From assembly GCA_021794355.1 (NCBI GenBank), contig JAJYRA010000072.1, positions 1-64,000 of the forward strand: DNA of 64,000 nucleotides. Direction: 5' to 3'. Below are positions 1 through 64,000 of the stretch, piece by piece. The stretch's first letter is position 1; every line of letters starts with the position of its first letter. Below the pieces are notes generated by a model. The model was not told the origin of the DNA and searched no databases. It saw nothing but the letters and a program-made list of their open reading frames with translations. This stretch comes from Thermoplasmata archaeon (GTDB taxonomy: Archaea > Thermoplasmatota > Thermoplasmata > Thermoplasmatales > Thermoplasmataceae). A program made the translations under genes and the position numbers.

Positions 1-3
1 AGC

Positions 4-1308
4 ATGCTCGAAGAGTTGCAGAGCGGTCTTTACCAGAGGGCTAAGGAAAACAGGGATGCAAAATTCAACACACTTCATGATAAAATATATCACATGGATG
101 TGTTGAAGGAAGCATGGAAAATAGTATCGGAAAACAACGGAACAGCAGGAATAGATAATCAGACAATACCGGACATAGAAGCAGGTGGATACGAACAATT
201 CCTCAAAGAGATACAAGGAGAACTGAAAGCAGGAACATATAAGGCAGAATGCGTCAAGAGGGTATTCATTCCAAAGCCAAACGGCAAGATGCGACCTCTT
301 GGCATTCCTACAGTAAAAGACAGGATAGTGCAGCAGGCAGTCAAACTAATCATGGAACCCATCTATGAGGCAGACTTCATGGATTTCAGCTATGCATACA
401 GAAAGAACAAGTCGGCAAAGGACGCCTCCCTTGAAATATACAAATGGTTGAACTTCGGTCTTACGGATGTGATCGATGTGGACATTGAAGGCTTTTTCGA
501 CCATCTCGATCATGAACTTCTCATATCCTTCGTGAAGAAAAGAGTCACGGACGGATATGTGATCTCACTGATCAAGCAGTGGCTCAAAGCAGGTGTTGTC
601 TACATGAACACAAGAACAAATCCGACTGAAGGAACCCCACAGGGTGGTGTGATCTCTCCGTTGCTTGCCAACATCTACCTGAACGAACTGGATCAGGCAT
701 GGACGGAGATGGGCATGGATGACAATGCAGGACAGAATGCGCACATGATACGCTATTCTGACGATCTTGTCATCCTGACGAAAAGCCCAAGACACGCATT
801 CTTCAAGGGGAAGGAACATGCAAGGAACATCATGAACGCCCTGAAGTCGATCCTGAAGAAGCTGAAACTCAACCTGAGTGCAGAGAAGTCAAGGGTAACA
901 ACAGCAGAAGAAGGCTTTGACTTCCTTGGGTTTCACTTCATACGAAGGCAAAACAAGCATAGGGGAAAAGAGGTGACATTCTTCTTCCCATCACAGAAAT
1001 CTAAAGCATCATTCATGAAAAAGGCAAGCGAGATCACACACAGGCATCATGCACACACAAAGAGCGAGGCTGACGTGATCAGGGAACTCAATTTTCTCAT
1101 AAGAGGATGGACAAACTACTTCAATCACAGTCATGCAACAAGGGTCTATTCAGGTCTCTGGACATTTGTCTGTTTCAGGCTCACCCAGTTCATGAGATAC
1201 AGACACAAGCTGAATCATCTTGGAATTGATTATGACAAGATCCGATCCTACGGTCTCCTGCCATTATATGGCAGGATCAAGCATCCCTATTCCGTGTGCC
1301 CCCGGTGA
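4..1308 (+). CDS. ltrA: Group II intron reverse transcriptase/maturase (RT plus maturase-specific domain, no evident HNH endonuclease)
   Basis: Motifs VFIPKPNGKMRPLGIPTVKDRIVQ, GTPQGGVISPLLANIYLNELD, RYSDDLVIL, and a C-terminal maturase-like RELNFLIRGWTNYFNHS; followed by domain V/VI RNA. Confidence 0.95.
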   Translation: MLEELQSGLYQRAKENRDAKFNTLHDKIYHMDVLKEAWKIVSENNGTAGIDNQTIPDIEAGGYEQFLKEIQGELKAGTYKAECVKRVFIPKPNGKMRPLGIPTVKDRIVQQAVKLIMEPIYEADFMDFSYAYRKNKSAKDASLEIYKWLNFGLTDVIDVDIEGFFDHLDHELLISFVKKRVTDGYVISLIKQWLKAGVVYMNTRTNPTEGTPQGGVISPLLANIYLNELDQAWTEMGMDDNAGQNAHMIRYSDDLVILTKSPRHAFFKGKEHARNIMNALKSILKKLKLNLSAEKSRVTTAEEGFDFLGFHFIRRQNKHRGKEVTFFFPSQKSKASFMKKASEITHRHHAHTKSEADVIRELNFLIRGWTNYFNHSHATRVYSGLWTFVCFRLTQFMRYRHKLNHLGIDYDKIRSYGLLPLYGRIKHPYSVCPR

Positions 1309-1318
1309 AGTTCCCCGG

Positions 1319-1392
1319 TAAGCAGTGTGCGGGAGAACCGCAAGCACTGTTTGAGGTGGAAGGGGCTGGAGTAATCCAGCCTTTTACCCTAC
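1319..1392 (+). ncRNA. Group II intron 3' end: domain V and domain VI
   Basis: AGCAGTGTGCGGGAGAACCGCAAGCACTGTTT folds as a DV hairpin (1321-1352); GGTGGAAGGGGCTGGAGTAATCCAGCCTTTTACCCTAC folds as DVI and ends in ...CTAC. Confidence 0.85.
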
Positions 1393-1536
1393 ACGAGGGG
1401 GCTCTGTGTAACGACAGAGCTCTACTCTATTTACGAGTCAGAGAACAGATATTGTATCATTAAAGCTATATAACTACGAAAAAATTAATGACTGTCGAAT
1501 AACTACACACTCTTAATTAGAACGGAGAAGTGGTTA

Positions 1537-2016
1537 ATGACTATAAATAACGTGAGAAACTTCCTTATTGCTGGTGCTATAGCTCTCTACGCATATGATC
1601 AGTTTGCATTCTTTTACTTTTCCATTACCGACTTCACCTATCTTGCTGTCATTCCGACGCTGATCATTGTATTAACAGCATATTTTTCATACCGGCTCCT
1701 TTTTAAAAAAAGCAGTCATTTTAGAATAGGTAAAGGATTTTCAATCACTGAAACATCCACATCAGATAGGGCGCATACAGTGAGTCTTTTAGAAGAGAAA
1801 TTAAGTGCCCATAGAGACGAGGCAAAACTTGACCCAAATAAACTACCTGAGCTCGCCAAGAGGCTAGTTGTTTTATCTGCATTATATAAAGAGAAAGACC
1901 TTGAAAAGTCTGAAGCATATGCAAATGAGGCCCAATCCATTGTTGAGTCTTCGTATTACCCTAACACAGAAGAGGCGAACCAGATAAGGACATTTGTCAA
2001 GATGAGTTTGAAATGA
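1537..2016 (+). CDS. Hypothetical membrane-anchored protein
   Basis: 159-aa ORF with two hydrophobic N-terminal segments and a soluble tail. Confidence 0.55.
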   Translation: MTINNVRNFLIAGAIALYAYDQFAFFYFSITDFTYLAVIPTLIIVLTAYFSYRLLFKKSSHFRIGKGFSITETSTSDRAHTVSLLEEKLSAHRDEAKLDPNKLPELAKRLVVLSALYKEKDLEKSEAYANEAQSIVESSYYPNTEEANQIRTFVKMSLK

Positions 2017-2302
2017 ACCTAAAAAGAATAAGGTTCCTTACCTACGTTGGTCCTTCGATCAACCACATCTCTGATCGTAGGTCTTGAAGTGTTGTTGTGT
2101 TCTTATCTAATGATGTCACGTGTTTCTGTTTTTTTCTGAATTCCCAATTTACTGGTTTTTTTCATAACAACTTACACTTCGTATCCATTTATTTAAAAAA
2201 CATAAGGTTCTGAAAATATAAGTTGCATAGAAAAATTGTTCCGTTCACTATTGGAAAAGATGAATGCTCATCACTCTGTTTCCCATTTCAGTGCATGAAT
2301 GA

Positions 2303-2708
2303 TTATTTCACGACTTTGAAACCCTCGCTGCTTGTGAATCCCCTGTCAAAAGTAGCCAGATTTTCAACGTGATTCGCCTCAACAAATTCCCGAATTATGC
2401 AATCAGTGAAGCCTAATCTGGTGGATTATTGCCTTTGGAATCTTTCCCATGAGGCTTTGAATACACTGCTGTTAACATCTACCATACCTATAGATTTTTT
2501 TTATCAATTTCCCCCACATTATTGCTGATTCCAGTGATTTTGAACGCACTAGAACAATGGTTACAGTCTCATCAAACACATATTCTGACGTGATCGCTGA
2601 ACCATTTTTCCCTTTGATAATTTCTCCCATTATTGAAACTGCCTTTTCATGGTTGCTATCCTTCTCCACGACGTAAGTAACCAAAACGCTTGTATCAATA
2701 AAGATCAA
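2303..2708 (-). pseudogene. Decayed VapC-type PIN-domain toxin (frameshift plus internal stop)
   Basis: MIFIDTSVLVTYVVEKDSNHEKAV... PIN start; the reading resumes in another frame as MVDVNSSVFKASWERFQRQ*STRLGFTDCIIREFVEANHVENLATFDRGFTSSEGFKVVK*. Confidence 0.8.
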
Positions 2709-2901
2709 TGGAATTCACCAAAGAGTGTTTCATTTATCCCATCACTCCACCTGATCGTTTCCTTTGTTTTGACAAGCCCCTTCATTTTTAACATATTTTC
2801 CACATGCTTCCTCTCTTTCCTCCTGTTTTTTAATCCAATTAGCCATGGCTTGATTAAGCACTTCCCCAACATTTCATTCTATTCTCTTCCGTTGCTTTCA
2901 T
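2705..2901 (-). pseudogene. Decayed VapB-type antitoxin (at least two frameshifts)
   Basis: Frame fragments NVGEVLNQAMANWIKKQEERE and KHVENMLKMKGLVKTKETIRWSDGINETLFGEFH* lie just upstream of the PIN gene, and the stop overlaps the PIN start. Confidence 0.65.
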
Positions 2902-3582
2902 TTTGAATTTACTATAAATTGCCTTGTTGATTATTTTCGCAACTAGAATGTCACTTTTCTGTGTTGTTTCCTTTGTCAGAATGCGTATAACATCTAAAAC
3001 AAATTATAAAACTTTATCTTCCCTGTATGACCACAAAGGTAAATTATCACCCCTTTTGACATTGTCAACTTTTAGTTGATTTTCTCTTCTTGCAGATCTC
3101 ACCAACTTTATGAACATTCGGTTGAACTGGAAAATAGTGTGGTTTTTGCTCAAAGTAACTGTTACAGAGTGTTTTCAATTTTCAAATTATCAACGAAGAT
3201 TTGACAATGCCCCCCTTTTGGTTAAAAGGGAAGGACTGAAGAATGGGTATGAAGAGTTTGAAAGGAATATTAATCGTTCAATAAGATGGTGGATTTTCTG
3301 AAGAAAAAACGACAGAATGAGATAGTCTCTTATGAAAAACAAGTGTTTTGTTCATCAACTTAAAACAGAGTTGAGCAACTACAACAAAACGAAGTTATAA
3401 TGGTCAAATCTGGAGTTAAAAAGGAGAAGTAAGCTGCCTGAGCAGGCGATTCGTTTAAAGACTATTGTGAGGATAACATAAGTGTAAGAACTCTGATATC
3501 TACTTATTATTCAAACGATTCCTCTATCCATATTTTGGCGTGATGCCCTGCTCATTGGCACATTGTTTGTAAAAGACTTAAT

Positions 3583-4119
3583 ATGAGGACAAATCTTACA
3601 GGGATTATGTCGAATCACACTCCATTCATATTCAGAGAGCCATTTATTGGGGACTTAGATAGAATGTATGATATTTTGGAAAGTTCGCTAAGCCAGTTTC
3701 TGGTAGTCAACGAAACTTCTTCCAGGAATAATCAGTTAGTCATAGATAAAGGAACAGTTGAGGGTTATATAATCGACAACAGATATTTTACCATCGTTTC
3801 AGAGGTCAATTCTCAAATTGTCGGATGGCTGTCCGGGAGTAGCAGATCAGAAATACTATCAGAACATGGATGTAATCCCAGGGAATTTTATCTTGAGGAA
3901 ATCGTGGTGGATTCTGCTTTCCGGAGAAAGGGTGTCGGCGGCTCCCTGCTAAGTAAGATACCTACGGATGACTCATTGGCTATCATCGTCGATACACCAT
4001 CGATTAACCAACAGGCAGTAAGATTCTATGAACACGCTGGATTTGTGAAGTTGACCGGTATGCCAGAAAAATTTTCTGAAAATTGGATCAGAATGTCAAA
4101 GACATGTGAGACAGCATAA
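3583..4119 (+). CDS. GNAT family N-acetyltransferase
   Basis: LEEIVVDSAFRRKGVGGSLLSKI...NQQAVRFYEHAGFVKL acetyl-CoA-binding and C-terminal motifs. Confidence 0.85.
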   Translation: MRTNLTGIMSNHTPFIFREPFIGDLDRMYDILESSLSQFLVVNETSSRNNQLVIDKGTVEGYIIDNRYFTIVSEVNSQIVGWLSGSSRSEILSEHGCNPREFYLEEIVVDSAFRRKGVGGSLLSKIPTDDSLAIIVDTPSINQQAVRFYEHAGFVKLTGMPEKFSENWIRMSKTCETA

Positions 4120-4456
4120 TTTAACTATAAACCGTCATGCACACTCTTTCTGTTTCTGATATCAAGGATAGATATCGAGAAAGTTTCTCTTTTTATATTC
4201 ATCAAAACCCTGTATTTCCCTGCTCTTAAGTCATAAAGCAGTGCTCCATTGAGAGTCTCGATAAAGAAAATTGGATTCTGTTTAAAATATAGTTCTTCTG
4301 AGGTGAAGCAAAATAAAATAGGATTATGCAGAGGAAGTTTTAACGTGAATTGTTAAGGATGAAGGCACAATTCCTAATTTAATTTTTAAAATGATTTAAA
4401 TATTTGGAAAACAGTTATTACGTTAGGAGTAATTATACCACAACGGGTAAGGTTTA

Positions 4457-5743
4457 ATGAGTGAATTTGATGTTATTGTTGTTGGTGCAGGCCCAGCCGG
4501 ATCAGCTGCGGCTATCCGACTGGCAAACCAGAAGGCCAATGTTTTATTGATTGACAGAGCTGATCCTCCTGGCAGCAAAAACGTCTCAGGAGGTGTACTC
4601 TGGGGAGACTCTCTCGGACAAGTGATACCGGACTGGGAGAAGAGCAATATGCTTGAAAGATACATAGAAGCGAAAGGAGTCACCTTCCTTACAAAGGATT
4701 CAAAGATTGCCCTGGATTTCAGATCAAGCAAATTTGGAGAAGTTAAAAGTGGTTACACAGTTCTCAGAACAAAATTTGATGCATGGTTAGCAAAGAAGGC
4801 CAAAGATTCCGGTGCAATGGTCGTCTCAGGAATAACAGTGGATAAACTGGCGATGAAGGGAAAGAAGGTCATTGGAGTTGAGCAGAATGGCCAGACTGTT
4901 ACTGCTGATGCAGTGATTCTGGCTGAGGGGGCTAACTCTAGAGTTGCCATAGATTCTGGGTTGAAGACGAAATCCGATGATAGGCATATGGCCATTAGTG
5001 TGAAGGAGGTGATCAAGCTTCCGGAAAAGGTCATCACGGAGCGATTCAACCTAACATCACCAAAGAGGGGATTCGCATCGGAATATGTTCTCGGATTTCT
5101 TGAAGGAGGTGTTAAGGCTGGAGGTTTCTTGTATACAAACAAAGAGTCCATATCCATCGGTGCTGTAATATCAATGGAAGATTTGAGAAAGAATAATCAG
5201 ACTTATTCCTTCAACATTATCGAGCAATTCAAGGAACACCCATTCATTGCACCACTGCTTGTGGATGGTAGGGTTGAAGAGTACAGTGCACATCTTGTTC
5301 CTGAAGCAGGGCAGTCAGTGGATTCCATATATGGGGATGGATATATGATAGCCGGGGATGCCGCAGGATTTACGTTCAGCAATGGTCTTGTCCTTCAGGG
5401 AATGAATTATGCCATAATTTCTGGGATCGGGGCAGCAGATGCATACCTTGCCACAAAGGAAAGCACATCTCCTGATAGATTCGAAATCTATAGGGATTCC
5501 ATGAGGAAGACATTTGTTCTTAGGGACATGGAAACTTTCAAAGGATCAGATAGGGTTACATGGAGCAATTCAATTCATCAAACCTTTCCAAACATGGCTG
5601 AAGATATCATGTTGAATATCTTCTCAGAGAATGGGGAACCCAAGAAGCACCTTGCCAGAATCATAATGGAATCCGCTATGAAGAATAGAGATAAGAGGAA
5701 AGAAATGATTATTGATATGTACAGAATGATGAAGAGGTTGTGA
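4457..5743 (+). CDS. fixC: FixC-like electron transfer flavoprotein-quinone oxidoreductase
   Basis: FDVIVVGAGPAGSAAAIRLA FAD-binding motif; GDGYMIAGDAAGF; followed by fixX, fixA and fixB homologs. Confidence 0.92.
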   Translation: MSEFDVIVVGAGPAGSAAAIRLANQKANVLLIDRADPPGSKNVSGGVLWGDSLGQVIPDWEKSNMLERYIEAKGVTFLTKDSKIALDFRSSKFGEVKSGYTVLRTKFDAWLAKKAKDSGAMVVSGITVDKLAMKGKKVIGVEQNGQTVTADAVILAEGANSRVAIDSGLKTKSDDRHMAISVKEVIKLPEKVITERFNLTSPKRGFASEYVLGFLEGGVKAGGFLYTNKESISIGAVISMEDLRKNNQTYSFNIIEQFKEHPFIAPLLVDGRVEEYSAHLVPEAGQSVDSIYGDGYMIAGDAAGFTFSNGLVLQGMNYAIISGIGAADAYLATKESTSPDRFEIYRDSMRKTFVLRDMETFKGSDRVTWSNSIHQTFPNMAEDIMLNIFSENGEPKKHLARIIMESAMKNRDKRKEMIIDMYRMMKRL

Positions 5744-5744
5744 A

Positions 5745-6020
5745 ATGAAAAAGATAGAAGACAGGTTATCCCTGCTGAATTATAAAATAGACAAGTCCTA
5801 TGAGCACATAACTGTTAATCACGATATATGTGCCGTATGTCCTGATCACTTCTGCACTTTTGCATGCCCTGCAAAGTGCTACACACTGATCGATGGGCAG
5901 TTGAATTTTAAATATGAGGATTGTGTTGAATGCGGAACATGCGATATCGCCTGCTCCCACGGAAGCGTCCTGTGGACAAACACCAAGGGTGGGCACGGAG
6001 TTAAATATAAATTTGGATGA
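5745..6020 (+). CDS. fixX: FixX-like ferredoxin
   Basis: CAVCPDHFCTFACPAKCYT and CVECGTCDIACS cysteine motifs. Confidence 0.92.
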   Translation: MKKIEDRLSLLNYKIDKSYEHITVNHDICAVCPDHFCTFACPAKCYTLIDGQLNFKYEDCVECGTCDIACSHGSVLWTNTKGGHGVKYKFG

Positions 6021-6826
6021 TTGAAATGGCACTGGAAATTATTGTTATGATCAAACAGGTACCGGACAGTTCAGAAGTTGTCATCGATCCAGTTACCTTT
6101 ACACTGAACAGGGGTGCTGCAAGAAATGTCATAAATCCTGCAGATGAAAACGCCGTTGAGCAGGCTCTCAGGATTAAGGATAAGAATCCAGACACTCATA
6201 TAACGGTCATCACCATGGGGCCACCCTTTGCAGAAACGGCCCTTTTAGACAGTATGGCCAGGGGGGTTGACAGGGCAATTCTCGTTACAGATCGAGCGTT
6301 TGCTGGAGCAGATACTTATCCTACTGGCCTCACACTGGCAGCTACTATCACAAAGATGGGTAAGTTTGATATCATTTATGCAGGAGAGGAATCTACAGAT
6401 TCTTCAACAGGACATGTGGGTCCTGGAGTTGCAGAGTTTCTTGGCAATGAACAGGCTTCATACACTTCAAACTCATGGGTGGAAGATGGTTTTGTATTTG
6501 CAGAGAGACAGCTTGAGGATGGTGTTGAAACTGTTAAAATGGAACCCCCATGCCTCATAACGGTTCTGACCAACGCCAATATTCCAAGAGAAGCAACCCT
6601 GAGAATGAAAATAGATTCAATTAAAAAAGGCATAGAAACATGGACGCTGGCAGACATTGGGTTGAAGCCAGAATGGGTTGGATTAAAAGGATCACCAACC
6701 ATTGTAAAATCCATGAGGACAATTAATGAGAAAAAGAGGGAAGGAAAGAAGTTTGGCGTTGATGAGATGGATAAGTTTGTAGATGAATTGATTTCCAAGG
6801 GAATACTCAATTTGGGAGATGAGTGA
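6017..6826 (+). CDS. fixA: Electron transfer flavoprotein beta subunit (FixA)
   Basis: IVMIKQVPDSSEV...RGAARNVINPADENAVEQALRIKD; operon context. Confidence 0.92.
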   Translation: MIEMALEIIVMIKQVPDSSEVVIDPVTFTLNRGAARNVINPADENAVEQALRIKDKNPDTHITVITMGPPFAETALLDSMARGVDRAILVTDRAFAGADTYPTGLTLAATITKMGKFDIIYAGEESTDSSTGHVGPGVAEFLGNEQASYTSNSWVEDGFVFAERQLEDGVETVKMEPPCLITVLTNANIPREATLRMKIDSIKKGIETWTLADIGLKPEWVGLKGSPTIVKSMRTINEKKREGKKFGVDEMDKFVDELISKGILNLGDE

Positions 6827-7922
6827 AATGGTAGGTCTTATCAACGCGGAGGCACCTGAAAGCATTGATGATTACAAAAATGTGATGGTTTTCCTGGAAT
6901 CCAGGGATGGAAAGATAAAACGACCAGGTCTTGAAATGATTTCAGTTGGGTCCAGAATGGCGCATAAGGTAAACGAAATCTTGATTGGTGTTGTTTTTGG
7001 GGATAATGTTGGTCAGTTGCTAAAGGAAGCCGGGGAGTATGGATGTGATAAGGTCATTGGTTATGAATCCCCAGATCTCAAAGATTTCAGGACGATTCCC
7101 TATGCCACACTCCTCAGTGATCTCATTTCAGAATTCAAGCCAAATATATTGTTGATACCAGCCACACGAAACGGGAGGGATCTTGCCTCAAGGATAGCAG
7201 TAAGATCAAGAACGGGTGTTACGGCTGATTGTACTGAACTGGATGTGGACCCCGATGGAAGAATACTTCAAGCAAGGAGACCAACCTATGGAGAAAGTAC
7301 CCTGGCGGAAATACTTTGCAGGAAGCACAGACCTCAGATGGCAACTGCGAGACCAGGCATCTTTGAAGTGCCTGAAAGGAAGAGCGATGTCAGGTATGAA
7401 ACCGATCTGAGAAAGCCCAAAATCAAAAAAGAATACCTGAAAAAAGAGGTTGTTGGCTTCAAGCCAAAAACAACCGTGGATCTCACGTCTGCAAAATATA
7501 TTGTCAGCGGTGGGTTAGGACTGGGAAAAGCTAAGGGTTTTGATCTCATCAAGGAACTTGCTGATGAAATTGAGGCCTATGTGGGTGCCTCAAGACCAAC
7601 AGTTGATCTGGGTTGGATAACCAGAGATCACCAGGTAGGACAGACCGGTCAATCTGTCAGGCCTCAGCTCTATATGGCATGTGGAATTTCAGGAAAGGCC
7701 CAGCATCTAATGGGAATGAAACTGAGCCAGAACATTGTCTCCATAAACATAGATCCGGATGCAGAAATTAATGGAATTTCCGATTATATAATTATTGGAG
7801 ATCTTTATGAGGTGATCCCAAAGATCATTGAAGAAATAAGAAAGAGGAAAAACTCTGTTTCAAAGGATTCCAAGCCGAAAAAAGATGAAAATGAAGTTAA
7901 GGAAGGGGAAGTAAAAACTTAA
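6819..7922 (+). CDS. fixB: Electron transfer flavoprotein alpha subunit (FixB)
   Basis: SGGLGLGKAKGFDLIKELADEIEAYVGASRPTVDLGWITRDHQVGQTGQSVRPQLYMACGISGKAQHLMGM C-terminal FAD domain. Confidence 0.93.
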   Translation: MSEMVGLINAEAPESIDDYKNVMVFLESRDGKIKRPGLEMISVGSRMAHKVNEILIGVVFGDNVGQLLKEAGEYGCDKVIGYESPDLKDFRTIPYATLLSDLISEFKPNILLIPATRNGRDLASRIAVRSRTGVTADCTELDVDPDGRILQARRPTYGESTLAEILCRKHRPQMATARPGIFEVPERKSDVRYETDLRKPKIKKEYLKKEVVGFKPKTTVDLTSAKYIVSGGLGLGKAKGFDLIKELADEIEAYVGASRPTVDLGWITRDHQVGQTGQSVRPQLYMACGISGKAQHLMGMKLSQNIVSINIDPDAEINGISDYIIIGDLYEVIPKIIEEIRKRKNSVSKDSKPKKDENEVKEGEVKT

Positions 7923-8117
7923 CCACGTCTCACCGATTAATGAATCTCCGAATTCGCAAAGGAAGTTAAAATCTAGTCTTTCCAGTGGGGCCATCCTGTG
8001 GAAAGGTAGGAGATGAAAGATTGAGATTTTTCTGCAATAGGTGGACAAAATCAAATTCCAACTCTCCATTGAAATCCTATTAAGAGAGGATTAGATGCAG
8101 GAGATATATTTGAAATT

Positions 8118-10106
8118 CTAAGGCATTTTCTTCCTAACATTCTCGAGAGTTCTCTCAATAAAGTCATCGACCTTCAAGTTCTGAATTTTATCGGTTCTGT
8201 CCCTCACTGAAACTTCTCCTCCTTCCTGTTCCCTCTGACCAATTATAAGAAAATAGAACGGTCTAAATCTCCTTCCAAGCTTAATTTTCTTGGAAACGCT
8301 CTCATTCCCACTATCAAGATAAACCCTGATATTTTTCTCCTTGAGCTTTTGGGTAATCTCCTGTGCGTAGGAATCCTGCTGATTCGAAAGAGGTATCACA
8401 TAGGCTTGGATTGGAGATAACCACAGGGGGAGTTTCCCATAGGAGTTCTCGAGAAGTATAACCAGGAATCTTTCTATGGATCCGTATATGGCCCTGTGCA
8501 ACATAACTGGAGTTTCCTTCTGGCTTTCTCTATTTATGAAATATAGGTTAAAGGCGATGGGCATGAAGAAGTCGATTTGGATTGTGGTTAACTGCCATGA
8601 TCTACCCAGTACATCCTTTATGTGAACATCTATCTTTGGTCCATAGAATGCAGCTTCACCAGGGTACTCTTCAAATTTTATTCCGGAAGAAATGAGTGCA
8701 CTCCTTAGCTGTTCAGTTGCATTGTCCCACAGGGAAAAATCAGGCTCAAGGTTATTTTTTGCGCATGACTGGCACTTAAGTTCATCCGATTCTGAACTCA
8801 TTCTTCTCGGTTCATTGAGGAAACCACAATCCCTGCATTTGTAAGATATGAGGTAATTTTCAGGCTTACTTTTGTCTATTACGGATAGATCATATCTAAC
8901 ATCTATGTTCTCAAAGAAGGTTTCAAAGGTTATCTTCATCATCTCCAGAACACTCCCTATCTCCCCCTCAATCTGATCTGTCCTCATGAACTCATGTCCA
9001 TCATCCACAGTGAATGTTCTTGGTCTTGTCAATCCCCCAACCTCACCGGATTTTTCATATCTATAAACAGTGCCAAACTCGCTAAACTTTACCGGCATAT
9101 CCCTGTATGAATGGGCTGAATTCTCGTATATGGTGATATGTCCTGGGCAGTTCATGGGCTTCAGTGCATAGGAATCTCCATCAGGAAGGGTAAAAAGGAA
9201 CATATCATCCTTATATTTGTAATAATGTCCAGATGTCTTCCACATGATATCCTTGAAGAGATGAGGTGTGGTAACCTCTTCCCATCCAAACTTTGTATTC
9301 ATTTCCCGCATGAAATTGATGAGTTCGCTTCTAATGATAGACCCTCTGGCAGTGTACATTGGAAGCCCTGGCGCCCTTTCGGAGTTGAAAACAAACAGGT
9401 CCATCTCTGCTCCTATTTTTCTGTGATCCCTCATGGCTGCTTCCTCCCTGTTTTTCAAAAAGGTTTTCAGCTCCTTTTCAGACGGGAATGCTGTCCCGTA
9501 TATTCTCACAAGCTTTTCCTCCTTTATATCTCCCTTATAGTTTGAGGAAGCCACATTGAGCAGCTTAAAAAATTTTATGTAAGATGTATCCGGAACGTGA
9601 GGTCCAGTGCAGAAGTCCACAAAGTTAGCCTGCCTGTATACTGTGGACTCTTTCTCCACATGTTCTCTGATCTTATCTATCTTGAACCTGTTATCCCTAA
9701 ACATCTTCTGTAATTCTTCCTTATTGTGAACTTCCCTTACAATGGGAACTTTTTTCTGTGAGAGTTCTCTCATTTTCCTTTCTATCCTTTCCAGATCATC
9801 TTGGTCAGGAGGATCCATTTTTATATCGTAATAGAAACCGTTTTCAACCACAGGTCCAGCATTTGGCTTTGCATCCGGATATATTTCCATTACTGCATGG
9901 GCCAGTAAATGGGCAGCAGAATGCCTTAAAATGTTAACGCCTTCTCTGTCCTTAAGAAAAACAGGTTCCACGGACGCAGTCTCTTCACTTATTTCATCGA
10001 GGTCATGCAAAACACCTGAAACTTTCACTGCAATAACATCCCTCTGGGAAGCGAAGAGCTTTCCATATTTCTCACCTTTTTCAACTGAAGGCTGCGTCTC
10101 TGACAT
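8118..10106 (-). CDS. thrS: Threonyl-tRNA synthetase
   Basis: HSAAHLLAHAVMEIYPDAK editing domain; class II motifs MNCPGHITIYENSAHSYRDMPVKFSEFGTVYRYEKSGEVGGLTRPRTFTVDDGHEF. Confidence 0.97.
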   Translation of the reverse strand: MSETQPSVEKGEKYGKLFASQRDVIAVKVSGVLHDLDEISEETASVEPVFLKDREGVNILRHSAAHLLAHAVMEIYPDAKPNAGPVVENGFYYDIKMDPPDQDDLERIERKMRELSQKKVPIVREVHNKEELQKMFRDNRFKIDKIREHVEKESTVYRQANFVDFCTGPHVPDTSYIKFFKLLNVASSNYKGDIKEEKLVRIYGTAFPSEKELKTFLKNREEAAMRDHRKIGAEMDLFVFNSERAPGLPMYTARGSIIRSELINFMREMNTKFGWEEVTTPHLFKDIMWKTSGHYYKYKDDMFLFTLPDGDSYALKPMNCPGHITIYENSAHSYRDMPVKFSEFGTVYRYEKSGEVGGLTRPRTFTVDDGHEFMRTDQIEGEIGSVLEMMKITFETFFENIDVRYDLSVIDKSKPENYLISYKCRDCGFLNEPRRMSSESDELKCQSCAKNNLEPDFSLWDNATEQLRSALISSGIKFEEYPGEAAFYGPKIDVHIKDVLGRSWQLTTIQIDFFMPIAFNLYFINRESQKETPVMLHRAIYGSIERFLVILLENSYGKLPLWLSPIQAYVIPLSNQQDSYAQEITQKLKEKNIRVYLDSGNESVSKKIKLGRRFRPFYFLIIGQREQEGGEVSVRDRTDKIQNLKVDDFIERTLENVRKKMP

Positions 10107-10193
10107 CGGGCTAACATCATTAACTACAATAAATTTTTATGCCTCAGGAAAGGCAATTTTTGGTTTACACATTTTAATTTGTTGAGGTAGGAT

Positions 10194-12572
10194 TCAATTG
10201 TTATACTTTCCCCTGAGAGACTCGAAGATTCCTAACTTTTCCATGCCCTTTCTTATACCAAGATCATACTTGTCATTTTTAATTTCATCCACCACTGACC
10301 GAATTTGTTCCGTTCTTCCTTCCCCAACATAGGGAAGAACGGTGGCAAGGAAGTTGGAAGCATTTCTTCCTCCAGGGGATATGTCCATGAGTCTTTTCAC
10401 AATGTCCTTTAATTTTGAGAAAGCCAGATCCCTATTTGCCCTGGACAGTCCAAGAGATGTGTAATACCTGCTTTCATCTTGTTTCTTTATTTTCCCCTCT
10501 GATATCATTGTGAATATTCTTTCCATGGATTCTTTTCCAGAAAGGTTCCCCATTGAGCTCAGGAGGGCGACCCTGTCATTATCGTTTTTTAAGGATTCAA
10601 ATTTCTTAATAACCCCATCTGTGTCAGAAACATAGTTTATATAAGAAAAGGCAACAGCACTTCTCATGTCCGGATCCTGTTTCTCAAGATCATCAAATTT
10701 TCCGGCAAGTTCTATCTCAATTTTTTTGTCTACTTCAGAAAGCCTTTTTTTCACTGTACCGTGCAGGATCTTGACATTGTCATCCTTCTCCTTCATTGCG
10801 TCAAGTTTTCTGTTCACTCCTTCGTGAAATGCTCTGAAAGCCTCCTCCACATTTCTGTTTTTCCACAGGATCCTGTGTAATTCTTCCAGATCGCTGGACA
10901 GTTGCATCAGATCATTTGGATCTTGAAGATTGTAAAAATTAGTAATGGTTTTCAGGTAAAAGTCAAGTTCTATCCTACCTGAAAGCAGGAATGCAAAGAG
11001 ATCACTGATCAATCCAAGAATATCGTATGAACTCATGTGACTGAGATTCTTTCCTAGGGATGAATAAAACTCCTTATCATAAAAAACTCTGTAAAAACCG
11101 GTTTCATCTGCGTTCAATTTTATGAAATCTCCCTTTTCCATATCCATGGTTTTCCCTTCCATGAGCATTGATTTGATCGATCTCCCCTTTACAGTCAGGG
11201 GCACTGGCCATATTTCTTCCGTTTTCTTTCCGTTGAGCATGAATCTTTCCTGTTCCACATAGGATTTAGCACCACTATTTACCTTTATAACCGGGTATCC
11301 CATTCTTCCTATCCATTCTTTCATAATGGTATCCACAGGTTTTCCTGAACTGACTGCAATGGCCCTCCACAGATCTTCTCCCTCAGCGTTATCATATGAG
11401 AACCGTTTAAGGTAGTTGTGCAGTCCTTTCCTGAAAGCATCCTCCCCTGCATAGGTTTCTATCATCCTCAGGATCATACCTCCTTTTCCATAGGTTATTT
11501 CTGTGGATCTTTCGCCCATTTTATCCATATCCTTTTCTGATGGAGCCACAGGATTGCTGCTTTCCAGCGAATCCACCAGAAACGCACCCCTTGAATCGGA
11601 AAGAAGCATGTCACCGGTTATATTCCACTGGGGAAAAAGATGTTCAATGGCCTTATTTGCCATGAAAGTGGCAAAGCTTTCATTGAGCCACAGATCGTTC
11701 CAGTACTTCATTGTCACAAGGTCTCCAAACCACATGTGTGCAATCTCATGGGCAATGACAGAAGCAACCCTCTTTCTCGATGAACCTCCCGAGCTCTCGT
11801 TGATAAGAAGGGCAGATTCCCGGAAAGTTATGGCACCCCAGTTTTCCATGGCCCCTGCGGCGAACTCTGGTACAGAGATGAGGTGCATCTTAGGAAGCAT
11901 GTATTCTATTCCCGTATATTCATTGAAGAAATCAACCACTTTTCCAGCAACATCCAAAGGAAATTCTGTTGTGTGCATGTTGTTTTCCAGCCCTGATAAA
12001 TATATGCCCAATTTACCATGTTTCCTTTCAATTGTTTTGAATTTCCCCACACCAATATAGAGAAGATAGGTTGGCATTCTGGGAGTCGTTTCAAAAACAA
12101 CCTTTTTTCTTCCGGATTCAACCTCTATCTTACTTATGGGCATATTCCCGATGGCATCCAGCCCTTCTGCTATCTTAAGGGTTATGTTGAATTGTGCTTT
12201 CAGGAGAGGTTCATCAAAGCATGGAAAAGCCCTTCTGGCTCCAATAGACTCAAACTGTGTGCTGACCATTTCTGAACCATCCTGTGCCCTTGCAAGATAC
12301 ATTCCGGTGAGAGCCTCTGGCACCTTACCGTTAAATTCAATTTCAAGAACACTGTTTTGCATGAGTTTTCCCCTCAGGATCTTTTCATCTTCCTTCTTGC
12401 CATCTTCCATTCCAATGGGATTTCCGTTGAGAACAATTTTGATGAATTCGTGGTTCAGGGTGTTTATTTTGAAGGTTTCTTCATCTCCATCCAGAACTAT
12501 TTTTTCCTTCCCATTATAATTCTTTGTCTTTTCGTCATAATCCAGCTCAATATCATATCTCACAATTCTCAT
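10194..12572 (-). CDS. M1 family zinc aminopeptidase (tricorn-interacting factor F2/F3-like)
   Basis: GAMENWGAITFRE and HEIAHMWFGDLVTMKYWNDLWLNESFA. Confidence 0.96.
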   Translation of the reverse strand: MRIVRYDIELDYDEKTKNYNGKEKIVLDGDEETFKINTLNHEFIKIVLNGNPIGMEDGKKEDEKILRGKLMQNSVLEIEFNGKVPEALTGMYLARAQDGSEMVSTQFESIGARRAFPCFDEPLLKAQFNITLKIAEGLDAIGNMPISKIEVESGRKKVVFETTPRMPTYLLYIGVGKFKTIERKHGKLGIYLSGLENNMHTTEFPLDVAGKVVDFFNEYTGIEYMLPKMHLISVPEFAAGAMENWGAITFRESALLINESSGGSSRKRVASVIAHEIAHMWFGDLVTMKYWNDLWLNESFATFMANKAIEHLFPQWNITGDMLLSDSRGAFLVDSLESSNPVAPSEKDMDKMGERSTEITYGKGGMILRMIETYAGEDAFRKGLHNYLKRFSYDNAEGEDLWRAIAVSSGKPVDTIMKEWIGRMGYPVIKVNSGAKSYVEQERFMLNGKKTEEIWPVPLTVKGRSIKSMLMEGKTMDMEKGDFIKLNADETGFYRVFYDKEFYSSLGKNLSHMSSYDILGLISDLFAFLLSGRIELDFYLKTITNFYNLQDPNDLMQLSSDLEELHRILWKNRNVEEAFRAFHEGVNRKLDAMKEKDDNVKILHGTVKKRLSEVDKKIEIELAGKFDDLEKQDPDMRSAVAFSYINYVSDTDGVIKKFESLKNDNDRVALLSSMGNLSGKESMERIFTMISEGKIKKQDESRYYTSLGLSRANRDLAFSKLKDIVKRLMDISPGGRNASNFLATVLPYVGEGRTEQIRSVVDEIKNDKYDLGIRKGMEKLGIFESLRGKYNN

Positions 12573-12650
12573 ATTTTCTTCATGTTGTTATGATGCATAA
12601 AAATTAGGTACCGGGAAGCCTTTTTAAATACGCATTGTACAAAATTCTCT

Positions 12651-13019
12651 TTGAATGAAAGATGTTCAGATAAAATGAGGGAAAAATGCCTCAGATATAA
12701 TGTTATGCCTTATAAAACGGATAAAGCATTCTTCTATGGTGATAATATGGATGAAGACTATTTGAAATGGCTTGATTGGGAACCTGGTATTTTAAGATCG
12801 ATTTACGAACTTGGCACAACCGGCTACATTGATAAGGAAAATATGAAAAAACACCTCAAGGGCGATCCAGTTGAAGTTACAGATTATTTGGTGGAAGTGA
12901 ATATTGCAGAATATGACGATGAGGATAAGTTAATTCTATCAACCTTTGGAAGAGAAATCTTCAGGAAACTGGAAGAGATAAATTATATTTTTTCAAAATA
13001 CCTGGAATTGGGAAAATAG
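12651..13019 (+). CDS. Hypothetical protein, possible winged-helix fold
   Basis: 122-aa ORF with coding-like composition. Confidence 0.5.
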   Translation: MNERCSDKMREKCLRYNVMPYKTDKAFFYGDNMDEDYLKWLDWEPGILRSIYELGTTGYIDKENMKKHLKGDPVEVTDYLVEVNIAEYDDEDKLILSTFGREIFRKLEEINYIFSKYLELGK

Positions 13020-13040
13020 AAATTTTTAATTTCATTTAAT

Positions 13041-13535
13041 TTGTTTCCAAAATATTACTATCCTTTCATGGCACGATCTTATTTTATTTATCAAATGAAA
13101 CGGGACGGATATTTATTAAGAATGAAGCGTTTTAAGAATATGGTAGATATTGAAGATGAACCGGTTTATAGGATCACATCAAAATTTGGCTTTGAAAAAA
13201 CGTTCGAAATATTAAAGAATGAACTAAAAGAAAAAGGATTCAAGATTTTCTGTGAAATTGATCATGAATCTGCGGCAAAGGATTCAGGAACGGAAATGTT
13301 CCCTGCAAAAGTTATACTATTTGGTAAACCGGAGGGCGGCACTCAACTCATGAACGCGGAACCTGAGATTGCCTTAGATCTTCCCGCACGAATGCTTATT
13401 TATTACACGGGGGAAACCGAAGTCGTCTTTAAAAAGTTGGAAAATATAGTTAAAGAACACAATCTTCTGAATTTTCAGGAAACGGCAAAAAAATTTGATT
13501 TAAATGTAAATAACATTCTTAATTCCGTTGGATAA
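13041..13535 (+). CDS. DUF302-like protein
   Basis: KNELKEKGFKIFCEIDHESAAKDSGTEMFPAKVILFGKPEGGTQLMNAEPEIALDLPARMLIY resembles DUF302. Confidence 0.7.
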   Translation: MFPKYYYPFMARSYFIYQMKRDGYLLRMKRFKNMVDIEDEPVYRITSKFGFEKTFEILKNELKEKGFKIFCEIDHESAAKDSGTEMFPAKVILFGKPEGGTQLMNAEPEIALDLPARMLIYYTGETEVVFKKLENIVKEHNLLNFQETAKKFDLNVNNILNSVG

Positions 13536-13561
13536 AACATAATGTGTTAAGAAAATTATTA

Positions 13562-14344
13562 TTAGGCACAGGCTATGTTTGAACCACCTATGGTGTACAG
13601 AAGGGTATTTTCTGCACTCTGTATTTCAGGATAGTTATTCAAATGTGTATATACAGTGAGAGAAGAAACATTTTTGCTTAACGATGGGTACATGAACCAG
13701 AAATGGACAAAAGTGCCGTCTGGACCGGTTACTATAAGCATTGTAACCAGGTGTCCTGTCATAGCCGACCAGGTACCAGTCCTGTTTTTGATAGTTTTGT
13801 TTTCCACCCCTACCTGTGTCTCCCATGTTTTTGCGATCTGATAAACAGTGGCTGGGAGGTTTCCTTTGAGTAGGGAAAGGCCATAATTTACCCTGTTGCT
13901 GGAGTTCATTGTGTGGTTGTAAACCGTCCCCGTCATCGTTTGATTATACAAATATAACGAGGTAAATGTGAAAGGTACACCCGCATATTGGAAAGAGATG
14001 TTCTCCCCATAATTACTGGTTCCATTGAGAAACAGAAGCCCTGGAGTACCTGCTATGGACTTATGTAGTTCAACATCAGAACTAACATTCTTTGTTGAAT
14101 TGAGGAGGCTGTATAGTACCCATGAATTATCGGCACCAATGGGGCATCCATACCACGAAATGAAATATATGTGATCCTGACCATTACTCAGCAAATCACC
14201 ATTTGATACTTTGATATATTTTGAAAGAATTATTTCCTGTTTTGGCTTTTCAAGGTTTGGAACCACAACAAAGGCTGATAATATGACAACTATTACCACA
14301 ACTATTGAGACTATTGCATATAATTCCTTTTTTGTGAACGTCAT
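13562..14344 (-). CDS. DUF929-like membrane-anchored, thioredoxin-like archaeal protein
   Basis: N-terminal TM; IYFISWYGCPIGADNSWVLYSLL; many predicted surface N-glycosylation sites. Confidence 0.7.
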   Translation of the reverse strand: MTFTKKELYAIVSIVVVIVVILSAFVVVPNLEKPKQEIILSKYIKVSNGDLLSNGQDHIYFISWYGCPIGADNSWVLYSLLNSTKNVSSDVELHKSIAGTPGLLFLNGTSNYGENISFQYAGVPFTFTSLYLYNQTMTGTVYNHTMNSSNRVNYGLSLLKGNLPATVYQIAKTWETQVGVENKTIKNRTGTWSAMTGHLVTMLIVTGPDGTFVHFWFMYPSLSKNVSSLTVYTHLNNYPEIQSAENTLLYTIGGSNIACA

Positions 14345-14736
14345 TAGTTCCGGATATCACCGGTGCACTATTTAAATGTTAATAATGAGGTAATTGATGT
14401 ACTTACACCCTCAACATTTAGTTACTGGAGAGTCTAAGAAATTACGCTCAGAACCGAATATAAGGGTTGAACACTCCTGAAGCACTAAAGATTTAACTAT
14501 ATAAAATTGATGGGTCTTTCAATTGGGCATATTTTCATAAGTATTTCCTACTAACCGATTTTCATAAATACTAGAAATTATCTATTAAAGTCAGATGGTG
14601 ATTAATCTCAAGCAATGTCCTTTAAAAATATTAGCATATCTTTATATAAATAGAATGTATGCAAGAAAATGGAAAGGGAATACCCTGAGGTATTTTCTAT
14701 CATAAATAGCCATAAGCATATGAGTTGGGGTAGAGA

Positions 14737-15696
14737 ATGGACGCTTTGGATAATTTAAATTGGAAAGTTACCCTTTCAGTCAGACCAAAGGGCGGGATAG
14801 CAGAAAAAACGGAAAGGTTTGGCATAGAGTCTGAGTTAGGATTGCAATTTGGGGAAGAACAGACAGATATCAATTATTTCATTAAGAAAAGAGAAGAAAT
14901 GCAGAGGGACCTGATTATATTCATAAACGAATCAAAGGCATTGGAAGCCAATGGCATATATAGAATCAGGGCCGTAGCCAAACCAAATTTTCTTCTAACG
15001 GAAATAGCGAAGGAACTTCTCAGGATACCTTCAGTAGTATTGTCATCATTCATGGTATCAAGAGGTGAATATAACATGGAATTGATATTTCACGATTCAG
15101 AAATAGCAGCGGTATCCAATACACTCATAAAAAAATTAGAAAGTAAAACTGGAGGCAGTGCCAGTAAGGTTGGTATAAAATATATGGGTCCCAGTGGGGG
15201 ATACAGAAATTGCATCAGGGAAATTTCGAAAAGAACCGAGCTTTCTCTTGTAGTCACGGAAGCAAACCCTCCAGAAGAAGAATTGATTCAGGAAAGAAAT
15301 CCAGTCGGTAATGAATGGATTCGTATGGAAAAAACTCCATCTGGGAATGGAAAAATATATGGGATATACTTTACGACCCGCGAAATTTCTCATAAGACTG
15401 TCCAAAAAATAGGAAATGGTATATATTTTGCCCAAACGCCAAATCCTCTGATGGAATATGTAGATAGTTTGATTGCTTCAAAGAGGATTCCGGCCATAGG
15501 ACGCGTGGACCTGCTTACGGGAAATAGATTTAATATCCTAACTGCTGTGCCTAAAATATTTACCAATGAATATATAGACATACTGAGAAAAACTAACCTA
15601 TCCTTTCCTGAATGGAATCTGAAAATAGTAAGAGTCCAAACCATTGGAGACTGGATATATACGGAAAAATTGGTTCCAGACTCTGGGGCACTATAA
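14737..15696 (+). CDS. Uncharacterised ~320-aa paralog family, member 1
   Basis: Shares DxLxWK...SE.GL, KYMGPSGGY and RVQTIGDWI with the next two genes. Confidence 0.7.
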   Translation: MDALDNLNWKVTLSVRPKGGIAEKTERFGIESELGLQFGEEQTDINYFIKKREEMQRDLIIFINESKALEANGIYRIRAVAKPNFLLTEIAKELLRIPSVVLSSFMVSRGEYNMELIFHDSEIAAVSNTLIKKLESKTGGSASKVGIKYMGPSGGYRNCIREISKRTELSLVVTEANPPEEELIQERNPVGNEWIRMEKTPSGNGKIYGIYFTTREISHKTVQKIGNGIYFAQTPNPLMEYVDSLIASKRIPAIGRVDLLTGNRFNILTAVPKIFTNEYIDILRKTNLSFPEWNLKIVRVQTIGDWIYTEKLVPDSGAL

Positions 15697-15924
15697 TAAT
15701 ACAAAGTACGGGACTGAACGCATGAATTTAAGTTTCCTTGAAAGATTTGCAACAAAAAAATTTTATCTGTTATATTTATATAAAATTATTCTAACATCAA
15801 GACGTTTTGTTTACATATCTAAGAAAAATGTACCAAATATTTTTTATAAATAAAGGAAATAGGATCTCAGTATATCAATAAGCAATTCTAAAGAGTGCGT
15901 TTTAATGAGTTTAGGAGGAAAACA

Positions 15925-16884
15925 ATGGACGAAAACGGGTTTGGCCAGAGGCTATTAAGAAATCTGGACGGACTCAACTGGAAGTTGATCATTTCTATAG
16001 AACCGGAAACAGAGGTTTCCATTGCTTCCATACGGTACGGCCTCAATTCTGAAATAGGTCTTTACCTCGATCGAAATCCAGCCGAGATTAATCTCTATTT
16101 TAAGAATGATCCTAACAATATGGATAGGAATCTCTCCTTATTTATCTCCAGGTCAAGGGGAAAGTTGGAAGGAGATGTCTGGAGAATTCAGAGAAAGGTT
16201 TCAAAAGCCACTCCCTTTATAGAGAAGTTAAAGGAACTCCTTGGGATAACTTCCTGTGTGCTCACGTCAACATGGCTAAAAAACGGCAAATATTATTCTG
16301 AATTCATTTTTAATTATTCAGAAATGGAAAAAGTTTCTGATATTATACTTGATTTTAATGAAGAATCTTTGATGTTTTCCGTTGAGTTCATGGGTCCAAG
16401 CGATGGTTATGAAAAAATACTGAGAAAAATAAACGAAAGAAATCCTCTTAGCGTGATTCAAATGGTTTTAAAAAACGTTAAAGAACGCGAAAATGAAAGT
16501 AGTTTAAAATCAATGGGTGACCACTGGATAAGAGTTTTAAAAAAACCCATTGAAACAGGAAATCTTGATGCGGTTTATTTTCTGGATGGTACACCGGCGC
16601 ACGATAAAAATGTAAAGGAAATTAAAAAGAATAGGATATACTATGCAAGAGCACATACAAATTACATATTGGCAGTCAACAGAGAAATACATAAAAGAAG
16701 ATTGGTTACACTTGGGAGAATTCAGGTATTTGATAATAAATACCTGAGGCCTTATCTCATAGTGCCAGAAATTTTCGTTCAGAGTATAACCGAACTGCTT
16801 CTGGAAGTTGCCGCACAATTTACTGATTGGAGTTCTACGTTTGAGAGAATACAAACTCTGGAAGAATGGTTGGAAAGGTCATAA
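15925..16884 (+). CDS. Uncharacterised ~320-aa paralog family, member 2
   Basis: LDGLNWKLIISI...FMGPSDGYEKILRKINERNPLSVI...RIQTLEEWL; ORF track opens at 15895, and ATG 15925 after AGGAGGAAAACA is preferred. Confidence 0.7.
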   Translation: MDENGFGQRLLRNLDGLNWKLIISIEPETEVSIASIRYGLNSEIGLYLDRNPAEINLYFKNDPNNMDRNLSLFISRSRGKLEGDVWRIQRKVSKATPFIEKLKELLGITSCVLTSTWLKNGKYYSEFIFNYSEMEKVSDIILDFNEESLMFSVEFMGPSDGYEKILRKINERNPLSVIQMVLKNVKERENESSLKSMGDHWIRVLKKPIETGNLDAVYFLDGTPAHDKNVKEIKKNRIYYARAHTNYILAVNREIHKRRLVTLGRIQVFDNKYLRPYLIVPEIFVQSITELLLEVAAQFTDWSSTFERIQTLEEWLERS

Positions 16885-17107
16885 TTTTTGGAATAGAAGT
16901 AAAGCCAAACGAAAATCAAGTTAATGAAACAGGGAGAGACGACTTCTACCCAATCCAGGTTGAAATTTATCGTAATTCTTCAGAAAGGGAAGAGAGATGA
17001 GTGAAAATTTAATAGTTGTTAGAAATAGTCCAGAACGAGTTATGATTTAAACACCAAAAAATGTGAGGGTATTAAAATTAAAGTAACTCAAGGAGAGATA
17101 AAGGCGA

Positions 17108-18091
17108 TTGAATGTATTAGATGATCTTGACTGGAAGATTCGCATTTCGGTGGATCTGGAATCAGATCTGACAGCGGCTTCAAAAGAATTCAAAATTACC
17201 TCCGAAATGGGTCTATATATGAAAGAAAATGGTTGTGATTTAACTCTTTTTTTCAAGGATTCTCCTCACATGGAACGAGATATGGCTATTTTTCTAAATA
17301 AAAATAAGGCCAAATTAAAAGACAATATCTGGCGGATAAGAAGTGAACTGGATCAACCCTATGGATTCATAAAAATCTTAAAGGATTTAATCAATGTGCC
17401 ATCTGCAGTACTCATGTTTTCATGGCTTGAGAACGGTTTCTTTAATTTTGACCTCATTTTCAGTCGTAAAGAACTGGATAAAATATCTGAGATTGTTATG
17501 GAAGGGATGCTGGAAGCTGAAGAGGTTAAAATTAAATATCTTGGGCCAAGTGGTGGGTACCTTGAAGCACTGAAAAGCATTGGGAAGAAAAATATGATAT
17601 CTGTGGCAGAGTTGGTTATTGATCCATTTTCCAGAAGAGAATTTTCGGACTCGCAGAGATTTGGAGAAAACCTGATCAGAATAATCAAAAACCCCTATGA
17701 GGGCGAGTTCTTTCACAGCATTTTTTTTAAACAGGGGGAGAATGATGAAGTACGTCCCGAATTGAATGAAATAAAAAAAGGTATGATGTACGAGGGAAAA
17801 ACTCAAGATCTACTGTTTTCAGAATTCAGTAGTGCTCTAACGAATGCAGGAATTCCAGTGGTAATGAGAATTAGTTCATTTCACGATTCCAGATTTTATT
17901 TCTTCGTAGGTTTTCCATTCATATTTACAATGGAAATTTTGGACATATTCAGGAAGAGTTCTCTTAATGATATAGCTCTGAGACCAGTGCTGAAAAGGAT
18001 TCAACCTATGGGAGAATGGATTGGTGAAATGGGAGAAAATTCAGATTTATTTAAGATAACTAATGAGAATAAAACTGATGTTACGGAATAA
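17108..18091 (+). CDS. Uncharacterised ~320-aa paralog family, member 3
   Basis: LDDLDWKIRISV...YLGPSGGYLEALKSIGKKNMISV...RIQPMGEWI; TTG start after AAGGAGAGAT. Confidence 0.7.
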   Translation: MNVLDDLDWKIRISVDLESDLTAASKEFKITSEMGLYMKENGCDLTLFFKDSPHMERDMAIFLNKNKAKLKDNIWRIRSELDQPYGFIKILKDLINVPSAVLMFSWLENGFFNFDLIFSRKELDKISEIVMEGMLEAEEVKIKYLGPSGGYLEALKSIGKKNMISVAELVIDPFSRREFSDSQRFGENLIRIIKNPYEGEFFHSIFFKQGENDEVRPELNEIKKGMMYEGKTQDLLFSEFSSALTNAGIPVVMRISSFHDSRFYFFVGFPFIFTMEILDIFRKSSLNDIALRPVLKRIQPMGEWIGEMGENSDLFKITNENKTDVTE

Positions 18092-18138
18092 GGAAATACT
18101 AACTTTAAATATTCTGAACCATTGGTCATAAGATAGAA

Positions 18139-18657
18139 ATGTTATTTGATGCCGGGGAAACGGTATTGCTAACCGAGCACGGAGTGGAAACAGGGAACGG
18201 CAGAGAAAAGGGAAACCTCATATTAACCAATAAGAGAATCGTTCTGGAAACAACACGGGAGAGTAGAAGGATGGTTTTTGTCAGGGATCGTCAGGACGTG
18301 GTTATACTCAACGTTCCTCTATCTTCTGTTCTGATCGCTGATAAAAAGAAGGACATAATTTTCAAGGGTCACGAATTCAGAATAAACGCGGATGGAAAGC
18401 AAATGACTTTTAAGGTGAAGGAACCACAACTGTGGATAAACCAAATCGCATCTGCAAAGTCTGGGAATCTGAGTTTCAACCATGAGGGTACATCGTCACA
18501 ACCATCGATCATTCTTCAGAATGCACCGCCAATACAGGAAGGTAAACTGATAAAGGGGGAACCAGTTAAGGAGATAATCAAAATAAGATGCAAGGGATGC
18601 CAGTCTCTGGTAAACGAAGATGCCAGGTTCTGCCCAAACTGTGGTTCGTTGATGTGA
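18139..18657 (+). CDS. PH-like domain protein with C-terminal zinc ribbon
   Basis: GNLILTNKRIVLE (GRAM/PH-like) and IRCKGCQSLVNEDARFCPNCGSLM zinc ribbon. Confidence 0.65.
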   Translation: MLFDAGETVLLTEHGVETGNGREKGNLILTNKRIVLETTRESRRMVFVRDRQDVVILNVPLSSVLIADKKKDIIFKGHEFRINADGKQMTFKVKEPQLWINQIASAKSGNLSFNHEGTSSQPSIILQNAPPIQEGKLIKGEPVKEIIKIRCKGCQSLVNEDARFCPNCGSLM

Positions 18658-18925
18658 ATAAAGGATTGTAGCCAATTTATTCAGTATTAGGGAGAATGTT
18701 TCGTTGCGAAAGAAGGAGAACTTAAAAAGCGTTTGAAAAATCACTTCACTTAAGTGTGTAAAGAAATACCACAGTTCCAGAAAAAGGGCAGATCAGAGAC
18801 GTGAAGGCTCTTAGCGGGAAAGATCTTGAATGATGATTGAAGTAGAATGTACATAAATAGTGAAACGCTTTCAGGAAGATCTATCAGAAAAAAGGCACAT
18901 CCTTCCGAGGAATCAGCTTAATGAA

Positions 18926-20455
18926 TCAAAAAAGATTAAATTCTTCTTCCAGATGAATGGTCTTCATTATCTCCTGCATTTTATCCATGTCCCTGTAAAT
19001 AGGCCGGTCAGATTCCAGTGCCGGTATTTCCTTTCTTATAATTTTTCTCATTTTCTCTGAAAACTCGGAATATGCAGAACCTTTTAGATCCATTCCCTGC
19101 ACTCCAAGGACAAACTCCGTGGCTATGATTCTGTTTACATTTTCATTTATCTCTGTAAGTTTATTTGCAGCATTTGCACCCATACTCACATGGTCTTCCT
19201 GGTTGGCACAGGTTGGAATGGAATCCGCAGTTCCAGGATAGGCAAGTATTTTATTCCTGTTGCACAATGCCGCTGTAGTATACTGTGCTATCATATAACC
19301 AGAATTCAATCCACTGTTTTTCACAAGAAATGCGTCTAGGCCACTCAAATTTTCATCGGTGATCCTGGCAATACGCCTTTCAACCATATTCCCCATGTCT
19401 ATGAGGGCAATGGCAAGAAAGTCGCATACCAGAGCAACTGGCTCTCCGTGGAAGTTTCCTGCTGATATATAATCTTCATCTTTTATAAGGGGATTATCAG
19501 TGGTTGAATTCATTTCGTTGACCAGAACATTTCCAACATATTGAATGGTGTCAAACACAGCACCATATACCTGTGGAGTGCATCTTACAGTGTATGCATC
19601 CTGGACCTTTTCTTCATCCCCTTTTTCAATGCTTTTACTTCCGTCCAGTTTTCTGTAAAGTGCCGATCCGACTATGGACTGTCCTCTCTGGGATCTGGCC
19701 TCAAGGACCCATGGGGTAAAGGCCTTTTTTGTGGATCCTAAAGCTTCCATGGATAGAATGGCTGATCCTGTTGCAAGGGCTAAGTTTTCTCTGGCGTGTA
19801 CCAGTTCCACCATTCCTATGCCAGTAATTGCGGCGGTCCCATTATTGAAGGCAAGGGCTTCTTTTTCCTTCAGCTCATAGGGTTCCATCCCAAATCTATT
19901 CAGTGTAACCATTGAAGGCATCCTTACCCCATTTTCAATCACCTCTCCTTCTCCCATCATTGCGAGAAAGAGATGGGATAGGGGCGCAAGATCTCCACTG
20001 GAACCCACGGATCCAAACTCTGGTACAAAGGGATGGATATCATTATTCAGGAAATCAACAACCCTCTGAACAAGTTCAACAGTGCAACCTGAATGACCTC
20101 TGCAGAGGCTATTTGCCCTTACCAGCATTATTGACCTAACTTTTTCTTCACTGAGAGGTTTGCCAAAACCTGCAGAATGGCTTCTTATGAGGTTTACCTG
20201 TAGTTGTTTTGCCTCATCGGCTTTAATTTTCCTATTGAGTAAGCTGCCGAAACCGGTATTCACACCATAAATATTTTTTCCAGAGGCAATGAGGTCCATT
20301 AGGGAAGTCCGTGATTTTTCTATTCTTTTCACGGCTTCCCTTGAAATCCTCACCCTATCTTTTTTGAACACAATCCCTTCAAATTTTTTTATATCCAGAG
20401 AGAACCCATCAATTTCAATAAAATTTTGTTCAGCCATGGCCCTAAGTATATTCAA
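18926..20455 (-). CDS. hutH: Histidine ammonia-lyase
   Basis: YGVNTGFGSLLNRKI, FGSVGSSGDLAPLSHLFL (MIO loop), NGTAAITG, QEDHVSMG. Confidence 0.95.
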   Translation of the reverse strand: MNILRAMAEQNFIEIDGFSLDIKKFEGIVFKKDRVRISREAVKRIEKSRTSLMDLIASGKNIYGVNTGFGSLLNRKIKADEAKQLQVNLIRSHSAGFGKPLSEEKVRSIMLVRANSLCRGHSGCTVELVQRVVDFLNNDIHPFVPEFGSVGSSGDLAPLSHLFLAMMGEGEVIENGVRMPSMVTLNRFGMEPYELKEKEALAFNNGTAAITGIGMVELVHARENLALATGSAILSMEALGSTKKAFTPWVLEARSQRGQSIVGSALYRKLDGSKSIEKGDEEKVQDAYTVRCTPQVYGAVFDTIQYVGNVLVNEMNSTTDNPLIKDEDYISAGNFHGEPVALVCDFLAIALIDMGNMVERRIARITDENLSGLDAFLVKNSGLNSGYMIAQYTTAALCNRNKILAYPGTADSIPTCANQEDHVSMGANAANKLTEINENVNRIIATEFVLGVQGMDLKGSAYSEFSEKMRKIIRKEIPALESDRPIYRDMDKMQEIMKTIHLEEEFNLF

Positions 20456-20631
20456 ATGATTTAACGTTTTTGTCTTAACCTTTAGCCTCCAAGAATAATA
20501 TACTCAGATCGAGACTGTGTAAAAATTATTTAGGAAAGAATGGGCAAGAAGTCTATTGGAATGATGAATGAACAATAATTTATTGGATTTACATCACATT
20601 ATTTGCATGGGATGCATGATTCCCGTGTTAT

Positions 20632-21642
20632 TCATGCCATGTTAAACTGGAAAAGGGTAATATTCCTGTTATCTCCTGCTATTTTTATATTATTTTCCTC
20701 TGATCTGATATTGATCACCCTCTTCATGTTATATGCGAGTACAATCAATCCAAATTCTCCCGATACCTTTCTTTTACCCCTCAAGAGTGTATATCCGGAA
20801 TTGAGTGCTCTCTTTATGGTTCCAAATGGATGTTCAACCAGTGCCTTGCGTTTCTTCATCTTTTCTGAACCATGAAGAAGCATCTTATTCCTATGGTCAT
20901 CAAGCAGTTCCTGGTGTTCCCACCTGTACATGCGCCTTCCATTCTTCGATGTGGTGCATCTTGATTTCACAGGGCATTGAGCACATGCACCTGTTCCGTA
21001 TACCAAGAACAGTTTCTTCTCATTTCTCCTTTTGCTCATAAAATGCATGATGTTACCCTGTGGACATGTGTATGTATCGTCTTCTTTGTTGTACCTGAAT
21101 CTTGATTCATGGAATTCAGGTGCGGGAACACCGGTCTTCTTATGGGGCATTCCATGCTTGGGTTCAGGAATGAAAGCTTTTATTCCCTTATCATGAAGTT
21201 CCTTTATATTCTCTGCAGAGAAATATCCCTTGTCTGCCAGTGCTTCAAGATCATCTGTTTCCAGCATTTCCCTTGATTTTTCCGACATGGGAACCATGGA
21301 TGAACAATCGGTGGGATCATTATGCACCTCATATTCCACAATAAGGTGGTGTTTATCATCCACGGATATCTGTGCGTTGTAACAGACATCCATTCCTGTG
21401 CGTGTTTTCATCAATTTTGATTCAGGATCTGTGAGTGAGATCTCATTCAGTGATTTTTCATCCATCTTCTTCTGGATTTCCTTCAACTCTTCCGTTCTCT
21501 TCTTCAGGGTCTCAATCTTCTCCTTCATGTTGACTATCTCAGGTTTATCCTTCTCCTTACTGTCGTTTTCATCCATCTCCTTGATCCTTTTATCCACGTT
21601 ATCCTTTGTATATGTCTTATCTCTTCCATTATTTGCCTTCAC
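20632..21642 (-). pseudogene. IS1182-like transposase, C-terminal part (separated by frameshift)
   Basis: DVCYNAQISVDDKHHLIVEYEV, ADKGYFSAENI, C-x2-C region, EHPFGTIKRALNSGYTLLRG. Confidence 0.88.
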
Positions 21643-22153
21643 CTTCGTTCCATCTATCCCTATGGTCTTTCTTCCATTCCATTTTCATACGCAAAAACTT
21701 CAACATCATATGCGTTCCATCTATCCCTATGGTCTTTCTTCCAAAGAGTTCCTGTTCCATGCACATCTTGTTGAATGCTATGAACACCTTCTTCATGCAA
21801 TCTATGTTATCCTTCCTGAAATCGGATATGGATTTGAAGTCCGGTGTTAATCTGTGGAGCAACCACATGACTTCCATGTTCACAAGGCATTGCTTCTTCA
21901 GTTTTCTTGAGGATCTTATCACGTTGAAATACCCCCAGAGATAGAGTTTGAGCATATCCTTTGGATTGTAAGATGGTCTTCCTGCACCATATGCAAGGGT
22001 TGAGAATTTGAAGCCAAGTTCATGCATATCAAGGGTTTCAACAAAGGTATCCATAAATCTGGCGGGATTGTCTTCTTCAATATAGTTTTCAATCATGTCA
22101 GGAAGTAGTAATTGCTGTCTTCTGTCTGTTTTCGAAATGTATGATCCACTCAT
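21629..22153 (-). pseudogene. IS1182-like transposase, N-terminal part (separated by frameshift)
   Basis: GAGRPSYNPKDMLKLYLWGYFNVIRSSRKLKKQ...LTPDFKSISDFRKDN...GRKTIGIDGT. Confidence 0.88.
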
Positions 22154-22299
22154 TATACAGTGTGTTGCGGCTTCATGAATAAACCTATAGATTCCGGAGA
22201 CCGTGAAACACTGTGTTCAATAATTTTTACACAGTCTCGATCCATATCAGTTCCCATTTTCCTACCAAAAATTTAATAGCACATTAAAAATGAATCCAT

Positions 22300-22491
22300 G
22301 TGACAAAATTCAGATTTAGATGCAAAAACAGTGGTAAAGCATGCGACTATGAGGTTAATTCAAGCAGCAAGGATGAGGTGATGGACCATGCAAGTGCACA
22401 CGCAAATAGGTTCCATGATATGAAAGATGCAACATCCGTAATGGATCTGGTAAACAGGTCTCTAGAGGAAGTGGAAGATTACAACGATTGA
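22300..22491 (+). CDS. DUF1059-like small protein
   Basis: RCKNSGKACDYEVNSSSKDEVMDHASAHANRFHDM; GTG start. Confidence 0.7.
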   Translation: MTKFRFRCKNSGKACDYEVNSSSKDEVMDHASAHANRFHDMKDATSVMDLVNRSLEEVEDYND

Positions 22492-22619
22492 GCTCTCCAA
22501 AAAGGTTTTTCATGGGGAAAGTCACTTTTAATGTCTAATTATAAAATTGGAAACTTCGTCATTTCAAATCTGCCGTGAAATTTTATGATTTATTCAATTT
22601 AAACCGTAATTGCAATGGA

Positions 22620-23573
22620 TCAGTTAACAATAGCTTCTTTTAATTCGATGTATGGAACTTCAGAAGAAAGTGTCATTTTTGCGTTGAGAGGTATGAGCAT
22701 CTGATCCTCGCCATGTCCGAATGGCAGTCCATAAATAGATGGTTTTTTCAGTTGATCCATATACTGCTGTATTATATCTTCAATATAGGGCATGGGTTCC
22801 TCACTACTATTTATCTGTTTTAACTCACCGAATGCAAAGCCTGCAAACTTATGCAGATGCCCGGTCAGGTTCAGCACCGAGAAATATCTATCCAGATCTC
22901 CAGATGTTATGGCAGTGTCTTCCGCAAAGAGAATTCTGTTTTCAGAGGAGGGCATATAGGGTGTTCCTATGAGTGAAATCGCAACTGAAATGTTGGTCCC
23001 GGTGGACCTTCCATCAACCTTCCCCTTGTGAATGTATTTTACAACATTTTCGACAAATCCCGATATATTTGTGGAATTTCCACTGAGAATTTCTGTGAGC
23101 AATTTGAAAGAGGATTTCTGGAATTCATCTGGATCTGAAGCTGCCATAGGCCCATGAAACGTTATAAGTCCAGAAAGCTTGTTGAACGCCATGTGAAGTG
23201 CCGTTATATCGCTATAACCCATGAATATCTTAGGATGTTCTCTTATGGTATCATAATCCAGAAAGGGTAACACGTGAATGGAACCATATCCACCCCTTGA
23301 GCAGAGAATTGCCTTCACCGAATCATCGTTGAATGCATCCATAATTTCCTGGGCCCTGTCTTTCATGGGTGCAGCCAGGGAGTTTCTCTGTACAAGCCTT
23401 CTAATATTCCTGCCAAGAGATATTCTAAATCCAAACTTGGTCAATTTGGTTATGGTTTTTGAGAGATTTTTCATGTCGGGAGCACTAGCCGGTGCTATAA
23501 TTCGAATATCATCACCTGGTTTGAGATGAGGCGGAGTCACGGTTTCCCTTATCTCCTTAAAATCAGAACTCAT
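22620..23573 (-). CDS. S66 family peptidase (LD-carboxypeptidase/MccF-like)
   Basis: DDIRIIAPAS, ILCSRGGYGSIHVLPFLDYD, FMGYSDITALH, FGHGEDQMLIPLNAKMTL. Confidence 0.88.
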   Translation of the reverse strand: MSSDFKEIRETVTPPHLKPGDDIRIIAPASAPDMKNLSKTITKLTKFGFRISLGRNIRRLVQRNSLAAPMKDRAQEIMDAFNDDSVKAILCSRGGYGSIHVLPFLDYDTIREHPKIFMGYSDITALHMAFNKLSGLITFHGPMAASDPDEFQKSSFKLLTEILSGNSTNISGFVENVVKYIHKGKVDGRSTGTNISVAISLIGTPYMPSSENRILFAEDTAITSGDLDRYFSVLNLTGHLHKFAGFAFGELKQINSSEEPMPYIEDIIQQYMDQLKKPSIYGLPFGHGEDQMLIPLNAKMTLSSEVPYIELKEAIVN

Positions 23574-24738
23574 CTTTGTCCCCTTCCTTGAATTCCTTTT
23601 TTATTTCCCCCATTCTGTTTTCTTCCTTAATCTGCAAGACCGACAAAACCGTTGCCTCTATGGCAATTCTGAGGGATTTTGCAGCTTTATTCGGATCGGC
23701 AGCTTCCCTGAATTCATCGGAGTGCCCTGCAATTCCCGGATACCCTATGGGAAAATCAAGATGGCCGGTTGGCACTTTCCAGCTAACATTGGCTTCATCA
23801 GTACTTCCTGATGCAAACCCACCTGCTATACCCTCATCCAAAGCTGAGATTCCAAGTTTCAATAGGTTCTCCTGTAGTATATGATTAATTGAATTATTAT
23901 TTATGTATGTTTTGTAGAGGGGTGTTACCTGTTCTATGTCCACTGAGGCTCCATAAGCTTCACCTATTCCCAGTGCTGCATCCCTGACTTTCTTCTCAAA
24001 AATGGAAAGGAATCTGGTTGAAGTAGATCTCATCTCCACCTGAAGCGTTGCTCTTTCCGGTACCACATTTGTTGCCTTTCCCGACTCCGTAAATATCATT
24101 CCAACAACCAGGTGCTTATCAAGTTTTGCCCACCCCCTCAGGCTGTTTATAACGTTGTATGTGGCCACAGCGGCATCCAGTGCGTTTATCCCTTTATCAG
24201 GCGAATCCGCTCCATGGGCCGATTTGCCGAGGAATCTCAATTCAAGTGTGAGATCAGCTAAAGCCTTAGAACCCACACCCCATTTATCATCAGGGTGAAC
24301 CCCTATGACAAGATCCAGATCCTTGAAGGCGCCCCTTCCTGCCATTACACATTTACTCCCTGCGTAAGGGCCAATACCCTCTTCCGATGGAGTGCCAAAA
24401 ACGGTTACACAGATATCATTATCAATCCTATTTATTGCGGCAGCTGTACCTACAGCCCAGGCAGATATGAGATTATGGCCGCATGAATGACCATTAGGTA
24501 GAGCATCATATTCCGCCAGTAACCCAATTCTCAAACCTTTTTTCCCATTTTCTGATCTGAAGGCAGTTTCCATATCCATATACTTTGTTTCCACGTTAAA
24601 ATTCTGAGACTCGAGATATTTCTTAAGGACTGTTGAAGATTCATACTCACTGCTTCCTGTTTCGGCAAAGGAATATATTTTTTTGGAAATTTCAAGTATT
24701 CCTGGAAAAAGGTCGTCCATGATTTCATTAAAATTCAT
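23563..24738 (-). CDS. M20 family metallopeptidase/amidohydrolase (aminobenzoyl-glutamate utilisation-like)
   Basis: LLAEYDALPNGHSCGHNLISAWAVG, FGTPSEEGIG, GKSAHGADSPDKGINALDA; start moved to MNFNEIMDDL. Confidence 0.9.
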   Translation of the reverse strand: MNFNEIMDDLFPGILEISKKIYSFAETGSSEYESSTVLKKYLESQNFNVETKYMDMETAFRSENGKKGLRIGLLAEYDALPNGHSCGHNLISAWAVGTAAAINRIDNDICVTVFGTPSEEGIGPYAGSKCVMAGRGAFKDLDLVIGVHPDDKWGVGSKALADLTLELRFLGKSAHGADSPDKGINALDAAVATYNVINSLRGWAKLDKHLVVGMIFTESGKATNVVPERATLQVEMRSTSTRFLSIFEKKVRDAALGIGEAYGASVDIEQVTPLYKTYINNNSINHILQENLLKLGISALDEGIAGGFASGSTDEANVSWKVPTGHLDFPIGYPGIAGHSDEFREAADPNKAAKSLRIAIEATVLSVLQIKEENRMGEIKKEFKEGDKDEF

Positions 24739-24980
24739 TTCAATCACTTTACTATTATGCCGGAATATTTTAACTTGCGTGACTTTTCTCCGAATTTGGT
24801 ATATCGTAAATGGGAGCACAGTTATCCATTCAATAAATTGTGGAATCTCGCTCAAGGAAAGTGAGAATGATTCATCCACCTTTCAGTGGTTCAGATACCA
24901 CCAAATGTGAATCAATAAGCACAATAAGTCTGAGAAGTCAGTGAAACGAAAAAACTCACTGATTTTTCTCACAAGATCAT

Positions 24981-25946
24981 ATGAACATAAAGAATTATTA
25001 CCTAATAATAGATACTAACTCTGTGCTTATAAAAGAAATTGACAGGAGACTGGATATGTACCTCATTCTCAAGGTAAGGCAGGAGTCTGAGTTTTTTGCT
25101 GCAATCTCAGATCTCGACCTAAAACTCCCCTCATTCATTTATGATAACGATGGAAAGACGTGGTTGAGTACTTATTTTCCAAAGAATTTAAAGATTCCCA
25201 AAGTCAATCTAATTATAAACAAATTCAAAGCTTCAGAAAGAGAAAAGACCTATGTGGTTGATACAATGATTGAAAATCAAAATGAGCTATCAATCATTGA
25301 TAAGCTGGTTGAGATTCCCTCTCTGATCATAAATGGATCAGACGTATATGGGGGCTTTCTCAATGTTTACGCAAGATTCCATAGCAGCCAGTTAGAAAAG
25401 GTATCCGAATTGCTTGCCAGATACACGTCCACCTCAAAAAATGCCAGAATTGAATGGCTGGGCCCTAGTCCAGGAATAATGAAAATTATGGATGACATAA
25501 ATAAGGAATACCCGCTTTCAGTAGTAACCTATTCAACACCCATTAATAGGGAAGATATACACGTCAGGGAAATTCCATCCAGTCCAAAGATCTTATGCGA
25601 AGTGAAGAGCAGTGGTGCAATGAAGGGTGATATCAACCTAGTTGTTTCAACGGATATGCCTGTGGAAGATCTAATACCCATTGATTTGTCAGAAAATCTA
25701 TACCAGATGGAATTGCGAAGCCCATTCCCTTTCATCGTGAGAAATAAGGCAAATATCCAGCACATAATTAGAATTGCATATTTTGGAAAACTTCAGAATG
25801 GAAAAATCGAAGTGACCGTGTTTCTCCCAACGGATTTCTTATATGAATTTTACAGCATTCTCTACGAAGTCGCAGATGAAACAGACAATAAGGTAATTGT
25901 TAAGACTGTTATCCCCTATTCACAGGGGGTATGGGATTTCATTTGA
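24981..25946 (+). CDS. Uncharacterised ~320-aa paralog family, distant member 4
   Basis: LGPSPGIMKIMDDINKEYPLSVV aligns with the GPSGGY...INxRxPLSVI segment of members 1-3; similar length and mid-protein layout. Confidence 0.55.
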   Translation: MNIKNYYLIIDTNSVLIKEIDRRLDMYLILKVRQESEFFAAISDLDLKLPSFIYDNDGKTWLSTYFPKNLKIPKVNLIINKFKASEREKTYVVDTMIENQNELSIIDKLVEIPSLIINGSDVYGGFLNVYARFHSSQLEKVSELLARYTSTSKNARIEWLGPSPGIMKIMDDINKEYPLSVVTYSTPINREDIHVREIPSSPKILCEVKSSGAMKGDINLVVSTDMPVEDLIPIDLSENLYQMELRSPFPFIVRNKANIQHIIRIAYFGKLQNGKIEVTVFLPTDFLYEFYSILYEVADETDNKVIVKTVIPYSQGVWDFI

Positions 25947-26403
25947 TCCCTTTCGAAATAAACCCAGGAAAACTCCCACCTAAAAGATTGTAGGTGGTGT
26001 TTCCACGGACTAGAATTCCTATTGTCTTGATCTGGAGGTTTAATATCAATTATACCACAACCTCTGGATTTGCGGATGGGTGCACTCATCAAGTAATACA
26101 CCGTCCCACCTCTTCGCCCCTTGTAAACTGTGGATTTTATGTTGTAAATATTAGATATCACTTTCATGTAACCTGTAATTTTTATTTATTCATATCTGAC
26201 TTTCGTGGTATTTTCCTCACTAAATTTCAATTTTCAGCAATATATGAGGAAAATGAAATTGTGTATCGGAGAAAAATTCGAGAATGCTGAATCATCTATC
26301 CTGGTAGTAGGTGGATCATCTACATCAAAGGTAACTTTCTACAGGGTAATAGCGACAAGAGGATTAAATTAGAATAATATAAAAAAACAAACGTAAAACA
26401 AAG

Positions 26404-26477
26404 CGGGTCTGAGGGGGTTCGAACCCCCGGCCTATGGATTAAGAGTCCATCGCTCTACCTGGCTAAGCTACAGACCC
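26404..26477 (-). tRNA. tRNA-Lys (CTT anticodon)
   Basis: GGGTCTG/CAGACCC acceptor; anticodon arm ATGGA-CTCTTAA-TCCAT; T arm GGGGG-TTCGAAC-CCCC. Confidence 0.93.
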
Positions 26478-26648
26478 AGCTTTACCTAAATCTTAACATT
26501 GGTTTAAAGATTTTCATTGCTGTAATGCAAATTTATCCTTTACTAAAAATCTCTAAAATACAATTTATTTAATATTTTTCTGGAGTCTTCCAAACTGGGG
26601 GTTAAAATCTTTGATCAGATTTTTATATATTCAACCATAGGGGAAGTC

Positions 26649-27293
26649 ATGACACATTTTCAATATGTAATCAATCTAAAAACATATGAGGAATCCACAG
26701 GAAGCAGAACAGAGAATTTTATGAACCCGCTCTCAAATAAAACCTATGAATCCGAAGTTAAGTTTGCATTATCAATTCCACAGCTACATCTTGCAACAAA
26801 ATTTAAAAGTGTCATATCACAGCATGTCGACTACGTAACCTATGGGGCCCATACTGGTCATATTATAATGGAGGATCTAATTTCTCTCGGAGTCATGGAA
26901 TCCCTTTTAAACCACTCTGAAAGGAGACTTCCGTATCCTATTATAAAATCAACACTCGAGAGAGCGAAGGAATTGAACTTTGGCATAATAACATGCTCTC
27001 AGGACATGGCGGAAACTGAAGCCCTCTGTGAAATTGGGGCAGAAACCATTGCCTATGAGCCACCAGAACTTATTGGTGGAAGCGTTTCAGTGTCCATGGC
27101 AAGACCTGGGATCATAGAAGAAATAGCTCAATTGTGCAGAGAATATGGGTCCAAACTGTTAGTGGGGGCTGGAATTAAAAATCGAATTGATGTGGAAACT
27201 TCAAAAAAACTTGGTGCTGTTGGCGTCCTTGTTTCATCGGGTATCGTTAAATCAAATGACCCCTTTCTCTCGTTAAATTCATTAATGATATAG
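26649..27293 (+). CDS. tpiA: Triosephosphate isomerase (archaeal type)
   Basis: YVINLKTYEESTG, NHSERR, ETIAYEPPELIGG, LLVGAGIKNR. Confidence 0.93.
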   Translation: MTHFQYVINLKTYEESTGSRTENFMNPLSNKTYESEVKFALSIPQLHLATKFKSVISQHVDYVTYGAHTGHIIMEDLISLGVMESLLNHSERRLPYPIIKSTLERAKELNFGIITCSQDMAETEALCEIGAETIAYEPPELIGGSVSVSMARPGIIEEIAQLCREYGSKLLVGAGIKNRIDVETSKKLGAVGVLVSSGIVKSNDPFLSLNSLMI

Positions 27294-27307
27294 TATTCCC
27301 ATAAAAA

Positions 27308-27961
27308 GTGCCTAAACCTAAAAATGAACCAATATTTGAAGAACCTGAATTCAGCGAGGAAAACTTCCTCAGATATGAAAAGGAAAGGGCAAAGAGTACT
27401 ATAATTGTTTTTCTCCTGGCCATAGGCTCAGGTCTTCTTGAAGGATTCCTACAGGTAAGTGGATATTATTATCTCTCCATGCTTCTTTTCATTGTGCTGA
27501 TAGTAGGTCTTTTCAGAATTCTGGGATATATGCATCTCACTCTTCCTGCAAAGGGAAGCCATAAGTTCTATCTTTTAATGGTATTCCTTCTGGCTTCCAT
27601 TCTTTTCTGGTCCATCGCCCTGAACCCACCAATCAGCGTAAACACTTCGCCAGATCTAACACTGCAGTATGAGCACAATGGGCACTGGTTTGTTGCAAAT
27701 CAGACAAACGGACAATATGTTCTCTTAACGGGACCTGCGAATTATAGCCTGAGGGATATTATTACATTTAATGCAAACATTTCATTTGTTAAGATAACTG
27801 GCACCTCATCCGCTATTTTAGGATACCATTATCATACCAATACAAGAATTCTTAACATTAATTTAAACGACCTTGGAAACCTTGCAACGGCAAAACTTGT
27901 AACCGAACTGAGATCTGGCAAAAGATTTTTCAACGAAACACAGACCATAACCTTTTCCTGA
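27308..27961 (+). CDS. Hypothetical membrane protein
   Basis: GTG-start ORF with about three hydrophobic segments and an extracytoplasmic C-terminus. Confidence 0.6.
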   Translation: MPKPKNEPIFEEPEFSEENFLRYEKERAKSTIIVFLLAIGSGLLEGFLQVSGYYYLSMLLFIVLIVGLFRILGYMHLTLPAKGSHKFYLLMVFLLASILFWSIALNPPISVNTSPDLTLQYEHNGHWFVANQTNGQYVLLTGPANYSLRDIITFNANISFVKITGTSSAILGYHYHTNTRILNINLNDLGNLATAKLVTELRSGKRFFNETQTITFS

Positions 27962-28008
27962 GGCACCCTATAAATAGAAATAAATAAGACGAAATAATGT
28001 CCAGTGAA

Positions 28009-28083
28009 GCAGGTGTAGTGTAGTCTGGTCTAGCACGAGAGCCTTCCAAGCTTTCAACCCGGGTCCAAATCCCGGCACCTGCA
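28009..28083 (+). tRNA. tRNA-Gly (TCC anticodon)
   Basis: GCAGGTG...CACCTGC acceptor; anticodon loop CTTCCAA in AGAGC/GCTTT stem; CCGGG-TCCAAAT-CCCGG T arm. Confidence 0.93.
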
Positions 28084-28210
28084 TTTTTAGTTCCATTATA
28101 AAATAAACTATCATCGTAACCATTGTTTAATGCAGTTTTACTTACGTGTTCCATACAGACCGATAAAGTTAAGAATTTTCTATTCCTATTCTGTAATGTT
28201 AGTGGATTCA

Positions 28211-29605
28211 ATGGTAGATAAATTGGAAGAAATAAGAAAAATTTTCGGGAAAAGGTTTCTGGACAGGAAGGAAGATCTCATTCCATACATGAAAGATGCA
28301 TCATACTTCGAGGGTAATATTCCAATGGCTGCTGTCATAGCAGAGAAAACAGAAGAACTGTCAAAACTTATGAGAATATGTTCAAGAGAAAAGATTCAGG
28401 TGGTAATGAGAGCAGGTGGCTCCGCACTTACAGGCTCCCCCGTTCCTTATAAAGATTCCATACTTGTAAGCATGTCGGCGATGAACCAAATTCTGGAAAC
28501 CCATGTGGAAGATGGATATGTAGTGGCAGAACCAGGAGTAAGACTGGATGATCTGAACTTATATCTTTCAAGATTGGGGTTTTTCTACCCTCCAGATCCT
28601 GCAAGTTCCATGGCGGCAACGGTCGGTGGAAGTATATCCACAAATGCCGGAGGACTGAGGGCGTGCACCTATGGAACAACAAAGGAATGGATACTTGGGC
28701 TTGAAATGGTTCTACCTGGAGGCCAGATAGTGGAGGTTGGTGGTCGAACTCTAAAGAGAACAAAGGGATATGATATAACCGCTCTCATGGCTGGAAATGA
28801 AGGAACATTAGCCATAATAACAAAAGCTTACCTCAAGGTATGGCCCATACCTGAGGAAATCGGAAGGATACTGGCATATTTCAAAGATGTAAGGAACATG
28901 GGAAGATCCATATCCGAACTTAAGGGAAGAGGAATAATACCATATATTGCCGAATTTATGGATAAACTATCCCTTGAAACAATTAAAAAAGCAAAAAATA
29001 TAGATTTTCCAGAAGGCAGCAATTACCTTTTGATGATCGATATAGCATCTACCCATGAATCAATAGACAGGATGCTGGATGATGCTAGGAAAATAATTGA
29101 GTCTCAGGGGCCTATATCCATCAAAATTACAAGGGACAGGGAAGAGATGGCCAGGATGTATGAGGCAAGAAAAGGATTGTACTCATCCTCTCTTGGCCTC
29201 AGGGATACAAAGGACGAATATATAGAAATTGGAGACCTGGTTGTCCCACCAAGTCAGCTTCCCGACTCCCTGGAAGAAATTCAGGACTCCATAGGGGAGT
29301 ACAACCTTAAAGCTGTGTTGTTTGGCCATATTGGTGATGGAAACATTCACGCCAATATACTTGTGGACCTGAACAACAGAGATCATGTAGCTCGAGTCGA
29401 GAAATTCCAGATGGCCATTGCAAAGATAGCATTGAAGCACGATGGTTCCGTATCAGCTGAACATGGTATAGGACTTGAAAAGAAGGAGTTATTTTTAGAA
29501 GAGTTGAAGGAAAGGAACTCAATGGATCTGTTGCCATTGATGAAGGGAATCAAGAAAGCATTCGATCCTGAAAACATAATGAATAGGGGTAAGATATTTG
29601 ACTGA
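28211..29605 (+). CDS. FAD-linked oxidase, GlcD/D-lactate dehydrogenase-like
   Basis: VVMRAGGSALTGSPVPYKDSILVSM, ASSMAATVGGSISTNAGGLRACTYG, FGHIGDGNIHANIL, SAEHGIGLEKK; start after the tRNA-Gly gene. Confidence 0.92.
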   Translation: MVDKLEEIRKIFGKRFLDRKEDLIPYMKDASYFEGNIPMAAVIAEKTEELSKLMRICSREKIQVVMRAGGSALTGSPVPYKDSILVSMSAMNQILETHVEDGYVVAEPGVRLDDLNLYLSRLGFFYPPDPASSMAATVGGSISTNAGGLRACTYGTTKEWILGLEMVLPGGQIVEVGGRTLKRTKGYDITALMAGNEGTLAIITKAYLKVWPIPEEIGRILAYFKDVRNMGRSISELKGRGIIPYIAEFMDKLSLETIKKAKNIDFPEGSNYLLMIDIASTHESIDRMLDDARKIIESQGPISIKITRDREEMARMYEARKGLYSSSLGLRDTKDEYIEIGDLVVPPSQLPDSLEEIQDSIGEYNLKAVLFGHIGDGNIHANILVDLNNRDHVARVEKFQMAIAKIALKHDGSVSAEHGIGLEKKELFLEELKERNSMDLLPLMKGIKKAFDPENIMNRGKIFD

Positions 29606-30869
29606 AAGATCTGAATACAGTATCAAGATCATTGAACGGCTGGAAGATCAGGTCAACAGTTGCATTAACTGTGGATTCTGTGAATCGGTATGCCCTACGC
29701 TTCCATCCAGCGGCTTCAGATCATCCATTGGTGCAAGGGGAAGGGTTGATCTGGGTAAGGAACTTCTCAGGGAAATAAAAAATGAAGGAAAGATTGAATT
29801 GAGAATAGATGAGTCATTCTATACCTGTCTGGATTGCTACGCATGTCTTCAGGTATGCCCGGCGGGGGTAAATGCTGGAGAGGTCAGTGAAATGGGAAAG
29901 GAACTCATAGCATCAGGGGAACTGATGAAAACAGATCAGAAAAATCCCATCGCAGGAATGATCGTGGCACTCACCATGAAAAACAGAAACCCACTTGGAA
30001 TCAGGGAGCATTGTGCAAAATGGGCCGAAGGGCTTGAATTTGACTCAGAATCAACCAATCTGCTTTACACAGGAAATATGTATCAGATGATGGCATACAA
30101 TGAAACACTGGGCAGGGTGGAAAGATTTCTCGGTAACAGGCTTTCTCAAACTATGGCTGGGTACATCTCAGGGCACACAGGCATGTCAAGGCACCTGAAA
30201 TATTTCAAGAATTCAGGAATGGAAAAAGAGATGAATGGCTATCTCAGAGATATATACCTTCTTCTGAAAGCTTCCAATGTAAAATTCAATTACCTTGGCA
30301 AGGAGGAACCTTATCCGGGAACTTTTATTCACGACCTGGGATACGAAAAGGAATTCAGGGAATACGCTTCATTTTTAACCGAACTCTTTCACAGGAAAAA
30401 TATTAAGACAATCATAACAGTGGACCCTCATACTTATGATCTTCTCAAGAGCACAATACCGTCGATTGTTGAGAACTTTGACTTCCAGGTTGTGCATTAC
30501 CTCGATCTCATAAACGAAAGTGGTTTTAGGAAATCCCATGAAAACATAACCTACCATGAGCCATGCCACCTTGTCCTGAGAAAGGATTCATATGACAAGC
30601 CCAAAGAAATACTTGAATCCATCGCAAATCTCAAAATGCCTGTCCGCTCAGGAAAGAAGGTTTTCTGTTGTGGTGGACCCGATGAACTCCTCTATGGCAA
30701 TCTTTCAAAAAAAATATCCGAAGAGAGGTTTCACCAACTTAAAGAAACCGATACTGAGAAAATAATAACTGCATGTCCCATCTGTTTTTCAAACCTGAAT
30801 AAGGATAACACAGTGGTTGATATTTCGTCCTTTCTCATTGAAAACATGTCAGAGGAGGGAAAAGGATAA
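29598..30869 (+). CDS. Iron-sulfur oxidoreductase, GlcF/HdrD-like (two 4Fe-4S motifs plus CCG domains)
   Basis: CINCGFCESVCP, CLDCYACLQVCPAG, YHEPCHL, KVFCCGGPDELLY, ACPICFSNL. Confidence 0.92.
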   Translation: MTERSEYSIKIIERLEDQVNSCINCGFCESVCPTLPSSGFRSSIGARGRVDLGKELLREIKNEGKIELRIDESFYTCLDCYACLQVCPAGVNAGEVSEMGKELIASGELMKTDQKNPIAGMIVALTMKNRNPLGIREHCAKWAEGLEFDSESTNLLYTGNMYQMMAYNETLGRVERFLGNRLSQTMAGYISGHTGMSRHLKYFKNSGMEKEMNGYLRDIYLLLKASNVKFNYLGKEEPYPGTFIHDLGYEKEFREYASFLTELFHRKNIKTIITVDPHTYDLLKSTIPSIVENFDFQVVHYLDLINESGFRKSHENITYHEPCHLVLRKDSYDKPKEILESIANLKMPVRSGKKVFCCGGPDELLYGNLSKKISEERFHQLKETDTEKIITACPICFSNLNKDNTVVDISSFLIENMSEEGKG

Positions 30870-30948
30870 AAAATATAACGCAAAGAGCAAAACCAGTTAT
30901 GAAATCTGAAAATCTCAAAAACTTAATACATGTTGGGGATGACAATAA

Positions 30949-31491
30949 ATGAAAGAAACAGCAGTTCTTGCGATTGATCTCCAGAATGCCATTATGGAAG
31001 GACCAATTCATAATAGGGAAGTTTTTACTGACAATGTGAAAGGAATCCTTGAAACAGCAAGAAAGAGAAATTATTCTGTTTTCATGGTTCAACATGCAGA
31101 AAAAAAGGGTAGTGATCTGGAGCCAGGAACCGAGGGTTGGAAAATTTACAGCCAGTTCTTATCTAAAGATTCCGAGCCTGTAATACATAAAGAATATCCC
31201 GATTCATTCTATAAAACTGATCTGGATATGATTCTGAAGAGTGAAGGTATCAAAAGTCTTGTCCTATGCGGTCTAATGACAGAATATTGTGTTGACACTA
31301 CCGTAAGATCAGCCTTTGCCCACGGCTACAAGATCTTGCTTGCAGGTGACGGGCACAGTACTTTTAACAGGGAAAATATAGGTGCAGAACAGATGATTTC
31401 ACTCGTTAATAGCATCACTTCAGAATGGTTTGGTGAAGTAAAAGACAGTAAAAATATAATGAAACTTCTGGATGATAAGAAATTTGACTGA
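30949..31491 (+). CDS. Isochorismatase-like cysteine hydrolase
   Basis: AVLAIDLQNAIM, SLVLCGLMTEYCVDTTVRSAFAHGYKILLAGDGHST. Confidence 0.9.
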   Translation: MKETAVLAIDLQNAIMEGPIHNREVFTDNVKGILETARKRNYSVFMVQHAEKKGSDLEPGTEGWKIYSQFLSKDSEPVIHKEYPDSFYKTDLDMILKSEGIKSLVLCGLMTEYCVDTTVRSAFAHGYKILLAGDGHSTFNRENIGAEQMISLVNSITSEWFGEVKDSKNIMKLLDDKKFD

Positions 31492-31783
31492 ATGAGCTAT
31501 TAAGAAACTCGTGGATATTCAGCGAAACAGAATTGTTTCTCATGTTTTCGCTCATCAGATACAGTATTAAAGCATTTCTTCCTGATTAGTTTGGTTCATT
31601 CATTTCCATGAAATTCTGCTAAAATCCTATTTTCAGGAAAATAGATAATGGTGTGATCCTGCAACGGAAAGCAGGTTTGCGTTTGCCTGACATATGTTAT
31701 TTTTCTGATTTCAGCAGGTATTAGTTCTTATGGAGGTTCCAGAAATTTCATTTATTAGAAAAATTAAAAAAAGGTGAGAGTGA

Positions 31784-32983
31784 TTATTCCAGTTCCTGGA
31801 AATAGTCATTCTTGAAATGATACTTGAAGAGCCACTCATAATGTCCGTGCAATGATCCCCAGTAAATTTTCTCCATTACCTTTTTTTCCATGTAATTTGT
31901 TCTAGATGGAACAATCTTTTCCACGGGGGTATCGTAGGTACCAACTACGAAAGTCGCCTTATGGAAACCTGTTTCCATGGAACACTGTGTTCTTCCCGTG
32001 AACTTATATCTTTTTTTTGTGCCCTTGATTTCTCCTATTATGTTGTTGGCCACTACAACGCCTTCAAGATGGGCTTCTACACCTGCCTTTGAAATTGGGA
32101 TATTTGTTGTGTCCCCAATGGCGAATCCATTATCATAGCTTGTAATGTGCAGATCCCTCTTGTCAACTTTAACCCATCCATCTTCATCAGCAATTTCAGA
32201 TCCCTTCAGGAATCCTGCAGGTTTATGCGGTGGTGTCAGGAACAGATAATCATACTTCAAGGTCTCTCCCTCAAGGGATGTTATCTCTTTCTTACCTGAA
32301 TCGACTGAATCTGTGTTGAATGTGGTTATGCTCTCTATGGATCTGGATTCATACAAAGGCTTGATAACTTCATTTATTGGTTCAGCCGAATATATCCTTG
32401 TGAAAGGCGTTATATAGGTTATTTCTACCTTATCTCTTATTCCGGCCTTCCTAAAGTGTTCATCCAGCATGAATGCAGATTCGTTGGGGGATGGAGGACA
32501 CTTATATGGAAGACCTCCTATTCCCACCACTATCTTGCCTGATTTTATCTTTCTTACCTGTTGATATATCAGGCTGGAGTTTTGGGCATTTGTATGGAAG
32601 TCCATATTTGCTTCCCTAAGTCCTGGAATCTGATCATAATCGGGAGATGACCCAGTTGATATTATGATGTAATCGAAGTTGATCTTTTCGTTGCTCCCTT
32701 CTGTTTTTATATACCGGTTTGCGAGATCTACCTTTTCGCAGTTATCATAAACAATGTTTACGCCGTTTGATAATAGTTTTTTCATAGGTCTCCTGATCTT
32801 GGAGGGATCTGTTCCACGGAAGGCAACCTCAAGGTATCCTGGTTGGAATTCCTGTTCCTTCTTCTTATCAAAAATTGTAATGGAAACTTCTCCATTCTTA
32901 ATTTCACCTGACAGGCTCTTTGCTAACTTGCTTGAGGTTATTAAACCTCCAGCTCCACTTCCTATTATTGCTATTTTTTTCAT
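31784..32983 (-). CDS. sqr: Sulfide:quinone oxidoreductase-like flavoprotein
   Basis: KIAIIGSGAGGLITSSKLA; GGLPYKCPPSPNESAFMLDEHFRK; AIGDTTNIPISKAG; RTQCSMETG. Confidence 0.88.
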   Translation of the reverse strand: MKKIAIIGSGAGGLITSSKLAKSLSGEIKNGEVSITIFDKKKEQEFQPGYLEVAFRGTDPSKIRRPMKKLLSNGVNIVYDNCEKVDLANRYIKTEGSNEKINFDYIIISTGSSPDYDQIPGLREANMDFHTNAQNSSLIYQQVRKIKSGKIVVGIGGLPYKCPPSPNESAFMLDEHFRKAGIRDKVEITYITPFTRIYSAEPINEVIKPLYESRSIESITTFNTDSVDSGKKEITSLEGETLKYDYLFLTPPHKPAGFLKGSEIADEDGWVKVDKRDLHITSYDNGFAIGDTTNIPISKAGVEAHLEGVVVANNIIGEIKGTKKRYKFTGRTQCSMETGFHKATFVVGTYDTPVEKIVPSRTNYMEKKVMEKIYWGSLHGHYEWLFKYHFKNDYFQELE

Positions 32984-34455
32984 TTTACATCACCTTTTAT
33001 GGGTATCGGGGTTATTTTCTTGACTTCTCTCAGTACGACGTAATGGTATGTTGATATCCCGATTCCCAATATCATCACAACGAAACCCGCGATAATCATT
33101 GCGTTGCTTTCCTGAGTTATAAGGGAGGAGGGTATTTTTACAAGATATCTGGAATTAGCGCTCAGGCTCTCAAGGCCAATCGCCACGAGGATTAGCCCAA
33201 ATATCAAAGAGAATATGCATTGTTCCAGAAGGGAACGATATATTGAGACATCCTTTGCAGTATTTGTTTTCCTGACTTTGTTCCCGGCCAGTCTGGTGCT
33301 GAGAAATATATAAGCAAAGTATCCTGCAACGCTTCCAAGTATTATTCCTACTGTGAAAACGAGACCGAACAATGAAAGGCCAGCCAGACCGCTCCAGAAC
33401 CCGCCTACACTGCAACCCTGTGCAATTCTGGCTCCTATTGCAATTATCACTCCACCAAAGAAGCCGATGGATAAATCGCCCGCCTTACTGGCGGACCCTG
33501 ATGGAAGCCGTATTTTGAAAGTGCCTCTTGCCATGGAAAATATTGTCGATCCTGCAATAATCATCAGTATAAAAAATGAAAATGCACTTATCACAGGTAT
33601 TGTTTGGTACCAATTAGTGGACAAACCGCTTCCGCCAAGATATATACCAAAGGGTGAAAGAAGATATTGTGAGAAGAGTGCAACTGGAGTCGTAACTCCA
33701 AGGTAATTAAACATATGACCTGCGGCGAATATGAATGAAGCAATCATTGCAAAAGAGAAGACTGTTCCAATGAAGTATGGTGAGTTCATGATAGCCTTTT
33801 TCCCTTTGGGAGCGGAGTTTCCTAGACTTCCTACCCGTCTCTTCCTAAGGATGAGTGCAGCCCAAATGAGGGCTAGGAAGAATAGTATTCCCACGATTGC
33901 TGCACCTGCTGTAGCAGTAATTCCCGGTAACAAATTGGGTACATAGTTCAGGGTACTTCCATTTCCAACATTGCCAGTTCCCGTAACCTTCCACCAATGG
34001 GCGAGATCCAGCCAGTTGAAAATTGGAAAAGCGAATATAATTGAACCCAATGCAAGACCTAGGAGTTCCATCCAGTTTACAACGTATCCCGATCCGGATT
34101 TCCACAACATCCCGACCATGCACCCCTGACCAAGCATCATTCCAAAACCAAAGATGAAGGACCCCAGAAGGGTGAACCATCCTGCACCTGGTAGGAAGGC
34201 ATATGCATCAACAACGGGAACAGCACCAACTGCTACAAGAAGTCCTGTTCCCAACGATGAAACTGCGATGCTAACCAGAATTATTTCATAAATGCTACTG
34301 TATCTCAGACCCATTACCTGATGAGTTGCTATTACCATGCAATAGGTTTTTTTCTCGGCATATCCTCCAAACAAGAAGCCCAGTACTGCATAAAAAATTA
34401 CGGCCATTATTGGAGCGTAAATAAGTAAAGGAATAGCAGACATAGGATCACTCAC
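32980..34455 (-). CDS. YeeE/YedE family (sulfur compound) transporter, two fused halves
   Basis: GQGCMVGMLWKSGSGYV and AQGCSVGGFWSGLAGLS conserved Cys motifs in two hydrophobic halves. Confidence 0.88.
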   Translation of the reverse strand: MSDPMSAIPLLIYAPIMAVIFYAVLGFLFGGYAEKKTYCMVIATHQVMGLRYSSIYEIILVSIAVSSLGTGLLVAVGAVPVVDAYAFLPGAGWFTLLGSFIFGFGMMLGQGCMVGMLWKSGSGYVVNWMELLGLALGSIIFAFPIFNWLDLAHWWKVTGTGNVGNGSTLNYVPNLLPGITATAGAAIVGILFFLALIWAALILRKRRVGSLGNSAPKGKKAIMNSPYFIGTVFSFAMIASFIFAAGHMFNYLGVTTPVALFSQYLLSPFGIYLGGSGLSTNWYQTIPVISAFSFFILMIIAGSTIFSMARGTFKIRLPSGSASKAGDLSIGFFGGVIIAIGARIAQGCSVGGFWSGLAGLSLFGLVFTVGIILGSVAGYFAYIFLSTRLAGNKVRKTNTAKDVSIYRSLLEQCIFSLIFGLILVAIGLESLSANSRYLVKIPSSLITQESNAMIIAGFVVMILGIGISTYHYVVLREVKKITPIPIKGDVK

Positions 34456-34456
34456 T

Positions 34457-34702
34457 TTAAGATTTCTTTCCAGTTACCTTGAGTGTTACTTCAAAGTAAT
34501 TATCCACTTCCTTTGATCCCACAAATTCATTCCTCGTTCTCTCGCACCATGCTTTTGAGTCAGGAACTACCCCTGGATCGTTTGCAATAATCACAATCGT
34601 GTCTCCGTTCTGAGACTTCTTGTAAGCCCTGATCAGGTCAGTAATTGGGCCGGGGCAGGCTGTTCCTCTACTATCAACATTCATTGTCGTCATCTTTATC
34701 AT
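34457..34702 (-). CDS. tusA: TusA/SirA-like sulfur carrier
   Basis: NVDSRGTACPGPITDLIRAYKKSQNGDTIVIIANDPGV; CPGP motif. Confidence 0.88.
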   Translation of the reverse strand: MIKMTTMNVDSRGTACPGPITDLIRAYKKSQNGDTIVIIANDPGVVPDSKAWCERTRNEFVGSKEVDNYFEVTLKVTGKKS

Positions 34703-34703
34703 C

Positions 34704-35132
34704 TCACAATACAATTATCTGGTTCTCAGCAGATTGGATCATGAAGTTTGTTGCTCCAACGATATCCTCAATCATTGGATCAAGATCACCCTTCTGCAGG
34801 TTCAACGCACTGGACATTAGTGAGCAGGCATACACCTTCACGTCTCCTTCCTTGATGGAATTCTTTAAAAGTTCATGCCAGCCTTCGAACTTGATTCGTT
34901 TCAATCCATCCCTAAGTTCTTTCATGTATTCCGAAAAACCAGCAGGCGAAACGGATTCTTTCTTGTATCCATCCTTAAGAAAACATTGCAACGCAGTGCC
35001 CGTAACAAATATTCTAAGGGGCATGCCCAGATTCGCTGCCGTTTGTGTTAATACTCCCAGCATTATCATCTTCTCCTCCGTTCCAGTCGAAACAACAATT
35101 GATATCCCTTTTTCCGTCATTTTTGACACCAA
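34704..35132 (-). CDS. DsrE/DsrF-like sulfur transfer protein
   Basis: ISIVVSTGTEEKMIMLGVLTQTAANLGMPLRIFVTGTAL...KVYACSLMSSALNLQKGDL. Confidence 0.82.
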   Translation of the reverse strand: MVSKMTEKGISIVVSTGTEEKMIMLGVLTQTAANLGMPLRIFVTGTALQCFLKDGYKKESVSPAGFSEYMKELRDGLKRIKFEGWHELLKNSIKEGDVKVYACSLMSSALNLQKGDLDPMIEDIVGATNFMIQSAENQIIVL

Positions 35133-35183
35133 TCATTTCATCGTACCTCCGGTATTAACGGGACAGCCTGATATGTAAACTTA

Positions 35184-35203
35184 CTACAATATGTACATTG
35201 TAG
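35184..35203. promoter_or_regulatory. Inverted repeat upstream of the sulfur operon, candidate operator
   Basis: CTACAAT-atgtac-ATTGTAG, perfect 7-bp arms, about 52 nt upstream of the dsrE-like start. Confidence 0.5.
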
Positions 35204-35488
35204 GATGTAGGGGTTAATAAAACTCCGCGAATCTCGACAACCCAAAAATTACAGGCTTTCTCTTTGTTAGGGTAGAGTCATTTATTCTCCTCACGAATAT
35301 CCATTTTAATAAATAATCACTTCTTTCTTACAACGGAGGAAACCACTACCAGACAAAGTGTTTAGCATTTGGATCTGGATTGTTTCAGGGAGTTCAATTT
35401 AATTTTTAGCATTCTAGAAAGTAATAGAACGAATGAAGAAAGCTTTAGAATTTTTCCTTTAAACAAATGGTTATATACAGTTTATTAC

Positions 35489-35506
35489 TGTAAGGATATC
35501 CTTACA
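35489..35506. promoter_or_regulatory. 18-bp perfect palindrome upstream of the NRAMP gene, candidate metalloregulator operator
   Basis: TGTAAGGATATCCTTACA equals its own reverse complement; TATA-like TTATATA ~15 bp upstream; ATG at 35548. Confidence 0.65.
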
Positions 35507-35547
35507 AATTTTCTTAAAATAAATGAATAACAAAAGGAGGAACATAA

Positions 35548-36789
35548 ATGAATAGAGGTGTAAAAAGAAAGCGTAAATTCTTCCGTAAGGATACGCTTCT
35601 TCTCTTTGGACCTGCTTGGCTGGTAATGATGGCTGACATGGATGCCTCTTCATACATAGGAGCTGCACAAACAGGAGCAACCCTAGGATATAGCCTCATA
35701 TGGGTAATGATACTACTAATTTTTCCGTTATATATTATCCTGGAGCTTGCAGGAAGAATAAGCATTGCAACAGGAGAAGGTCTGGGAAATGTGGCAAGAA
35801 AAAATTATGGAATTAAGATATCTTCCCTGCTTGCACTGCCAATGGCAATCACTGATATGTTAACTTATGGCATTGAATATCTTGGCATTGGAATAGGGTT
35901 TGAGATAATGGGATTATCACTCTATTATACAATTCCAGTGATCTATGTAACTCATCTATTCATAGTGATAAGGAAAAAATATGATGGTGCAGAAAAGCCC
36001 ATGATCATGATATCTCTTATTCTTATCGCATCCATGTTGATATCACTCTGGAACAGAGGCGTAAAGCCCTTTTCATCTCCACTATTCAATCCATTTCTAA
36101 TGGAACCCACTGCAGCATACTTTTTCTTAATAGCGGCGAATGTAGGGGCCGTTATAATGCCTTTCATGATTTTTTTTCAGGCATCCGCAATCGGAACTAA
36201 AATGAAAGGAATTCAATCAAGGGGATTCAAAATTGATAGGCAGAGAGCAGTGCAAATAATGAGGAAAGAAACCTTTGCAGGCGCTGTAGTTACCGAGTTG
36301 CTAATGATCATAGTAGAAATGGCATTTACCGGAATTCCCAGAGCTTCCAATTCATCATTTTTTTCAACCCCTTCCCAATTGGGGAAAGTCCTGATACCCA
36401 TAGCAGGAACCTTTTCTCCCTATATTCTTGGAGTTGGAATAATCGCAGCAGGATTTATCGCGCTCATTACAATATCCCTTGGGAGTGCCTGGGGGATCTC
36501 TGAATCTCTGAATATACCAAAAAGATCGCAATGGATTGTATATTTAATAGAAAGCACACCGGCCGTTCTTGCTGTAATGGTTATAAATCCTGGCGCTCTC
36601 ATAATATCTGTGCTTTATCTTTTAATCTTTTTTGTGTTTGCTCTTATTGCACCCATGTTGATGTTATGGATTATAGGTAGAAATAGGAAAATAATGGGTG
36701 ATCTTACACTTTCCAGAGGAAATGAAGCCCTTTTCCTATTCATGTGTTTCATTCTGGTTTCAATTGCCATATTGGCAACCTTAACATGA
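35548..36789 (+). CDS. Divergent NRAMP-family metal transporter
   Basis: GPAWLVMMADMDASSYIGAAQTGATLGYSLIWVM (TM1 region) and NVGAVIMPFMIFFQASAIG (TM6 region). Confidence 0.85.
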   Translation: MNRGVKRKRKFFRKDTLLLFGPAWLVMMADMDASSYIGAAQTGATLGYSLIWVMILLIFPLYIILELAGRISIATGEGLGNVARKNYGIKISSLLALPMAITDMLTYGIEYLGIGIGFEIMGLSLYYTIPVIYVTHLFIVIRKKYDGAEKPMIMISLILIASMLISLWNRGVKPFSSPLFNPFLMEPTAAYFFLIAANVGAVIMPFMIFFQASAIGTKMKGIQSRGFKIDRQRAVQIMRKETFAGAVVTELLMIIVEMAFTGIPRASNSSFFSTPSQLGKVLIPIAGTFSPYILGVGIIAAGFIALITISLGSAWGISESLNIPKRSQWIVYLIESTPAVLAVMVINPGALIISVLYLLIFFVFALIAPMLMLWIIGRNRKIMGDLTLSRGNEALFLFMCFILVSIAILATLT

Positions 36790-36891
36790 GATCATTAGAA
36801 AAACCGTACAGGATTTTTTGAAACTCTCATTCCATAACCACACTAAATATGAGATTTCGGAAATTATAAATTTGACCCCATAGAGTCAGCT

Positions 36892-37152
36892 TCAGTAAGC
36901 CTTTTGCGCTTCCATAATTTCGTGTTTAGTTGGCGGGTTTAACTTCTCTAAAAATTCCTTCATGGAATTTATGCTTGGTGCCTCCCAATTACAAATTGCT
37001 TTCAATTCTGAGTCCAAAACATTGATAGACTTAAGCTGAAATCCTTCTGGTAGTTTCCCGTCATTAGCCATCTGTATAATGCCAGCTATGGTTTTTTTAA
37101 CTTCTTCATTAGCATGATTTTTCCACCTGTGTTCAACTATTATATTTGCCAT
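36892..37152 (-). CDS. Small conserved ~87-aa protein, tandem paralog A
   Basis: MANIIVEHRWKNHANEEVKKTI...PEGFQLKSINVL...AICNWEAPS...LEKLNPPTK aligns along its length with 37308..37568. Confidence 0.75.
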   Translation of the reverse strand: MANIIVEHRWKNHANEEVKKTIAGIIQMANDGKLPEGFQLKSINVLDSELKAICNWEAPSINSMKEFLEKLNPPTKHEIMEAQKAY

Positions 37153-37194
37153 TTAAATCATGTATACTATTAAAATGCTGCATATATTAATACT

Positions 37195-37213
37195 GCCGTT
37201 ATGTATTGGTATA
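37195..37213. promoter_or_regulatory. Conserved upstream motif, copy 1
   Basis: GCCGTTATGTATTGGTATA abutting a TATA-like element upstream of paralog A; 17/19 identical to copy 2. Confidence 0.65.
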
Positions 37214-37307
37214 TTACTCTTTATTTGATCTATAAACCCTTATACATGCCATAATCAAAATAAGAAATGCCGTTTTCAAAAAAAATATTCTTAAAAAAAA
37301 GAGTGGT

Positions 37308-37568
37308 TTAAACAATTCTCTGAGCTTCTGAAACTTCGTTCTTTGTTGGAGGATTTATTTTCTCAATAAAATCTTTCATATCTCTGACGCTGGGTGCATC
37401 CCAGTTACAAATTGCTCTAGGCTCTGAGCCAAGAATGTTTACTGACTTTAGTTCAAATCCTGGAGGTAATGTTTTATCTCTTGACATCTGGACTAAATTT
37501 CCGACAACCTTTTTCACTTCTTCTGCGTTATGCGTTTTCCACCTGTGTTCAACAATTACATTTGTCAT
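37308..37568 (-). CDS. Small conserved ~87-aa protein, tandem paralog B
   Basis: MTNVIVEHRWKTHNAEEVKKVV...PPGFELKSVNIL...AICNWDAPS...IEKINPPTK; ORF track opens at 37577. Confidence 0.75.
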   Translation of the reverse strand: MTNVIVEHRWKTHNAEEVKKVVGNLVQMSRDKTLPPGFELKSVNILGSEPRAICNWDAPSVRDMKDFIEKINPPTKNEVSEAQRIV

Positions 37569-37612
37569 ATTTTTCACTAGAAATATATCAATGGTTGGGC
37601 TATATATTTATA

Positions 37613-37631
37613 GCCGTTGTGTATTGGCATA
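37613..37631. promoter_or_regulatory. Conserved upstream motif, copy 2
   Basis: GCCGTTGTGTATTGGCATA between paralog B and the divergent regulator. Confidence 0.65.
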
Positions 37632-37632
37632 T

Positions 37633-38334
37633 ATGCAGGAAATAGTTCTCGAAATAGACAATACCTTTCCTTTCAACATTATTTCAAAGGACTTTAAAGA
37701 ACTGAAATTCTATAGATGGTGCAACTCAAGCATTGACTATCTTGAGTTTTATGGGGAAAATGAAAAGTTGGACAAACTCGATTCAAAACTGGATAAAGTT
37801 GAAAAGAAGTTAGGAACAAAAACGATCTACAAAAGCAGACAGCCTTCTAAAATGACTCTGATGCTCAGCTGCAGTTGCAGTATTCACAACTCATCCATCC
37901 GGGTTGCAGAATCATTAAATTGCCTCTGGAAAGGGCCAGTAATGTATGCAAACGGAGTAGAGACATTAACTCTGATCGTTGTGGAGGGTCACGATCTCAT
38001 GGATGTTATCTCAGTTTTCAAGAAAAATGGAAATGTTTCGTTGATAAAGAGCATTCAGATGATGCCAGATTCCCTTAGAAGCACTTATACTCTTTCAATT
38101 TCAAGTCTCTTCAATCAATTAACGGAAAAGCAGGCGCATATGCTAAAGATTGCAATTGAATCAGGTTACTTTAAAATTCCCAAAAATACCCACATCTCAC
38201 ATCTTGCTAAAAGAGGTGGTCTTTCGGTATCAACTGCACAAGAGCATCTTAATAAGGCTAAAAGCAAACTCATGAAAAATATGGAGCCATACATAAATCT
38301 GTACCTTACACTAATGGAGCAGAATAATGTGTAG
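37633..38334 (+). CDS. Bacterio-opsin activator-like HTH_10 transcription regulator
   Basis: LTEKQAHMLKIAIESGYFKIPKNTHISHLAKRGGLSVSTAQEHLNKAKSKLMKNM C-terminal HTH_10; start moved to MQEIVLEID. Confidence 0.85.
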   Translation: MQEIVLEIDNTFPFNIISKDFKELKFYRWCNSSIDYLEFYGENEKLDKLDSKLDKVEKKLGTKTIYKSRQPSKMTLMLSCSCSIHNSSIRVAESLNCLWKGPVMYANGVETLTLIVVEGHDLMDVISVFKKNGNVSLIKSIQMMPDSLRSTYTLSISSLFNQLTEKQAHMLKIAIESGYFKIPKNTHISHLAKRGGLSVSTAQEHLNKAKSKLMKNMEPYINLYLTLMEQNNV

Positions 38335-38563
38335 GAAGCTAACAATTCATTTAGATATAAAATAAAAATGGGTTCCTTTGAATCCACGGGTTAATCCAGA
38401 TCGAAAGTTAAAGAACCATAACTAGCTTTGAACCTGTCATTAAAAAAATAGAACTCATAATTTTCGGGAAGAGCAGAAGTTCATTGAAAAAAAATCATCT
38501 TCTTAATAAATCTTTAAATATGGTCATATATTATCTGAGGGAAAAGACCATACACCAGTGGCA

Positions 38564-38617
38564 ATGCCAAGGCAACCACAGTCAAGCACAAAAATTTTTG
38601 CTGCAAGGCAGGTGTAA
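38564..38617 (+). other. Possible 17-codon leader ORF upstream of L3
   Basis: ATG CCA AGG CAA ... CAG GTG TAA = MPRQPQSSTKIFAARQV, ending 18 nt before the L3 ATG. Confidence 0.35.
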
Positions 38618-38635
38618 CGGTAAAGGTGATAAAAT

Positions 38636-39625
38636 ATGGCAACACCACATCATCCTAGAAGAGGATCTATTGGATACTATCATAGAAAGAGAAAGCCTAG
38701 TCTAAAGTCTACAATCAGAAGCTGGCCAGAGATTGAAGGAAATGTTAAAATTCAGTCTTTTGCTGGATACAAGGTTGGAATGACACATATCGAAATGGTC
38801 GACTACAGAAAAAACAGTACAACCGCCGGTAGAAATATAATGGCCGCAGTCACTGTGGTAGAAGTCCCTCCAGCGAAGATAGTTTGTGTCAGAGGATATA
38901 GCGAGACCGAGGATGGCTTAAAGGTAACCTATGAAAAATGGTCTGATAATCTTGACAAGGAATTGTTTGAAATAATACCGGAAACGAAGAAAAGAAACGA
39001 AAAAGAGGTTCCTACTGACCTTTCAGAAGTCAGGGTTATGCTGATGCTTCAACCGTGGTTAATTACAGGGGTATCAAAGAAAATTCCTGACATATATGAA
39101 GCACGTATAGGTGGTTCCACCATTGAGGCAAGGCTAAATTATGGAATGGAGAAACTGGGAAAGGAAATTGAGTTCACAGATTTTTCAAAGCCTGGAAATT
39201 TTGTTGATATAATATCTGTTACAAAGGGAAAAGGGTTTACGGGGCATGTGGAGAGATTTGGAGTAAAACTATTACCCACAAAAAACAGAAACCATAGAAG
39301 AATGATTGGAACTCTCGGTCCATGGCACCCTGACTGGATAAGATGGCAGGTTCCGCAAGCAGGACAGATGGGTTCTCATCAGAGGACACAACAAAACATG
39401 AGGGTAGTCAAGTATGCCAAATCACAGGGACAGGATGATATAAATGTGAAAGGTGGGTTCGTGAATTACGGACTTGTAAGAACAAACTATGTCCTGATCC
39501 ACGGTTCAGTACCTGGTTCCATAAAAAGGCTAATTAAATTCAGGGATCCTTCAAGGCAGAAGTCACCCTCAGTTCAGAATCTGGAGATTGCATATATATC
39601 AAGGGAATCAAAGCAGGGTGATTAA
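38636..39625 (+). CDS. rpl3: 50S ribosomal protein L3
   Basis: GYKVGMTHIEMVD, SVTKGKGFTGHVERFGVKLLP, NRNHRRMIGTLGPWHP. Confidence 0.97.
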   Translation: MATPHHPRRGSIGYYHRKRKPSLKSTIRSWPEIEGNVKIQSFAGYKVGMTHIEMVDYRKNSTTAGRNIMAAVTVVEVPPAKIVCVRGYSETEDGLKVTYEKWSDNLDKELFEIIPETKKRNEKEVPTDLSEVRVMLMLQPWLITGVSKKIPDIYEARIGGSTIEARLNYGMEKLGKEIEFTDFSKPGNFVDIISVTKGKGFTGHVERFGVKLLPTKNRNHRRMIGTLGPWHPDWIRWQVPQAGQMGSHQRTQQNMRVVKYAKSQGQDDINVKGGFVNYGLVRTNYVLIHGSVPGSIKRLIKFRDPSRQKSPSVQNLEIAYISRESKQGD

Positions 39626-39627
39626 GA

Positions 39628-40383
39628 GTGAAAACATCAATATACAATGTGGATGGAAAAGTAAAGGGAGAAATGGATGTACCACAGATATTCTATTCTG
39701 AAATGAGAGAAGATATAATGAAAAAGGCTTTCAGAGCTGTTTCTCTATCATACAGGAAGCCCTACGGTTCCTCTCCAAACGCTGGACTTAGAAGGGTCGG
39801 TCACACATCAGGTCCAGGTATGGGGATATCGAGAATGCCCAGAGTATCCGGAAGTTCGAGGGCAGTTTTACTGGGCAGCACGAAGGGAGGAAGAAGCCCA
39901 CACTCGCCCAGAGCTGAAAAGAACTTGAAGTTAAAAATAAACAAAAAGGAGAAGGTTGTAGCATGGAGAACCGCACTTACCATGGCTGCAAATGCAGATA
40001 TTGTTAAAAAGAGAGGACACATATTTTCTGAAGAATTAACATTTCCCGTAATTGTGGATGACGAGATTAACAATATAACCAAGACCAGAGATGCAAGAAA
40101 TTTCCTTCAGTCCCTTGGTGTATGGGAAGATGTTGAAAGGGCCAAGGAAAAAACAAAAATAAGGGCTGGAAGAGGAACAATGAGAAACAGGACCTACAGA
40201 ACACCAAAAAGTATTCTCATTGTTTCAGACAAACCATCCGGCCTTAAGGCGTTCAAGTCTCTTCCAGGAGTGGATATTTCATTCAGCAAGAATATTTCTA
40301 TATCAAAACTTGCACCTGGAGGTGTTGGAGGAAGACTGATATTATTTACTGAGAGTTCAATTAAAAATATGGAGGTGGAATGA
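39628..40383 (+). CDS. rpl4: 50S ribosomal protein L4
   Basis: KPYGSSPNAGLRRVGHTSGPGMGISRMPRV. Confidence 0.97.
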   Translation: MKTSIYNVDGKVKGEMDVPQIFYSEMREDIMKKAFRAVSLSYRKPYGSSPNAGLRRVGHTSGPGMGISRMPRVSGSSRAVLLGSTKGGRSPHSPRAEKNLKLKINKKEKVVAWRTALTMAANADIVKKRGHIFSEELTFPVIVDDEINNITKTRDARNFLQSLGVWEDVERAKEKTKIRAGRGTMRNRTYRTPKSILIVSDKPSGLKAFKSLPGVDISFSKNISISKLAPGGVGGRLILFTESSIKNMEVE

Positions 40384-40637
40384 GAATGGAAGATGTATTG
40401 ATAGCCCCTACTGCAACAGAAAAAACAATGATCCAGAGCCAAACTGAAAACAAGCTTACTTTTATTGTAAACAGGAAAGCAACGAAAAAACAGATAAAAG
40501 AAGACGTTGAAAGGCAGTTTAGCGTTAAGGTTGAAAAAATTAATGTCCTTTACACGAAAAGAGGAAAGAAAGCGGTAATAAAGCTTTCTGGAGATTTCAA
40601 TGCAGAGGAGATTGGAGAGAGAATAGGAATTTACTGA
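40380..40637 (+). CDS. rpl23: 50S ribosomal protein L23
   Basis: IAPTATEKTMIQSQTENKLTFIVNRKATKKQIKEDVERQFSVKVEKIN. Confidence 0.97.
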   Translation: MRMEDVLIAPTATEKTMIQSQTENKLTFIVNRKATKKQIKEDVERQFSVKVEKINVLYTKRGKKAVIKLSGDFNAEEIGERIGIY

Positions 40638-40646
40638 GGTGTTGAA

Positions 40647-41342
40647 ATGGGAAAACTAATTATACCGCAAAGAAGAGGAAAGGGGGGACTGATTTATAGA
40701 AGTCCGAGCCACAGGCATGTTAGCGCTATGAGAATACCTCTGGATGGCAATTATCAAATCAAGGATATAATCCACGCCCCAGGGAGAAATTCTCCAGTAT
40801 TAGTTCTGGATGGAGGGGAAAAGAAGAATCAGTACCAGATAGCGTTTAATGGAGCATACGTAAGTCAAAAGGTAAACATAGGTAAAATAGAGAATCCAAA
40901 AAGTGGGGATTCCACCTATCTAGGATTTATACCAGATGGTTCCCTGGTCCATAACATTGAAACCGTACCGGGAGACGGAGGAAAATTGTGCAGGACTGCA
41001 GGGACCTATTCACAGGTAATAAGTCACGGCGAATTTGTATCTATAAAATTGCCTTCAGGAGCCATAAAGAGTGTGAATCCCCAATGCAGGGCAACGGTTG
41101 GTACTGTTGCAGGGACAGGAGCTAAAGATATACCCATTCTTAAGGCTGGAAGGCACATTCACTATCTCCAGAGCAAGGCTAAAAAAGCAATCTCTGTCAG
41201 GGGAGTTGCCATGAACGCAGTCAATCACCCGCATGGTGGAGGAAATCACCAGCATGTCGGTAGACCAAGCACAGTTGGAAGAGGGACACCGCCAGGCAGG
41301 AAAGTGGGAAGATTATCACCAAAGAGGAGGAAAGTTAAATGA
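40647..41342 (+). CDS. rpl2: 50S ribosomal protein L2
   Basis: [54 protein letters not shown]. Confidence 0.98.
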
Positions 41343-41794
41343 CAACAAATAGACAGGCATCTGCAAAATCCATAAGGAGAAGGAGCAGGAAGTCTCAAAA
41401 AGTAGCTATGGGGCGATCGAAGGAGTTCAAATACAAAGGTTATACTCTGGAAGAGCTCCAGAAAATGGATAGAGAGAAATTAATAGAGGTATTTCCGGCT
41501 AGAGTCAGAAGAAGCCTGAAAAGAGAGATGGGGCCAGACCAGAAAATAGTTGCAAAAAGATTGATGGGCAATAAAACTGAAATAAGGACGCATGTTAGGG
41601 ACTTAATAATCCTGCCAAGGTATGTGGGTAAAGTAGTACATGTACACAATGGTAAAAACTACGTCAAATTCGAATTAAAGGCCGAGATGATAGGGCACTA
41701 TGTTGGTGAATTCGCCCTGACAAGAGGGGAAGTTAAGCACTCTGGTCCTGGAGTAGGCGCAACCAGATCGTCTAAATTCATGCCATTGAAGTGA
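41339..41794 (+). CDS. rps19: 30S ribosomal protein S19
   Basis: [65 protein letters not shown]. Confidence 0.97.
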
Positions 41795-41800
41795 TGTAAA

Positions 41801-42250
41801 ATGAAAGGATATTCAATAATAGAAATGTCGGAAAAATCAGCAAGATCCATAAGGAAGAACTGCAACATTTCCCTTAAGGATGCAGTAAACATTGCCCACA
41901 ATATAAAAGGTATGGACCTGGCAAAGGCAGAAGACCTTCTGGAGGCAGTAATGAAAAAGGAAAGACCAATTAAGTATTTCCGTTACCTTGATTCTGTATC
42001 CCATAGAAAGGGATACGGTCCAGGCCGTTATCCGGTTAGGGCAGTAAAGCAATTCCAATCATTGATTGGTAACGTTAAGGCTAATGCAGAATTCAAGGGG
42101 CTGGATACCGATTCCCTGAAGATTGTAATGGTCACGGCAGACAAGGGTCCTATGTTAAAGCGTTTTACGCCCAAGGCTTATGGAAGGGCTGGGGCTAATA
42201 ACAGAGATATGGTTCATCTTTCCATTGTAGTTGAAGAGGTCGAAAAATGA
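41801..42250 (+). CDS. rpl22: 50S ribosomal protein L22
   Basis: [32 protein letters not shown]. Confidence 0.97.
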
Positions 42251-42909
42251 AGGAAAGGAAATTTATTAATGAGAGTATAAAGCGATTACTGGTCTCAGAA
42301 TATATTAGACGAGAAACGGATATTGCTGGATTTGGCGGGATTGAAATGAAGAGAAACCTTCTTGACACATCCATTCAATTAGTTGTCAATAAACCTGGAC
42401 TTGTCATTGGAAGAAGGGGATCTAAGGTTCAGGAAATAGAAGAAACGCTCAGAACCAGATTTAAAATAGAAGGTCCGAGGATAGAGGTAAAGGAGGTCAA
42501 GGAACCAGATCTAAATCCACAAATCGTATCAAAGAAAATTGCAATGTCCCTTGAAAAGGGATGGGCATACAGAAAAGCCGGAAACACAGCATTAAGGAGA
42601 ATAATCGAAAGTGATGCTAGAGGCGTCATGATTAAAATCGGAGGAAAGATCTCGGGAGAAAGGGCGAGAAGCCAGAAGTTTTTCTTTGGTTCTATAAAAT
42701 ATTCAGGAGAACCCGCAAGAAGTGGGATTGAATACGGGTTTTCCACTGCAAAACTAAAACTTGGCATAATAGGTGTATCCGTTAGGATCCTGAATTGGGA
42801 CTATAAACTACCAGATGATATAACTGTAAATAAGGCTAATTTAAAGGTAAATGAGGTGAAGGAAGAAAATGTCGGAATTGAAGCCGGAACAACTGAGAAA
42901 AATGAGTGA
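42247..42909 (+). CDS. rps3: 30S ribosomal protein S3
   Basis: [26 protein letters not shown] motif. Confidence 0.97.
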
Positions 42910-43075
42910 ACAGGAAAGAGGGGAGAGAATGAAGGAACTTAAGGAAAATCTCCTCAGGCAGAGAGCCAGTGTGGCCATGGGAGGTTCACCTCTTAATCCT
43001 GGTCTAATAAGATCCATAAGAAGGCAGATTGCCAGGATCAGGACTATAGAGCATGAGGAGGAAACAAAAAGATGA
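42869..43075 (+). CDS. rpl29: 50S ribosomal protein L29
   Basis: [35 protein letters not shown]. Confidence 0.93.
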
Positions 43076-43374
43076 AGGATAAAAACTTTACGGGAATCCC
43101 AAAGGAATTGCAGCCATGGGACGGTTTTACCAGGGACACAATGGCAGTGAGAATTACCGTCGATAAAAGAAGATATGGAAAAAATGTAACCATCATAGAG
43201 GGCATCGATCCAAAGATGGAGAACATTGACGATATTGCAAAGCAATTGAAACGAAAGGTTGCATCTGGTGGAACAGTAAAGGAAGGAAGAATTATTGAAC
43301 TCCAGGGAGACCATAGGGATTCAGTAAAGAAATATCTTGAAGGAATTGGGTTTAAAACAGAGGTAGTTGGATAA
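43072..43374 (+). CDS. Translation initiation factor aIF1 (SUI1)
   Basis: DDIAKQLKRKVASGGTVKEGRIIELQGDHRDSVKKYLEGIGF. Confidence 0.95.
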   Translation: MKDKNFTGIPKELQPWDGFTRDTMAVRITVDKRRYGKNVTIIEGIDPKMENIDDIAKQLKRKVASGGTVKEGRIIELQGDHRDSVKKYLEGIGFKTEVVG

Positions 43375-43664
43375 TGGTAGTGGACATATATGGGGAGGAA
43401 TTCTTGGGGAGGATAATGAAAGTTACCTCTTCAACCAATAGCAATCTGTCCGGAGTGGAAGGGGTAGTGGTGAAAGAGACCAAAAATACCTTCAGTTTGC
43501 TGGACAGATACCAGGTGAAGGTTATTCCAAAAAATATATGTCAATTTTCTCTGGAGGTAGATAATAAAATCTATCAGCTGGATGGAAAGGTAATGTGCTA
43601 CAGGCCAGAAAACCGCCTGAAAGAACTCAGAAGGATTAACAAAAACTTAAGGAGGATGAACTAA
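43374..43664 (+). CDS. rnp1: RNase P protein component 1 (Rpp29)
   Basis: GVEGVVVKETKNTFSLLDR; position between aIF1 and S17. Confidence 0.9.
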   Translation: MVVDIYGEEFLGRIMKVTSSTNSNLSGVEGVVVKETKNTFSLLDRYQVKVIPKNICQFSLEVDNKIYQLDGKVMCYRPENRLKELRRINKNLRRMN

Positions 43665-43991
43665 ATGACAAGAAACATAGGACTGGATATAGCCCCGCCC
43701 GAAAAGGAATGTGAAGATAAGAAATGCCCATATCACTCAAATCTGAGTGTAAGAGGGAGAGTTACCATAGGAACTGTGGTTTCAAAGGGAATGGTAAATA
43801 GCGTAGTTGTTAGGAGAGAATTTAAGACATTTAACTCAAAATATGAGAGAAATATAAAGTCTGTTTCCAGTTACCATGTACATCTGCCCCCATGCATTGA
43901 TGTAAAAAATGGGGACAGGGTACTTTTTACCGAGTGCAGAAAGTTGTCTAAAACGATATCGCATGTTGTTGTAGGGAGGTTAGATCAATGA
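43665..43991 (+). CDS. rps17: 30S ribosomal protein S17
   Basis: GRVTIGTVVSKGMVNSVVVRRE...SSYHVHLPPCIDVKNGDRVLFTECRKLSKTISHVVVG. Confidence 0.96.
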   Translation: MTRNIGLDIAPPEKECEDKKCPYHSNLSVRGRVTIGTVVSKGMVNSVVVRREFKTFNSKYERNIKSVSSYHVHLPPCIDVKNGDRVLFTECRKLSKTISHVVVGRLDQ

Positions 43992-44386
43992 AAGGGATAG
44001 CCGGAAGGCAGTCAAGAGGGTTACCATTTGGAGCAAGAATGATTTGCGCTGATAACAGCGGAGCAAAAATAGTCAGTTTGATAAACGTAAAGGCATGGCA
44101 CGGTGTGGCCAGGAGGAATCCAGCTGCAGGTGTTGGTGATATGTTTATAGCAAGCGTAAAAAAGGGAGGTCCTGACGTAAGGGCTAAGGTGGTTTACGCA
44201 GTGGTAATACGACAGAAAAGACCCTATAGAAGGGCAGACGGATCAATCATTTCATTTGAAGAGAATGCCGCAGTATTGGTTACACCGGACGGAGAGGTCA
44301 GAGGATCAGAAATAAAGGGGCCGGTTGCAAGAGAAGCAGCTGAAAGATGGCCAAGAATTGCGGCCATTGCATCAACCATAGTGTAG
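43988..44386 (+). CDS. rpl14: 50S ribosomal protein L14
   Basis: GARMICADNSGAKIVSLINVK...VAREAAERWPRIAAIASTIV. Confidence 0.97.
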   Translation: MKGIAGRQSRGLPFGARMICADNSGAKIVSLINVKAWHGVARRNPAAGVGDMFIASVKKGGPDVRAKVVYAVVIRQKRPYRRADGSIISFEENAAVLVTPDGEVRGSEIKGPVAREAAERWPRIAAIASTIV

Positions 44387-44396
44387 GTGAATAAAC

Positions 44397-44957
44397 ATGA
44401 TGAATAAAGTAAAAGTAACGCTTGAAAAGGACCTTCGAAAAAAATTAGGGATCAGACAGTTTCCCATTATGAAGGGAGATATTGTCAAAATAATAAAGGG
44501 AAGTAGAAGAGGAGAAGGAGGAAAGGTAGCATCAGTAGACCACAGGCACTCACTGATAATAATAGACGGAATAAATATAGCAAAGGCCGATGGAAAAGAG
44601 AAGTCGTTTCCAATACAGCCAGAAAAGATAGAAATTACAAAACTTGACCTGACCATGGAAGAAAGGTCCGGAAGGATAAGGGAACTTGCGTCCATGAAGA
44701 ATATAGTTCTGAACGATCAGACCCTTGAGGAGTATTCCACAAAGAGTGAACCAGAAGAACCTGAAGTTCCAATGGAATCTGAAGAGTTGAAAACAGAAGA
44801 AATGGGAATACAGGAGAATGAGGTATATGACGATCAGGCATCCGAAGATTCAGAGGCGGAGGAATTTCCTGAAAAGGAAGCTCAGGATGATGGAGAGGAC
44901 GATGAAAGTGACGAAGATGAACCAGATGATGAAACCGAAGGAGATGAACAAAAATGA
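44397..44957 (+). CDS. rpl24: 50S ribosomal protein L24 with long acidic C-terminal extension
   Basis: FPIMKGDIVKIIKGSRRGEGGKVASVDHRHSLIIIDGINIAKADGKEKSFPIQPEKIEITKL followed by ~75 acidic residues. Confidence 0.93.
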   Translation: MMNKVKVTLEKDLRKKLGIRQFPIMKGDIVKIIKGSRRGEGGKVASVDHRHSLIIIDGINIAKADGKEKSFPIQPEKIEITKLDLTMEERSGRIRELASMKNIVLNDQTLEEYSTKSEPEEPEVPMESEELKTEEMGIQENEVYDDQASEDSEAEEFPEKEAQDDGEDDESDEDEPDDETEGDEQK

Positions 44958-45667
44958 TTAACAAGACGAAAAGGCAGATGATTCCACGAGTCGTGAAAAT
45001 ACCCAGGAAGTCGTATTTCTGGGGATCAACCTCAATGGCTGGACCACATAAGAAGAATGCATCTGTTCCTATGTTGCACATATTAAGAGATTACCTATCT
45101 CTTGGAGACAAGGAGAGAGAAATCACAAGACTATTGAATAATAAGCTCGTGAATGTCGATGGAAAAGCCATAAAGGAAAAAAAATATCCCACTGGCTTCA
45201 TGGATCTTGTCACGATACCCAGTATGAAAAAGAGTTACAGAATTCTATATGACAGGCTGGGTAGGCTAACACCTGTACCTGAAAGAGATGAAAATTCCAA
45301 TGTTAAGCCAAGAAAGGTGCTAAACAAATTTACCGTAAAGGGGAACAAAACAATGATAGTTTGCCATGATGGATATAATTTCATAAGTGATAATAAGACA
45401 ATATCCACAGGAGACGTCGTATTATTCAACGTAAAAGAAAAAAAGATTGATGGAACCATAAAGCTTCAGGAAGGATCTAAGGTGTTCCTCACGGGTGGTA
45501 ATCACGTGGGCTCAGTTGCAACGGTAAAGTCCATTGAAGTAAGTAAATCCTCATCGTCAAACCTCATATCTATGGAAGAGGGATTTGCAACCATAGAGGA
45601 ATACGTCTTTCCCATTGGAAATCTGAAGTTCAACAGTATCGAATTGAAGGGAGGTAATGCGGAATGA
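44954..45667 (+). CDS. rps4e: 30S ribosomal protein S4e
   Basis: GSTSMAGPHKKNASVPMLHILRDYLSL...FLTGGNHVGSVATVKSIE. Confidence 0.96.
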   Translation: MINKTKRQMIPRVVKIPRKSYFWGSTSMAGPHKKNASVPMLHILRDYLSLGDKEREITRLLNNKLVNVDGKAIKEKKYPTGFMDLVTIPSMKKSYRILYDRLGRLTPVPERDENSNVKPRKVLNKFTVKGNKTMIVCHDGYNFISDNKTISTGDVVLFNVKEKKIDGTIKLQEGSKVFLTGGNHVGSVATVKSIEVSKSSSSNLISMEEGFATIEEYVFPIGNLKFNSIELKGGNAE

Positions 45668-46185
45668 ATGCACAAAACCCAATGAGGGAAATAACTCTTG
45701 ATAAGATAGTGGTAAATATCGGCGTTGGACAGGCTGGTGACAGATTAAACAAGGCCGTAAAGGTTATAGAAATGATTACGGGGCATAAGCCTGTTCTTAC
45801 CACATCTAAGAAAACTGTTAGGGAGTTCAATTTGAGAAAGGGTCTGACCATAGGTGCTAAGGTTACGCTCAGAAAGGCTGATGCGGATAAATTCCTGAAG
45901 GAAGCACTATACGCCAGGGAATACAAATTCCCACATTATTCTGTGGACAAACAGGGAAATGCCTATTTTGGAATATCAGAATATACTGATTTCAAGGGAA
46001 TGAAATATGACCCGGAAATTGGAATATTCGGCATGGATGTTGCCGTAGTACTCAAGAGAAAAGGGGGATTTAGAAATGCAAAAAGAAACATCAGGAAAGA
46101 AAATCTTTCTTCCAAGCTGTTCATAACAAAGGAAGAAACCCTGGCTTTTTTAAAGGAAAAATACCAGGTAGAGGTGATCAATTAA
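45664..46185 (+). CDS. rpl5: 50S ribosomal protein L5
   Basis: [40 protein letters not shown]. Confidence 0.97.
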
Positions 46186-46346
46186 TGTCAAATATAGTAC
46201 TGAGGCCAACCAAGAAATTCGGAAGAGTTGAAGGTTGCGTGAGATGCGGAAGAAAAAGAGGAATGGTAAGGAGATATGGAATTAGGATGTGCAGGCAGTG
46301 CTTCAGGGAGACAGCGCCCTCCATAGGCTTTAAAAAATTCAGTTGA
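46185..46346 (+). CDS. rps14: 30S ribosomal protein S14 (absent from the ORF track)
   Basis: [53 protein letters not shown]; CxxC-CxxC zinc motif; ATG overlaps the L5 stop. Confidence 0.95.
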
Positions 46347-46355
46347 GGTGATAAT

Positions 46356-46745
46356 GTGAGACATGATCCATTAAATGATATAATTAACACAATAAAAAAT
46401 GCTTCAAGTATAGGGAAGAGGGAAATCGAGGTAGGGCCAGCAGCAAGGATGATTGGTCGCGTTCTCAAGGTAATGCAGGACTATAACTATATTTCAAGTT
46501 TTGAAGTCGTAGAGGATGGTCAGGGAGGAAAGTTCAAGATCAAGCTGAATAGCACGATTAATAATTGTGGGACCATAAAGCCAAGATACTCTGTTAAGAA
46601 AGTGAATCTTGATATGTTTGAGTCCAGGTACTTGCCCGCCCAGGATTTTGGGATACTTATTGTCACAACAACCAAGGGTGTCATGAGTCACGTGGAGGCA
46701 AGGAAACATGGGTTAGGAGGAAAACTGCTGGCTTACATATATTAG
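46356..46745 (+). CDS. rps8: 30S ribosomal protein S8
   Basis: HDPLNDIINTIKNASSIGKREIEVGPAARMIGRVLKVMQ; GTG start. Confidence 0.96.
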   Translation: MRHDPLNDIINTIKNASSIGKREIEVGPAARMIGRVLKVMQDYNYISSFEVVEDGQGGKFKIKLNSTINNCGTIKPRYSVKKVNLDMFESRYLPAQDFGILIVTTTKGVMSHVEARKHGLGGKLLAYIY

Positions 46746-47297
46746 GTGAAAAAAATGGTTAATTGGAAAGAATCGGAGAAATTAAAAACACCATCAGGAG
46801 TAAAAGCAGAGATGAAAGAGGGTGTTCTAGAAGTTACTGGTAAGCTGGGTAAAGTTACCAGAAATTTCGCAGATAATTACGTAAGAGTCCAGGTCGTGGA
46901 CGGATCTGTTTCAATTGAGAAATCAAAGGAAAACAGGTACACAAGGGCAATATCTGGAACCTGGAATTCAGAGATCAAGAATATGTTCAAGGGGGTGCAG
47001 GAAGGCTTTACATATACAATGAAAGTTGATTATACGCATTTCCCTACGAGGGTCTCTGTAAGAGGAAACATATTGCTGGTAGAAAATTTCCTTGGTGAAA
47101 GGAGTCCAAGGGAGGCAAAGATACTTGGATCAACAAAGGTTTCAATTAAGGGGGACAGAATTACACTTACGGGCATTGACAAGCGTGAAATAGGAGAAAC
47201 CTGTTCAAACATAGAACGGGCAACAAAGATAAGGGGATTTGATCTGAGAATATTCCAGGATGGGATCTTCCCAATAGATACGGAGGTAGAAGAATAA
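46746..47297 (+). CDS. rpl6: 50S ribosomal protein L6
   Basis: YTHFPTRVSVRGNILLVENFLGERSPREAKILG. Confidence 0.96.
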   Translation: MKKMVNWKESEKLKTPSGVKAEMKEGVLEVTGKLGKVTRNFADNYVRVQVVDGSVSIEKSKENRYTRAISGTWNSEIKNMFKGVQEGFTYTMKVDYTHFPTRVSVRGNILLVENFLGERSPREAKILGSTKVSIKGDRITLTGIDKREIGETCSNIERATKIRGFDLRIFQDGIFPIDTEVEE

Positions 47298-47707
47298 TGA
47301 CATCCTCAATTAAGCCGACCATGAGCAAGGAAGAAAAGAAGTTGCTCAAAGAGAAAAATGAACAGGCAAGAAAAAGAGTAGAATTCAGGAGACAGGAATG
47401 GTTCAGGTATAAAAAATTCGGTGAAGAATACAGGAAGCCGAGAGGATATCACTCCAAAATGAGGGAAAAACTGGCCAGGAGACCACCTGTTGTTGATGTT
47501 GGATACAGGGGACCAAAGGCCGTTAGATACTTACACCCATCCGGCTTTCAGGAGGTCTTGGTGCATAATCTGGCAGAACTTGAAGCCATAAACCCAGCGA
47601 GGGAAGCATGCAGAATTTCAGCTACGGTTGGCCTTAAAAAGAGGGAGGTTCTTGAAGGCAGAGCCGATGAGTTGGGTATCAGGATATTAAACAGGAAGGT
47701 GCAGTAA
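47297..47707 (+). CDS. rpl32e: 50S ribosomal protein L32e
   Basis: RKPRGYHSKMREKLARRPPVVDVGYRGPKAVRYLHPSGFQEVLVHNLAELE. Confidence 0.96.
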   Translation: MTSSIKPTMSKEEKKLLKEKNEQARKRVEFRRQEWFRYKKFGEEYRKPRGYHSKMREKLARRPPVVDVGYRGPKAVRYLHPSGFQEVLVHNLAELEAINPAREACRISATVGLKKREVLEGRADELGIRILNRKVQ

Positions 47708-48157
47708 ATGAGGATAGAAACTGCTAAGAGAATAGCTGCTGATGAATATAAATCCGGAACATCAAGAATATGGATTGACATGGACAGTCTTACCCTTGTA
47801 CAGGAAGCAGCAACGAGAGAAGATGTCAGAAATCTTATGGAAAAGCATGTTATACAGGCAAAGCCCAAAAAAGGGAATTCCAATGCAAGGTTCAAGAAAA
47901 GGCTTAAACAACTTGCAAAGGAAAGAAGAAGGGGTCCAGGTTCTGTAAGAGGAACGAGGAACGCCAGATTTCCAAGGAAAAGACGATGGATAAAGACCAT
48001 AAGAGCGCTGAGGGATGAATTGAGAACATTAAAGGCAGAAAACAAGATCGATGCCAAAACCTACCGTAAGTATTACAGGATCGTAAAGGGTGGAACTATT
48101 AAGTCCAGAGCACAATTACGATCTCAGATAAGGCTTGCAGGACTGCTAGGTGAATAA
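47708..48157 (+). CDS. rpl19e: 50S ribosomal protein L19e
   Basis: KRIAADEYKSGTSRIWID...GPGSVRGTRNARFPRKRRWIKTIRALRDELRTLK. Confidence 0.96.
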   Translation: MRIETAKRIAADEYKSGTSRIWIDMDSLTLVQEAATREDVRNLMEKHVIQAKPKKGNSNARFKKRLKQLAKERRRGPGSVRGTRNARFPRKRRWIKTIRALRDELRTLKAENKIDAKTYRKYYRIVKGGTIKSRAQLRSQIRLAGLLGE

Positions 48158-48644
48158 AATGAAAACGCCAACACTATTAAAACGAAAAAAAGAAGGAGTA
48201 ACGGATTATCGTAAAAGACTGAATCTACTAAAATCCGAAAGCCCCAGGCTGGTTGTTAGGGTATCCAGAAAAGGACTTACGGCACAGATAGCTGAATATG
48301 ATCCCGATGGGGATATAATAAAAGGCACGGTTACGTCAAGAGTACTGGAAAAGAATCTTGGTGTGAAGGGGAACAATACTCAATCGTGCTATCTTGCGGG
48401 ATACTATCTGGGAAAAGTAACACAGAAAAAGGACATTGATTATGCCATACTGGATATAGGTAGGTTTGATCTTGTAAAGGGTGGAAGAATCGCCTCAGTT
48501 CTTAAGGGATTTATAGATTCTGGAGTCGAGGTGCCCTGCTCAGAGGAAATATTCCCAAATAAGGAAAGGTTAAATGGAAAGCATCTTAAAGCACCATTGA
48601 ACCTGGAAGAATTTAAGAAAAAAATAGATGAGAAGGTGAAATAA
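48150..48644 (+). CDS. rpl18: 50S ribosomal protein L18
   Basis: KRKKEGVTDYRKRLNLLKSESPRLVVRVSRKGLTAQIAEYDPDGD. Confidence 0.95.
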   Translation: MNKMKTPTLLKRKKEGVTDYRKRLNLLKSESPRLVVRVSRKGLTAQIAEYDPDGDIIKGTVTSRVLEKNLGVKGNNTQSCYLAGYYLGKVTQKKDIDYAILDIGRFDLVKGGRIASVLKGFIDSGVEVPCSEEIFPNKERLNGKHLKAPLNLEEFKKKIDEKVK

Positions 48645-48645
48645 A

Positions 48646-49308
48646 ATGGAAGGAGAACAATGGACACCAAAAACAGAGCTTGGCAAACTCGTAGCATCTG
48701 GAGAGATAAAATCCATGTCAGAAGCTCTCAAAATGAAACTTCCCTTAAGGGAATATCAGATTGTGGACATATTGATGCCGGAACTCAAGGATGAGATTAT
48801 TTACATAGAAAGAGCCCAAAGAATGACTGACTCAGGAAGGAGAATGAACTACTCAATTACCGCAGTTGTGGGGAATGAGGATGGATTTGTTGGGCTGGGA
48901 CGAGGAAAGGCCAAGGAAGCAGCACCTGCCATCAGAAAATCCATAAACAATGCGAAATTAAACATAGTGGAAATCAGGAGAGGTTGTGGATCTTGGGAAT
49001 GTGGATGTGGCAGAGCACACACAGTTCCATTTCAGGTCACAGGGCACGTAGGTTCTGTTACTGTGAGGATAAAGCCATCTCCTCAGGGAGTCGGCAGGGC
49101 AACAGGTGATGTTGCAAAAACCATACTGAGAATGGCCGGGATAGAGGATGCGTGGGGATTTGCCAAGGGGCATACGAAAACAACGGTAAATTACGCCGAG
49201 GCAACCTTCGCTGCTCTGAAGCAGACCATAGAGATGAGGATAAATCCAAGCATCGTACTGAGTACACCAATATACAAGGGGAGTGTTGCAAATGCTGGCG
49301 GTAATTAG
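48646..49308 (+). CDS. rps5: 30S ribosomal protein S5
   Basis: VVGNEDGFVGLGRGKAKEAAPAIRKSINNAKLNIVEIRRGCGSWECGC. Confidence 0.97.
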   Translation: MEGEQWTPKTELGKLVASGEIKSMSEALKMKLPLREYQIVDILMPELKDEIIYIERAQRMTDSGRRMNYSITAVVGNEDGFVGLGRGKAKEAAPAIRKSINNAKLNIVEIRRGCGSWECGCGRAHTVPFQVTGHVGSVTVRIKPSPQGVGRATGDVAKTILRMAGIEDAWGFAKGHTKTTVNYAEATFAALKQTIEMRINPSIVLSTPIYKGSVANAGGN

Positions 49309-49783
49309 GGTAAGAGGAACAACAGGTGTAAGGCCACAGGCTCAAAAATCCTGTTCGCTTATGAGATTGCATCACATAAACCACATGGCTCTAATGAACG
49401 AATCGGAGACACTTCAGGGAATGCTCCAAACTTCGAAGGATTATATAACATGGGGAGAAATCGATAAGGAAACCCTTATTGAAGTGTTGAAAACAAGGGC
49501 ACTGCTGGAAGGAAGAAAACCACTTACGGAGGAATATGTCAAGGAAAAAATGGGAATTGAGAGTTTTTCTCATCTTGCACAGCAGATGATGGAAGGACAG
49601 CTTAAATTTTCTGACATTCCAGGCATAGTGCCAGTACTGAGACTTCACCCACCAAAGGGTGGCTACGAATACATAAGATCACAGTACAAAAAGGAAGGAA
49701 CCCTAGGATACAGGGGTTCAGAAATAAACATTCTGATTAGGAAAATGTTAATTCCGGGGGTGAAACTAGATGGTAAGAACTAA
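49292..49783 (+). CDS. rpl30: 50S ribosomal protein L30
   Basis: MLAVIRVRGTTGVRPQAQ...LMRLHHINHMALM; ORF track opens at 49283. Confidence 0.94.
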   Translation: MLAVIRVRGTTGVRPQAQKSCSLMRLHHINHMALMNESETLQGMLQTSKDYITWGEIDKETLIEVLKTRALLEGRKPLTEEYVKEKMGIESFSHLAQQMMEGQLKFSDIPGIVPVLRLHPPKGGYEYIRSQYKKEGTLGYRGSEINILIRKMLIPGVKLDGKN

Positions 49784-50213
49784 AACTAAAAAACAGAGAG
49801 GAAGTAGATACGGAAGGGGATTCAAATCAGGTAGAGGAAAGGGAAAGAGAGGAGGTTCTGGTCTCGCCGGTTTGGGAAAGCATAGAACTCAACTTGTAAT
49901 AAAATATGATCCAGATCACTTCGGTGTACACGGCTTTAAAAGTCATAAACAGGGAAAACTCGAAATCCCAATTACATTGAAAGAACTTACTGAATCCCTG
50001 GAAATACTAAAAAACAAAGGGTTTGTAAAAGAGGACAACGGGCAGACAGTGGTGGATCTAAAATCTGCCGGGTATACGAAGCTTCTTTCAACTGGGGATT
50101 TTAAGGTTAAGTCTAAGATTATTGTGCCCAAAACAACCGAAAGATGCATAAATAAGCTTATGGTTACAGGGGTATCGGTAGAGGTAGATGAGCAAAAAGA
50201 TAGAGCGGAATAA
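49770..50213 (+). CDS. rpl15: 50S ribosomal protein L15
   Basis: KKQRGSRYGRGFKSGRGKGKRGGSGLAGLGKHR. Confidence 0.95.
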   Translation: MVRTKTKKQRGSRYGRGFKSGRGKGKRGGSGLAGLGKHRTQLVIKYDPDHFGVHGFKSHKQGKLEIPITLKELTESLEILKNKGFVKEDNGQTVVDLKSAGYTKLLSTGDFKVKSKIIVPKTTERCINKLMVTGVSVEVDEQKDRAE

Positions 50214-51975
50214 AGCCTCCAGCATACCAACCATAATCCTTTATGTCATGGTTATGGTGGGCTTCTGGTATTTCAGTAAATTACCCTTTGAACAGTTACT
50301 CATAGCGGCTGCCTTTTTGGCTCCGTTATTTGGAATTCTTTACTTGGTCCTAAGTTACAATGGACCAAAAAAATCTAAACTTTACGGACTGGAAAATCTT
50401 ACCGCTAAATTGCCTGCAGTCAAGAAAGCAAAAGGGCACGTGCAATTTAAGTACAAGTTGTTATGGACATTCGTTGTTGTTGTACTCTATTTCGTTCTTA
50501 CAAATATATACATTTACGGACTGGATCAGAGTAAAACAGTTGATGTTTTTGCCTCCTTCAGAGCTATATTTGCAGGAGCAGAAGGATCACTGATGGATCT
50601 GGGAATAGGACCAATTGTTACAGCCAGTATAGTTATGCAACTGTTTGCAGGGGCTAAAATATTCAATATTGATCTGACAAACTCTGATGACAAGGCCATT
50701 TATCAGGGAGTTCAGAAATTGATTGTTATATTGATGATCTTTGTGGAAGCTATACCTCAGGCATTTGGATATCTCGTTCCAGATCCTGCACTTATAACTT
50801 CTCTTAACTCCATGTATCCAGGATATGGATACTTCTTATCTGAATCCATAATTGTGGCACAACTATTCTTCGGGTCCTACCTTGTCTTCCTCATGGACGA
50901 ATTGGTCTCCAAGTATGGAATTGGTTCTGGGATATCTCTTTTCATTGCGGCCGGAGTTTCACAACAGTTATTTACCGGAGCATTTAACTGGGCTCCTGTA
51001 AACACAAAGCTGCCATACGCTCTTTCAACAACAGCGTCTTTAAACAACCCACCCGTAGGAACCATACCTAACGTAATATACACATCTATATTTGGTTCGG
51101 CTTCCTACCTGCAGAGTTCCCTGGGTATACCTAGATTACTATTTTCTCCTCCAAACCCCATAATAGCGCTCATAGGAACGCTGTTGATATTCTTCATAGT
51201 GGCATTCTTCCAGAGCAGCAAGGTTGAACTTCCCATAGCTCATGAAAGGGTGAGGGGTGCAAGGGGCAGGTATCCATTGCAACTTTTCTATGCATCCAAT
51301 ATACCGGTTATCTTGGCAACAGCCCTACTGGCCAACGTTTCAATGTGGACGCTTTTGTTTTGGAGTAGTCCGGCTTTGTCTCATATTCCCCTACTGGGGC
51401 ATAATCCCATGTTAGGGTCATATCTCACGCCTTCGGCCGCCAGTGCACTCAGCGTTTCATCATCACAACCCACCGGTGGACTTGCCTTCTACCTGTACAC
51501 ACCAAACGGTATTGCAGACTGGCTCTTCCCAATATTACAGCCTGCAGTATATGGCCCCACTGTGCTATTTAATCACACGGCTTGGGAAGAAGTCATTCAC
51601 ATAGTAGTGTTCGTCGGGTTTATGACCGGTGCCAGTATACTGTTCGCCAAATTCTGGATAGAAACCACCAACATGGGTCCATCGGCAGTAGCGAAACAGA
51701 TCATTTCTTCCGGTATGCAAATACCCGGATTCAGGAGGGACCCAAAGGTTCTGGAAAGGGTATTGAAAAAGTACATACCTGTGATCACAGTGTTCAGTGG
51801 GGCAGCTGTAGGTCTCCTTGCTGCATCTGCTGATCTCATAGGAACAGTTGGACAGACATCGGGAACCGGTCTGTTGCTTGCCGTAGGTATAGTGATCCAA
51901 TTTTATGAGGCCATGGGAAGGGAACAGATGATGGAAATGCATCCGCTGATCAGGCAGTTCTTTTCGGGGGCGTAA
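50188..51975 (+). CDS. secY: Preprotein translocase subunit SecY
   Basis: GIGPIVTASIVMQLFAGAK, KYGIGSGISLFIAAGVSQQ, GRYPLQLFYASNIPVILATAL, SGMQIPGFRRDPKVLERVLKKYIP. Confidence 0.97.
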   Translation: MSKKIERNKASSIPTIILYVMVMVGFWYFSKLPFEQLLIAAAFLAPLFGILYLVLSYNGPKKSKLYGLENLTAKLPAVKKAKGHVQFKYKLLWTFVVVVLYFVLTNIYIYGLDQSKTVDVFASFRAIFAGAEGSLMDLGIGPIVTASIVMQLFAGAKIFNIDLTNSDDKAIYQGVQKLIVILMIFVEAIPQAFGYLVPDPALITSLNSMYPGYGYFLSESIIVAQLFFGSYLVFLMDELVSKYGIGSGISLFIAAGVSQQLFTGAFNWAPVNTKLPYALSTTASLNNPPVGTIPNVIYTSIFGSASYLQSSLGIPRLLFSPPNPIIALIGTLLIFFIVAFFQSSKVELPIAHERVRGARGRYPLQLFYASNIPVILATALLANVSMWTLLFWSSPALSHIPLLGHNPMLGSYLTPSAASALSVSSSQPTGGLAFYLYTPNGIADWLFPILQPAVYGPTVLFNHTAWEEVIHIVVFVGFMTGASILFAKFWIETTNMGPSAVAKQIISSGMQIPGFRRDPKVLERVLKKYIPVITVFSGAAVGLLAASADLIGTVGQTSGTGLLLAVGIVIQFYEAMGREQMMEMHPLIRQFFSGA

Positions 51976-51981
51976 GGTAAA

Positions 51982-52530
51982 ATGAGGGTTGTCATTGCCG
52001 GTGTTGCAGGGGTTGGAAAATCAACGGTGTTGAAATCCGTTGAAAAACTGACCAGTTACGACATCATCAACTTTGGCACCCTAATGTTTGAAATGGCCAA
52101 GGAGATAAAACTGATTGAAAGCAGGGATGAGATAAGAAGACTTAATGTGGACACGCAGATCAATTTGCAGAAGAAAGCAGCAGCAGCCATAGGTCAAATG
52201 GACAATGTCATCATAGACACGCACATGGCTATCAGGGGACCGAGAGGTTTTCTTCCCGGTCTTCCAGAATGGGTTATTAGGGAATTGAAGGTCAGCGCTT
52301 TTTTCCTTCTGGAAGCAGATCCTGTAGAAATAAGGAAAAGGAGAAATAATGATCCCAGCAGGTTAAGGGATGAAGAGAGTGTACAGGATATTGAGATGCA
52401 CCAGACGGTAAACAGGTCGTACGCTGTTTCCTATTCCATATTTACGGGTGCGACTGTTTCATTTATAGATAATTTACCCGGTCTTGCGGATGAGGTGGCT
52501 GAAAAAATTGTTGAGAGGTTATCAAAATGA
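51982..52530 (+). CDS. adkA: Archaeal adenylate kinase
   Basis: VVIAGVAGVGKSTVLKSVEKL; NVIIDTHMAIRGPRGFLPGLPEWV. Confidence 0.93.
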   Translation: MRVVIAGVAGVGKSTVLKSVEKLTSYDIINFGTLMFEMAKEIKLIESRDEIRRLNVDTQINLQKKAAAAIGQMDNVIIDTHMAIRGPRGFLPGLPEWVIRELKVSAFFLLEADPVEIRKRRNNDPSRLRDEESVQDIEMHQTVNRSYAVSYSIFTGATVSFIDNLPGLADEVAEKIVERLSK

Positions 52531-53237
52531 CGGAAATTAAGGATCAAAATATGGATAAAATGGAAAGGCAGAAGGAAATGCAGAAAAAAATGTTGAAATT
52601 TCAGGGCATGTATTTCCTCATGTTCATTTTCAGTCTAGTTGTAATTTATATTACTCCCATAAGGGACGCCATAGGCGGTGTTTTTCAATTTGCCCTTTTC
52701 CCCCTAATCGGCTTTAATTATAATTTTCCAGTTCTAACCATAGCTCTCTCAGGTATTCTAACAGGAATCGTCAGTGGTATTCCCAGATATTTTTTCACTG
52801 ACTGGCTGAAAATAGGAAAGGCACAGAACAGATCCCAGGCATTCAGAAAAGCACAGAATGCAGCATTCAAGGCCAACGACAGGGATAAGATAAACAAGCT
52901 CAGAAAACTTCAGCAGGAAAGCATGATGGATCAGCAGATGGTACAGATGAGCAGCACTGCTCCTCTCATCATCCTTTCCATGTTTACCCTGCTGATTTTT
53001 GTCTGGCTATATTTCTTCCTGGCACACCTAACATTCCCATACGTATCGTTTCCATGGGCCACAAATGTAGACCTTAATGCTGTTGTGGGATTTTTTCCCA
53101 GCTGGATTGTCATTTCATTCATTTCAAATATGGTGGTGGGATATATGATCACCATGGTCATAAAGTATGTAGATTTCTCTTATCAGCTGAGAAAGTACGA
53201 GGGAATGAACCCTTCTGAGGCCATGACTGTTAAATGA
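52527..53237 (+). CDS. EMC3/TMCO1-like (DUF106) membrane protein
   Basis: Three TM segments plus coiled-coil KAQNAAFKANDRDKINKLRKLQQESMMDQQMVQMSSTAPLIILSM; position between adkA and cmk. Confidence 0.85.
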   Translation: MTEIKDQNMDKMERQKEMQKKMLKFQGMYFLMFIFSLVVIYITPIRDAIGGVFQFALFPLIGFNYNFPVLTIALSGILTGIVSGIPRYFFTDWLKIGKAQNRSQAFRKAQNAAFKANDRDKINKLRKLQQESMMDQQMVQMSSTAPLIILSMFTLLIFVWLYFFLAHLTFPYVSFPWATNVDLNAVVGFFPSWIVISFISNMVVGYMITMVIKYVDFSYQLRKYEGMNPSEAMTVK

Positions 53238-53761
53238 GAATTACAGTAAGCGGTCACATTGGCAGCGGGAAGACTACAGTTTCATTAATTTTATCAAAAC
53301 TCACATCTTTCAAGGTTTATTCAGGGGGATATTTCTTCAGGAAAATGTCAGAGGACATGGACATCTCACTGGAGGAGATGAACATAATGGCCGAGAAGGA
53401 CAGTAAACTTGACGTTACACTGAACAACCTCATAGAAGAATTTCTCAAGAACAACGACAATGTTATTGTGGAATCGAGGCTGGCGGGATGGATTGCCCAT
53501 TCTTCAAATATTCCTGCATTCAAGGTATTCCTTGACGCTTCCAGGGAGGTCAGGATAAACAGGGTCAGCATCAGGGAACATGATAAAGAAATAGCACAGA
53601 GGGTTGTGCTCAGGGAAGAATCAGAAAATTTCAGGTTCAGAGAATACTTCCAGTTCTTTATGGACGATAAAAGCATATATGATGTTGTTATGAATACAGA
53701 ACTAGGAAGTGCGGATGAAATTGCAAACGAAATCTACAAATTGGCCTTTTCCAATGCCTGA
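53234..53761 (+). CDS. cmk: Cytidylate kinase
   Basis: ITVSGHIGSGKTTVSLILSKLT; VIVESRLAGWIAH. Confidence 0.92.
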   Translation: MRITVSGHIGSGKTTVSLILSKLTSFKVYSGGYFFRKMSEDMDISLEEMNIMAEKDSKLDVTLNNLIEEFLKNNDNVIVESRLAGWIAHSSNIPAFKVFLDASREVRINRVSIREHDKEIAQRVVLREESENFRFREYFQFFMDDKSIYDVVMNTELGSADEIANEIYKLAFSNA

Positions 53762-54857
53762 AGAAGGCTGCTTTATATGTATTGACAAGCCAAAGGGCCC
53801 TACAAGTCACCAAATTGATTACTGGGTAAGGGAAATTACGGGAGTGGATAGAGTGGGGCACATAGGCACACTGGATCCTCAGGCCACAGGTCTTCTTGTT
53901 GTTGCCCTGGGGAAGTGTGTCAGGCTGGTGGATATAGCTCACGAATATCCGAAGGAATATATGGCAACCCTGAAATTACATGCAGATTCAGATGAAGAAT
54001 CCATAAGAAAAGCCTTTGATCACTTTCGCGGTGAGGTATATCAATTACCACCCTTGAAAAGCGCGGTTGCCAGAAAATTGAGAACCAGAACCATATATGA
54101 AACTGAAATACTTGAGATCAGAAACAGGGATGTACTTTTCAGGGTTAAATGCCAGTCTGGAACATATATCAGAACACTCTGTGTCGATATTGGATATTAT
54201 CTTGGAACAAAGGCAAATATGACCGATCTGAGACGTTTAAAAACAGGCCCATTCAATGAGAATATGTCCATAACTCTTCAGGACCTCAGTGACAGAATAG
54301 AAATGGCAAAGAAGGGAAACGATCATTCCTTAAAGTCTGTTATTTATCAGTCAAATTTTCTTCTTTCTGAATTCAGCAAAGTCGTTATCAAGGCATCTGC
54401 CATGAAGACCATAGCCCATGGGTCTGACCTTTTCCCTGGAGGCATAAAGGCAATTATAGGTCAGCCTCTTGCAGGCGAAAGGGTCGCGGTGATTTCTGAA
54501 TCCGGTTCCTTAGTTGGCACTGGAAAGATGATTTCATCATACAACCAGATCTCCGACACAAAGATAGTGGATCTGGACAGAGTTTTGATAGATCCTGAAC
54601 CATCTTCGTCAAGAAACAAAAGGATTGTTGAAAAATCTCCCGATATTCATCTTATGGATCAGGGTAATACGGGAAAAAATAAAGCCACTGCTTCAAGGGA
54701 GGGAAATAAACGGGATCAACGGCAGGGAAGACAATTTAACAGCAGCAGGAACGGACAGGGCAATTACCAGAGGTCGGGCGATGGTAAAAGGAAATACGAG
54801 GAAAGAAAACCGGACCAAAAATTCAGAAAGAAGGGTAGAAATGACAGAAGGAGATAA
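53754..54857 (+). CDS. cbf5: tRNA/rRNA pseudouridine synthase Cbf5/TruB with PUA domain and basic tail
   Basis: ICIDKPKGPTSHQIDYWVREITGVDRVGHIGTLDPQATGLLVVALGKCVRL; PUA; K/R/N/Q/G-rich C-terminus. Confidence 0.95.
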   Translation: MPEEGCFICIDKPKGPTSHQIDYWVREITGVDRVGHIGTLDPQATGLLVVALGKCVRLVDIAHEYPKEYMATLKLHADSDEESIRKAFDHFRGEVYQLPPLKSAVARKLRTRTIYETEILEIRNRDVLFRVKCQSGTYIRTLCVDIGYYLGTKANMTDLRRLKTGPFNENMSITLQDLSDRIEMAKKGNDHSLKSVIYQSNFLLSEFSKVVIKASAMKTIAHGSDLFPGGIKAIIGQPLAGERVAVISESGSLVGTGKMISSYNQISDTKIVDLDRVLIDPEPSSSRNKRIVEKSPDIHLMDQGNTGKNKATASREGNKRDQRQGRQFNSSRNGQGNYQRSGDGKRKYEERKPDQKFRKKGRNDRRR

Positions 54858-55629
54858 ATGGTATGGTTCAACCAGGAAGGGAAAAACTGAAACTTTTAAA
54901 CTGTTGAGATCAAATCCTGAAGAACTATTTGACCTGCTTTCCTCCGGAAGGAGAGATATGGAAAAAGAAGGTGTAAATGCCGAAATACCAGATCTCAGAC
55001 AGCTCATGCTTAAATATGCCAGGAGTAGGCTGAAACTTTCACTGGGAAAAGACTGGAACCTTGTGAAAATATTCAATGTTTACAATGCCATGGATGAAAT
55101 AATAAATCTTCTTTTTGAAAAATCCATGTCCTTGGGTTTAATCGCTGGAGAATCTCAGGATCCGGAAAAATTCTTTCAAAACCTGAGTCTAAATTCAAAT
55201 TCAGCCCTATCAGCCATAGGTAATCTTGGGGTTCAGATGCATGAAAAGCGGAGGGAGTTAGAAAGGTCATTAAATTCTATGGTAGGGGAAATATTTCCAA
55301 ACACCTCAAGAATACTGAATCCCATTCTATGTGCAGAGCTGCTGTCCCATTTCTCAACACTGGAGCGCCTTGTAAATACGCCATCATCATCAATTCAGAT
55401 GGCTGGTGCCGAAAAATCACTCTTTATAAGTAAAACCAGGCATATTAAGAATCCAAAGCACGGTTTTATTTTTAAATCACATCTGGTATCTGGAAGCCCT
55501 CCAGGCAGGAGGGGAAAGGTGGCTAGAAGACTGGCATCAAAGATTGCCCTGACACTTAAGGCCGATGGTTACGGAAGGATCATGAGTGAGGAAGAGATTG
55601 AATCAATCCTCAGCAAGATCACCCTATAG
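54841..55629 (+). CDS. Nop5/Nop56-58-like RNP protein
   Basis: LCAELLSHFSTLERLVNTPSSSIQMAGAEKSLF...KHGFIFKSHLVSGSPPGRRGKVARRLASKIALTLKADGY Nop domain; start moved to MTEGDKWYG. Confidence 0.82.
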   Translation: MTEGDKWYGSTRKGKTETFKLLRSNPEELFDLLSSGRRDMEKEGVNAEIPDLRQLMLKYARSRLKLSLGKDWNLVKIFNVYNAMDEIINLLFEKSMSLGLIAGESQDPEKFFQNLSLNSNSALSAIGNLGVQMHEKRRELERSLNSMVGEIFPNTSRILNPILCAELLSHFSTLERLVNTPSSSIQMAGAEKSLFISKTRHIKNPKHGFIFKSHLVSGSPPGRRGKVARRLASKIALTLKADGYGRIMSEEEIESILSKITL

Positions 55630-55659
55630 CACCTGAGAAAAGGAAAAATCAATTAATTT

Positions 55660-57099
55660 TTAAAATTCTAGGGTTGTCTGTACGTCTTCCTTTTCCCCAT
55701 TTACCTTAATGGGATATTCTCCGGTAAGACATCCAAGGCACAACGATTTTTTCTGGAGTCCAATGCTCCTTATAAGTCCATCTATGGATAAATAGGCCAG
55801 GGAGTCAGCACCAACCTCTTTCGAAACTTCCTCATCGCTCCTGTTAAGGGCAACGAACTGATCCCTAGTTTTCATATCCACACCAAAATAGCAGGGAGCG
55901 ATTATCTTTGGGGATGCAATTCTTACGTGTATCTCCTTTGCCCCAAAGTTTCTCAGGAGCGTTACAATTCTTCTCATGGTGGTCCCTCTCACTATGCTAT
56001 CATCCACGAGCACAATTCTTTTACCCTGTACCACGGATTTGATTGGATTCAATTTAAGTTTTACTGCCGTATCTCTTTCCTTGTCACCGGGCATAATAAA
56101 GGTTCTTTCAGAATACCTGTTTTTGAATAAACCCTCACTGTACTCCATTTTTAGCTCCCTGGCGTAACTCAGTGCCTGAGTTCTTCCTGAATCAGGCACA
56201 GGGATCACAACATCGGCTTCCACAGGAGATTCCCTCGCAAGGTTCACACCAAGATTGTACCTTGAATTGTAAACTTCTATTCCATCAATAACACTGTCTG
56301 GTCTTGCAAAGTAAACATATTCAAACATACAATGGGAAATTCTATGGGCTCTCACCGTGAAAAGAGTGTTGACATCTCCATTATAAACTTCAAGAACCTC
56401 TCCGGGTTGTACATCTCTTATTACCTCTCCGCCCAGTACATCTATGGCTGAACTTTCAGAAGAAATTATGATATCATTACCAACCCTTCCCATTACTAAT
56501 GGTCTGAATCCCATGGGGTCTCTTATGGCATACATCCTGTCCTGAACCATCAGGACTGCAGAGTAAGAACCCTGAAGGGTTTCCATAGCCTGCCTAATTC
56601 CGGCCTTTATCCCTCTCTGCCTGATATATCGGGCAATAAGATTGAGCATTACCTCGGTATCAGTTTTCGTAATGAAAGGCACACCCTTTTCTTTCAGGTC
56701 ATCTCTAATACTTTCGTAGTTGGTTATTTCACCATTATGGCTTATGGCCATGTCACCCATGGCGGTATAAATAAGAAAGGGGCCGGCTCCCGTAATGTTC
56801 TTCATCCCTGCGGTTGAATATCTATTGTGCCCTATACCAATACTCCCTTTCGGAACGCTATCTTTCTCGATGAAAGGACGAAACCCTTCGTAAACAAGTC
56901 CATCCACCTTCAGGGCATTTATTTTGTTTCCATCAAATATTGCAACACCAGAGGCTTCCTGGCCCCTGTGCTGTAAAGTCCTTAAGGCAGTGTAAATCTT
57001 TAAAAAAACTGGTTCATTGCCGTATATCCCTATAACGGCACAGTTCTCACTTGGCTTTAGCCCATTTATAGGATCGTAATCTTGGAGCTGGGAATCCAC
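55660..57099 (-). CDS. purF: Amidophosphoribosyltransferase
   Basis: CAVIGIYG, LQHRGQEASGVAIFDG, GHNRYSTAG, IVLVDDSIVRGTTMRRIV. Confidence 0.97.
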   Translation of the reverse strand: MDSQLQDYDPINGLKPSENCAVIGIYGNEPVFLKIYTALRTLQHRGQEASGVAIFDGNKINALKVDGLVYEGFRPFIEKDSVPKGSIGIGHNRYSTAGMKNITGAGPFLIYTAMGDMAISHNGEITNYESIRDDLKEKGVPFITKTDTEVMLNLIARYIRQRGIKAGIRQAMETLQGSYSAVLMVQDRMYAIRDPMGFRPLVMGRVGNDIIISSESSAIDVLGGEVIRDVQPGEVLEVYNGDVNTLFTVRAHRISHCMFEYVYFARPDSVIDGIEVYNSRYNLGVNLARESPVEADVVIPVPDSGRTQALSYARELKMEYSEGLFKNRYSERTFIMPGDKERDTAVKLKLNPIKSVVQGKRIVLVDDSIVRGTTMRRIVTLLRNFGAKEIHVRIASPKIIAPCYFGVDMKTRDQFVALNRSDEEVSKEVGADSLAYLSIDGLIRSIGLQKKSLCLGCLTGEYPIKVNGEKEDVQTTLEF

Positions 57100-57211
57100 A
57101 GTGAGCGCACCTCTTCTCCCTTATATGGTAAGCATGATGACCACATCTTCTGCACCTTATATGAACCTTCTTATTGTTCATTTTTCCCATTACTGCTGTT
57201 CCATTACTCAT
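57047..57211 (-). CDS. rpl37e: 50S ribosomal protein L37e (absent from the ORF track)
   Basis: MSNGTAVMGKMNNKKVHIRCRRCGHHAYHIREKRCAHCGFPAPRLRSYKWAKAK; zinc-binding Cys pairs. Confidence 0.95.
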   Translation of the reverse strand: MSNGTAVMGKMNNKKVHIRCRRCGHHAYHIREKRCAHCGFPAPRLRSYKWAKAK

Positions 57212-57213
57212 AT

Positions 57214-57462
57214 TTAATCACCTGAAGAAGGAGATACAAAAATTACATTGTCTCCTCTGACAAGTATTCTGTTGTGCACTCCTTTTACTTCCCCATTTAT
57301 AATTTCATTGGCGTTTTTTAGTACGAGATTCATGTAAACATCGTAGCCCTCAAGGGTTCCAGAATATCCTCTTTTTCCCTTGACATCCACTAGCACATTT
57401 TTCTCAGTTGACGCCCTCAAGGCATCTAACGGTTTGATCCCGGTATTTGGATATGTTGGCAT
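57214..57462 (-). CDS. LSm/Sm-like archaeal RNA-binding protein
   Basis: KPLDALRASTEKNVLVDVKGKRGYSGTLEGYDVYMNLVLKNANEI...NRILVRGDNVIFVSP; start moved to MPTYPNTG. Confidence 0.93.
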   Translation of the reverse strand: MPTYPNTGIKPLDALRASTEKNVLVDVKGKRGYSGTLEGYDVYMNLVLKNANEIINGEVKGVHNRILVRGDNVIFVSPSSGD

Positions 57463-57761
57463 ATTAATTGCTGTGTCATTGTAATACCATATAAAAAAAT
57501 ATCTTATTTTAGTATTCTCCAGTTCAATCTGCATTTTCAGATTTTGAATTATCTCTTGAAAGAGTAAATAAGCAATCTGGATGGTCAAGAGCCATAAAAT
57601 CTGAAGTATGCAGGATCATTTTAATTTTACAGCAGTTTCAAAACACTATCAAGTGGATGTACCAGTATCCTTAATTTAGGGCCTTACCCTTAGAAAAAAC
57701 CTATTGATTATACAAAAAATTACCCAAGCACAGTAAATTTAAAGAAAGATCGTTCTTAGAC

Positions 57762-58112
57762 TCAGAAATATTCCTTTATTTTGATGAGCTTCGCTTCAAA
57801 ATTTCCAAACATTGAATGTGCACCCTTTCCTATTCTCAATATTAGCCCATTTTTGTCCTCGACAGTTAGTGTAACCCCTGATCGGTCAAGATACGATGAT
57901 ATTCTATGTATGTACCTTAACCTTTTAAAAGTGTGGGGCACCATTTTTGAAATTTTCTTGGTAAGTTTTCTGTCATTCATAATTATGTCTACATTTCCTT
58001 CGCGGAATTTCATTTCAGAGAACGGTTTCTCATTAACACTTATACTCAAGCTTCCAGAATTTAAGATTCCGGAAAGTTCAGATTTAAGGGATTTATTGTT
58101 TTGGTTTTTCAT
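57762..58112 (-). CDS. Hypothetical protein
   Basis: 116-aa ORF overlapping the end of a small upstream ORF. Confidence 0.6.
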   Translation of the reverse strand: MKNQNNKSLKSELSGILNSGSLSISVNEKPFSEMKFREGNVDIIMNDRKLTKKISKMVPHTFKRLRYIHRISSYLDRSGVTLTVEDKNGLILRIGKGAHSMFGNFEAKLIKIKEYF

Positions 58113-58269
58113 GAACTGGCATCGCCGTCACATCCAGCTTACCATTTATAACCACACTTGCATTCATTCCAGGTAGCTTAATAGTCATGTCTGTGAAACT
58201 AAACTCCATCGAGCCCTTTGCCCCTTCCAATGCCTTTATGAAATTCTCCATTATTGACTCTTCTTCCAT
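58093..58269 (-). CDS. Hypothetical small protein (absent from the ORF track)
   Basis: MEEESIMENFIKALEGAKGSMEFSFTDMTIKLPGMNASVVINGKLDVTAMPVHEKPKQ. Confidence 0.55.
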   Translation of the reverse strand: MEEESIMENFIKALEGAKGSMEFSFTDMTIKLPGMNASVVINGKLDVTAMPVHEKPKQ

Positions 58270-58950
58270 AGTATAACATGGGTATTTTGTTATTTAAATT
58301 TTATTTAATATTGCGTTAATACTATTTAATGTATTTTATGAAATAAATTTTAATAATAATTATTTTCATATTTACATTGATCTGAGTTTCATAACAACAA
58401 CAAATTGCAAGAGGAAGAAAGGTCCAGGCCTGCGTCCATTGAATCAGGACAATGAACAGTTTCACTGTTGATAGCCTTTGAAATAATATTTTCTTATGAA
58501 TATTTTACGATTTTCTCATTACATTCCATCAATTCCCGGTTTCAATTCTCGTTTTGCTTCTGGCTCTGAATTCAGTCTTCCTCTCAAAGAATAAGGGGTT
58601 TAACCTATCCCAATGAAATTCGGATACTTGCGTCAGTCAACTTCGTTATAATTTTCATGTCTGTAACAAGTATTTTGTATACAATTGCTGATTGCCACAG
58701 GGCATTCCTGCAACATTTCAAACAGCCATAAAACTGGTTCTCATATCTCCCTTTTTATATTTAATGATGGAAAATTCCAGTGCTTTGTGTATCATGTTTG
58801 GGAAATAGTGGTTGGTGTGGTAGGGGTCAATTTCAGTTTGTATCCTTTCCACTCAAAAGGATATTTTGTGAATAAATACTTATATCTCATATAGTTATCC
58901 TGACACATAGTCCAGCAAGTTAATGCGTGTTGGATAACTGGGTGAATAAC

Positions 58951-59235
58951 TTGAAAATACCAAAAACAGTTAAAATGTACTGCAAATTCTGCAAGGAACA
59001 CACAAAGCACGAAGTCGAAAGGGTAAGAAAGAAAAAGGCAAGCGAATTAAATCTTGGTCAGAGGAGATTCAGAAGGGCCACATCCGGGTTCGGAGGTTTC
59101 CCAAGGCCTAAACCAGAGGGAAGGGAAAAACCAACAAAGAGAGTAAACCTGAGATATAGATGCACAAAGTGCAAGAAGGCAAGCACACCTCCGTCACAGA
59201 GGGCAAAAAAGCTGGAGATAATAGAGGTGAGGTAA
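58951..59235 (+). CDS. rpl44e: 50S ribosomal protein L44e (L42e)
   Basis: KMYCKFCKEHTKHEVERVRKKKASELNLGQRRFRRATSGFGGFPRP...RYRCTKCKKAS; TTG start proposed at 58951. Confidence 0.93.
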   Translation: MKIPKTVKMYCKFCKEHTKHEVERVRKKKASELNLGQRRFRRATSGFGGFPRPKPEGREKPTKRVNLRYRCTKCKKASTPPSQRAKKLEIIEVR

Positions 59236-59432
59236 TGACAGAGAAAATAATGAAAAAACTAAAGGGAAAGGGCAATAAATTCATAAAATTAAAGTGCCCT
59301 GAATGCGGAAATGAGCAGATTACATATACGAAAGGTTCAAGTCTTGTAACATGCAATATATGCGGATCTGAACTTGCAAAACCAACCGGCGGAACCATAA
59401 TGACCAACTGCGAAATTACGGAAGAATTCTGA
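59235..59432 (+). CDS. rps27e: 30S ribosomal protein S27e
   Basis: FIKLKCPECGNEQITYTKGSSLVTCNICGSELAKPTGGTI; start moved to MTEKIM. Confidence 0.94.
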   Translation: MTEKIMKKLKGKGNKFIKLKCPECGNEQITYTKGSSLVTCNICGSELAKPTGGTIMTNCEITEEF

Positions 59433-59437
59433 TAATA

Positions 59438-60214
59438 ATGGAAAGGATTAATGATGTTCCGGAAGTAGGCGATCTGGTAGTTGTTACGGTAACCAAGGTC
59501 GAAAAGTTCGGTGCTGAGGTAAAGCTGGACGAATACACAAATATAAATGGTTTCATCCATATCGCTGAAGTGGCTAATGGATGGGTTAGATACATACGAG
59601 ATCATCTCAGGGAAGGGCAGAAGACTGTATGCAAGGTTCTACAGGTTGACAGCAGAAGGAAGAGCGTTGATTTATCCTTAAAGAGAGTAAATGAACATCA
59701 GAAAAGGGAGAAAATATCTGAATGGAAAAATGATCAGAAGGCTGAAAAGTTAATGGAACTGGTATCATCCACTCTCAAAAAAACTCCAGAAGAGTGCATG
59801 AAGGATTTTGGAGACGAACTGGTGGAAAAATATGGAAGCCTGTATTCGGCCTTTGAAGAAGCTGCCACTGAAGAGGAGGATTTTTACAAAGGAACACGTG
59901 CAAAGTGGAGAGGTGCATTCGTAAAAATTGCAACCCAAAATGTTCAATCACCATTTGTAAAAATAGGGGGAACAATTGAAATGTACTCCCTTGAACCCAG
60001 GGGAATCGATAAAATTAAGGAGTGCCTGGACATAAAGGAGGTCCAGGATGCAACAATTCAATATGCAGGAGCTCCACGTTATCTCCTGAAGGTTAGGGAC
60101 AGGGAATATAAGAGTGCAGAAGATAAGCTAAAGAATATCATTCAAACAATTTCTGACAACTGCAAGAAAAATGGAGTGTCCTTTGAGTTTGCAAGGGATA
60201 GCAAAGAAAAATGA
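59438..60214 (+). CDS. Translation initiation factor aIF2 alpha
   Basis: S1 domain VGDLVVVTVTKVEKFGAEVKLDEYTNINGFIHIAEVANGWVRYIRDHLREGQ. Confidence 0.96.
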   Translation: MERINDVPEVGDLVVVTVTKVEKFGAEVKLDEYTNINGFIHIAEVANGWVRYIRDHLREGQKTVCKVLQVDSRRKSVDLSLKRVNEHQKREKISEWKNDQKAEKLMELVSSTLKKTPEECMKDFGDELVEKYGSLYSAFEEAATEEEDFYKGTRAKWRGAFVKIATQNVQSPFVKIGGTIEMYSLEPRGIDKIKECLDIKEVQDATIQYAGAPRYLLKVRDREYKSAEDKLKNIIQTISDNCKKNGVSFEFARDSKEK

Positions 60215-60384
60215 AAGGCATAATAAGAAAATGCACCAAATGTGGAACCTATACCCTTGAGAGCAACTGTCCTAAATGTGGAGACCCCACCAGATTAGCT
60301 GGGCCTATGAAATATTCTACAAATGACAGGTTTCAGAAGTTCAGACTGGAGGAGATGGAGGAGGAAGAAGATGGAGAAAATTAA
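60211..60384 (+). CDS. nop10: Nop10 H/ACA RNP protein (absent from the ORF track)
   Basis: MKGIIRKCTKCGTYTLESNCPKCGDPTRLAGPMKYSTNDRFQKFRLEEMEEEEDGEN. Confidence 0.93.
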   Translation: MKGIIRKCTKCGTYTLESNCPKCGDPTRLAGPMKYSTNDRFQKFRLEEMEEEEDGEN

Positions 60385-61129
60385 GATAAAAAAAATGATG
60401 GATATCATCCCCGAGGGAAAAAGTGTACTTGTATGTGGACTCCCTGGTATTGGGAATGTTGGTAGAATTACGGTTGATTATATGGTGGACAAGTTGAAAA
60501 TGGAAAAGGTTCTTGAAATATATTCAACCCATTTTCCAGCTCAAGTTTTCGTTGACAGGGAGGGTAAGGCACATCTCAACAGGAACACACTATTTTATAA
60601 GAAGTTGAATAAGGGCAAATCTCTGTTCGTATTTACCGGAGATTTTCAGGGAAACACTCCAGAAGGACAGTATGATTTATCGTGGCAATTGCTGGAAATT
60701 GCAAGAGAAATGAATGTCAGTACCATATATACCCTAGGTGGATACGGAGTCGGTAAACTTGTGGATACACCCAGAATTCTTGGCGCTTTTACAAGTTTGG
60801 AAATGAAGGAAAACCTGATTAAAAACGGAGTCAAGTTCCCGGAGGGTGAACCAGGTGGAGGAATTGTGGGTTCTAATGGACTTATTGTTGGTTTAGCGTA
60901 CAAGTTTTTTCATCTGGAAGCCGCCTGCTTGATGGGAGAAACATCAGGTTATTTCCCCGATCCAAAGGCAGCTCTGGAGATTCTCAAGGCACTGTCCAAG
61001 ATCATAGGATTTAGGATATCTCTTGAGGAACTGGTGGAGAGATGCAAAAACCTTTCAGAATTGACAGAAAAGATGCAGAGCGAAATGGTGGATAAGGAAA
61101 AGAAGGAGGACCTTGGGTATTTTCAGTAA
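60371..61129 (+). CDS. PAC2-family proteasome assembly chaperone-like protein
   Basis: VLVCGLPGIGNVGRITVDYMVDKLK...IYTLGGYGVGKLVDTPRILGAFTS; start moved to MEKIKIKK. Confidence 0.88.
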   Translation: MEKIKIKKMMDIIPEGKSVLVCGLPGIGNVGRITVDYMVDKLKMEKVLEIYSTHFPAQVFVDREGKAHLNRNTLFYKKLNKGKSLFVFTGDFQGNTPEGQYDLSWQLLEIAREMNVSTIYTLGGYGVGKLVDTPRILGAFTSLEMKENLIKNGVKFPEGEPGGGIVGSNGLIVGLAYKFFHLEAACLMGETSGYFPDPKAALEILKALSKIIGFRISLEELVERCKNLSELTEKMQSEMVDKEKKEDLGYFQ

Positions 61130-61313
61130 ACCATATAATCATTTTTTAGAAATTAGTCCATTCATTCTTTCAAATATCAACACTGAAATTCCAGGAGTGC
61201 AATTTTAGGTTGAAGCACTTCATGTCTGACACCCCTGGGACCAATAATGAAGCCAATTATTTGATGATCCAGCAAGGAATAAATTAATATGCCTTCTGGC
61301 TTATGGGAACCTA

Positions 61314-63158
61314 ATGCAGGATAAGAAGAAAACACAAGAATTCAAGCAGGTTTCAATTTCAGAGTTTTTTGAGAAAAACCGGCATATTCTTGGCTTTGAC
61401 TCTCTTCAAAGGGCACTTTTTATCATGGTAAAGGAAGCCGTAGACAACTCCCTGGATGCGTGCGAGGAACATGGCATCATTCCCGATCTGGAGGTTATTA
61501 TAACCAAGATTTCAAACGATATATACGAAATGACGGTGAGAGACAATGGGCCTGGTATCGATAGAATACAGGTTCCAAAGGCCTTTGGACAGCTGTTATA
61601 TGGATCAAGATTTCATGTTATGCGTCAGACCAGGGGACAACAGGGGCTTGGAATAACCGCTGCCATACTCTACGGGCAAATTACCACGGGAGAATATTCT
61701 CACATAACGACAAAAAGGGAGTCAGACGACGTGGCATACCATTTTGAACTGGGAATAGATGTAAAGAACAACGTGGCCCACATAAAGACTGAGGAGCCAG
61801 TGATATGGACAAAGAAGAATGGAACGGAAGTGAGAATAAGGGCAAAGGGGAAGTACATTACAGGAAGGCAGTCCGTATTCGAATACCTTAAGGAAGTTGC
61901 AGTTGTAAATCCCAATGCAAGAATCAGTTTTACAGACCCTGAAGGAACTAAAAAGGTATTTGAAAGATCAATTGATGAACCATCCAAGCAGTCAAAAGCC
62001 ATTAAGCCACATCCATATGGTCTTGAGGTGGGTGAACTTCTCTCGCTGGCTTCGGATACCACAAGTAGCACGATGACTGACCTTTTCGTTGACAATTTTT
62101 CCAGAGTCAGTTCCAACACTGCACATGAAATATTGGAAAAAGCCTCCGTGGAGCCAAAAAAGAAGCCTACAGAATTAACCAGATCGGAGGCGGAATCCAT
62201 AATAGATAGCATAGGAAACATCAGGTTGATGCCACCTTCAGCCGAATGCCTTTCTCCCATATCTGAGCAGTTCATCAGGTTAGGAATGTTATCAGTATAT
62301 GGTGATGAAAGACCTGGTTTTTATGGGAAACCACTTTCCGGGTCAGTTAAAATACATAAGGGAAATCCATTTTCTGTAGAGATTGGAATGGTTTATGGAG
62401 GAGATTTGCCAGCAGACCAGCCTGCGAGGGTCATCAGATATGCCAACAAGGTTCCACTCCTGTTTCAACCGGGATCATGCGCCATAACCCAGGCAGTTTC
62501 GGAACTGGACTGGAGGCAGTATGGTATGGAACAGAAACAGGGAAAGGGTGTACCCTACGGGCCTGCCATAATTCTGGTGCACGTGTACGGTCCTAAAATA
62601 CCCTACGTTTCAGAATCCAAGGAAGCTATTGCACCCATTGGTGAGATTGTTGAGGAGATAAAGAGTGTGCTGAAATCCGAGATGAGGCAACTCAGGCGAT
62701 TCAACAACAGGATAGAGAGAAATAAAAAAATGGGTGAAAAATTCAGGCTTGTGAGCAAGATTATACCGGAAATAGCAAAAAAAAGCTCCGAGATCTTGAA
62801 TCTGGAAATGCCAGATTACAATAAGACTATAAGTAAAATAGCGAATGTTGTTTTCATAAGGGAAGAGGTGGAAAATACTGGGGTTAAGAAATCCATAACT
62901 TCAGTGATAAATTATACCACAGAATCTGTAACATTCAATCTTAAGATTGTGTTGCCCTTTAAGGAGATAGATATCAGGATTGAGAACCTTAAATCTGCAG
63001 GGACTTTCAATCATGAAGAGAATCTGGATGTATTAAAGGGAGCCTATGGAGGGGCTGAATATTTTGTAACAGGCATAAACCCCCTATATATACAGGGTGC
63101 GGATGAACTACCGGCAGATTGGGATCTTAAAGGAGGTGAATTGAATAGCCAGGAATGA
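61314..63158 (+). CDS. top6B: DNA topoisomerase VI subunit B
   Basis: GHKL motifs KEAVDNSLDACEEHGIIPD, VRDNGPGI, GQQGLGITAAILYGQ. Confidence 0.97.
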   Translation: MQDKKKTQEFKQVSISEFFEKNRHILGFDSLQRALFIMVKEAVDNSLDACEEHGIIPDLEVIITKISNDIYEMTVRDNGPGIDRIQVPKAFGQLLYGSRFHVMRQTRGQQGLGITAAILYGQITTGEYSHITTKRESDDVAYHFELGIDVKNNVAHIKTEEPVIWTKKNGTEVRIRAKGKYITGRQSVFEYLKEVAVVNPNARISFTDPEGTKKVFERSIDEPSKQSKAIKPHPYGLEVGELLSLASDTTSSTMTDLFVDNFSRVSSNTAHEILEKASVEPKKKPTELTRSEAESIIDSIGNIRLMPPSAECLSPISEQFIRLGMLSVYGDERPGFYGKPLSGSVKIHKGNPFSVEIGMVYGGDLPADQPARVIRYANKVPLLFQPGSCAITQAVSELDWRQYGMEQKQGKGVPYGPAIILVHVYGPKIPYVSESKEAIAPIGEIVEEIKSVLKSEMRQLRRFNNRIERNKKMGEKFRLVSKIIPEIAKKSSEILNLEMPDYNKTISKIANVVFIREEVENTGVKKSITSVINYTTESVTFNLKIVLPFKEIDIRIENLKSAGTFNHEENLDVLKGAYGGAEYFVTGINPLYIQGADELPADWDLKGGELNSQE

Positions 63159-64000
63159 ACACACGGAGGAACAGCTGAGAAATTTTGTTAAAACCATATA
63201 TGACGCCATAAAAGACCAGGAAATACCAGAAGTGAAAATAAAATCAAGGACGCGAGACAATATTGTTCTTGACAACCTGTATGGAGTCTGGAAATATGGG
63301 GATCAGGAAGTGCGTAGAAGCGCAAGGAAAATGGATGGAGCAGAATTCATTGTAAAATCCCTTTACACCATCAATTTCATACTTGATATGCTCAAGGAAT
63401 CAAAATCATCTACCCTGAGGGAGATGTATTACATTTCTGAAGGATGGAAAGATTTTAAGTTTACAACACAGGATGAATCAAATATTCTGGCCGAGGACAT
63501 GGAGGTCCTTACGGAACTCATGAGGGAGGACTTTCATCTCAGGCCAGAGGAAAATGGGGCAAGTATCATTGGCAATATAACTATTGAAGAGAAAAACAGA
63601 AAGAATGAGTTCAAGAGAATAAACTGCAGGGATGACGTAGGAGATGCCGGGTATAATATACCCTATAATGTGGAGGAGGAAAAGGTCAGGCTAATTTCCC
63701 ATGATGCGGATATGATAGTTGCCCTTGAAACGGGTGGAATGTTTGACAGGCTGGTTGAAAATAAGTTTGATGAAGATTTCCGGGCAATTCTGGTTCACCT
63801 GAAGGGACAACCGGCCAGAAGCACGAGGAGGATGCTCAAGAGAATGAATGAAGAAATGGGTCTACCGGTTTACATATTCACCGATGGAGATCCATGGTCA
63901 TTCAGGATCTATGCATCTGTGGCCTATGGTGCGATAAAAACCGCTCATATATCACACTGGTTGGCTGTACCCACGGCAGAGTTTGTGGGTATAAGCGCAT
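63145..64000 (+). CDS. top6A: DNA topoisomerase VI subunit A, partial (runs off the window)
   Basis: KSRTRDNIVLDNLYGVWKYGDQEVRRSARKMDGAEFIVKSLYTINFIL...TLREMYYISEGWK...FTDGDPWSFRIYASVAYGAIKTAH; no ATG/GTG/TTG at the expected N-terminus. Confidence 0.93.
   Translation, partial: MARNEHTEEQLRNFVKTIYDAIKDQEIPEVKIKSRTRDNIVLDNLYGVWKYGDQEVRRSARKMDGAEFIVKSLYTINFILDMLKESKSSTLREMYYISEGWKDFKFTTQDESNILAEDMEVLTELMREDFHLRPEENGASIIGNITIEEKNRKNEFKRINCRDDVGDAGYNIPYNVEEEKVRLISHDADMIVALETGGMFDRLVENKFDEDFRAILVHLKGQPARSTRRMLKRMNEEMGLPVYIFTDGDPWSFRIYASVAYGAIKTAHISHWLAVPTAEFVGISA

Follow-up and report, generated by a model that had tools for sequence, protein, structure and literature searches.

A conserved dyad as the predicted shared operator of an HTH_10 regulator and a small ferredoxin-fold protein in Thermoplasmata

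HTH_10 proteins are abundant in archaea, and to our knowledge binding targets and signals are known for very few of them. Archaeal activator sites lie on the upstream (BRE) side of the TATA box; the upstream activator sequence of bop adjoins TATA, starts with ACC, ends with GG and is about 15-16 bp long. The closest described regulators are Bat and DmsR of Halobacterium, which carry a C-terminal HTH_10-type domain, as does the regulator described here. For the bop regulon, Bat is the activator gene, and an upstream activator sequence is present in the bop promoter (PMC1447603). Bat senses through GAF and PAS domains; our regulator, which unlike Bat is predicted to control its own divergent neighbour, instead has a short HVO_A0563_N region whose cysteines are conserved. 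Among small proteins, SCO4226 of Streptomyces (PF14026), of about 85 aa, has the ferredoxin-like fold that is also predicted for the small proteins studied here; it is a nickel protein with the Ni-1 ligands His76, Asp43 and Ser46 (PMC4186839). These ligands are not the residues conserved in our small proteins, which, unlike SCO4226, have a divergent HTH_10 partner. The bacterial sulfane-sulfur responsive repressors sHdrR and SoxR (PMC12423496) share with this locus only the control by reactive sulfur that we propose below; their DNA-binding family, ArsR, is unrelated to HTH_10. A divergent, autoregulated regulator-target pair is a known kind of system. In the literature searched, we found no description of the operator reported here, of its cross-class conservation with an exchanged target or of the small-protein family context, and no account of HVO_A0563 or of HTH_10 in Cuniculiplasma.

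The locus lies in a 64,000-nucleotide stretch, called the window as a whole, of a 2.05-Mb Cuniculiplasma-related genome. Its features are as follows.

36892-37152, minus strand: SP1, tandem paralog of SP2 specific to this lineage, with a predicted operator of its own and no adjacent regulator
37182-37190, minus strand: TATA-like element of SP1, assigned from the sequence
37195-37210, no strand: predicted operator 1, dyad ACCAAT-ACAT-AACGGC (minus-strand reading), upstream of the SP1 TATA box
37308-37568, minus strand: SP2, 86-aa protein of predicted ferredoxin fold, paired divergently with the regulator; of the two paralogs, the one retained in orthologous loci
37600-37613, no strand: near-symmetric TATA element, assigned from the sequence and the fixed dyad-to-TATA register in orthologs, with a putative function
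37613-37628, no strand: predicted operator 2, dyad GCCAAT-ACAC-AACGGC (minus-strand reading)
37633-38334, plus strand: HTH_10 regulator, 233 aa, HVO_A0563_N sensor region and C-terminal HTH_10 domain

Conserved starts of homologs set the start codons of SP2 (ATG 37568, giving 86 aa, not the upstream GTG of the ORF list) and of the regulator (ATG 37633, not the longest-ORF ATG 37435). A first-pass annotation had described a 19-bp repeat at 37195-37213 and 37613-37631, identical at 17/19 positions, lying 42-44 nt from the starts of the small genes and, in its second copy, directly before the regulator ATG. All of this is confirmed: the inner end of the dyad is 42 nt (SP1) and 44 nt (SP2) from the start codon, and copy 2 stops 1 nt ahead of the regulator ATG. 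The repeat resolves to a dyad with a 16-bp core, RCC(G/A)NT-N4-AMCGGY, flush with the TATA box. In the window, 0.02 matches to the 19-bp motif are expected by chance at 3 mismatches; the genome-wide search that the annotation had proposed returned exactly two copies at up to 2 mismatches, and the sole 3-mismatch match elsewhere in the genome (C5:8069) is without an adjoining TATA-like stretch and without a related gene. An operator model recovers operator 1 with E 0.002 (the match covers 37182-37211, including the TATA-like element of SP1) and operator 2 with E 1.5e-4 in their own genome. With a weight matrix built from other species only, the two operators are the top two sites of the window (17.3 and 15.8, the next site scoring 12.3), scores that are not decisive by themselves because 1 of 20 shuffled windows reached 18.5.

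We consider it probable that the repeat is the operator of the neighbouring regulator, which would activate the small protein, repress its own gene and respond to a thiol-reactive signal, more likely reactive sulfur, with the 86-aa proteins as effectors. Comparison across homologs establishes that the operator and its register are conserved. Upstream of close small-protein homologs there is a 16-bp element with the consensus ACCGGTCCAGAACGGT, matched at 10 or more of 16 positions in 43 of 45 promoters; the L005 promoter carries a palindromic variant, GCCAATCCACGTTGGC, and L022 is the one case among the 45 with no dyad within 100 nt. The element stands directly upstream of the TATA box, with A at +19 and the TATA core at +23 to +27 counted from the dyad start, so that absence from orthologous loci, one of two objections anticipated in the first-pass annotation, does not apply. 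Complementarity at symmetric positions of the dyad is found in 78% of cells, compared with no more than 47% for slid registers. Because compensatory change between the half-sites does not exceed that in shuffles (58/500), it is this symmetry that points to binding by a dimer.

The dyad accompanies a pair of genes. The same HTH_10 regulator is encoded divergently at 40 of 45 loci, in most cases with 0-7 nt between its ATG and the dyad, and the shared intergenic operator is conserved with the pair. Relatives of the regulator are the sole widely recurring neighbour besides the small protein (32/36 loci); in the Thermoplasmata neighbourhoods, no conserved gene beyond this pair hints at the function of the effector. 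Counting close homologs only (regulator at E below 1e-80, small protein at E below 1e-30), 39 of 77 family genomes have both genes, 36 have neither, one has the regulator only and one the small protein only (Fisher p = 1e-19, for genomes that are not independent). In the genus g94, the small proteins L060, L061 and L074 retain the dyad without an adjacent regulator, and the unlinked regulators L164-L166 retain it 2-4 nt ahead of their own ATG; the assignment of L060, L061 and L074 to g94 genomes is suggested by the sister position of L063. SP1, which is not divergent to the regulator, keeps the dyad as well. Together with g94 it forms a natural trans test, in which the dyad stays when small protein and regulator part.

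As judged from these comparisons, control by the regulator is well supported, and the first-pass proposal of shared control with autoregulation gains from the dyads in 43/45 promoters, the co-occurrence of 39 against 2 genomes and the dyads at unlinked loci. The same annotation saw a module of regulator, operator and two paralogs. Its shared operator holds; the usual unit is one small protein with a divergent regulator, the second paralog (SP1) being specific to the lineage of the window. In f13, another family of the class, where the small protein is only 25-29% identical, its divergent neighbour in several genomes is a related HTH_10 regulator, and a different palindrome, near CGTTGCNTACGCAACG, lies between the pair (L119, L120, L122 and L123), possibly a co-evolved switch of operator.

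In the proposed mechanism, a regulator dimer would bind the 16-bp dyad. At the small-protein promoters the dyad abuts TATA on its upstream (BRE) side, where the bound regulator would recruit TFB/TBP and turn the small protein on. The regulator promoter would run the opposite way from the same near-symmetric TATA element, whose placement would suit SP2 on the minus strand as well as the regulator on the plus strand, where it lies about 26 nt ahead of the ATG. Operator 2 is common to both promoters, lying upstream of TATA for SP2 and between TATA and start for the regulator; at the latter, the dyad fills the TATA-start gap, and binding would block transcription. With about 25-32 nt between the TATA centre and the ATG, the regulator transcript is probably leaderless. 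The position of its site suggests that the small protein is activated, and it is the combination of the site positions with the behaviour of HTH_10 proteins for which genetic data exist that leads us to favour activation with autorepression. The same operator and regulator could also work as a divergent repressor of both promoters, released by ligand, since the dyad abuts or overlaps the small-protein BRE and lies between TATA and start at the regulator promoter, where a bound dimer could block TFB and RNA polymerase, respectively. We regard this as unlikely by analogy: the place directly upstream of TATA is the usual one for an activator, and Bat and DmsR, the HTH_10 proteins with genetic data, are activators (PMC1447603).

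SP1 and SP2 are 59-61% identical and are sister paralogs in a tree. The AlphaFold model of SP2 (pLDDT 91.7) has the order beta-alpha-beta-beta-alpha-beta, and its fold matches belong to the wider dimeric alpha/beta-barrel superfamily. The model predicts a ferredoxin-like fold with high confidence, in agreement with the guess in the first-pass annotation. Among the residues invariant in 23 homologs are His8, Trp10, Met28, Cys54 and Trp56; from strand parity, His8/Trp10, where strand 1 ends, may share one face with Cys54/Trp56 of strand 3. Of 300 Thermoplasmata genomes, 65 encode homologs; only a minority of these are close, with 38-71% identity to SP2. The small proteins of the window have no Pfam match to PF14026, and searches against NCBIfam and PDB sequences gave no convincing relatives. 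A search of viral contigs found no relatives. Relatives within the class match PF14026 weakly (L035 17.7 bits, L032 14.1 bits, others 20.7-23.6, against a gathering cut-off of 28.5) and therefore bridge the small-protein family and SCO4226, and the intermediate homologs that match are likewise divergent to an HTH_10 regulator. The small proteins thus probably share the fold and a distant ancestry with SCO4226 while standing outside the SCO4226-like family by the Pfam threshold, which qualifies the earlier statement that they have no assigned function: a distant known relative exists. As SCO4226-like effectors, they would bind or buffer, through the invariant His8, Met28 and Cys54, the same species that the regulator senses, and the effector gene would have been duplicated here together with its own operator. 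The small protein of Thermoplasma and relatives thereby gains a predicted fold, a set of invariant residues and a regulatory context.

By the domains tested, the regulator is a member of the HTH_10/HVO_A0563_N family: it matches HTH_10 (PF04967) with 62.1 bits (cut-off 23.1, E 4e-17) and HVO_A0563_N (PF24280) with 37 bits (cut-off 27, E 4e-9), the latter being matched by its haloarchaeal relatives with 121-146 bits. Pfam finds no GAF or PAS domain of the Bat type in it. The order of elements in its AlphaFold model (pLDDT 91) suggests two ferredoxin-like repeats in the N-terminal half; a fold search with the whole model gave no convincing match. Across the Thermoplasmata set, cysteines C30, C80 and C82 do not vary, the CxC at 80/82 is retained in most haloarchaeal homologs, and the position of C30 is occupied by a residue other than Cys in most of them. 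The signal would most likely be read by C30 and the C80xC82 pair, and a thiol-reactive species, more likely reactive sulfur (persulfide or polysulfide) than a thiophilic metal, would be the ligand.

Haloarchaeal members of the family bear on both operator and signal. They are near-reciprocal best hits of the regulator in 8 of 9 genomes (the exception is G120, where a paralog has the higher score) and, as exemplified by VNG_RS12465 on pNRC100, resemble it in domain architecture, CxC and the place of the dyad relative to a TATA-like stretch; they differ in being about 25-28% identical, mostly without C30, and in having the dyad 32-33 nt from the annotated regulator start, as against 0-7 nt in Thermoplasmata. 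Of 14 haloarchaeal intergenic regions, 12 carry dyads of the RCCGGT-N4 type, e.g. GCCGGTCATGTCCGGC; most of their core columns are invariant, and toward the divergent gene a TAT again occupies the +24 register. Scored singly with the Thermoplasmata matrix, only some of these dyads exceed shuffles, and at sequence level their strength lies in identical place and conservation, not in single-site scores. By sequence comparison, operator and regulator family are conserved together to this depth. The first-pass operator claim was incomplete as regards extent, the operator being a dyad that reaches haloarchaea, where it has a different target.

That target is a sulfur operon, in contrast to the small ferredoxin-fold protein of the window: in 10 of 14 haloarchaeal loci the divergent gene encodes a rhodanese/metallo-beta-lactamase protein, followed by an MFS transporter. 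On pNRC100 the relative of the regulator is surrounded by TauE/SafE, two YeeE/YedE, TusA, DsrE and thioredoxin genes. In g94, a TauE/SafE-family gene of the same strand immediately precedes the unlinked regulators L164-L167 (Pfam on L164 only). The link to sulfur is drawn from haloarchaea and g94; a neighbourhood survey found no recurrence of sulfur genes beside the small protein in other loci. The window itself has a sulfur-trafficking cluster near SP1 (32980-35132, minus strand; YeeE/YedE-type transporter, TusA, DsrE-like), with an Nramp gene in between, and similar genes surround the haloarchaeal relative on pNRC100. For the YeeE/TusA/DsrE2 genes of this cluster no operator was found, the top matrix hits including no dyad-like site there.

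The same module might alternatively answer to a thiophilic or transition metal (Ni, Cu, As, Hg), with the small protein as a SCO4226-like metal buffer. The distant match of the small-protein family to SCO4226-like proteins fits such a role, as SCO4226 binds nickel and is nickel-induced (PMC4186839), as do the CxC and further Cys of the regulator, which can bind metals, and the Nramp gene adjoining SP1. We find it doubtful nonetheless: the nickel ligands of SCO4226 differ from the residues conserved in the small proteins, the haloarchaeal relatives are divergent to sulfur genes rather than metal exporters, and Nramp is not a recurrent neighbour. Extending our preferred signal, reactive sulfur, to the whole family, we suggest tentatively that HTH_10/HVO_A0563_N proteins could be archaeal reactive-sulfur sensors that work through cysteines and share one ancient operator code, RCCGGT-N4-nCCGGY adjoining TATA, whose target was exchanged between haloarchaea, where it would be a persulfide-handling rhodanese/MBL operon, and Thermoplasmata, where it would be a SCO4226-like small protein of new function. 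An operator code apparently conserved across archaeal classes with exchange of its target is of interest in its own right, and the guess at the signal is testable.

The operator model, applied to 18 genomes, mostly finds a single strong site per genome, and the regulator therefore seems to act locally on a dedicated target, SP1 being a second one. The weaker sites examined are in unrelated or coding places, and on both grounds a wider regulon is not supported in the genomes searched. One HTH_10 family thereby gains a predicted operator at base resolution and a minimal target, one small gene and itself, of which the window genome offers a natural two-copy regulon. The binding target of a poorly understood regulator family becomes predictable and, more tentatively, so does the sensing of reactive sulfur. 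The constant spacing of a dyad flush with TATA would also be expected of a core-promoter variant, an extended BRE bound by general factors instead of the regulator. This is highly improbable, given that the dyad is found in one to few places per genome, tracks the presence of the regulator, precedes the regulator ATG at unlinked loci and is found again next to members of this regulator family in haloarchaea.

SP1 and SP2 could owe their common upstream repeat to duplication, the other objection anticipated in the first-pass annotation. Between the two genes, the regions 5' and 3' of the dyad do not align better than shuffles do, and identity is 43 of 87 (49%) at third codon positions, compared with 14/16 in the dyad. 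Recent duplication of the flank therefore does not explain the repeat and is ruled out as its sole cause. That the repeat is a functionless relic of recent tandem duplication, as the sister relationship of SP1 and SP2 might suggest, has a negligible chance of being correct, since divergence has affected the flanks and the third codon positions but spared the dyad, which is conserved across the class.

Several minor observations concern relatives of the three genes. A weak dyad-like site (L098, 1501-1525) lies just upstream of a rhodanese-like ORF in G252. L033, L034 and L036 represent a second, distant small-protein paralog (about 29% identical) without a divergent regulator and without the dyad, and serve as a natural negative control for it. 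Distant paralogs of the regulator at L170, L173 and L180, also without the dyad, are located near metallo-beta-lactamase-like proteins (Lactamase_B_5 in 2 of 3). In three genomes, one of them a single-contig assembly, the regulator gene contains an in-frame stop (TAA or TGA; L014/L152 in G120, L032 in G031, and G297:C9), and dyad and small protein remain.
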